This document shows positions 1 to 34,674 of a stretch of 34,674 bases of DNA, piece by piece. This DNA comes from Candidatus Endomicrobiellum incisitermitis (GTDB lineage: Bacteria > Elusimicrobiota > Endomicrobiia > Endomicrobiales > Endomicrobiaceae): NCBI GenBank assembly GCA_031275795.1, contig JAISOG010000012.1, positions 1 to 34,674 on the forward strand. The letters are read 5' to 3'. A program made the position numbers and the translations under genes. The notes under the pieces were generated by a model. It had not been told where the DNA came from, did no database searches, and saw only the letters and a list, made by a program, of their open reading frames with translations. The stretch's first letter is position 1. Every line of letters starts with the position of its first letter.

Positions 1-135
1 TCTTCTTGGACGTGATAAAAAATATATCCTTCCATTACTTATTAAATTATATATATGCTCTGTCTTATCTACATATATTGCTCCATCTTTTCGTAAAACT
101 TCAAATGCCTGCGTCCCTACTGGCAATTTCTTCAT
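1..135 (-). CDS. AAA-ATPase-like / PD-(D/E)XK (DUF1703) family protein, N-terminus only
   Basis: The gene runs leftward out of the window, so only 45 N-terminal codons are visible, starting at ATG 135. The peptide begins MKKLPVGTQAF and continues through IYVDKTEHIYNLI to YFLSRPRR. This is the usual opening of the AAA-ATPase-like family (Pfam PF09820, commonly followed by a PD-(D/E)XK-like DUF1703 domain). In that family the RPRRFGKS segment is the Walker A-like loop, and here the window edge cuts it. AAGGA lies 7 nt before the ATG as a ribosome binding site. The biochemical role of the family is not established. I cannot tell whether this copy is intact outside the window. It is nearly identical in sequence to the pseudogene copy at 347, in opposite orientation. 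Confidence 0.75.
   Translation of the reverse strand, partial: MKKLPVGTQAFEVLRKDGAIYVDKTEHIYNLISNGRIYFLSRPRR
14..91. repeat. Left arm of a 78-nt identical inverted repeat
   Basis: Positions 14-91 read on the minus strand are identical to 391-468 on the plus strand. The two arms lie inside the N-terminal coding parts of two divergent AAA-ATPase-like gene copies. Flanking coding sequence on both sides remains similar but has scattered mismatches. The spacer between the arms is about 300 bp. The repeat follows from gene duplication in opposite orientation and could serve as a site for inversion by homologous recombination. Confidence 0.9.
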
Positions 136-346
136 AAAATATTCCTTAAAGCTATTGTGTATAAGAGTTTACTATATTTATTGTTAAATTTACAAATAAA
201 GAATAAGAATATTGATATTGTAAGCGTAGAGATGCAAAGGAGAGAAGTTGATAGTTGAAGAAAAACAATAAGAATATTTAGCATAAAGATAATTTAGTAG
301 AAAAATGGTATACTTAATGAATAAATATATAGTTGAGAGGAAGTAA
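136..346. other. Intergenic region between divergent AAA-ATPase-like fragments
   Basis: I see no convincing gene in these 211 bp. The right part (302-346) is a leader for the 347 copy that recurs almost unchanged at 34597-34641. It carries a TATACT (309-314) that could be a -10 box and an AGAGG ribosome binding site just before ATG 347. The left copy has a different leader, so only the right copy shares this leader type. The sequence around 190-300 is purine-rich on the plus strand and gives only short broken reading frames. It may be further decayed coding sequence, but I cannot identify it. Confidence 0.5.
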
Positions 347-379
347 ATGAAGAAATTACCGATAGGGGCACAGGCATTT
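302..379 (+). repeat. Direct repeat unit: leader and first codons of an AAA-ATPase-like gene (copy A)
   Basis: This 78-nt stretch aligns without gaps to 34597-34674 with five mismatches by eye. It covers a possible -10 box, the AGAGG ribosome binding site, the start codon and the first 11 codons. Similarity stops abruptly upstream of 302. The duplicated unit therefore carries its own expression signals, not only coding sequence. Confidence 0.85.
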
Positions 380-690
380 AATGTTTTACAAAAAGATGGA
401 GCAATATATGTAGATAAGACAGAGCATATATATAATTTAATAAGTAATGGAAGGATATATTTTTTATCGCGACCAAGAAGATTTGGAAAATAGTTGCTGA
501 TAAACACATTTCTATATGTGGATACACACAAGAAGAGTTAGAAAGTAGTTTTAAAGAATATATAGAAGTCACTACAGAATATATGGCAATAAGTAAAGAA
601 GAGATATTGTCAAAGATAAAGCACTGGTATAATGGATATTCATGGGATGGAAAGACTTTTGTGTATAATCCATTTTCGACATTTATGTAA
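347..690 (+). pseudogene. Decayed AAA-ATPase-like / DUF1703 family gene
   Basis: The gene opens well: ATG 347 behind AGAGG, then MKKLPIGAQAF up to the Walker A-like RPRRFGK. The next codon is TAG (491-493), where the family has Ser, so one C-to-A change from TCG would explain it. After the stop the frame continues as LLINTF, then jumps frame to CGYTQEELESSF, and later to WYNGYSWDG and VYNPFS, motifs that lie much further along in the family. It ends at TAA 688-690 without the nuclease-like C-terminal domain. So the copy has a nonsense codon, a large internal deletion with frameshift, and 3' truncation. At most a 48-residue peptide can be made. It is a clear pseudogene of the family seen at both window edges. 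Confidence 0.88.
391..468. repeat. Right arm of a 78-nt identical inverted repeat
   Basis: This is the plus-strand partner of 14-91 and lies in the pseudogene copy. See the left arm for the comparison. Confidence 0.9.
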
Positions 691-716
691 AATCCCCTGT
701 AACAATTTAAAAAAAG

Positions 717-752
717 AAACTCATAAACCACAGTTAGAGTTTATTATCTTTT
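717..752 (+). terminator. Weak hairpin with T-rich tail after the pseudogene
   Basis: AAACTC (717-722) and GAGTTT (737-742) can pair with a 14-nt loop, followed by a T-rich stretch. It lies between the pseudogene and rmuC and could end transcription from the left. The stem is short, so this is tentative. Confidence 0.3.
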
Positions 753-780
753 TAATTAGAGAACAATTTAGAGAAGAATT

Positions 781-1965
781 ATGAATATATTAGTATCCAT
801 TTTGTTATTTTTTCTTGGAATTGCTATTGGCAGCATGTTATTTATAAAAAGATATATATCCATTTCCAAAGATCTTGCGACAAAAAAACAAAAAATAGAA
901 GATTTGACAGAAACTTTAAAAAATCAAGAAAAGTTAAACTCTTCGCTAGCAATACAATTTGAAAATATTGCTTCAAAAGTATTAGAAGAAAAAAACACCA
1001 AAATTATAGATTTAAACAAATTGTCTTTAGAAACTATAGTTTCTCCTTTTAAAACAAAATTTGACGAATTTAAAATTAAAATAGATTCTCTGCAAATTTA
1101 CGAAGCAGAAAAAATGTCTAGTTTGCAAAAGGAATTAGAAAAACTAGTAACGCTAAACAATAAACTTAGTAAAGAAGCTAATAATCTTGCAGATGCATTA
1201 AAAGGAGATTCTAAACTCCAAGGAATTTGGGGGGAACTAAGTCTTGAACGTATTTTTGAGTACGTTGGCATGATAGAAGGTGTAAACTATTTATCTCAAA
1301 AACAGTTTAAAGATACTGATAACACAAAAATACCTGACTATATAGTAAAACTTCCCGAAGATAAGCACATTATAATAGATGCAAAAACTTCTCTCTTAGC
1401 TTATGAAAAATACTATAATACTCAAAATGAAATAGATAAAAAAACTTATTTAAAAGAACATTCAACAAGCATAAAAAAACATATTGATGAACTTGCTTCA
1501 AAAGACTACGCATCCTTGACAGACATTAACCAACCTGAGTATGTATTGATGTTTGTGCCAATAGAAAATGCTATTTCTCTTGCTCTGGAGGATAAACATG
1601 ACCTTGTGTCTTATGCTTTTAAGAAAAATATAGCAATTGTAACCCCTTCAACACTGCTTGCCACATTAAAAACTGTAGAATATATATGGAGACAAGAATA
1701 CCAGAAAAAAAATGTAATCGAAATTGCTGAACAAGGTGGAAATCTCTACGATAAATTTGTAACGTTTACACAAACTTTGCTTGAGGCAGACAAAAAAATA
1801 TCTGAAGCAAAAAATAAAATTGAAGAGTCCATAAAAAGACTTTCTTCTTCTGACAAAAAAGGAGACAGTCTTATAGATAGAGTACAAAAATTAAAAGAAC
1901 TTGGAGCATCAACAAAAAAAGAAATACCACAGAAACTATTAAAACAATCTCCGGAGCAACAATGA
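781..1965 (+). CDS. rmuC: RmuC family DNA recombination protein
   Basis: This 394-residue protein has a membrane-spanning N-terminus (about residues 3-22) and a long Lys/Glu-rich coiled coil (about 28-140). A conserved RmuC domain follows, with WGELSLERI near 150-158 and a PD-(D/E)XK-like arrangement (P185-D186, then D200-A-K202). RmuC proteins are membrane-anchored, predicted nucleases that limit recombination at inverted repeats and affect chromosome stability. The exact reaction is not proven. Length and domain order are usual for the family. The start follows a purine-rich AGAGAAG. The stop overlaps the next gene by ATGA, so the two are co-translated. The gene starts 90 bp after the AAA-ATPase-like pseudogene. 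Confidence 0.93.
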   Translation: MNILVSILLFFLGIAIGSMLFIKRYISISKDLATKKQKIEDLTETLKNQEKLNSSLAIQFENIASKVLEEKNTKIIDLNKLSLETIVSPFKTKFDEFKIKIDSLQIYEAEKMSSLQKELEKLVTLNNKLSKEANNLADALKGDSKLQGIWGELSLERIFEYVGMIEGVNYLSQKQFKDTDNTKIPDYIVKLPEDKHIIIDAKTSLLAYEKYYNTQNEIDKKTYLKEHSTSIKKHIDELASKDYASLTDINQPEYVLMFVPIENAISLALEDKHDLVSYAFKKNIAIVTPSTLLATLKTVEYIWRQEYQKKNVIEIAEQGGNLYDKFVTFTQTLLEADKKISEAKNKIEESIKRLSSSDKKGDSLIDRVQKLKELGASTKKEIPQKLLKQSPEQQ

Positions 1966-2669
1966 CAGAAAAAATAACAATGTGTAAAACTGAACTCAAT
2001 AACAAAGCTTTAGAACTAAAAAAAGCTCTTGAAACAGAAAACATAAACATCTCATTTGACAACAACTCTTTTAAAGACTATCTTGTAAAACTTATTGTTA
2101 AACAAAATGGCATATTTAGAGGTATCCTATTTTTATATTATAAACCCACAAAACAAACTTACTCCTTAAAAAGGCAAATATCAAGTTCGCAAATAGATTC
2201 AATTATTGACTCTACATGGAACAAACTAAACGGTTTTGAAATTTATGACAGTCAAAGCACTATTTACGAAGCCTTTGTTGATGGAGCATATATTAACGGC
2301 ATAACAAGTTATGCATCTATCATTTATTTAGGCAATAATATACAAACAGAATTGTTTGGCACTATAAAAGATACTCAGTTTAGACAATTTGGCGGAGAAC
2401 TTAAATCCGTAGTAGAAACTTTAAAATGGTGCGAAAAAAATAATGTGAAAAAAATAAGAATAAATTACGATTATCAAGGGATAGAAAGTTTTGCTACAGG
2501 CAAATGGCAAGCAAAAAATAAGCTTTCGTTAGAATACGTAAATTTTATCAGAAACACCAATATACAAATCCACTGGAGACATATTAAAAGCCATACAGGA
2601 AACCTTAAAAACAATAGAGTAGACATGCTTGCAAAAAAAGCAGCTACACAGCTAGCCCACTCGGTTTAA
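1962..2669 (+). CDS. RNase H-family protein with an additional N-terminal domain
   Basis: The C-terminal half (about residues 102-232) is an RNase HI fold. It has D107 in VDGAY, E146 in GGELKS, D170 in NYDYQG, H211 in KSHTGN and D221 in NRVDMLAK. All four catalytic acids and the histidine are present, so cleavage of the RNA strand of RNA:DNA hybrids is the expected activity. The first 100 residues are not the usual hybrid-binding domain. The GILFLYYKPTKQTYSLK strand pattern resembles TBP-like domains of RNase HIII, which is a guess from pattern only. At 235 residues it is longer than plain RNase HI (about 155). The start codon overlaps the rmuC stop, pairing it with a recombination gene. Confidence 0.85.
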   Translation: MTEKITMCKTELNNKALELKKALETENINISFDNNSFKDYLVKLIVKQNGIFRGILFLYYKPTKQTYSLKRQISSSQIDSIIDSTWNKLNGFEIYDSQSTIYEAFVDGAYINGITSYASIIYLGNNIQTELFGTIKDTQFRQFGGELKSVVETLKWCEKNNVKKIRINYDYQGIESFATGKWQAKNKLSLEYVNFIRNTNIQIHWRHIKSHTGNLKNNRVDMLAKKAATQLAHSV

Positions 2670-2725
2670 GAGAACCCTTTTGAGTATTCACCAACTTCCT
2701 TTTTATTGATATGTGTAATATAAAA

Positions 2726-3127
2726 TTAACGTTTTGAAAATTGGAATCGCTTTCTAGCTTTTGGCCTTCCGGGTTTTTTTCTCTCAACCATTCTAGAGTC
2801 CCTAGTTAAAAAATCTTCCTTTCTCAGAGCTGCTTTAGATGACTCGTTAAGTTCTAAAATCGCCCTTGCTAAACCATGGCTTACAGCGCCAGCTTGTCCA
2901 CTTACACCGCCACCAGAAACGTTTACAAAAAAATCATAACTTTTAACGCCATCCCAAACATTCATGGGTTTTAAAGCCAATTTTTTTAGTCTGTCTAAAC
3001 CTATAAAATATTCATCTACTGATTTATCATTAACTATAATTTTGCCACTACCGCTTGAAACTCTTACTCTGGCAATTGCATTTTTTCTGCGGCCGGTGCT
3101 CATGCTTAAATAAGAAACATTACTCAT
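2726..3127 (-). CDS. rpsI: 30S ribosomal protein S9
   Basis: The 133-residue protein has the S9 hallmarks: GRRKNAIARVRV near the N-terminus, GGGVSGQAGAVSHGLARAI in the middle, and the basic tail KKPGRPKARKRFQFSKR that reaches the decoding-site tRNA. Length is normal. A strong AGAGGAG precedes ATG 3127. It follows rplM by 12 nt, the conserved L13-S9 operon order. It converges with the RNase H gene, with 56 bp between their stops and no clear terminator. Confidence 0.98.
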   Translation of the reverse strand: MSNVSYLSMSTGRRKNAIARVRVSSGSGKIIVNDKSVDEYFIGLDRLKKLALKPMNVWDGVKSYDFFVNVSGGGVSGQAGAVSHGLARAILELNESSKAALRKEDFLTRDSRMVERKKPGRPKARKRFQFSKR

Positions 3128-3139
3128 TTTTTCTCCTCT

Positions 3140-3571
3140 TTACTTTACAGAAGCTGCTAATTGTGCACTGTGATTATGTTTATCATCTTTAAAAACTTTA
3201 AGTCTTGTTATTTGCCTATCAGCAAGCTTATTTTTAGGCAACATCCCTTTAACAGCAGAAAATAAAGCTTTTTGCGGACTTTCTGCCATTAAAACAGAAT
3301 AAGGCGTCAGTTTAGCTCCACCTGGATATCCTGAAAATGTAAAATACGTTTTTTGGTCAAGCTTTTTGCCTGTAAGGACTATTTTGCTAGCATTTGTAAC
3401 AATAACAAAATCGCCACAATCTATGTGGTTAATATAAAAAGCTTTTCCTTTGCCTCTTAAAAGGTCTGCTACTTCCACGGCAAGCCTTCCTAAAACTTTC
3501 CCGTTTGCGTCTATTAAATGCCATTTTCTTTCAATTGCATCCTGTTTGGGTAAATAAGTCTTTTTATTCAT
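3140..3571 (-). CDS. rplM: 50S ribosomal protein L13
   Basis: L13 binds 23S rRNA early in 50S assembly. The protein shows WHLIDANGKVLGRLA near the start, then GDFVIVTNASKIVLTGKK and MLPKNKLADRQ. I chose ATG 3571 (143 residues, the usual length) with CAAGG upstream. An upstream in-frame start at 3607 would add 12 residues not seen in the family. It heads the L13-S9 operon. The 246-bp region before it may hold its promoter and leader. Confidence 0.97.
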   Translation of the reverse strand: MNKKTYLPKQDAIERKWHLIDANGKVLGRLAVEVADLLRGKGKAFYINHIDCGDFVIVTNASKIVLTGKKLDQKTYFTFSGYPGGAKLTPYSVLMAESPQKALFSAVKGMLPKNKLADRQITRLKVFKDDKHNHSAQLAASVK

Positions 3572-3817
3572 CTTTAAAAACCTTGTCCTATAAAAGTTGT
3601 TTTTCAATTACAACAAAATAACACCATAATAGTAAAAATATAAACATATTTTACTATACTCTGGCTACTTAGATATAATTTAGTACTTTGGTGAGGCAAC
3701 TAAATTACCAATTACATACATAATAATAATAATTATAGTATTTCAATAACAAAGAAGCAACAACTTGTATTGTTAAAAATACAATAATTGTACTAATCTA
3801 AACAATGTATAGAGAAA
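3572..3817 (-). other. Leader / intergenic region upstream of rplM with two AT-rich hairpins
   Basis: No gene is visible. Two inverted repeats stand out. At 3629-3657, a 12-bp stem with one bulged A closes a 4-nt loop (left arm 3629-3641, right arm 3646-3657). At 3765-3784, TTGTATT pairs with AATACAA around a 6-nt loop. Neither is followed by a T-run in the minus direction, so they are poor candidates for intrinsic terminators. The first lies about 60 nt upstream of the rplM start and could be part of its leader. Possible -35/-10 pairs on the minus strand are too weak to name. A short TAA repeat is at about 3720-3735. Confidence 0.45.
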
Positions 3818-3967
3818 CTATTTATTTTTGCCAACAATTTTAAAGACTTTTGTTGAGCAATGTGGACATACTCCAGAAATGGCTTTCATGCCATTTTTCA
3901 TTACTACATCTTGAGGGTCTTTAACTTCTACTTGTTTTTTGCATTTCATACATCTTGCCTCTGCCAT
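3818..3967 (-). CDS. DUF5679-type zinc-ribbon small protein
   Basis: This is a 49-residue protein starting at ATG 3967 (MAEARCMKCKKQVEVKDP) with AGAGG a few bases upstream. Two CxxC pairs (C6/C9 and C34/C37) form a one-zinc ribbon. The spacing and the central NGMKAISGVCPHC pattern match the small DUF5679 family, which resembles the zinc ribbons at the C-terminus of topoisomerase I. Its function is unknown; nucleic acid binding is plausible. It lies 33 nt downstream of tRNA-Gly and upstream of rplM, all on the minus strand. Confidence 0.85.
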   Translation of the reverse strand: MAEARCMKCKKQVEVKDPQDVVMKNGMKAISGVCPHCSTKVFKIVGKNK

Positions 3968-4000
3968 GATAACACCTCTTTAATGTATTGTTTTAAAAAA

Positions 4001-4071
4001 AGCGGGCGATGGGAATCGAACCCACATCACAAGCTTGGGAAGCTTGGGTTTTACCACTAGACTACGCCCGC
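4001..4071 (-). tRNA. tRNA-Gly (anticodon CCC)
   Basis: Read on the minus strand, the acceptor arms GCGGGCG (5') and CGCCCGC (3') pair fully, with T as discriminator. The anticodon stem CAAGC/GCTTG closes the loop TTCCCAA, which places CCC at positions 34-36. The T arm contains GGTTCGATTCC. The sequence closely follows the E. coli glyU type from memory. The 3' CCA is not encoded and would be added by the neighbouring cca product. Confidence 0.95.
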
Positions 4072-4094
4072 AATAAATATTTGATTTAACACCG

Positions 4095-5540
4095 TCAGAT
4101 TTTACCCTTTTTTTTAATCTGTGTCAATTTTAAAGAAACAAATTCTAAAGCTTCTTTTACATTTGACACTTTTCCTTCTTCTTGAGCTATCAATACGTCT
4201 TTTAAAAGTTCACCAATTATGGGGCCTGGGTTTAAAGAAAACTTTTTCATTATTACATTGCCGTCAATAATCTTCTCTAAAGGCTTAGCATTTTTTAACT
4301 CGTAATAGTATCTTAGAAGTTCTCTTAAAGATTGTTCTTGAAGATTTAATTTGCTCTTTGAAAAAACTTTTAAGTTTTTGTATGAATGCCAATCTGACAT
4401 AGAAACAACCAACAAATCTGAAGTAAACTCACCTATATCTCTAAAAACTTTTAAGGAAGCTTTTTTAGTTACTACATTGTCTCTTGTTAAAGTTGACAAT
4501 CTCATATGATGCTTAACTAAAAATACTGAAAATTCAATATCCTTTTTACTAAATTTTAAAGCAGACATTATTTCTTTTATTTTTTTGGCACCTTTCTCTT
4601 CATGACCAAAAAAATGCATTTTACCATTTTCAAAAAACGCTGTTTCTGGCTTTGCATTATCGTGAAACAAAGCTACAAACTTTATTAAACCTTCTCTTGT
4701 AACATTTTCCGAAAAAGAAAAGTTGTCTTTAAAATGTTTTTGTAAATCAATATAATTTTGAGGAAAATATTTTTTCAAATTACTTAAAATCTTCTCTGAA
4801 CATTCAAAAGTTTTAAAAGAATGTTCAAATAGTCCGCCTTTATGATAATAATGCTTTTTACTGGCTTTTTTCATTTTAACAATTTCAGGAAAAACCGCAT
4901 CTAAAAGGCCAGCTTTATCCATCATCTTTAACACCTTTGCAGCATTGTTTGTTGCAAGAATTCTTGAAAATTCGTTTTTTACTCTTTCTTTAGACACATC
5001 ACTTATAAGTTTTGCATTGCTTTTTATTTGTTTTAAAGAGGATTCTGAAATTTTAAAGCTATGTTCTGCCATAAAACGAAATGCTCTTAACATCCTTAAA
5101 GCATCTGTTTTAAAAGATTTAGAAGAAACTGGATTTAATATTTTTGCTTTTAAATCTTTTAAAACAGTCTTTTTTGATAAAATTACATGCTGTTTAAAAT
5201 TCTTGAAATCTTTTAAATTAAAAGCTATTGCATTAACCGTGAAATCCCTGCTTTGCAGATCTTGTTCTATTGTGTTTGCGCAAAAACGTGATATATCTAT
5301 ATTTTTAATTTTATTATCTTTTAGAATTATTCTATAAGTTTCAGATACCTTATCTAAAGTTATAAGTTTTGCTTTGAAAGATTTTGCCAGTTTTTTGGCA
5401 TACTTTAAAGGTTCTTTATTTACAACTAAATCTATGTCCTCATTTTTGCGGTTTAGATATAAGTCTCTAACAAAGCCGCCTACTGCATAAACGTCGTATC
5501 CTTGTGATAAATTGTTAATTTTTTCAATAAGTTTGTTCAA
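4095..5540 (-). CDS. cca: CCA-adding tRNA nucleotidyltransferase with HD domain
   Basis: The N-terminal nucleotidyltransferase domain has YAVGGFVRD (residues 18-26) and the metal-binding ED-x-D at 34-37. The RNA/ATP-binding neck includes SRDFTVNAIAF and DALRMLRAFRF. A C-terminal HD domain carries FVALFHDNAKPE. It adds or repairs the 3' CCA of tRNAs, needed here because neither tRNA in the window encodes CCA. At 481 residues it is the HD-containing class of the poly(A) polymerase family. The start is TTG 5540, with GGTGG six bases upstream. It follows the M16 gene by 20 bp in the same direction and ends 23 bp before tRNA-Gly. A poly(A) polymerase role cannot be excluded from sequence. Confidence 0.93.
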   Translation of the reverse strand: MNKLIEKINNLSQGYDVYAVGGFVRDLYLNRKNEDIDLVVNKEPLKYAKKLAKSFKAKLITLDKVSETYRIILKDNKIKNIDISRFCANTIEQDLQSRDFTVNAIAFNLKDFKNFKQHVILSKKTVLKDLKAKILNPVSSKSFKTDALRMLRAFRFMAEHSFKISESSLKQIKSNAKLISDVSKERVKNEFSRILATNNAAKVLKMMDKAGLLDAVFPEIVKMKKASKKHYYHKGGLFEHSFKTFECSEKILSNLKKYFPQNYIDLQKHFKDNFSFSENVTREGLIKFVALFHDNAKPETAFFENGKMHFFGHEEKGAKKIKEIMSALKFSKKDIEFSVFLVKHHMRLSTLTRDNVVTKKASLKVFRDIGEFTSDLLVVSMSDWHSYKNLKVFSKSKLNLQEQSLRELLRYYYELKNAKPLEKIIDGNVIMKKFSLNPGPIIGELLKDVLIAQEEGKVSNVKEALEFVSLKLTQIKKKGKI

Positions 5541-5560
5541 TTTAAAACCACCATATCTTT

Positions 5561-6781
5561 TTATTCTGGGTTTACAATAATGATTACAGAGTTTTGAGAA
5601 AATATTTTATTTGCTACATCAATTAAATCTTCCGAAGTCACCATATCCAAGTCTCTTAGATATTGTTCTTCATACTTAAATCCTTGCCCAACAATTTCAA
5701 GCCAGCCATAATAAAAAGTTTGTTTACTTACTGTTTGCCTACTCATAGAATGTATACCTTTAATATATCTTTTTGTGCTCTCTAGCTCTTGCTTAGAAAT
5801 TTTTATTGTACAAAAATCTTTTAAAATCTCTTCAATTTTTTTTAAAGTTAGTTCTATATTTTTCTTATCAAGACCTATATGAATTGAAAAAAAACTTTTT
5901 TCTACTCTTAGCGGATACATAGTATATACTTCATAAGCAAGGCCCAGTTTTTCTCTTAACTCAACAAACAGTCTGCTTGTTATTTTTGAGCCAAGAACTG
6001 CACTTATAACTCCAACTGTAATACAATTTCTGTCATTTAAAGTAGGAGCAGGAAACCCAATATGAATATATGCTTGGTTAAATTTACCTTTTATTTCTTT
6101 TTTTATATTTTCTAAATGTCTTAAACTAAATACAGGTTTTTTAAACTTTTTGCCAGAAGGAATTAAAGAAAGATGTTTTTCTAAAGATTCTTCTACAAGA
6201 TCCTTATCTATATTGCCCGCCACTGAAATTAAAATGTTTGAAGCATTATAAGAATATTTATGCCATTGCAATAAATCATCCCTAGTAATTTTTAAAATGG
6301 TTTCTTTAGAGCCTAAAACAGGGTTAGAATAAGAAGCAGCCTCATAAAATACTTTTATAAAATTGTCTAAAGCAGTTCTACCTATACTATCTTTTCTAGA
6401 ATCAAGAGACGCTATTGCATTTTGTTTTTCAAAAGATAATTCTTTTTCATCAAACTCAGGATTTAAAATAACATCTGAAAGAATTTCTGTAGCCTTATCA
6501 AAATATTGACTAAGAAAACACATGCTTATTTCTGACACATCATAATCTGCATCTCCAACAAGTTCACAACCAATATCCTCTACAACTTTTGCAAGCTGCT
6601 GTGAAGAATATTTTTTAGTAGAGTGCGTCATAAGTTTTGAAGTAAGATATGATATGCCAGCATTGTGCAAACTTTCAGCTATAACAGAAACTGGCGTTAA
6701 AATTCTTATAGCAACAACTTTAACTCCCTCTGTTTTATTAAAAACAACTTTAATATTATTTTTTAGGGCAAAACTTTCCAT
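5561..6781 (-). CDS. M16-family peptidase-like protein lacking zinc ligands
   Basis: This 406-residue protein has the two-domain M16 layout: a peptidase-like N-half, then a C-half with RLFVELREKLGLAYEVYT near the middle. Where active members have HxxEH, residues 45-49 read YLTSK, so zinc cannot be bound in the usual way. In many bacteria two adjacent M16 genes form a heterodimer of one catalytic and one non-catalytic subunit. The neighbour just upstream has an intact HFLEH and identical length. A pairing is therefore the natural inference. The start is firm: GGAGG four bases before ATG 6781. It sits 41 bp after the partner gene. Confidence 0.9.
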   Translation of the reverse strand: MESFALKNNIKVVFNKTEGVKVVAIRILTPVSVIAESLHNAGISYLTSKLMTHSTKKYSSQQLAKVVEDIGCELVGDADYDVSEISMCFLSQYFDKATEILSDVILNPEFDEKELSFEKQNAIASLDSRKDSIGRTALDNFIKVFYEAASYSNPVLGSKETILKITRDDLLQWHKYSYNASNILISVAGNIDKDLVEESLEKHLSLIPSGKKFKKPVFSLRHLENIKKEIKGKFNQAYIHIGFPAPTLNDRNCITVGVISAVLGSKITSRLFVELREKLGLAYEVYTMYPLRVEKSFFSIHIGLDKKNIELTLKKIEEILKDFCTIKISKQELESTKRYIKGIHSMSRQTVSKQTFYYGWLEIVGQGFKYEEQYLRDLDMVTSEDLIDVANKIFSQNSVIIIVNPE

Positions 6782-6822
6782 TTAACCTCCAAGCACAAAC
6801 CACCAAAGTTTGAACTTACACA

Positions 6823-8043
6823 TTACAAATTTTCTTTGGGTAGTAACATTACATTAGAGAATGTTTCTTTAGAATAAAACTTTTTAAAAAAACTTTTAAT
6901 ATCGTCAATTGTTATAGACTCTATTTTTGTTATATATTCGTCTATAAACTCTTTTTTATCCATTAAATGCCAGTAACCGTACATTTGAGCAATATCAAAA
7001 GATGTCTCTAAAGAGAAACTCCAAGAAGTTTTTTTTGAAAGTTTAGCTCTATTTAATTCTTCGCATGTAATACCATTAATAATAATGTCTTCTATTTGTC
7101 TTTGAATTTCTGCACTTATAGAATCAACATTTTTAGCATCAAAAACAGACATAACACACATGTTGCACGTTCCCTTATGTACAGAAAATGAGCAATCTAT
7201 AGTATATACAATACGTTTATCTTCATAAAGAGATTTATATAGTCTAGATGTTTTTCCCCCACCTAGAACACTTGCAGCTAAATCAGCAATATAAATATTG
7301 TCTTCCTTTATATCATCTACCAAAAACCCACTAACCATGTATCCAATTTCCACTTTGCCATACTCAACTACATTTTTACCAACACGCACATTTTCTAGAC
7401 AGATAGGATCTTTTGGCACGTTTTGTTTAGACAAATTGCCAAATGTTTTACTTATAAGATTTTTTACCTTTATTTCATCAAAGTTCCCTGCAACAACAAC
7501 AAACATTTTTGCAGGTACATAGTGCGTTTTATAATAGTCCTCTATTTCTTTATGAGAAACGTTTGCAATAACATCAGCTGTTCCTATTATGCTATTTTTT
7601 AATACACTTTGAGTATAAAGAGTTCCATAAAACTTTTCATAAATGACAGATACTGGGTTATCTAAATGTCGTTGAATTTCTTCTATAACAACTTTTCTTT
7701 CCATATCAATTTCATTTTGAGGGAAAAGTGGATTTGTCATAGCATCAGCAAACATTTTTATGCTTTCTTCAACACCATCTTTTTGTATATTTATGTGGTA
7801 CATTGTAAATTCTTTTAATGTGGCAGCATTTATTTGTCCACCCATATTCTCAACATTTCTAGACATTAAATCACCCGGGTAATTTTTACTACCTTTAAAC
7901 ATTAAATGTTCCAAAAAATGAGAAAGGCCTGCTTGTGAAGGGTTTTCATCTATAGACCCCACTCGAACAAAAACAATAACCGATGCACAAAGACTATTGA
8001 TGTCAGGTAACAAAATAGAAGTAAGTCCATTTTCATATTTCAC
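6823..8043 (-). CDS. M16-family zinc peptidase, catalytic subunit
   Basis: The N-terminal domain holds GLSHFLEHLMFKG, with the inverted zinc motif HFLEH at residues 42-46. Downstream NAATLKEFTMYH and EVIEEIQRH-like helices are also present, and the C-half carries SRLYKSLYEDKR. It is thus a processing-peptidase-like M16B enzyme, probably acting on short or unfolded peptides. I chose GTG 8043, which has AGAGGAG eight bases upstream and gives VKYENGLTSILLPD, the standard family start. An upstream ATG at 8118 would overlap the previous gene and add 25 atypical residues. The product is 406 residues, the same length as the zinc-less partner downstream. Confidence 0.93.
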   Translation of the reverse strand: MKYENGLTSILLPDINSLCASVIVFVRVGSIDENPSQAGLSHFLEHLMFKGSKNYPGDLMSRNVENMGGQINAATLKEFTMYHINIQKDGVEESIKMFADAMTNPLFPQNEIDMERKVVIEEIQRHLDNPVSVIYEKFYGTLYTQSVLKNSIIGTADVIANVSHKEIEDYYKTHYVPAKMFVVVAGNFDEIKVKNLISKTFGNLSKQNVPKDPICLENVRVGKNVVEYGKVEIGYMVSGFLVDDIKEDNIYIADLAASVLGGGKTSRLYKSLYEDKRIVYTIDCSFSVHKGTCNMCVMSVFDAKNVDSISAEIQRQIEDIIINGITCEELNRAKLSKKTSWSFSLETSFDIAQMYGYWHLMDKKEFIDEYITKIESITIDDIKSFFKKFYSKETFSNVMLLPKENL

Positions 8044-8099
8044 AATTTTTACTCCTCTGATAAACAGCTTATAAACCCAATATATACGTGAAATTAAAT

Positions 8100-8984
8100 C
8101 TACAAGTCTTGAATCCATCCATTTTTTAATTTTAATACTTCAAGATAGTTAACTGCTTCTTGGTACTCTTGCAGAGTTAACGAATGTGATAGTTCTTTAA
8201 AATCGTTTGATCTATACGCAGTATGATATTGTGACATCAAACTGACGTATGTGTTTGTAGATAAATATTTAGCTATAAATTTTAAAACATTTTTAGTGTT
8301 GTTTATATTGCCAGGTAAAACTAAGTGCCTTACAATAACACCTTTTTTTGCTATTGTATTTTCATCAACTTCCAAATCGCCAACTTGTCTTTTCATTTCT
8401 TTTAAAGCTAACTGATTTATTTGAACATAGTTGTTAACTTTAGAATATTTCAAGGCAATTTCATTATCTGCATATTTTATGTCTGGCAAGTATATATCAA
8501 CTATACCTTCTAAAAGTTTTAATGTTTCAACATTTTCGTAACCACTACAATTGTAAACAACAGGCAAATTAAACCCTTTTTCTTTGGCAGTATGTACAGC
8601 CTTTGCTATTTGTGCACTATAGTGAGTTGGCGTAACAAAATTTATATTGACTACACCACGTTTTTGAAGATCTAACATGCTGTCTACCAAACTCTCCAAG
8701 CTTATTTCTTTGCCATATCCAAGTTGGCTGATAGGATAGTTCTGGCAGAAAACACAGTTTAGAGTACAATTTGAAAAAAATATTGTTCCTGAACCGCACT
8801 TTGCACTTATAGGCGGCTCTTCGCCAGTATGCACATTTATGCTTGCAACAAATATTTTGTCTGCAGTTTTACAAAGTCCTTGTTGGCCCTTATTTCTATT
8901 TACACCACATTTTTTTGGACATATATTACATTTGTCCATCATAGAATAAAGTTTATCTATATTTACTTTAAAATTAACCATCAT
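8100..8984 (-). CDS. Radical SAM protein, pyruvate formate-lyase-activating-enzyme-like
   Basis: The CX3CX2C motif that binds the SAM-cleaving 4Fe-4S cluster is CTLNCVFC (C73, C77, C80). Before it lies a second cysteine group (C19, C22, C26, C38) in CNICPKKCGVNR, as in the PflA-like family with an extra N-terminal cysteine region. GVIVRHLVLPGN lies in the C-terminal half. Members are annotated as putative glycyl-radical-enzyme activases, but true substrates are mostly unknown. No glycyl radical enzyme lies in this window. The gene starts 16 bp after tRNA-Arg and its stop lies 56 bp before the GTG start of the M16 gene. The ATG-ATG start follows AAGAGAA. Confidence 0.85.
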   Translation of the reverse strand: MMVNFKVNIDKLYSMMDKCNICPKKCGVNRNKGQQGLCKTADKIFVASINVHTGEEPPISAKCGSGTIFFSNCTLNCVFCQNYPISQLGYGKEISLESLVDSMLDLQKRGVVNINFVTPTHYSAQIAKAVHTAKEKGFNLPVVYNCSGYENVETLKLLEGIVDIYLPDIKYADNEIALKYSKVNNYVQINQLALKEMKRQVGDLEVDENTIAKKGVIVRHLVLPGNINNTKNVLKFIAKYLSTNTYVSLMSQYHTAYRSNDFKELSHSLTLQEYQEAVNYLEVLKLKNGWIQDL

Positions 8985-9000
8985 TTCTCTTATTAAAAAA

Positions 9001-9073
9001 CGCGCCTATCCGGACTTGAACCGGAATAATTGGCTCCGGAGACCAATGCTCTATCCAATTAAGCTATAGGCGC
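9001..9073 (-). tRNA. tRNA-Arg (anticodon CCG)
   Basis: On the minus strand the acceptor arms GCGCCTA and TAGGCGC pair, with G as discriminator. The anticodon loop is CTCCGGA, giving CCG at positions 34-36. The T stem TCCGG/CCGGA flanks TTCAAGT, and the D arm is AGCTTAATTGGATAGAGC. CCA is not encoded. It reads CGG codons. Confidence 0.95.
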
Positions 9074-9120
9074 CTTAATTTTGTTTCCTAAACACATCCG
9101 TTTTAACGATATTAGTCTAT

Positions 9121-9337
9121 CTAAAAAACTTTTCCGTCTAAATGATCTATTTCATGTTGAATAACCTATGGCTTCAAATTCACTAGTTTTTAATTTTTGT
9201 GCTGTTGCATTAATGTCTGTATAATCAACTTCAAACTTTTTCTTCCTTACAACATTGCCAACAAAATCAGGAGCGCGCAAACACCCTTCTCTTGAACTTA
9301 TTTTGCCTAAGCAGTACGTTATAAAAGGACAAATCAA
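9121..9337 (-). pseudogene. Peptide deformylase remnant (def), 5'-truncated and frameshifted
   Basis: One frame encodes EGCLRAPDFVGNVVRKKKFE followed by VDYTDINATAQKLKTSEFEAIG. This is the second deformylase motif (EGCL, with the metal-binding Cys) and the strand after it. Immediately afterwards the frame shifts, and the +1 frame gives VIQHEIDHLDGKVF ending at TAG 9121-9123, which is the HExxH metal site. The first motif (GxGxAAxQ) and roughly the first half of the protein are missing. The remnant begins about a dozen bases after the xerD stop. Deformylase removes the N-formyl group from new proteins and is normally essential, so another copy should exist elsewhere. Confidence 0.85.
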
Positions 9338-9348
9338 GATTATAAAGG

Positions 9349-10233
9349 CTATCCTCTAGGATGATACAGTTTATGTTGTTCTATTATTTTATCTTTATTT
9401 AAATGAGTATAAATTTGTGTTGTAGAAATTGAAGAATGGCCTAACATCTCTTGAACAAACCTAATATCTGCTCCCCTTGAAAGTAAGTGAGTTGCAAAAG
9501 AGTGCCTTAATGTATGAGGAGTAATATTTTTAGTTATACCTATATTTTTTGCTATATTTTTTAACTGACGCCAAAATTCCACTCTAGAAATTTTTTTACC
9601 TAGTCTAGAAATGAAGATATCGTCACTAACACTTAAAATAGGTTTTCTTTTAGAAAGATAAATATCTATAAAATTTTTAGCTTTCTGTCCAAAAGGGACA
9701 AGCCTTTCTTTAGAACCTTTACCTAAAACCCTTACAAAACAATCTTGCAAATTAACATCACAAAATTTAAGGTTAACAAGTTCAGAAACTCTCAAGCCCG
9801 TTGCATATAAGAGCTCTAACATTGCCTTATTACGAACGTTCATTTCACTTTCATTATCTATAGAATTCAATAAATTAACAACTTCATCAAAAGTAAGCAT
9901 CTGCGGTAACTCTTGAGGTATTTTTGGAACAGTTAAATAAATGGTTGGATTATTTTTAGACAATTCTTCAATAGTTAAAAATTTATAAAACTGTCTTAAA
10001 GACTCTATAAGCCTATACATCGACTTCGGTTTTAAACCACTTGATTTTGATTTCCACAAAAAGTTTGTTATGTCATGATGTTGTAAATCTTCAATTAAGA
10101 GATTGTTTTTTTTTGCAAAACTAACAAACTTTAAAATGTCTGTTTTATATGCCAAAGCTGTATTTTTAGCAAGCCCTTTCTCAACAATTATATAAGAAAT
10201 AAAATCTTTTATAATTTTATTATAATCTAACAT
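9349..10233 (-). CDS. xerD: Tyrosine recombinase, XerC/XerD type
   Basis: This 294-residue protein has an N-terminal SAM-like core-binding domain (to about 95) and a catalytic domain with the full set of residues: R148 (ATGLRVSEL), K172, H240 and R243 (HTLRHSFATH), H266 (LGHSS) and the nucleophile Y275 (TTQIYTHL). The size and the compact C-terminus fit chromosome dimer resolution at dif. I prefer XerD over XerC but cannot separate them by eye. ATG 10233 is preferred because AAAGG lies five bases upstream; a GTG two codons earlier is possible. It starts eight bases after the recN stop, so the genes form one transcript. No dif-like site was recognised nearby. Confidence 0.9.
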   Translation of the reverse strand: MLDYNKIIKDFISYIIVEKGLAKNTALAYKTDILKFVSFAKKNNLLIEDLQHHDITNFLWKSKSSGLKPKSMYRLIESLRQFYKFLTIEELSKNNPTIYLTVPKIPQELPQMLTFDEVVNLLNSIDNESEMNVRNKAMLELLYATGLRVSELVNLKFCDVNLQDCFVRVLGKGSKERLVPFGQKAKNFIDIYLSKRKPILSVSDDIFISRLGKKISRVEFWRQLKNIAKNIGITKNITPHTLRHSFATHLLSRGADIRFVQEMLGHSSISTTQIYTHLNKDKIIEQHKLYHPRG

Positions 10234-10241
10234 AAACACCT

Positions 10242-11909
10242 TTATTTAGACTGGCTAGATGATAATATTAAATCTCTAGCATGTTCTAAAGCAAAATCAG
10301 TTACATTTTTGCCAGATATCATCCTTGCAACTTCTTTAATATGTTCTTCTTGACTTAACATTACTGCTTTTGTATATGTCCTAGATTTTTCTATTTCTTT
10401 ATAAATCTTTATATGTGTCTGAGCAAAAGCAGAAACTTGAGCTAAATGCGTTATAGCAAAAACCTGTTTCTTTGTTGAAAGCTCAAACAATTTTTCTCCT
10501 ATTTTTTCTCCTACTCTACCACTTGTCCCTGTATCAATTTCATCAAAAACTGTTGTTTGATCGCTTTTTATTTGAGATGCTAATTCTATAGCAAGTAATA
10601 CCCTTGAAAGTTCTCCACCTGAAGCTGTGTTTTTTAAAGGTAAAACTTTTTCTCCTTTATTTGCACAAAACATAAATTCTACTATATCAAAACCATTGTC
10701 AGATGGTCCTTTTTTATCGAACTTTATATCAAAAATAGCATTTTTTATTTCAAGGTCAAATAACTTCTCTTGAACTAACTTTTTAAAATCTAGAGCAACT
10801 TTTTTTCTCTTTTCACTTATAGCTTCACACACTTTTGTTAAGCGCTCAGTTTCGTTTAAAAGGTCTTCTTTAACTTTAGAAGAATTTTCCTGATAGTTGT
10901 TTAAAGCATTAAGTTCTTCTTCTATTTTGTTTTTGTACTCTAGTATAGTCTCAATTGTACTTCCATATTTTTTCTTAAGTTTTTTAATAAGTTCTAATCT
11001 TTCCACAGAACTATTTAACATTTCTGGATCCAATTTGGTTTTTGACAAAATTAATTCTATTTCCCTATATGCCTCTTCTGTCTGATAATAAGCTTGCTCT
11101 ATTAAAGACAAAGCTTCTGAAGCATTTGCTCCGTAAGTATTTATTGTTTCTATATTCTTCTTTACTTTTAAAATATTACTTAAAGTCGCATTTTCACAAG
11201 AATATAAAATAGATATTACTTCTTTAGATAAATCAGATATTTTTCTCGCATTTTTTAATTTTGGTAGTTCTTCTTCAAGCTCTTCATCTTCCCCGACTCT
11301 AAGTTTAGCTTCTTGAATTTCTTTAACCTGAAATGAATATAAGTCAACCTTTCTTAATCTATCAATTTCAGACATATTCATAGCTTCCAGTTTTGCTTTT
11401 AGTCTTTTAACATTTGACTGTAAAATAGAACATTTAGTAAGTAAAAGTTTAATTTGGTCTACTTTACTATCCAAAACTTCTAGTTGAAAATCCAAATCTA
11501 AAAGAGAATGCCTTTCATATTGATCATGAAAATCTATTAGCAATTGCCCAAGACCAGATAATACAGACAAACTTACTTGAACATCATTTATAAAAGCTTT
11601 ACTTTTTCCTGAAAGTTCTATAGTTCTACGTATTAAAATTATATTATCTTCTAAAGGGATAGAAAATCGATTTAAAAAATCTGTTATTTTAGAATTATTA
11701 TATTCGAAATTAGCTGTTATTACACACTCATTACATCCTGAACGTATTGAAGACAACTCTGCTCTTTTTCCTGTAACAAGCTCCATAGACTTAATTAAAA
11801 TAGATTTACCAGAACCAGTTTCTCCAGTAATAACTGTAAAACCTTTTGAAAAATTAATACTTAAATCTTCAATCAAAGCATAATTCTTTATTGACAACTG
11901 TGTAAGCAC
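10242..11909 (-). CDS. recN: DNA repair protein RecN
   Basis: The 555-residue SMC-like ATPase has Walker A GETGSGKS (residues 29-36). A long coiled-coil middle (about 150-370) follows, then the ABC signature ASGGELSRVLLAIE and Walker B TTVFDEIDTGTSG near the C-terminus. RecN gathers broken DNA ends for recombinational repair. Length and order are standard. The start is GTG 11909, directly after the nadK stop, with GGAG overlapping the end of nadK. nadK-recN is a common bacterial gene pair. Confidence 0.96.
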   Translation of the reverse strand: MLTQLSIKNYALIEDLSINFSKGFTVITGETGSGKSILIKSMELVTGKRAELSSIRSGCNECVITANFEYNNSKITDFLNRFSIPLEDNIILIRRTIELSGKSKAFINDVQVSLSVLSGLGQLLIDFHDQYERHSLLDLDFQLEVLDSKVDQIKLLLTKCSILQSNVKRLKAKLEAMNMSEIDRLRKVDLYSFQVKEIQEAKLRVGEDEELEEELPKLKNARKISDLSKEVISILYSCENATLSNILKVKKNIETINTYGANASEALSLIEQAYYQTEEAYREIELILSKTKLDPEMLNSSVERLELIKKLKKKYGSTIETILEYKNKIEEELNALNNYQENSSKVKEDLLNETERLTKVCEAISEKRKKVALDFKKLVQEKLFDLEIKNAIFDIKFDKKGPSDNGFDIVEFMFCANKGEKVLPLKNTASGGELSRVLLAIELASQIKSDQTTVFDEIDTGTSGRVGEKIGEKLFELSTKKQVFAITHLAQVSAFAQTHIKIYKEIEKSRTYTKAVMLSQEEHIKEVARMISGKNVTDFALEHARDLILSSSQSK

Positions 11910-12731
11910 TTATACACTCCAATGCAATTTGGCCTTTAACGTCTCAAAATACGACTTACTACAATTTTTTATAAGTTTAAGAGGTTTTTTATATAAAGAA
12001 AACTTTACTTTAGTAGCATTATCAACAGTAAGATTTTCTTGACCATCAATAGAAACAATAATTTTGCCATTACTATATTTGTTTTTTGCTGTACAAAAAA
12101 TACTGTTTCTGTCAGACAAAAGCATTGACCTTTGAGTTAACGTATGAGATGAAATAGGCGTAAGAATAAAAACAGGAAGGTTTGGATAAACAATTGGACC
12201 AAAAGCTGCTAAAGAATAAGCAGTAGAACCTGTAGGGGTTGAAACTATCATACCATCGCACTTGTATTCTGCCGTAAAGTTTTTATCTATTTCTACATCC
12301 ACAGAAATAAGTTTTCCACCAGATAACGACCTAACAACAGAATCGTTAGCTGCAATTTTTTTAATCTTTTTATTTTTATATTTAAACTCAACAGCTAACA
12401 AAATTCTCTTTTCTATTTTTATGCCAACTTTAAAAATATTATTTAAAAGCTCATAAACTTCATTTGTATCTGTGTCTGTCAAAAAACCTAAAGAACCTAG
12501 ATTAATACCTTTGACTGGCACAGACAAGGGAGAAAATGTTCTTATAACTTTAAGCATAGTACCGTCTCCACCTAAAGACAAAACAAAATCCAACTTTTTA
12601 GGTTTTATAGACATGGACTCACTCACAAAAACCTTACAATCGTTTTGTTTAAGCCAAGATGAAATTTCAAGTGCAAGTTTTTTTGCATTTGCTTTAGACT
12701 TATTATAAATAACCCCAACATGATATTTCAT
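11910..12731 (-). CDS. nadK: NAD kinase
   Basis: The protein phosphorylates NAD to NADP. It contains LSLGGDGTML (GGDG at residues 54-57), NDSVVRS, and the ligand-binding CDGMIVSTPTGSTAYSLAAFGP. ATG 12731 gives MKYHVGVIYNKSK, the usual opening, and 273 residues. An ATG five codons upstream (12746) is possible but would place TATAAT inside the coding sequence. No Shine-Dalgarno is visible. A TATAAT ends six bases before ATG 12731, which would put the transcript start at or next to the start codon. The stop abuts the recN start. nadD, an earlier step of NAD synthesis, is also in the window. Confidence 0.95.
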   Translation of the reverse strand: MKYHVGVIYNKSKANAKKLALEISSWLKQNDCKVFVSESMSIKPKKLDFVLSLGGDGTMLKVIRTFSPLSVPVKGINLGSLGFLTDTDTNEVYELLNNIFKVGIKIEKRILLAVEFKYKNKKIKKIAANDSVVRSLSGGKLISVDVEIDKNFTAEYKCDGMIVSTPTGSTAYSLAAFGPIVYPNLPVFILTPISSHTLTQRSMLLSDRNSIFCTAKNKYSNGKIIVSIDGQENLTVDNATKVKFSLYKKPLKLIKNCSKSYFETLKAKLHWSV

Positions 12732-12774
12732 ATGTTTATTATACATAAAAACAAATATTTTTTATTAAATGTTT

Positions 12775-14172
12775 TTAAACAAGCAAAAAATTTAAACTTA
12801 AAACTATACTAGAAAATATAATCCTCCTTTTATTTTTAAAAGTGAAAACCAAAAATAAAAACATATAAAACAATAAAATTTCTAAAATAGCAGGCCTGTT
12901 TACCACAATAGATGAAAACTCTAAACTGCCTAAAAAAGTTGTAACGTACACAATAAAACTTACAAAAATGTTTAAAATATAAGCAAAAAACATTGCTAAA
13001 TGTTTAGATAAAAAAGTCGAAATATAAAACACAATTGCACAACCTAAAACAACACCTGTAACTGGAACAACTATTATATTTGCAAAAAAAGATACTATTG
13101 ACACTTTAGAAAAATAAAACATAAGTACAGGCATTAATGCAAGCTGAGCAGAAACTGTAACTGAAGCCACACCACAAAAAAAACTTAAAACTGAATTTTT
13201 GACACTTTTAAATAATTTAAAGATTTTATTATATAAAAAAACTATCCCCAGGGTTGCTAAATATGACATTTGAAAAGAAGCTAAAAAAAGATCCTGAGGT
13301 CTAAATATTAATATAACTAATGCTGACAAAACTATTGAATTATATATCAACGGCTCTCTGTCTAAAGCAAGTGAGATAAATATACAAGTAAGCATTATCG
13401 CAGCTCTTACTGCAGGAGGGTTAGCGCCTGTGGAAATAACATAAAAGAATATAAAAGGTATACTAATCAAAGATGCTTTATTTAAAGGAATACAAAACAA
13501 TTTTAACAAAAAAAGAATTATTACACTAACAAAACCAACATGAAGTCCACTCACAACTAAAATATGAATTACCCCTGAATCAGAAAAAACGCTTTTGATT
13601 TTTTGGTCAAGAGAAGTTTTATCTCCAATAATTAAAGATTTTAAAATAGCTGAACTAGGGTATAAAAAATAATCATCTATTTTATTAACTATATCATTTT
13701 TAAGATCAATAGCAATCTTTTTAATAATGTTTGGTTGAGATTTTATATATTCAAAAGAATAAACTCTTAAAGCAAAAAATATCTCATTTCTTTCTAAATA
13801 TTTTTGATACTCAAATAAATTAGCGTTCTTAGAACTTACTGGTCTATATAGCTTGCCTTCAACACTTATTATATCACCATAATTTATTACATATCCTGCT
13901 GGCATGCTAATAAGCACCTGTTCTTTAACTTCTATATGGTTGATAGAATTAGTCTTTAATATAAATCTTTTTGCTTTGTTTGACACATACGGTTCTGAGA
14001 CAACTTTTCCTTCTACTAAAACATTTGCGCTGTCTTTAAATAATTTAAAAATATTACTTCTACTTTGTACTGAAAAATACCCTAACCAATTTAAAACTAT
14101 AATTAACACAAAATAAACAACAAAAACTGTTATAACTGGTCTTGTAAATATAAGTTTTAAAAGATATTTCAT
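12775..14172 (-). CDS. comEC: ComEC/Rec2-family DNA uptake membrane protein, short form
   Basis: This polytopic protein has the OB-like DUF4131 region near the N-terminus (SNVLVEGKVVSEPY to YLERNEIFFALRV). The Competence domain follows, with SGVIHILVVSGLHVGF and RAAIMLTCIFISLALDR and about ten membrane segments. ComEC forms the inner-membrane channel for single-stranded DNA during transformation. At 465 residues it stops right after the last membrane segments. The C-terminal metallo-beta-lactamase-like nuclease domain of longer homologues is absent, and no remnant of it fits in the 43 bp before nadK. Short ComEC forms without this domain exist, so this need not mean loss of function. The ATG has no Shine-Dalgarno; a TATAAT lies 11 bases upstream. 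It is divergent from thiL. Confidence 0.88.
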   Translation of the reverse strand: MKYLLKLIFTRPVITVFVVYFVLIIVLNWLGYFSVQSRSNIFKLFKDSANVLVEGKVVSEPYVSNKAKRFILKTNSINHIEVKEQVLISMPAGYVINYGDIISVEGKLYRPVSSKNANLFEYQKYLERNEIFFALRVYSFEYIKSQPNIIKKIAIDLKNDIVNKIDDYFLYPSSAILKSLIIGDKTSLDQKIKSVFSDSGVIHILVVSGLHVGFVSVIILFLLKLFCIPLNKASLISIPFIFFYVISTGANPPAVRAAIMLTCIFISLALDREPLIYNSIVLSALVILIFRPQDLFLASFQMSYLATLGIVFLYNKIFKLFKSVKNSVLSFFCGVASVTVSAQLALMPVLMFYFSKVSIVSFFANIIVVPVTGVVLGCAIVFYISTFLSKHLAMFFAYILNIFVSFIVYVTTFLGSLEFSSIVVNRPAILEILLFYMFLFLVFTFKNKRRIIFSSIVLSLNFLLV

Positions 14173-14183
14173 AGGTAGTTTTT

Positions 14184-14189
14184 ATTATA
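14184..14189 (-). promoter_or_regulatory. Candidate -10 box for comEC
   Basis: The minus strand reads TATAAT here, 11 bases before the comEC ATG. No good -35 hexamer is visible at 16-18 bp. Transcription would begin about four bases before the start codon, leaving no room for a ribosome binding site. Confidence 0.5.
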
Positions 14190-14198
14190 TCAAAATTG

Positions 14199-14204
14199 TA
14201 TAAT
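14199..14204 (+). promoter_or_regulatory. Candidate -10 box for thiL
   Basis: TATAAT ends nine bases before ATG 14214. The -35 region is poor. A transcript starting about seven bases downstream would have only two or three untranslated bases. It lies 9 bp from the opposite-strand comEC -10 box. Confidence 0.5.
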
Positions 14205-14213
14205 TTTGAAATA

Positions 14214-15203
14214 ATGAAATTACAAACAATTTCTTGCCATGGTGAATTTGGACTTATAAACTTAATAAAAAAAACTTTTTCAAATATAACAAAAGATAAA
14301 AATATTATCGTTGATATAGGCGATGATTGTTTTTGTTTTAAATCTGGCAAAGACTACATTTATATAACCAAAGATATGCTAGTAGAAGATGTCCATTTTA
14401 AAACAAGCTGGACAAGTCCATACGAGCTAGGCAAAAAGGCAATAGAAGTAAATATAAGCGATTTAGCTGCCATGGGAAATGTCATTGCAAAATACATCTT
14501 TATTGGTTTGGGTGCACCCGCTAACACGTCTGAAAATTTTGTTAAAAACTTGATAAAAGGTATACAACAAGCTTGTAACAAATATAATATTGCTCTTTCT
14601 GGTGGAGATACAGTAAAAGCAGATAAAATTATAATATCTGTAACAGCTATAGGAATAAGTAAAAATAAACCCATAACAAGAACCGGAGCACAAATCGGTG
14701 ATCTAATAGGAGTAACAAACAGTTTTGGTGATTCTGGTGCAGGACTTTATTTACTTAACAAATATGGAATAAAGCACAAATATACAAAACATGAACGTGC
14801 TTTAATAAAAGCGCAAAATAGTCCCATAGCAAGGCTTAAGGAAGCTTGTAAAGTGTCTAAGTACTTAACTTCACTAATAGATGCTTCAGATGGACTATTT
14901 GTTTCATTAAATTTGCTTATTCAAGATTTTTCTAAAGGCGCAAACATAAATATAGAGCAAATACCTATTTCAAAAAACTTAAAAGCAGTGTTCAACAACA
15001 ACCAACAAATTTTAAAGTTTGCTTTGTTTGGAGCAGAAGATTACCAGTTAGTATTTACTGTGCCAAAATTAAAAGCAAAAATTGTAAAAAAATTAGTTCC
15101 TAGTATTACGTATATAGGTAAAATTACTGCTGGTACAAAGGTAAAATATTTTTATAATGGTAAAAAACAAAAACTCAAATATTGCGGCTTTAAACACTTT
15201 TAA
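14214..15203 (+). CDS. thiL: Thiamine-monophosphate kinase
   Basis: ThiL phosphorylates thiamine monophosphate to thiamine diphosphate. The PurM-like fold is recognisable from GEFGLINLI, VDIGDDCF, ITKDMLVEDVHFK, SDLAAMG, ALSGGDTVKA and SLIDASDGL. I chose ATG 14214 (329 residues). A TTG six codons upstream overlaps the TATAAT promoter element and is unlikely. There is no Shine-Dalgarno. The 3' end overlaps tsaE by 47 bp, a large overlap that suggests translational coupling. No THI-box riboswitch is visible, and the upstream space (41 bp) is too short for one. Confidence 0.94.
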   Translation: MKLQTISCHGEFGLINLIKKTFSNITKDKNIIVDIGDDCFCFKSGKDYIYITKDMLVEDVHFKTSWTSPYELGKKAIEVNISDLAAMGNVIAKYIFIGLGAPANTSENFVKNLIKGIQQACNKYNIALSGGDTVKADKIIISVTAIGISKNKPITRTGAQIGDLIGVTNSFGDSGAGLYLLNKYGIKHKYTKHERALIKAQNSPIARLKEACKVSKYLTSLIDASDGLFVSLNLLIQDFSKGANINIEQIPISKNLKAVFNNNQQILKFALFGAEDYQLVFTVPKLKAKIVKKLVPSITYIGKITAGTKVKYFYNGKKQKLKYCGFKHF

Positions 15204-15624
15204 AAATAAAGCTTTTATAACAAAAACTCCTCAAGAAACAAGAAACTTAGCAAAAAAGTTTGCTTCTGTATTAAAAAGTGGTGACATTGTTTTTTTAAAT
15301 GGAGAGTTGGGTAGCGGTAAAACAACTTTTACTCAAGGTATAACAAAATTTTTTGGAAACAAAGGCTTTGCCAGAAGTTCTAGCTTTATGATTGTAAATG
15401 AATACCAAGCTTTTGATAATTTAAAACTTTTTCATCTAGATTTATACAGATTAAATAAGTTAAGTATTTTTGACATCGGTATAGAAGAGTATCTTTATAG
15501 TGATAATATATCTTTAATAGAGTGGCCTCAAAGACTTATTGACGCACAAAATGAAAATCATTGGAACATTAAAATTGAAAACTTAACAAATAAAAGAAGA
15601 ATTACAATAGAGAAGAAAAAATGA
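15157..15624 (+). CDS. tsaE: tRNA threonylcarbamoyladenosine biosynthesis ATPase TsaE
   Basis: TsaE is the small ATPase that works with TsaB and TsaD to make the t6A modification on ANN-decoding tRNAs. The P-loop GELGSGKT is at residues 49-56, followed by RSSSFMIVNEY, LFHLDLYRL and the characteristic LIEWPQRL near the C-terminus. At 155 residues it is normal for the family. The only ATG consistent with a complete protein lies inside thiL, so the first 15 codons overlap it. No strong ribosome binding site precedes this ATG. The stop overlaps tsaB by ATGA. TsaD and TsaC are not in the window. Confidence 0.94.
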   Translation: MVKNKNSNIAALNTFKNKAFITKTPQETRNLAKKFASVLKSGDIVFLNGELGSGKTTFTQGITKFFGNKGFARSSSFMIVNEYQAFDNLKLFHLDLYRLNKLSIFDIGIEEYLYSDNISLIEWPQRLIDAQNENHWNIKIENLTNKRRITIEKKK

Positions 15625-16277
15625 AAATCTTAAGTATAGAAACGTCTGGAAAAACTTTTAGTATTGCCTTAAATGAAAACAGTAAAACTATAGCGTTTTT
15701 TTATTATGAATATGGTCATATACATTCTGAAATTATTATCACTGCTGTAGAAAGAGTGTTAGAAGATACAAACAATTCTTTTGAAAGTATAGATAAATTT
15801 GCTCTATCTTTAGGGCCAGGCAGTTTTACAGGGATAAGAGTGGCTATGGCCGCCATAAAAACGTTTGCACAAATATTAAACAAGCCTATAGTGGCAATTG
15901 ATACATTATCTATATTAGAAGCTTCTTTACCAAAGATTAAAGGTATAAAAATAATAGCATCTATTGATGCTCTAAGGAACGAGGTTTTCATTAAACAAGG
16001 TAAGAAAATCATTATAAAAAATATAGACTTATTTATTAAAAGTCTAAAAAAATATAATAACAAAATTATTGTAATAGGAAGCACCTCTATAGTTTATAAA
16101 GAAAAATTATTAAAAGAATTAGGAAGTTTAAGTGTATCTTTGCCAGAGATAATGCACATGCCTAAAGCAAGCGTACTAGCCGCTTTAGCGTACAAATCCA
16201 CAAACAATTTAAGTTATACTAAAGTAAAGCCTTTATATATCCGCAAATCTTGGGCACAAGAGGCAAAGAACAAATAA
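15621..16277 (+). CDS. tsaB: tRNA threonylcarbamoyladenosine biosynthesis protein TsaB
   Basis: The protein starts MKILSIETSGKTFSIAL and carries ALSLGPGSFTGIRVAMAAIK, the ASKHA-fold signature of TsaB, the non-catalytic partner that dimerises with TsaD. The C-terminus is short: 218 residues in total. It is joined to tsaE by an ATGA overlap with GAGAAG upstream. The last codons (EAKNK) and the stop lie inside a perfect palindrome that also encodes the C-terminus of the convergent rsfS. This probably acts as the terminator. Confidence 0.93.
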   Translation: MKILSIETSGKTFSIALNENSKTIAFFYYEYGHIHSEIIITAVERVLEDTNNSFESIDKFALSLGPGSFTGIRVAMAAIKTFAQILNKPIVAIDTLSILEASLPKIKGIKIIASIDALRNEVFIKQGKKIIIKNIDLFIKSLKKYNNKIIVIGSTSIVYKEKLLKELGSLSVSLPEIMHMPKASVLAALAYKSTNNLSYTKVKPLYIRKSWAQEAKNK

Positions 16278-16294
16278 ATTATTTGTTCTTTGCC
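16262..16294. terminator. Perfect 16-bp palindrome between convergent tsaB and rsfS
   Basis: Positions 16262-16277 and 16279-16294 are exact reverse complements around one central base. The left arm is the end of tsaB and the right arm the end of rsfS. On the plus strand a T-rich stretch follows (TTACTTTTT), fitting an intrinsic terminator for the thiL operon. On the minus strand no T-run follows. The stem is long enough to stall polymerase from either side. Confidence 0.75.
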
Positions 16295-16704
16295 TTACTT
16301 TTTAATAAAGCAGATTTCTTTTTTACTGTTTTCTTAACAACTTTATTTTTTGTTTCTTCAAGTTCTACAATATCTGCATTGTCCCACAATTTCTCAAAAG
16401 AATATGCAGTTCTTATTGCTGGAGACATTACGTGCACAATAATACCGCCAAAATCTATAGCTCTCCAAGACGAACTAGAAACACCTTCTCTTCTTAATGG
16501 TTTTAAGTCACTTATCTTAAATTGCTTTTCAATTTCATCACATATTGCATTTATTTGCGACCTAGATTCTGCAGTAGTTATAACAAAATAGTTTGCTACA
16601 GTTGTTAATTTCTGTATATCTAAAATAACTGTATCAACAGCTTTTTTACTTTCTGCTATTTTTGCAGCTTGCAAAGCAAGTTTATAAAAATCAATTTTTG
16701 ACAC
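16279..16704 (-). CDS. rsfS: Ribosomal silencing factor RsfS
   Basis: RsfS (Iojap/DUF143 family) binds L14 on the 50S subunit and blocks subunit joining when nutrients are short. The pattern KKAVDTVILDIQKLTTVANYF, VITTAESRSQINAICDEIE, REGVSSSSWRAIDFGGIIVHVM and YSFEKLWDNAD is complete. I chose GTG 16704, which has GGAGG five bases upstream and gives 141 residues. An ATG at 16764 would overlap the upstream gene by 74 bp with poor family fit. The Lys-rich tail after the domain is an extension ending KSKAKNK. The gene overlaps the LytR_C gene by 14 bp and sits in the common nadD-yqeK-lytR-rsfS order. Confidence 0.94.
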   Translation of the reverse strand: MSKIDFYKLALQAAKIAESKKAVDTVILDIQKLTTVANYFVITTAESRSQINAICDEIEKQFKISDLKPLRREGVSSSSWRAIDFGGIIVHVMSPAIRTAYSFEKLWDNADIVELEETKNKVVKKTVKKKSALLKSKAKNK

Positions 16705-17764
16705 CTTTTCCTCCGGCTTTATCAAAATCATCGTATATATTACAATCCTGGCCAACATAAACACTTATATCATAATATACTTTATTATTGTAAGAAATTA
16801 AAATTTTACCCGTTTTTAATATCCTAGCAACATCTAAACATTTTATAAAATTACCTTTAAAATCTTTTATTAATGTTCTTTTATAAACTGTATTAAAATT
16901 GCTCCAATCTAAAACATCAAATTTATTTTCTCTTAATAACCATGTAACTTTTTGAGCCATACGAGGTTTCCCTGAAGCATTTTTAATGTCAACAAAACAA
17001 TTTTTGTTGTTATAATCAGCATCTATATCAACATAATAGACTTTATTTAAAAATTCTTCCGCATTTTGTACATCAAGCTCAACTCGGCTTGTTGTATATT
17101 TAACTGGAAGGTCACAAAACATAATTAAAGGGCTTTTTGTTGTAAACTTTGTAAGTAATGCTAAAAAAGACATTTTTGGAATATTTGTATTTACTAAATT
17201 ATATTGTTTAAAAACATTAATTGCCTTGTAGGGTATAAGTTTTAACGTACGTTCTAGAACATCTAAATTATTTAATGATTTTAAATCTTTATTTGAAAAG
17301 TTATTTTCTAAAATCATCCGATTTAAATCCTTGTCAGCCATCATTAAAAGAAACGATTCAAAACTCATATTAATATAAAAATCACTCTTTTTATAACCTT
17401 TAAGAAGTTCACTTAAGCCTATATAAAAATTTTCTATAGAAGATTCCAAACCTTTATTTAAATTTTCATAAAAGAAATTTTTCAAGCTCTTTGATTTTTT
17501 ATATTTTCTCAACAAAACTATATCTGTATTTATTGATAAAACTTTTAAACAATTATAGTTTTTATTATAAGTTACCTGATAACAATTTAAAAGATTAGGC
17601 AAAACATTTCCTCTACTGTACAACAATACAGAACAAGTTATAGTGTCGGTATTGTTAATTTTTTTAATAACAAATGAAGTTTTATAAAAAAGATAAAAAG
17701 TAAATACTACTACCAAAAATAGTATTGATACAACAATTATTGCTTTACTTATCTTTACAAACAT
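16691..17764 (-). CDS. Membrane-anchored protein with LytR C-terminal domain
   Basis: A signal anchor lies at about residues 7-28 and the rest is predicted extracytoplasmic. The C-terminal 90 residues fit the LytR_C domain (PF13399): VDIKNASGKPRMAQKVTWLLRE, then NKFDVLDWSNF, and VYVGQDC at the end. The middle (about 40-215) would correspond to an LCP (LytR-CpsA-Psr) region. However, I do not see the conserved arginines and aspartates of active LCP phosphotransferases, so I cannot assign that activity. It lies between yqeK (20-bp overlap) and rsfS (14-bp overlap). A cell-wall role is an inference from the domain. Confidence 0.75.
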   Translation of the reverse strand: MFVKISKAIIVVSILFLVVVFTFYLFYKTSFVIKKINNTDTITCSVLLYSRGNVLPNLLNCYQVTYNKNYNCLKVLSINTDIVLLRKYKKSKSLKNFFYENLNKGLESSIENFYIGLSELLKGYKKSDFYINMSFESFLLMMADKDLNRMILENNFSNKDLKSLNNLDVLERTLKLIPYKAINVFKQYNLVNTNIPKMSFLALLTKFTTKSPLIMFCDLPVKYTTSRVELDVQNAEEFLNKVYYVDIDADYNNKNCFVDIKNASGKPRMAQKVTWLLRENKFDVLDWSNFNTVYKRTLIKDFKGNFIKCLDVARILKTGKILISYNNKVYYDISVYVGQDCNIYDDFDKAGGKGVKN

Positions 17765-18326
17765 AAAAATTCCAAGTATCTATAGCTCTAACGCATAGCC
17801 AACCATAACTAGAAATAATATGGTTTATTTTTTTTTGAAGTACCTTTATAAAAGCTTTATCTAAATTTTCTTTAGCTAAACAACAAATACTCTTAGTTCC
17901 TTTAAATTTTCTATCCTTAGAGCAAAAATCAGCAATAAAAACTATTTTTTCTAATTTGCTCATATTAGGTCTACCTAAAGAATGGTTTTTTATAGCATTT
18001 AAAATGTCTTTGTTTTGTATTTTAAATTCTTTTTTTGCAACAATCTCACCTGCAAAAGAGTGAAGTAAGTTTGGAGAAAATTTGTATAAATTTAAAAAAA
18101 ATTTTACATCTTTTTGTGTTGTTAAAAGACTTATAAGTTTTTTACCATTTAGATTCTTTGCACAATCATGTAAAAGTCCAGCAATTTGCGCATTTAAAAT
18201 ATTTTCATTATTTTTTAACGCAAGTTCTCCAGCAAGCATTGCAACATTATAAGAATGTTCAAAGCGACTAGGGCTTAAATGGTCACATAAATAGTCAAAT
18301 ATTTGTTTTTCCAAACTTCTATTCAT
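17745..18326 (-). CDS. yqeK: HD-domain hydrolase, YqeK family
   Basis: The HD fold is marked by H24 (RFEHSYNVA), H53-D54 (GLLHDCAKN), HSFAGEIVAKKEF, and FIADFCSKDR near residue 125. Members hydrolyse diadenosine tetraphosphate symmetrically and are usually encoded beside nadD, as here. At 193 residues the length is normal. The ATG overlaps the nadD stop by ATGA, and the 3' end overlaps the next gene by 20 bp, so the block is likely co-translated. Confidence 0.9.
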   Translation of the reverse strand: MNRSLEKQIFDYLCDHLSPSRFEHSYNVAMLAGELALKNNENILNAQIAGLLHDCAKNLNGKKLISLLTTQKDVKFFLNLYKFSPNLLHSFAGEIVAKKEFKIQNKDILNAIKNHSLGRPNMSKLEKIVFIADFCSKDRKFKGTKSICCLAKENLDKAFIKVLQKKINHIISSYGWLCVRAIDTWNFYVCKDK

Positions 18327-18901
18327 TTATACAACCCATTTTCTATTATGTAATTGTAAACACTTGCACACAACATCTTTGAGGCTTCTTGTTTATTATT
18401 TTTTAAACAACATCTTACTAAACTGGAAGAAATATTTGCTATTTCTTTATATACAAAAATACATCTGTCCAAATATTTCGTATCTGAATTTACACAAATA
18501 CCTGGTCTTCTAGCAACTATAAACTTATACTTGCTAGCTAAATAATCTATATTTTTCCAAGTAGGCAAATCAGCTAAAGAATCTGAACCTATAACCATAC
18601 ATATTTCATCTAGTTGGTACATCTTTTGAAAATGATCTAACGTTTGATACGAGTACACTATACTTTGTTTTTCTGCTTCGTATAAACTAACTTCAACGTT
18701 GTTCAAATTTTTAGTAGCTAACCTTAACATCTCTACTCTATCTTTAACGTTTGCGTATTGTTTATCTTTATGAGGAGGGGTATAGGCTACAACAAAAATC
18801 AACTTCTTTAAATTAAATGTTTTTAACACCGCTTCTGATATTTGTATGTGAGCTTTATGTACAGGGTCAAACGATCCACCAAATATAGCAATTTTACTCA
18901 T
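18323..18901 (-). CDS. nadD: Nicotinate-nucleotide adenylyltransferase
   Basis: The nucleotidylyltransferase motif GGSFDPVHKAH occupies residues 8-18, with ISSSLVR near the C-terminus completing the ATP-binding site, and PPHKD between. NadD turns nicotinate mononucleotide into deamido-NAD. At 192 residues it is typical. The start overlaps the end of the TPR/SH3 gene by eight bases. nadK, which acts on the final product NAD, is about 6 kb away on the same strand. Confidence 0.95.
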   Translation of the reverse strand: MSKIAIFGGSFDPVHKAHIQISEAVLKTFNLKKLIFVVAYTPPHKDKQYANVKDRVEMLRLATKNLNNVEVSLYEAEKQSIVYSYQTLDHFQKMYQLDEICMVIGSDSLADLPTWKNIDYLASKYKFIVARRPGICVNSDTKYLDRCIFVYKEIANISSSLVRCCLKNNKQEASKMLCASVYNYIIENGLYK

Positions 18902-19637
18902 TTATGTTTCCTACATCACTATTACGTATCCAACCACTTAAATCTTTTTTGTTTGACTTAAATTTTATATTAATCCAATCACCACTTTGAGCTAGTATAT
19001 TAACCAATTTCCCTTCAGACACAGTAAATATTTCAGGGTTATTGTCTCCAGGCCCACTTCTTATGCTAACAGAAGATAAAATGACAGCTTCTTTTAGCGT
19101 AAATTCCTGGCAACCTTTAAGAGCTAAAATACAACTGCAAAGAAACAAAACTAATACAAGAAATACGATAAAATGTTTAACCATTGAAATTTTTCTTATA
19201 ATAAATAAAGACAAAACACAAAGAAACAAAACTAACAATATAGAAGTGAGTATGGTTATCTCATTTAAAGTAAAATGTTTTAAAAAAGTATCTTTTATAG
19301 TCCGTTCTTGATTATGCCCTACAACACTGTAAAGAAACTGCATATTATTTTTTATTTCTTTATCTCTAGGAGCAAGCTTTAATGCCTTTTCTATATTTAA
19401 TATTGCTTTACCAAGATCCCCATTCCTATAATAAGCATTAGAAAGATTATAATAAATGTATGGATCTTGTACTTTTTCTATTTTTATTAAACTTTCATAT
19501 ATCTCAATACTCTTAGAGAAATTTCCTTCTTTAAAACTCTTTTGAGCGTTCTCTATTTGATAGTGGTAAAGATCAGTTGAAAAACAAAAACTAGAAGAAA
19601 AAACAAAAAGCAAAGCAAAAAAAATAATATTTCTCAT
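18894..19637 (-). CDS. TPR and SH3-like domain membrane protein (BatE-like)
   Basis: The product begins with a signal peptide (MRNIIFFALLFVFSSSFCFS). Two TPR units follow at about residues 28-95, with YYNLSNAYYRNGDLGKAILNIEKAL as the clearest repeat. Then come two membrane segments (about 130-180) and a C-terminal bacterial SH3 domain (SSVSIRSGPGDNN to SGWIRNSD). The layout matches BatE-type proteins of Bat/aerotolerance operons, but no other bat gene is near, so its partner is unknown. I chose ATG 19637, with AGAGG eight bases upstream and a proper signal peptide. Longer in-frame starts upstream lack both. It heads the nadD-yqeK-LytR_C-rsfS run. Confidence 0.85.
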   Translation of the reverse strand: MRNIIFFALLFVFSSSFCFSTDLYHYQIENAQKSFKEGNFSKSIEIYESLIKIEKVQDPYIYYNLSNAYYRNGDLGKAILNIEKALKLAPRDKEIKNNMQFLYSVVGHNQERTIKDTFLKHFTLNEITILTSILLVLFLCVLSLFIIRKISMVKHFIVFLVLVLFLCSCILALKGCQEFTLKEAVILSSVSIRSGPGDNNPEIFTVSEGKLVNILAQSGDWINIKFKSNKKDLSGWIRNSDVGNINE

Positions 19638-19716
19638 ATATTTTACCTCTAATTTAATTAATTTTCCCTCTACAACAAACATAAAGGGAGAGTAAACAAA
19701 AAGATATATTGTAAAT

Positions 19717-19745
19717 ATTATGTATCGGGTATGTATGGTACACAA
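19717..19745 (-). promoter_or_regulatory. Possible promoter for the TPR/SH3-nadD-rsfS run
   Basis: On the minus strand TTGTGT (19740-19745) and CATAAT (19717-19722) are 17 bp apart. The -10 is one base off consensus and the -35 is poor. The element lies about 80 bp before the start codon and overlaps the rpsT promoter region by position. Confidence 0.35.
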
Positions 19746-19747
19746 AT

Positions 19748-19777
19748 TTGACTATATTGTAAAATTTTAAGTATAAT
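19748..19777 (+). promoter_or_regulatory. Sigma-70-type promoter for rpsT
   Basis: TTGACT (19748-19753) and TATAAT (19772-19777) are separated by 18 bp. Transcription should start near 19784. The short leader carries AGGAGG (19791-19796) before ATG 19807. Confidence 0.8.
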
Positions 19778-19806
19778 CAACACAAACATTAGGAGGGACA
19801 AAGTAA

Positions 19807-20088
19807 ATGGCAAAACTTAAAACTGGTAGACATACTTCTGCTCTTAAAGAAGTTAGGAAAACTGATAAAAGGACTCAAAGAAATATTAGCATTAAAAGCA
19901 AGATTAAAACTTCAATAAAAAAAGTTGAGCAAGCTGTAAAAAGTAACGATGTTAAACTTGCTTTAGAGCAGTTAGCTATTGCTTTTTCTGTCTGTGATAA
20001 AGCTGCTAAAAAAAACGTTGTTCACTATAATGCTGCTTCTAACCAAAAAGCTAGACTTTCTAAGTTAATCTCTAAAATAAAAAATTAA
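19807..20088 (+). CDS. rpsT: 30S ribosomal protein S20
   Basis: This 93-residue basic protein starts MAKLKTGRHTSALKEVRKTD and has the S20 helical pattern RNISIKSKIKTSIKKVE, then DKAAKKNVVHYNAASNQKARL. S20 binds 16S rRNA in early 30S assembly. The length is normal. It is a single-gene unit with a near-consensus promoter and a strong AGGAGG. It converges with hisS, with 97 bp between. Confidence 0.96.
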   Translation: MAKLKTGRHTSALKEVRKTDKRTQRNISIKSKIKTSIKKVEQAVKSNDVKLALEQLAIAFSVCDKAAKKNVVHYNAASNQKARLSKLISKIKN

Positions 20089-20185
20089 ATTGTATATTTG
20101 TTGTTTAAAACCTGATGCCCTCGAGTTTAAGGAAAAAAGAAGATTTATAGATACTAAACTGATATTTATCTTAGATGACAACAAA

Positions 20186-21433
20186 TTATTGTAGTTTGTT
20201 TATTAAAACTTCTGTTTGTGTTTTGTCTTGCATGTTTTTTATTAATACTTTGCCCTTTTGAAACTCTGTCTTTGCAAAAACTATTGTTTTAGAAACACCA
20301 ATTTTATCTGCAAATTTTAATTGTGAAGTTAAGTTTTTATTATTTAATGGACCAAAAACAGAAATATTGTTATTTCCAGCTAAACCATTTCTTGTCAACT
20401 TTATAGAAAAAGAAAAGGCTTCACTAAAAAGCTCTTGATCTGCTATAGCTATAAAAATCTTTTCACTTTTATTTAAAGTCTTAAAAAAGCCACTGTTTTG
20501 AGCAGCCATTAACACTCTTTCTGACCCAACAGCAAAGCCTACAGCAGGCCTATCTTGCCCACCAAGCTCTTTAACTAAATTATCATAACGTCCACCTGCA
20601 GCAATAGCATCTTGTAAACCAAGCACATTAGAATGAATTTCAAAAACAGTCCTTGTATAATAGTCAAGACCTCTTACTAATTTTGAGTCTACCACATAAT
20701 CACAATTTGCACTTTTAAGTAAAGCCTGTACCAAATCAAAATGATCTTTACACTCACTACATAAAAAATGTTCCATTTCAGGTACATTTATAAATTTATC
20801 CGTATCAACTTTACAATCTAAAAGTCTTAAAGGATTTAGTTTAAGTCTTCTTACACAGTCTTGGCACAAGTCATCAAAAGAACTAAAATAATTAACTAAT
20901 GCTTTTCTAAACAATGGTCTACATTTTTGGCAACCTAAAGAATTTATGTTTATATTTATTTGGTTTATCCCAACAGAAGAAACAATATCACAAGCAAGTA
21001 AAATAATTTCTGCATCTGCACTTGGTGATACACTTCCATAAAATTCAGCACCTATCTGATGAAATTGTCGATATCTGCCAGTTTGAGGCCTTTCGTATCG
21101 AAACATCTCTCCAATATAAAAAAATTTGCCTGCAGGGTTAGAAATATCAAAACCATGCTCAATATATGATCTTACAATAGAAGCTGTACCTTCTGGACGA
21201 AGCGCTAACTTTCTACCTTTTTTATCTTCAAAAATGTACATTTCTTTTTCTACAATATCACTTGTTTGCCCTATTGACCTTGTAAATAAAGATGCATCTT
21301 CAAAAATAGGAGTTCTAATTTCTTCAAAACCATGTTTTGCAAAAATCTGTTTAGACTTTTGTTCAAATATACTCATGCTTAAAGCATTAACTCCAAATAT
21401 ATCATGAGTCCCTCGCGGCGCTTTATAATTCAT
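20186..21433 (-). CDS. hisS: Histidyl-tRNA synthetase
   Basis: The class II synthetase fold is clear: APRGTHDIFG at the start, motif 2 in GEMFRYERPQTGRYRQFHQIG, the HisRS-specific LVRGLDYYTRTVFEI and AAGGRYDNL, and motif 3 in AVGFAVGSERVLM. A C-terminal anticodon-binding domain follows (about 325-415). At 415 residues it is normal. The ATG overlaps the DUF502 stop (TAATG), with GGAGATC just upstream, so it is coupled to that gene. No T-box leader is visible. It is the last gene of the sugar-phosphate run. Confidence 0.97.
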   Translation of the reverse strand: MNYKAPRGTHDIFGVNALSMSIFEQKSKQIFAKHGFEEIRTPIFEDASLFTRSIGQTSDIVEKEMYIFEDKKGRKLALRPEGTASIVRSYIEHGFDISNPAGKFFYIGEMFRYERPQTGRYRQFHQIGAEFYGSVSPSADAEIILLACDIVSSVGINQINININSLGCQKCRPLFRKALVNYFSSFDDLCQDCVRRLKLNPLRLLDCKVDTDKFINVPEMEHFLCSECKDHFDLVQALLKSANCDYVVDSKLVRGLDYYTRTVFEIHSNVLGLQDAIAAGGRYDNLVKELGGQDRPAVGFAVGSERVLMAAQNSGFFKTLNKSEKIFIAIADQELFSEAFSFSIKLTRNGLAGNNNISVFGPLNNKNLTSQLKFADKIGVSKTIVFAKTEFQKGKVLIKNMQDKTQTEVLINKLQ

Positions 21434-22098
21434 TAACTATTGATCTCCTTACTTTTTACCTTTTTTATTTTTCTCCCATGTGTTTCGTCCATGTTTACTA
21501 TACCAACAGAAATAATAAATTGAAAAGCCTTGTCTACTGTATAATCTGAAAAAATTACATCTTCTTCTTGGCACAACAATAAAAATCCAGTTGTTGGGTT
21601 TGGTGCTGTTGGCATGAACACACATAAATATTTCTTATCGCCAATATTTTGTTCTCCAGTTAAAAAGGCTACAGTATACATATCTTTTTTGGGGTAACAA
21701 ACAAAAACAACTTGTTTAAAACTTTTTTTGCTGTCTGTACCAAAAAGAAAACCTATAAATTTCTTAGCTGAAGAATATAGTGTGCCCAAAACAGGAATTT
21801 CTTCTATAAGACTTTCTATATAAGCTAATGCTCTTTTACCAAAAACTCTGTTAGCTATAAAACCTAAAAGCAGTATACTTAAAATTGAAGCAAAAAAACT
21901 TAAAGTTTTTGCTATAATGACTACCCAATACTTATCTACAATATAATATTTTACAATAGGGAAAGTAAAATTACTTACCCACTTAAAAATAATAGCTACT
22001 ACAAAATATGTAAGCCAAACAGGAATCACTACAACAAGCCCTGTAATTAGATATGTTTTTAACTTACCTAAACTTCTATTCTGTTTTTCATTTTCCAT
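21433..22098 (-). CDS. DUF502 family membrane protein
   Basis: The protein has two strong membrane segments (about residues 15-38 and 58-80). A cytoplasmic domain follows, with GFIANRVFGKRALAYIESLIEEIPVLGTLYSSAKKF and VFMPTAPNPTTGF, the recognisable signature of DUF502. Function is unknown; plant homologues (COV1/LCV family) affect vascular patterning and trafficking. I chose ATG 22098 because AAGGA lies eight bases upstream (221 residues). It overlaps the mutase stop by 11 bp and the hisS start by one base. Confidence 0.88.
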   Translation of the reverse strand: MENEKQNRSLGKLKTYLITGLVVVIPVWLTYFVVAIIFKWVSNFTFPIVKYYIVDKYWVVIIAKTLSFFASILSILLLGFIANRVFGKRALAYIESLIEEIPVLGTLYSSAKKFIGFLFGTDSKKSFKQVVFVCYPKKDMYTVAFLTGEQNIGDKKYLCVFMPTAPNPTTGFLLLCQEEDVIFSDYTVDKAFQFIISVGIVNMDETHGRKIKKVKSKEINS

Positions 22099-23512
22099 AC
22101 ACAAAATCCTTCCCTGCTTTTAATAATTTATTGAGCTTAATGTGAGAGTCAGATTCTGAATATAATCTAACAATAGGTTCTGTACCTGAGAACCTAAAAC
22201 CTATCCAGTTATTATCATCTAAAATAAACTTATCACCATCAATATTTACATGTTTTTTAATTTTTATACCAGCAAAACTATTCGGAACTTTAGCTTTTAA
22301 AGTTACTTTAAAAGCTTCCATAGTTTGCGAGTCTAAACGAAAATTTAATCTTGAAGTTAAAACTTCTCCACTAATTTTTTTGATATCTTTTAAAAGCTCC
22401 GTCAGAGACTTTTTGCTCATTGCAACAGCTTCTGCAACTAAAAGACAAGCTAAAATACCATCCTTTTCAGGGACATGTCCTCTAATTGTAAGACCTCCTG
22501 ACTCTTCCCCTCCTATTATAAACTCACTAGGATTATTTGTCACAATATTGCCAATATATTTAAAACCTACAGGCGTTTCTTTTACATCAACACCTATTTT
22601 TGCTCCAATTTTGTCTATAAGGTGCGTAGTCATAACACTCCTTACTGCAATTCCACTCCACCCTCTTGTTTTATGTAAGTGATACAGCAAAAGTGATATA
22701 ACCTGATTTGGAGTTATAAAAGTTCCATTTGAATCTATAACACCAAATCTATCAGCATCACCATCAGTAGAAAACCCTAATTTATATGATTCTTTCTTTA
22801 CCAAATTAATTAATTCTTTAAGATTGTTTTCTGAAGGTTCTGGAGCTCCGCCATTAAACATTACATCTCTATTTTTATTTATTGTAGTATTTTTAATTCC
22901 TGCCATATCAAGTAAAGTATCCAAATAGCCATTACCTGTACCATGTAAAACGTCAACAGCAACTTTTATTTTAGATTTTTTTAAAGCTTTAAAATCAACA
23001 AGTTCTTTTATTTTCTTAATATAAGCACTGCTAGGATTATGCATTTCTATAATTTTACTTTTAACACCTGTCTCAAAAGGAATGTATTTTATATCTTTGC
23101 TTTTTAAAGAGGTACAATATTTTTCTATCTTCTTTGTTGTCTCTGGCAAAGCTGAACCGCCCCAAGAAGGAGAATATTTTAAACCATTATACTGATAAGG
23201 GTTATGACTTGCAGTAAAATTTATACCACCTGCAAGTTTAGAGTTTACAATATCGTAAGCTATAACTGGAGTTGGAGTGCTTCTTTTACAAAACAACACT
23301 TTAATACCATTTCCTGTAAAAATTTCAGCTGCTACTTTTGCAAAATCTTCAGCCATAAACCTTGTATCATAACCTATAACAACACTGGCTTGACATTTTT
23401 TGTACTCTTCATTAATAACATTTGCAATTGACTGAGAAACAATAGCTACATTATCATATGTAAAATCTTTAGCAATAATTCCTCTCCAACCCGAAGTTCC
23501 AAATTTTATCAT
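22088..23512 (-). CDS. Phosphoglucomutase/phosphomannomutase
   Basis: The alpha-D-phosphohexomutase is complete: FGTSGWRG at the start, the phosphoserine loop TASHNPYQYNG (S102), the metal loop DGDADRFG (D250, D252, D254), the sugar-binding GGEESGG, and a C-terminal phosphate site FRFSGTEPIVRLY. It interconverts hexose 1- and 6-phosphates; glucose versus mannose specificity cannot be read here. At 474 residues it is usual. AGAGGA precedes ATG 23512, which follows the fusion gene by 15 bp. It can supply the hexose-1-phosphate for the upstream nucleotidyltransferase, whose own mutase-like domain looks inactive. Confidence 0.92.
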   Translation of the reverse strand: MIKFGTSGWRGIIAKDFTYDNVAIVSQSIANVINEEYKKCQASVVIGYDTRFMAEDFAKVAAEIFTGNGIKVLFCKRSTPTPVIAYDIVNSKLAGGINFTASHNPYQYNGLKYSPSWGGSALPETTKKIEKYCTSLKSKDIKYIPFETGVKSKIIEMHNPSSAYIKKIKELVDFKALKKSKIKVAVDVLHGTGNGYLDTLLDMAGIKNTTINKNRDVMFNGGAPEPSENNLKELINLVKKESYKLGFSTDGDADRFGVIDSNGTFITPNQVISLLLYHLHKTRGWSGIAVRSVMTTHLIDKIGAKIGVDVKETPVGFKYIGNIVTNNPSEFIIGGEESGGLTIRGHVPEKDGILACLLVAEAVAMSKKSLTELLKDIKKISGEVLTSRLNFRLDSQTMEAFKVTLKAKVPNSFAGIKIKKHVNIDGDKFILDDNNWIGFRFSGTEPIVRLYSESDSHIKLNKLLKAGKDFVYGK

Positions 23513-23527
23513 TGTTATGTTCCTCTT

Positions 23528-26029
23528 TTAAATTTGCCATTCTTTAATTTTTTCAGAATATATTTCAAGCAATCCTAACGTTGTCGTTTTCTCTTTTGCT
23601 TCTGCCCAAAGATGAAACAGGGCCTCATTAGTATCTGGCACCAAAAGTACCCAACCGTTATTTGTATATACTTTAACGCCATCAACAAGCTCGTGCTTTT
23701 TATCTTTAACTTCTTCTAAAGCTTTACGCATTGTCTGCCCTTTTTTATCCCAAGAGCACGGGACTGTTCTATGTAACACTTCAAAATATGGAATCTCCTT
23801 GCTTATATTACTAAGAGATAAATTTTCTTGCGACATCATTTCCATTATTTTGCCTATAGCATACATTGCATCAAAAGCATTTTGAAATTCAGGAAATATA
23901 AAACCACCCATACTGTCACATATTAAAACAACTTCTGAATTTTTCTCATAAGTCATTATATTTCTTGAACTTGTTGCAGTCCTTTTAACTTTTATACCAA
24001 ACTGTTTAGCAAGCTCATCTATTGTTGAAGTTGCATTTATAGGAACAGCAATTGCAACATTTTTACCTTTATTAATTCTCATTACAAGATAAGACACTAC
24101 AAGCATTGCAACATCGTCATGTAAAATAGTGCCTCTTTCATCTACCAAAAACACTTTTTCAGAACCAGAATCTATCAAAAAACCAGCATTTGCTTTTAAA
24201 GTTGTAACAATATCTGAAAGCTGGTTTAAAGAATTTGCAAATTCCTCATAAGATTTAGTATTTTTTGAAGAATTAATAAACGCATTCAACGCAACAACAT
24301 TCACGTCCAAGTCACCCAAAATAGCTGGAAATATCATAGAAGAAGAAGAATGAGCATAATCTATAACAATTTTATATTTAGACTTTTTTATAACTTCTTC
24401 ATTTATAGCATTTAAATAACCTGTTTTATAATAATCTAAAGCTCTTGGAGGGACTGTTATTTTTCCAATAGAGTCCATGGTTGCACGTCTAAAATCTTCT
24501 CTAAAAAATAACTGTTCTATAGCCTTTTCTTGACTTATTGAAATATCAGCACCTTTATTGTTAAAAAACTTTATATCTACAGACCTTCCATCACGAGGAG
24601 ATTGTCTTATATATATTCCACCAGATTCACCCTCATTGCCAATTTCATACCTTACAACTGGTATTGGTAGCCCTCTTAAATCGCCAACTTCTATACCTGC
24701 AGAAAGTAATCCAGAAATAATACCTCTTTCTATCATCCTAGATGCAGGATGTTCATCTCGTGAAACAATAATATATGAACTTTCTCCTATATAAGCTCCA
24801 TATGCAGAGCCTATTTTTGCAGCAAATTCTGGAGTAATCTCTACATTGCCTAACCCACTTATACCACAAGCATTAAATAAAGCTTTATTCCATCTTTCAC
24901 CCCAAACCAAACTACTTGAAAGTATTGCCCCTGCACCTATAACTTTATGAGGCCAAATTCTTAAATTTGTCCTAACAACCGCATCATTACCTATTATACA
25001 TTCATCTGCAACTATCGTCCCAACCTGAACTACAACTCTATCGCCTATTTTTGTAGAAGTTCCTATAACATTTTCTTTAATTCTTGAGTCTTGCCCAATT
25101 GTAACGTTGTTCCACAACACAGAACCTAAAATTTCTGAACCCTGCGCAATTTTAGTATTATCACCTATAACAGAACGAGATAAAACTACATTATCTGCAA
25201 TAGTAACATTATGTCCTAAAATTACTTGCCCATCTACTTCAACATTTTTGCCCATGGACACATTTTTGCCGACTAATATCTCATTTTGTCCAACTTTTAC
25301 TTTCTTACAATCTATATCAACTTTAACTTTGTCATCTAATATATCGTAATGAACAAATCTATACTCATCGCTATTGCCAATATCTTTCCAATAGCCATCA
25401 GCAATGTATCCATACAAAGCCTTATTTTCCTTTAAAAATGCTGGAAGCAAGTCTTTAGAAAAATCAAAAGACATATCTGGAACATAATTAAACACTTCCG
25501 GCTCTAAAATATAAATCCCAGTGTTTACTGTATCTGAAAAAACTTCACCCCAGGAAGGTTTCTCTAAAAACCTTTCAATTCTACCATCTTTAGAAGTTAT
25601 TACTACCCCAAATTGTAAAGGATTATTCACTCTTGTAAGGACTATTGTAACAAGAGCTTTTTTGCTTTTATGAAAATCTACAGCCTTTTTTAAATCAAAG
25701 TCTGTTAAAATATCTCCAGATATTACCAAAAAAGTATCTTTTATGTTTTGGCTTGCAAACTTAACACTACCTGCTGTACCAAGATCAGATTCTGGTCTTA
25801 TATACTTTATGTTTACTCCAAAATCTTTACCATATTCAAAATAATTTTTAATAGTTTCTGGCTGATAATATAACATCATTGTTAAATCTAAAAAATCGTG
25901 CTTTTTTAAAAGGTTGACTATATGGCAAAGCATAGGTTTGTTTGCTACTGGAGCCATAGGTTTTGGCAAACAACATGTGATAGGTCTTAATCTTGTACCA
26001 AAGCCACCGGCCATAATAACAGCTTGCAT
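23528..26029 (-). CDS. Sugar nucleotidyltransferase fused to a degenerate phosphohexomutase
   Basis: The first domain (about residues 1-230) is a sugar-1-phosphate nucleotidyltransferase with GGFGTRLRP (8-16), CLPKPM and GLGTAGSVKFA-like ligand residues. A left-handed beta-helix of hexapeptide repeats follows (about 250-365: VGKNVSMGKNVEVDGQVI and onward). The last 460 residues look like a phosphohexomutase. However, the ASHNP phosphoserine loop is replaced by IRQSPRDGRS and the DGDADR metal loop by DSGSEKVFLVDERG, so it should not be an active mutase. Such fusions are often annotated as mannose-1-phosphate guanylyltransferase; the base and sugar are unproven. I chose ATG 26029 with AGGAGG nine bases upstream (833 residues). 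It heads the operon ending in hisS. Confidence 0.88.
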   Translation of the reverse strand: MQAVIMAGGFGTRLRPITCCLPKPMAPVANKPMLCHIVNLLKKHDFLDLTMMLYYQPETIKNYFEYGKDFGVNIKYIRPESDLGTAGSVKFASQNIKDTFLVISGDILTDFDLKKAVDFHKSKKALVTIVLTRVNNPLQFGVVITSKDGRIERFLEKPSWGEVFSDTVNTGIYILEPEVFNYVPDMSFDFSKDLLPAFLKENKALYGYIADGYWKDIGNSDEYRFVHYDILDDKVKVDIDCKKVKVGQNEILVGKNVSMGKNVEVDGQVILGHNVTIADNVVLSRSVIGDNTKIAQGSEILGSVLWNNVTIGQDSRIKENVIGTSTKIGDRVVVQVGTIVADECIIGNDAVVRTNLRIWPHKVIGAGAILSSSLVWGERWNKALFNACGISGLGNVEITPEFAAKIGSAYGAYIGESSYIIVSRDEHPASRMIERGIISGLLSAGIEVGDLRGLPIPVVRYEIGNEGESGGIYIRQSPRDGRSVDIKFFNNKGADISISQEKAIEQLFFREDFRRATMDSIGKITVPPRALDYYKTGYLNAINEEVIKKSKYKIVIDYAHSSSSMIFPAILGDLDVNVVALNAFINSSKNTKSYEEFANSLNQLSDIVTTLKANAGFLIDSGSEKVFLVDERGTILHDDVAMLVVSYLVMRINKGKNVAIAVPINATSTIDELAKQFGIKVKRTATSSRNIMTYEKNSEVVLICDSMGGFIFPEFQNAFDAMYAIGKIMEMMSQENLSLSNISKEIPYFEVLHRTVPCSWDKKGQTMRKALEEVKDKKHELVDGVKVYTNNGWVLLVPDTNEALFHLWAEAKEKTTTLGLLEIYSEKIKEWQI

Positions 26030-26074
26030 TGAGAAGTACCTCCTGGGAAAGAGTACAGGACTTGACAAAGGAGG

Positions 26075-26103
26075 ATTTTACTAAATTTGACACCTGAAAT
26101 CAA
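26075..26103 (-). promoter_or_regulatory. Promoter for the nucleotidyltransferase-hisS operon
   Basis: On the minus strand TTGATT (26098-26103) and TAAAAT (26075-26080) are 17 bp apart. The expected start near 26068 gives a leader of about 39 nt with AGGAGG before ATG 26029. The 17-bp spacer contains the -35 box of the opposite pbp promoter. Confidence 0.65.
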
Positions 26104-26116
26104 AAATGGGTATAAT
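26087..26116 (+). promoter_or_regulatory. Consensus sigma-70 promoter for the class A PBP gene
   Basis: TTGACA (26087-26092) and TATAAT (26111-26116) match consensus exactly, 18 bp apart. The predicted start near 26123 is only about three bases before ATG 26126, so the mRNA would be essentially leaderless. No Shine-Dalgarno is present. The -35 box sits inside the spacer of the divergent promoter. Confidence 0.82.
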
Positions 26117-26125
26117 CTCTCAAAT

Positions 26126-28252
26126 ATGAAACAAAGTGAGACTAAAACTACCTCTTATTTTAAATTTTTTATAGTTGTAATTATCGTCGCATTATTTATA
26201 TTAGTTTTAGGTAAAATAACTACAAATTTTATAGATAATCTTCCATCAATACAACAACTTGGCAATTATACCCCAAACTTATCTACAAAGGTTTATGATA
26301 AAGACAACAATTTAATAGCAGAACTATTTACAGAAAGAAGGGTCCTAATACCAATAAATGACATACCTTTAAATTTGCAAAATGCTTTCATAGCTATAGA
26401 AGATAACGACTTTTTTAAACATTGGGGAATTTCTATAAAAAGTATTTTTAGAGCTTTTTGTAAAATATTACTAAAAGGTAAAGTTTCAGAAGGTGGTTCC
26501 ACAATTACTCAACAACTTGCAAAAACCATATTTTTAACTAGAGACAAAACCTTAATAAGAAAAATAAAAGAAGCGCTTTTAACATTATCCCTTGAAAAAA
26601 ATTATTCTAAAAAAGAAATATTGCAGTTTTACATAAACCAAATATATTTTGGTAGTGGCTCACACGGAGTAGAGGTAGCTGCAGAAAAATATTTTAATAA
26701 AAATATAAAAGATTTAAACCTTGCAGAATGCGCAATGCTTGCAGCAATTCCAAAATCTCCAAATTACTATAACCCATTTAAAAATGCAAAAGCTGCTTTA
26801 GCAAGAAGAAACATCGTTCTTTCTAAAATGTATGAGTTAGGCTATATCAGCAAAGAAGAACAAGAACAAGCTTCAAAGGAACCACTTCCATCTAAAGAAA
26901 CTGTAAACATAAAAGAAGAAAAAGGACATTATTTTATGGAGTTTTTAAAAATAATGTTAGAACCAAAATATGGAATAGATATTTTGTTTAACTCAGGAAT
27001 TTCTATATATACAACTCTTGATATACAAGCACAAATTTCTGCAGAAAAAGCTATTGAACAAGCTTTAACAAAATTTGACGAAGAGAAAGTTAAAGTTTTC
27101 AAAAAAGAAAACAAAGAACTAGTAAAAATACAAGGAGCATTAATAGCAGTTGACCCCAAAAATGGTGCAATAAGAGCCATGGTTGGAGGACGCAATTTTA
27201 AAGAATCTCAATTTAACAGAGCAATCCAAGCAAAAAGACAAGCTGGATCAGCATTTAAACCTTTTGTATATCTTACAGCAATAGAGGAAGGATTTACACC
27301 TGCAACAATACTTGAAGATGCACCTTTAGTCTTTGTTTATAAAAACAATGCTTGGGACTTAGTTTCAAGAGATATAACTGCTCTTGAAACAGTCGCTGAA
27401 ATAGTACCTGAAGACGACTTAATAAACACAAATAAGGTTTGGGTACCTACAAACTATGGCAAAAAATATAGAGGAAAAGTTACATTAAGAACAGCTCTTG
27501 CTTTATCTATTAACACTTGTGCAGTAGAACTTATAATGAAAGTAACACCAATAAAAGTTATACAATCAACAAGAAATTTAGGAATAACAACTCCATTATC
27601 AAACTCTCTCTCACTGGCTTTAGGTTCAAGCGATGTAACATTACAAGAAATGGTAAGCGCTTTTGCAGTTTTTGCATCAGGCGGAATTAAAACTACACCT
27701 TACATTATAGTAAAAATTACAGATAAAGACGGAAAAATTTTAGAAGAAAATATACCTCAACAAAAGGAAGTTCTTTCCTCGCAAACTTGCTTTGTTTTAA
27801 CCAACATGCTTAAAGCAGTAATAGAAAAAGGTAGTGGTTGGCAAGCAAAAATGTTAGGAAGACCGTGTGCAGGAAAAACTGGGACTACAAATGGTCCCAG
27901 CGATGCATGGTTTATAGGATATACTCCTCAACTTGTTGCAGGCGTGTGGATAGGTTATGACGACCGTTCAATAACATTAGGGGACAGAGTTACAGGTGGT
28001 GTAATAGCTTGTCCTATATGGACAAATTTTATGAAAGGCGCACTAGAAGGACAACCTATTTTAGATTTTGCAGAACCAGCAGACATCGATTGGGCATTAA
28101 TTGACCCTTCAACAGGCCTTCTAGCTTTAAGCAAAACAGAGGGTGCATTTATTGAAGCATTTAAAAAAGGGACTGCTCCTACACAATATTTTAATATAAG
28201 TTCTTCAGACATAAGAAAACAAGATTTAGATATAGAAATAGAAGGTTTTTAA
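26126..28252 (+). CDS. Class A penicillin-binding protein (PBP1A type)
   Basis: A membrane anchor is at residues 12-30. The glycosyltransferase domain has IEDNDFFKHWG (catalytic E92), EGGSTITQQLAKTIFL and QIYFGSGSHGVEVAAEKYF. The transpeptidase domain has the nucleophile motif SAFK (375-378), SIN (461-463) and KTGT (584-587). All catalytic motifs are intact, so it should polymerise and cross-link peptidoglycan. ATG 26126 is chosen because the in-frame TTG upstream (26087) lies in the -35 box and translation from it would run through the promoter. The 708 residues are typical. It converges with the RNase G gene with two bases between stops and no obvious terminator. Confidence 0.95.
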   Translation: MKQSETKTTSYFKFFIVVIIVALFILVLGKITTNFIDNLPSIQQLGNYTPNLSTKVYDKDNNLIAELFTERRVLIPINDIPLNLQNAFIAIEDNDFFKHWGISIKSIFRAFCKILLKGKVSEGGSTITQQLAKTIFLTRDKTLIRKIKEALLTLSLEKNYSKKEILQFYINQIYFGSGSHGVEVAAEKYFNKNIKDLNLAECAMLAAIPKSPNYYNPFKNAKAALARRNIVLSKMYELGYISKEEQEQASKEPLPSKETVNIKEEKGHYFMEFLKIMLEPKYGIDILFNSGISIYTTLDIQAQISAEKAIEQALTKFDEEKVKVFKKENKELVKIQGALIAVDPKNGAIRAMVGGRNFKESQFNRAIQAKRQAGSAFKPFVYLTAIEEGFTPATILEDAPLVFVYKNNAWDLVSRDITALETVAEIVPEDDLINTNKVWVPTNYGKKYRGKVTLRTALALSINTCAVELIMKVTPIKVIQSTRNLGITTPLSNSLSLALGSSDVTLQEMVSAFAVFASGGIKTTPYIIVKITDKDGKILEENIPQQKEVLSSQTCFVLTNMLKAVIEKGSGWQAKMLGRPCAGKTGTTNGPSDAWFIGYTPQLVAGVWIGYDDRSITLGDRVTGGVIACPIWTNFMKGALEGQPILDFAEPADIDWALIDPSTGLLALSKTEGAFIEAFKKGTAPTQYFNISSSDIRKQDLDIEIEGF

Positions 28253-28254
28253 AA

Positions 28255-29682
28255 TTACTCAAAAATTATTTCATAGTCTTCTCTAGGAATTTCCAGACTA
28301 GCTTTGATCTCAAAATCTGCATTAAATATTTCTTTAAGTCTTAGCATTTTTTCTCTAAAATAGTCCACAATATCGCGATTTAGCTTAATTTTAATTTTCC
28401 CATGATAACTATGAACATGTAATTGTGCTATCTCATTACAAACATTAATAAAAATAGATTCCTTAGAAAGCACTAGCCCTAACCCTCTGCATGTAGGACA
28501 AACTTCTCCCAAAAGAGAAAATAAAGACTCTCTTTTTCTTTGACGAGTCATCTCTATTAAACCCAACTTTGTTATTGGCCAAATCTTTATTTTAGCTTTA
28601 TCACCTTTTGCAGCATCACGCAACTTTTCTAAAACTTTGTGCCTATTTGCAGACTTTTTCATATCTATAAAATCTATAACAATAATCCCACCAATATTTC
28701 TAAGTCTTAACTGTCTTGCTATCTCTACAGCAGCTTCTAAATTCGTAATCAAGGCAGTATCTTCCTGAGAACTTTTAGCAATAAATTTTCCGCTATTGAC
28801 ATCTATCGCACAAAGAGATTCTGCCTCTTGTATTATGAGATATCCTCCTGACTTTAAACGAACTTTATTTGATTGAAGCACTTTTATTTCTTCATCAATT
28901 CCATACGCTTTAAAAATAGGCTTCTTTCCATCATAAAGTAAAATTCTATCTATGAATTCTGGCAACACTGTTTTTACAAAATCACAAACATTTTTAAACT
29001 CTTTTTTTGAATCTATGTGCATCATAATAACATCTTCTGAAAAGTAGTCTCTTACTGTTTGAAATACTACCCCCAAATCTTTATGTACAATACCCCTGGG
29101 CTTTACACTCTTAAACCTTGCAACTATAGAAGCCAAAAGTCTTTCTAAGTATTTTATTTCAGCCTCTATTTCTTGCTCACTTGCCTCTTCAGCTTCAGTC
29201 CTTACTATTATACCGCCAGGGATATCTTTCTTTATTTTACAAACTATGCTTTTTAACCTATCATATTCTTGTTTATCTTCAATATTTTTGGATATACCTA
29301 TATTGTTACTAAAAGGCATATACACTAAAAGTCTTCCGGGCAGACAAATATCCATTGTTACTTTAGGACCTTTTGTGCTTATAGGTTCTTTATACACTTG
29401 AACCATAACTTCTTGCCCGACTTTAATCATATTTTCAATGTTTTTTTCTTCTCCTTGAGCTACTATATCATCGACTGCTAAATAAGCACTTTTTCCAAAA
29501 CCAATATCAACAAAAGCAGAACCAAGAGCTGGCACAATATTTTGTACTGTACCTTTATAAATATTATTTAATATTTTCTCAGATTCCCTTCTTTCTATAA
29601 ACAAATCAAAAAGTTTGCCATCTTCTAAAACAGCCACTCTTGTTTCTTCTAAACCCTTGTTAACTACTATCTCTTTTTTCAC
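28255..29682 (-). CDS. rng: Ribonuclease G/E family endoribonuclease
   Basis: An S1 RNA-binding domain covers about residues 37-120 (IYKGTVQNIVPALGSAFVDIG). The DNase I-like catalytic region carries AIDVNSGKF (D294) and IVIDFIDM (D337), the metal ligands. The zinc-link CPTC (C395, C398) supports tetramer formation. It cuts single-stranded AU-rich RNA and matures rRNA ends. At 475 residues without a C-terminal scaffold it is RNase G rather than E. Its start is GTG 29682, 24 bp after the radical SAM/DUF2344 gene, a neighbour pair conserved in many bacteria. Confidence 0.94.
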   Translation of the reverse strand: MKKEIVVNKGLEETRVAVLEDGKLFDLFIERRESEKILNNIYKGTVQNIVPALGSAFVDIGFGKSAYLAVDDIVAQGEEKNIENMIKVGQEVMVQVYKEPISTKGPKVTMDICLPGRLLVYMPFSNNIGISKNIEDKQEYDRLKSIVCKIKKDIPGGIIVRTEAEEASEQEIEAEIKYLERLLASIVARFKSVKPRGIVHKDLGVVFQTVRDYFSEDVIMMHIDSKKEFKNVCDFVKTVLPEFIDRILLYDGKKPIFKAYGIDEEIKVLQSNKVRLKSGGYLIIQEAESLCAIDVNSGKFIAKSSQEDTALITNLEAAVEIARQLRLRNIGGIIVIDFIDMKKSANRHKVLEKLRDAAKGDKAKIKIWPITKLGLIEMTRQRKRESLFSLLGEVCPTCRGLGLVLSKESIFINVCNEIAQLHVHSYHGKIKIKLNRDIVDYFREKMLRLKEIFNADFEIKASLEIPREDYEIIFE

Positions 29683-29706
29683 TTAACAAATATTCCTATT
29701 TAAAAT

Positions 29707-32172
29707 TTATGGTTCATACATTGTACCATTAGATGTTTCAATATATAAAGCAGTTCTTTTAATACTATAAACCTTAAGTTCGCCTGTTTTTAATTTTAAA
29801 AGTTTCTCCAAAACCATTTCTGGTTTAACTGTTTTACCACTTCCAAACCGAAGTTGCAATATTAAATCGCCACTTTCTATTTCTAATAACCTTATTAAAG
29901 GTTTAGCATCAATCGTTATAATTTTATCTTTTTTTTGTTTAATTATAACAATCTCATCCTGCGATAAAAATTCATCTATCTCTTTTTGAGAAACAATTAT
30001 GTCTTTAATTTTGTATTCTGACACGTTAACAAGCCTATCTATTGACGGAAATAACAATGGCATTTTTTTTACGTTAAGCAAATTATAGCCTTCAGGTAAA
30101 ACTTTAGATATTGCAAGTTTTACAATTTTAGTACTAATATTCTCAGTAAAATATAATTCTATGTATTCACTAGAACTTTCTTGTCCTATAGAAAGTGGAG
30201 GCCCATAAGAAGATTTTACTTGAGGGCTAAACCCACTAGTAAAAGCAATCGGCAAACCTGAACGCCTTGCTGAGCGCCTAAAAACTTCTATTTGTTCCAA
30301 GTGCGATATATATTTTATCATTCCTTTTTTAGCAAAACGAAGAAGTAATCGCACAACAGGAGCAGTCACCTGAGTTTTAGGTTCCTCATAATGTTCTGGT
30401 AAAACACATCCAACTTTGTCAAAAGATTTTATAGTAACATCTGCAGTTTCATTTATACCCTTTATGTAGTCTTTATATAAATCCTCTTTTGAAACGCAAA
30501 AAAATAAATGATCCCAAGGAAACACTTCATCATAATTTCTGTTTCTGTAAACATAAAAGTTTAAATCCACATTACATTCTTTTAAAGATTGAGCCCAAAT
30601 ACTGTTACCAAACTTGTCTGCCCATTGGTCAAACCTTGCACCTTTTTCCCAAGCTTTATAAATTACTTTAGAAAGCTTTCTATCGCCCCTTGCAATTAAC
30701 GCCTCTAATACACTTGCTCTATGGTTATGCGCTTTTACATTTGCAGGAAGCAACTTATTTAGTAAATCTATCTTTTCTTTTATAGCATCTTCACTTGCCA
30801 TAGGAACCCATTGAAATGCGGTTTGAGATTTTGGTACAAACGGAGACACTGTTATATTAAAACTTAAATTTTTAGCTTCTTTTTTTACAAGTTTTACAAT
30901 GTGTTCTATTCCTAATATATCTTCACTAGTTTCTGTCGGAAGACCTATCATAAAATAAAGTTTTATAGTTTTCCACCCCATACTGTTTGCAGTAAGTAAA
31001 GTTTTCACTATTTGTTTTTCAGAAAGGTATTTACCTATAACGTTACGAAGTCTGTCAGAACCCGCTTCTGGAGCAAAAGTAAGAGTAGGCCTTTTACTTC
31101 TATTTATGTATTGTGCAATTTTAAGAGATTTATCATTACATCTTAAAGAAGGGAGAGAAATGTTTAAATTTGTTTTTTTGTATAAATTGTTTGTTTCAAT
31201 TAAAAGTTTGTCCAAATGCTTGTAATCGCTACACGAAAGAGAAGAAAAAACGACCTCTTCAAAGCCTGTAGCTGATATTGCACTTTTTACTAGTTCTAAC
31301 AACTTTTCTAAAGGTCTTTGCCTAAAAGGACTATAATATTTAGACGCTTGACAAAAACGACACTGGCCAGGACAACCTCTTGCAACTTCTATATTTAACC
31401 TATTGTGTACAGTCTCTACAAAAGGAATTATCTTTTTTTGAGGAAAGTACGCATTGTTAAGATTCAAAAGTCTTTTACTAACAACAGATTTTAAACCTTC
31501 ATATTTTGGTTTTACAGATTTTACAGTATTGTCTGTATTATATTGCACATCATAAAAAGACGGTACATATACACCTTCTATTTCAGACAACTTTTTTAAA
31601 GTATCAAATCTAGACAGCTTATGTTTTTTAGAAAATTTGCAAACATTTATTATTTCTTCTATAACCTCTTCTCCATCACCTAAAACAAGCAAATCAAAAA
31701 AATCACAAAAGGGTTCAGGGTTAGTTAAAGATGGACCTCCAGCAATTACAAGAGGGTCATTTTCATTTCTATCTTTTGCAAATATAGGAATGTTAGACAA
31801 ATCTAAAATGTTTACCACATTTGTAGCGACAAGTTCATATTGAATCGTAAAACCTAAAATATCAAAACTTTTAATTTCACTTTGTGACTCTAAAGAAAAC
31901 AAAGTTAAATTTTCTTGTCTTAAAATATTTTCTAAATCAGTGTCTGGGGCAAAGACTCTTTCACATCTAGCTAATTTTTTTTCATTTACTAAATGGTATA
32001 AAATTTCTAAGCCTAAATTAGATGCTCCCACTTCATAAATGTCAGGGAAACACAAAACAATAGAAAAGTCTACAGACATATCTGGTTTATAAGAGTTTAG
32101 TTCACTGTTTATGTATCTTGCAGGTTTTTGTACTCGATTTAAGATTAAATCAATTTTCGATATTTTTTTCAT
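29707..32172 (-). CDS. Radical SAM protein (TIGR03960 type) fused to DUF2344 domain
   Basis: The 821-residue product has an N-terminal cobalamin-binding-like region (about 35-180, FPDIYEVGASNLGLEILYH and GLVVAGGP-like segments). The radical SAM core carries CPGQCRFC (C267, C271, C274), and a C-terminal DUF2344 domain starts near 605 (RFAKKGMIKYISHLEQIEVFRRSARRSG). The two parts are separate genes in some bacteria and fused in others. The function is unproven; the constant link to RNase G suggests an RNA-related modification. No Shine-Dalgarno is evident before ATG 32172. It is divergent from typA across 139 bp. Confidence 0.9.
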   Translation of the reverse strand: MKKISKIDLILNRVQKPARYINSELNSYKPDMSVDFSIVLCFPDIYEVGASNLGLEILYHLVNEKKLARCERVFAPDTDLENILRQENLTLFSLESQSEIKSFDILGFTIQYELVATNVVNILDLSNIPIFAKDRNENDPLVIAGGPSLTNPEPFCDFFDLLVLGDGEEVIEEIINVCKFSKKHKLSRFDTLKKLSEIEGVYVPSFYDVQYNTDNTVKSVKPKYEGLKSVVSKRLLNLNNAYFPQKKIIPFVETVHNRLNIEVARGCPGQCRFCQASKYYSPFRQRPLEKLLELVKSAISATGFEEVVFSSLSCSDYKHLDKLLIETNNLYKKTNLNISLPSLRCNDKSLKIAQYINRSKRPTLTFAPEAGSDRLRNVIGKYLSEKQIVKTLLTANSMGWKTIKLYFMIGLPTETSEDILGIEHIVKLVKKEAKNLSFNITVSPFVPKSQTAFQWVPMASEDAIKEKIDLLNKLLPANVKAHNHRASVLEALIARGDRKLSKVIYKAWEKGARFDQWADKFGNSIWAQSLKECNVDLNFYVYRNRNYDEVFPWDHLFFCVSKEDLYKDYIKGINETADVTIKSFDKVGCVLPEHYEEPKTQVTAPVVRLLLRFAKKGMIKYISHLEQIEVFRRSARRSGLPIAFTSGFSPQVKSSYGPPLSIGQESSSEYIELYFTENISTKIVKLAISKVLPEGYNLLNVKKMPLLFPSIDRLVNVSEYKIKDIIVSQKEIDEFLSQDEIVIIKQKKDKIITIDAKPLIRLLEIESGDLILQLRFGSGKTVKPEMVLEKLLKLKTGELKVYSIKRTALYIETSNGTMYEP

Positions 32173-32211
32173 TATTCACACACTACATAATTTTAGCACA
32201 TATGTACCAAA

Positions 32212-32240
32212 ATGACAAAACAATATAAAAAATGTATAAT
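32212..32240 (+). promoter_or_regulatory. Promoter for typA
   Basis: ATGACA (32212-32217), one base from the -35 consensus, and TATAAT (32235-32240) are 17 bp apart. The start should fall near 32247, giving a leader of about 65 nt that contains AAGGAG and a strong hairpin. Confidence 0.75.
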
Positions 32241-32253
32241 GGGTTTGTTTAAA

Positions 32254-32311
32254 AAGGAGCAACAAAAAACGACCTGTTGTTAGTATAACAATGGTCGTAT
32301 TTTAATTTATT
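32254..32311 (+). promoter_or_regulatory. typA leader: distant Shine-Dalgarno plus hairpin
   Basis: AAGGAG (32254-32259) is the only good ribosome binding site but lies 52 nt from ATG 32312. Between them ACGACC (32269-32274) pairs with GGTCGT (32293-32298), and TTGTTA (32277-32282) with TAACAA (32286-32291). A G-T wobble and one bulged T join the two stems. Outer A/T pairs (32264-32267 with 32300-32303) extend the helix. With the helix folded out, the gap from AAGGAG to ATG is about 12 nt. The hairpin may thus bring the site to the start codon, or regulate initiation. It has no clear T-run, so a terminator is less likely. Confidence 0.65.
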
Positions 32312-34144
32312 ATGAAAAGAAATGATGTAAGAAATGTAGCTATTATAGCTCACGTAGATCACGGCAAAACTACAATAGTAGACTCTCTACTTAAATTTTC
32401 TGGGCAATTTAATGTTAAAAATGACCAAGCCCAAGATATGGTGTTAGACTCAAACCCTATTGAAAGGGAAAGAGGTATAACAATATTAGCAAAGTGTACT
32501 TCCGTAAATTATAAAGAATCTACAATAAATATAGTTGATACTCCTGGTCATGCAGACTTTGGTAGCGAAGTAGAAAGAGTATTAAAAATGGTCGATGGCG
32601 CTCTTTTAATGATAGACGCTGTTGAAGGCCCTATGCCACAAACAAGGTTTGTTCTAAGAAAAGCTCTTGCGTTAGGTCTTAAACCTATAGTAGTTATCAA
32701 TAAAATGGATAGTCCAAACGCCATTGCCAGCACAGCTATAGACAATGTTTTTGATTTGTTTATGAAACTTGGAGCAAATGACGAGCAACTAGATTTTCCT
32801 ATAATTTACGCTTCAGGTAGAGATGGTTGGGCTAGCTTAAAAATGGAAGAAAAAGGTACAGATATAGAACCTGTTTTTACAACTATTTTGAAACATGTTC
32901 CCCCTCCAGATGCTGATATAGAAAAACCTCTACAAATGCAAATAACGATCCTTGATTATAATAATTTTCTAGGGAATGTTGGTATAGGGAGAATTTTAAA
33001 CGGTACAATAAAAAAAGGACAAATTATAGCACTTGTAAATGAGTCTAATGTAAATTCTCCAAAAATCACAAAAGCTCTACGTATAGACAAATTTTGTGGA
33101 CTTGGCAAGCAAGAAGTAGAGCAAGCTCAAGCTGGCGATATTGTCTCTATAGCAGGACTTGAGGGTGTGCAAGTTAGCGATACTGTTTGTAATATAGACA
33201 ATATTTTACCTCTGCCAAGACTTTCTATAGACGAACCTACAGTTTCTATGACTTTTTTAGTAAATGATTCCCCTTTTGCTGGAAAAGAAGGTAAATTTAT
33301 AACAAGTAGGCACATAAAAGCTCGCTTAGAAAAAGAAGCACAAACAAATGTTGGTCTAAAAATAGAACCTTTAGAAGGCGAAGGAAAATTTAAAGTTTCA
33401 GGACGCGGAGAACTCCATTTAACTGTTTTAATTGAAACAATGCGTAGAGAAGGCTTTGAAATTGCTGTATCTTCCCCAGAAGTTATATACAAAGAAATTG
33501 ACGGCAAACTCTGTGAACCTATGGAATTTTTAACCTTAGACATAGAAAGGCAATATCAAGGGATCGTATTTGAACTTGTAGGGAAAAGATCGGCTAAGTT
33601 AGAAAACATGGTAAGTGAAAGTGAAGATAGAATAAGACTTGAATATATAATCCCTTCAAGAGCTTTAATAGGTTTTAAAAATGATTTTTTAACAAATACT
33701 CGTGGACAAGGTATTATGCATCATAGTTTTTATGATTATATGCCTAAGGTAAATGTTTCAAACTTAAGAATAAGTGGAGTTTTTATAGCAAAAGAGCAAG
33801 GTAAAACAACAGCATATGCTTTAGATAACTTACAAGTCAGCGGGCAACTTTTTGTAGGGCCTGGGGTAGAAGTCTATGAAGGAATGATAGTAGGTCAAAA
33901 TTCTAGAGAAAATGACTTGGTTGTAAACCCTTGTAAATTAAAAAAATTAACTAATATGAGAAGTAAAAGTGCTGACGATGCGCCAACGTTAACCACTCCT
34001 AGAGTTATGAACTTAGAACAAGCTGTAGAATACATTGCCCAAGATGAGCTTGTTGAAATAACCCCTGTATCTATACGTTTGAGGAAAAAAGTTTTAAATC
34101 ATCTTTTAAGAAAACGTTCTTCTCGAAAAGAAGATGAAGAATAA
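32312..34144 (+). CDS. typA: Ribosome-associated GTPase TypA/BipA
   Basis: This translational GTPase has G1 AHVDHGKT (13-20), switch II DTPGH, G4 NKMD, and the effector region ERERGIT. EF-G-like domains III and V follow, then the BipA-specific C-terminal domain (GFKNDFLTNTRGQGIMHHSF). BipA acts on the 50S subunit and is known for roles in ribosome assembly and growth at low temperature or under stress. At 610 residues it is the usual length, with a Lys/Arg-rich tail. ATG 32312 starts the family-typical RNVAIIAHVDHG but has no nearby ribosome binding site (see leader). Confidence 0.96.
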   Translation: MKRNDVRNVAIIAHVDHGKTTIVDSLLKFSGQFNVKNDQAQDMVLDSNPIERERGITILAKCTSVNYKESTINIVDTPGHADFGSEVERVLKMVDGALLMIDAVEGPMPQTRFVLRKALALGLKPIVVINKMDSPNAIASTAIDNVFDLFMKLGANDEQLDFPIIYASGRDGWASLKMEEKGTDIEPVFTTILKHVPPPDADIEKPLQMQITILDYNNFLGNVGIGRILNGTIKKGQIIALVNESNVNSPKITKALRIDKFCGLGKQEVEQAQAGDIVSIAGLEGVQVSDTVCNIDNILPLPRLSIDEPTVSMTFLVNDSPFAGKEGKFITSRHIKARLEKEAQTNVGLKIEPLEGEGKFKVSGRGELHLTVLIETMRREGFEIAVSSPEVIYKEIDGKLCEPMEFLTLDIERQYQGIVFELVGKRSAKLENMVSESEDRIRLEYIIPSRALIGFKNDFLTNTRGQGIMHHSFYDYMPKVNVSNLRISGVFIAKEQGKTTAYALDNLQVSGQLFVGPGVEVYEGMIVGQNSRENDLVVNPCKLKKLTNMRSKSADDAPTLTTPRVMNLEQAVEYIAQDELVEITPVSIRLRKKVLNHLLRKRSSRKEDEE

Positions 34145-34379
34145 ATTTAATAATCTTAGCTAATATTTTATACAGTAATTAAGAGAATAGTTGATAGGTC
34201 TATTTTCGTTTGCCACAGGAACAGTTAGTTTTAGGTGTATGTTTATAAGTCATTTTTCCAATCGATTAAGACGTGCTTTGTAAAAGTTCAAACACAAATT
34301 AGACTTTGAAAATATATAATCCTTTGAGAAAGGAAGGGTATCATTCCTTTAACAAAGTCAAAATTTTTGAGGTTCTAAT
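34145..34379. other. Intergenic region after typA with nested hairpins and a possible gene remnant
   Basis: No intact gene is visible. On the minus strand a short frame (34200-34253) reads MTYKHTPKTNCSCGKRK and resembles the start of a SEC-C-type metal motif (CxCGxxKK). It is stopped at both sides and may be a remnant or chance. At 34302-34359 there is a nested structure: GACTTTG (34302-34308) pairs with CAAAGTC (34353-34359) outside, and AAAGGAA (34329-34335) with TTCCTTT (34344-34350) inside. An alternative CCTTT-gag-AAAGG hairpin (34321-34333) would compete with the inner stem. The structure directly precedes the transposase fragment and may be the end of the insertion element. Confidence 0.5.
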
Positions 34380-34583
34380 ATGAGCTATATTCAAATTTAC
34401 CACAAAATTGGAGCAAAACAGGCAATAAAAGTGCTGCAAAAAGCAGTAGCAGAAAGCCAAATAAGCCAAGAAGCCAAATACCGTAAAAGGGTCATAGAGC
34501 ATTATCAACAATTTGGTCTAGCATCAACATTAGATGCCTATGCAATAAGCAGGGCAACAGTCCTTAATGCTTCAAAAGTCTAA
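34380..34583 (+). pseudogene. Transposase/integrase N-terminal fragment
   Basis: The 67-residue frame starts after GAGG and reads AKYRKRVIEHYQQFGLASTLDAYAISRATV. This is the helix-turn-helix opening of DDE integrase-type transposases, which normally continues with a tryptophan-rich linker (YRWRK-like) into the catalytic core. Here the homology ends at ISRATV and six unrelated residues lead to a stop. The DDE domain is absent: the next recognisable sequence is the leader of the AAA-ATPase-like gene at 34597. It is a truncated insertion-sequence remnant. The family (IS481/IS3-like) is a guess. Confidence 0.7.
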
Positions 34584-34596
34584 TATGTTATGAACG

Positions 34597-34674
34597 AAAA
34601 TGTTATACTTAATGAATAAATATATAGTTGAGAGGGAGTAAATGAAGAGATTACCAATAGGGACACAGGCATTT
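34597..34674 (+). repeat. Direct repeat unit: leader and first codons of an AAA-ATPase-like gene (copy B)
   Basis: This is the partner of 302-379, with five mismatches over 78 nt by eye. The repeat continues to the window edge, so its true length is unknown. It begins 13 bases after the end of the transposase fragment. Confidence 0.85.
34642..34674 (+). CDS. AAA-ATPase-like / DUF1703 family protein, first 11 codons
   Basis: ATG 34642 follows AGAGGGAG and opens MKRLPIGTQAF, matching the two copies at the left edge. The gene runs out of the window, so its integrity cannot be judged. It is the third member of the family in about 35 kb, and it lies directly behind a transposase remnant. Confidence 0.75.
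   Translation, partial: MKRLPIGTQAF

Follow-up and report, generated by a model that had tools for sequence, protein, structure and literature searches.

The mrcA locus of Candidatus Endomicrobiellum incisitermitis (Elusimicrobiota, Endomicrobiaceae), a symbiont of the termite gut, raises the question of whether a promoter with perfect consensus hexamers, placed nine bases before a start codon, gives rise to an mRNA with almost no 5′ leader, and of how widely such initiation is used in the genome. The locus is part of a contig of 34,674 nucleotides that was analyzed as a whole and is referred to here as the window. A sequence-only reading of this DNA had proposed that mrcA, thiL, comEC, and nadK are expressed from nearly leaderless transcripts and that the genome regularly initiates translation in this way; the first proposal gained support from the comparison with relatives, while the second was not supported by the genome-wide counts. 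The favored reading, to which a probability of about 0.82 is assigned, is that mrcA is transcribed from its perfect promoter into a near-leaderless mRNA and that this would be a property shared by mrcA, thiL, comEC, nadK, and dprA amid genes that are mostly Shine-Dalgarno (SD)-led.

Promoter and start codon of mrcA

The mrcA gene (26126–28252, forward strand, ATG start, stop codon included) encodes a class A PBP of the PBP1A-like type with Pfam Transgly and Transpeptidase domains, and its PBP1A matches at 94–96% identity come from Candidatus Endomicrobiellum and Endomicrobium sp. MAGs. It is preceded on the same strand by a −35 hexamer, TTGACA (26087–26092), and a −10 hexamer, TATAAT (26111–26116), both exact and both conserved in congeners, which together match the consensus at 12 of 12 positions and are separated by a spacer of 18 nt (26093–26110), within the 16–18 nt of the sigma-70 type. 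Nine nucleotides, CTCTCAAAT, lie between the −10 hexamer and the ATG at 26126–26128. This is the only exact TTGACA-N15..19-TATAAT site in the window, where shuffled sequences give an expectation of 0.05, and one of 13 exact consensus promoters (N16..19) in the whole genome (1,237,699 bases in 49 contigs), which holds three copies of the reversed pattern. The hexamers thus stand where they had been reported, and the claim that no ribosome binding site precedes the ATG also proved correct, as no SD was found upstream of 26126 at a proper distance.

Bacterial transcription start sites mostly lie 6–9 nt after the −10 hexamer. Given that the −10 to ATG spacing is 9 nt at mrcA, mostly 9 nt at thiL and dprA, and 6–7 nt at nadK, the predicted leaders are about 0–4 nt long, and for mrcA the predicted start zone, placed by its distance from the −10 hexamer, is 26122–26126 on the forward strand. 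In the proposed mechanism, a housekeeping (sigma-70 type) promoter would start transcription at about these positions and leave a leader of only 0–4 nt; because the stretch from a start site set by the −10 hexamer to the ATG is too short, no SD would fit, and ribosomes would begin at the 5′-proximal AUG at 26126 by a leaderless route, with 70S ribosomes, or 30S subunits carrying initiator tRNA, engaging that AUG. Other genes of the lineage would mostly initiate through an SD. We infer both the transcription start site and the leaderless translation of mrcA from this arrangement, and a weaker promoter farther upstream may also serve the gene. Folding of the first 60 nt of the mrcA RNA revealed nothing remarkable (z −0.25).

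A start codon farther downstream with an SD had been named as evidence against the model. No in-frame start codon occurs from 26129 up to a TTG at 26375, so that a later start would cost the protein its membrane segment (the segment being judged by eye). On the opposite strand, the divergent neighbor of mrcA (23528–26068) is a single ORF in which a nucleotidyltransferase domain is fused to hexapeptide-repeat and phosphomannomutase domains, and it has an SD-like GGAGG before an ATG at 26029.

Conservation of the layout in mrcA and other genes

The mrcA layout was scored in relatives as a promoter of at least 9/12 (at least 10 outside the genus) whose −10 hexamer ends 5–12 nt before an in-frame ATG. 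Taking the best promoter score among several candidate starts, the layout is present in 22 of 33 congeneric genomes at a threshold of at least 9/12 and in 20 of 33 at a threshold of at least 10. In 19 of the 33, the two hexamers are both perfect when any distance of up to 60 nt is allowed, and an SD score of at least 5 was found in a single congener (G007), for which the ATG at +1 had been taken as the start. The comparison left out two genomes with weak matches only (G011, G015) and one (G041) whose best match (E 2.3e-38) was taken as a paralog; G038 was represented by locus L071, presumably the same contig.

The eleven congeners that fail the rule do so in several ways. The −10 hexamer lies 14, 15, and 18 nt from the ATG in G006, G032, and G033, the first two being only slightly beyond the rule, and 37 nt away in G021, while G029 has a perfect promoter, but at 61 nt. 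The ATG is found at +1 in G002 and in G007, the latter with a second ATG at +7; G008 and G017 are without such a promoter; and G018 and G028 have a near ATG that does not share the frame of the ORF. A promoter-near ATG that is out of frame was seen in loci L040 (G028), L065, L073, and L022 (G018), with A-rich runs nearby in L040 and L065, and may reflect decay, assembly error, or slippage.

Outside the genus, the layout at a score of at least 10 was found in six of 23 Elusimicrobiota genomes (G037, G038, G044, G047, G048, G054), and 17 fail the rule. Among other genomes outside the genus, perfect hexamers occur at 16 (G036), 27 (G040), 45 (G039), and 50 nt (G057), distances that leave space for an mrcA leader, and in G055 and G058 TATAAT lies 6 nt away and the −35 hexamer is poor (score 8). 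Inspection by eye of the mrcA orthologs (L014–L080) distinguished two promoter types, one with an 18-nt spacer preceded by TACTAAATTTGACAC and one with a 17-nt spacer and a TTTTAAAATATAAT end, and the spacer letters of both are also conserved.

Three further genes of the window have a −10 hexamer close to the start codon. The start region of thiL (14199–14216, forward strand) has TATAAT at 14199–14204 and, after 9 nt as in mrcA, an ATG at 14214; that of comEC (14170–14189, reverse strand) has TATAAT at 14189–14184, 11 nt before an ATG at 14172; and that of nadK (12729–12743, reverse strand) has TATAAT at 12743–12738, 6 nt before an ATG at 12731. The earlier descriptions of thiL and nadK were accurate in these positions. 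Pfam backs the assignments of comEC and nadK and finds AIRS domains in thiL, while the names dprA, rsmA, ispG, groES, rpoB, and rpmH used below are presumptive, assigned from the protein letters.

For thiL, nadK, dprA, groES, and rsmA, loci among the matches listed (at most 30 per gene) were scored for a −10-like hexamer, defined as a match to TATAAT of at least five of six positions, ending 4–12 nt before the start; thiL, nadK, and groES each had a single unplaced locus, which stands outside the 29 counted. Among the matches listed, such a hexamer was kept in 24 of 29 congeneric loci of thiL (SD score of at least 5 in none) and in 20 of 29 of nadK (SD in one). The dprA gene, which lies outside the window, has it in 19 of the 20 loci scored among the 29 matches listed (SD in none), the other nine being fragments or broken copies. 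For comEC, sought in the 30 thiL loci, 19 loci gave a match; a homologous ATG was found in 14 of these, all with TATAAT 10–11 nt upstream (distances by eye), and the start was not placed in the other five (L163, L167, L170, L182, L183). The layout is thus conserved in the genus for thiL, comEC, and nadK, as it is for mrcA, and near-leaderless expression appears probable for each of them, as had been proposed.

The control genes behave differently. A near −10-like hexamer was found in none of 29 groES loci among the matches listed, 27 of which have an SD, and rpoB showed the layout in 2 of 19 loci, its TATAAT lying mostly 48–58 nt away. Two candidates picked from a scan of the organism's own genome were rejected, as the layout is not conserved in either: rsmA (10 of 30 loci among the matches listed) and ispG (10 of 30 loci, scattered). 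These values give the background rate of matches of at least five of six positions in AT-rich DNA. An exact TATAAT at 4–12 nt discriminates better than such matches, occurring in 41 of 58 loci of thiL and nadK (among the matches listed) vs. 3 of 108 in a pool of groES, rpoB, ispG, and rsmA; this pool joins two chosen controls with two failed candidates, dprA and mrcA are outside the 41 of 58, and the Fisher test on it is descriptive only.

Several features of individual loci were noted alongside these counts. The comEC and thiL genes are divergent, and their facing TATAAT boxes (window 14184–14204) are the arms of an inverted repeat, which reads ATTATATC..GATATAAT in relatives (L158–L185), is retained in many congeners, and appears to be a two-way promoter shared by two near-leaderless genes. 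In nadK of G014 (L151), a GGAGG shortly 5′ of the ATG stands in place of the nearby −10 box, so that this gene appears to have exchanged leaderless for SD initiation. The dprA matches in G018, G007, G027, G012, G001, G061, and G014 (L208–L216) are fragmentary and interrupted by internal stops, which gives the impression of a decaying gene in those congeners.

Alternative readings

A more ambitious interpretation holds that the Endomicrobiaceae keep mrcA, comEC, dprA, thiL, and nadK leaderless genus-wide so that their translation is separable from that of SD-led genes, the perfect mrcA promoter offsetting weak leaderless initiation. Separate control could then act through initiation-factor levels or altered ribosomes, for example during life inside protists, on a set with functions in the cell wall (mrcA), DNA uptake (comEC, dprA), and cofactors (thiL, nadK). 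This interpretation is speculative and is considered unlikely.

Regular use of leaderless initiation, by a large share of the genes of this genome, is rated improbable. This reading draws on the count made with the window included, in which a promoter scoring at least 10 with its −10 hexamer at 5–11 nt precedes 10 of 287 genes, all SD-less, vs. 1, 1, 3, 4, and 5 SD-less promoters in the next five bins, and several of these genes are conserved. However, the excess vanishes with the window left out: such a promoter at 5–11 nt then precedes 7 of 272 ORFs, and the next seven 7-nt bins hold 2, 2, 4, 8, 7, 6, and 5, so that there is no bulk excess of promoters at the leaderless position outside the window. 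In a 400-kb sample of the relative G062, 2 of 252 genes have a promoter at this position (other bins 0–9), and none of the 99 ortholog pairs whose starts aligned, drawn from a 400-kb sample of one relative, has the layout in both members. The pattern TATAAT-N6..10-ATG occurs 265 times in the whole genome vs. 252 for N16..20, which is no excess; the same count shows an excess in a few other genomes (184 vs. 147 in G054, 76 vs. 39 in G047).

The general features of initiation also argue against a regular leaderless mode. Upstream of the first ATGs of 299 ORFs, SD 4-mers peak at 5–10 nt and no bulk −10 peak was found; the 3′ tail of the 16S rRNA carries CCTCCT, an intact anti-SD; and the candidates ispG and rsmA are not conserved in layout. 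When strong promoters were surveyed against start codons, a check that the sequence-only reading had itself suggested, mrcA was the sole clear leaderless case among the genome's 13 exact promoters, with L008 (ATG at +12) a possible second. Several of these promoters precede 16S rRNA, tRNAs, or genes that we take to be groES, rpmH, and rpoB. Together, the lack of a bulk excess, the 0 of 99 pairs, and the counts of 265 vs. 252 indicate that leaderless genes are probably a small set here, and the several candidates within the window are attributed to chance or local history.

A competing start codon for mrcA, absent from the sequence-only reading, also had to be weighed; its use would extend the protein by 13 codons. 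The motif AAAGGAGG (26067–26074) lies 12 nt 5′ of a TTG (26087–26089) that sits within the −35 box in frame with mrcA, the whole element spanning 26067–26089 on the forward strand, and mrcA might be translated from this TTG on a transcript from a promoter farther upstream, in which case TTGACA and TATAAT would be coding letters. The frame from the TTG is open into mrcA behind a strong SD, and it is likewise open to the ATG in L044–L049, L055, L056, L058, L059, L064, and L070. However, the SD letters before the TTG are altered in the close relatives L044, L045, and L046, and the reading frame between the −35 hexamer and the ATG is interrupted or changed in L050–L054, L057, L060, L061, L063, L074, and others, which retain the promoter. 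The −35 and −10 hexamers are kept as promoter letters, and a transcript starting from them would exclude the TTG. Use of TTG 26087 is accordingly rated very improbable, and we judge that it does not serve as the mrcA start. The point affects annotation, as a gene finder could pick TTG 26087 for mrcA.

That the promoter lies near the mrcA ATG by chance, the true transcript starting elsewhere, is hardly credible: AT-rich DNA does produce frequent −10-like hexamers (at least five of six positions at 4–12 nt in 10 of 30 ispG and 10 of 30 rsmA loci, in a layout that is not conserved), but an exact promoter is expected 0.05 times in the window and the perfect hexamers of mrcA persist in 19 of 33 congeners, before proteins of down to ∼60–70% identity and beside differing upstream neighbors (by eye).

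Relation to known leaderless genes

Near-leaderless expression of a small conserved gene set is the reading of the comparative sequence evidence that is well supported, and the mechanism it would require is already known. Zheng et al. (2011; PMC3160421) described leaderless genes of bacteria in which a TA-like −10 signal precedes the start by ∼10 bp. The genes considered here resemble these in having a −10 box about 10 bp upstream, without an SD, and in being a minority beside SD-led genes. They differ in that the groups given with leaderless genes, in the portions of that paper available, do not include Elusimicrobia, and in that the layout here concerns just a few of the organism's genes, compared gene by gene. 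In Deinococcus-Thermus, the −10 region adjoins ORFs, whereas groES is described as retaining a promoter and RBS of the classical kind (Zhong et al., 2025; PMC12340547), an arrangement shared with the present genes down to the groES exception, which matches the groES control. According to the sections of the same paper that were available, nearly one third of the genes of D. radiodurans are affected, with a spacing of ∼6–7 bp. Unlike in Deinococcus, few genes have the layout here, the spacing is mostly 9 nt (mrcA, thiL, dprA) with 6–7 nt in nadK, and mrcA has a full −35 hexamer.

A leaderless translation route has been described, and Endomicrobia are listed among the groups with an anti-SD, in the accessible part of one further source (PMC10783764). 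A full-text literature search found no report of leaderless genes in Elusimicrobiota, the accessible part of that source included, and nothing was found in the literature on transcription start sites under Endomicrobi- or on leaderless genes in Termite group 1. Expression of comEC has been reported in Endomicrobium, as far as the portion of the source available goes (PMC8809381), which makes the mapping of transcript starts feasible. The mechanism, then, is an established one, whereas the gene set and the lineage, which has been little studied, are new.

For the Elusimicrobiota, these genes provide a conserved and testable set of leaderless candidates, and their comparison suggests that certain genes can keep their promoter-to-start spacing genus-wide in a background of genes that mostly look SD-led.
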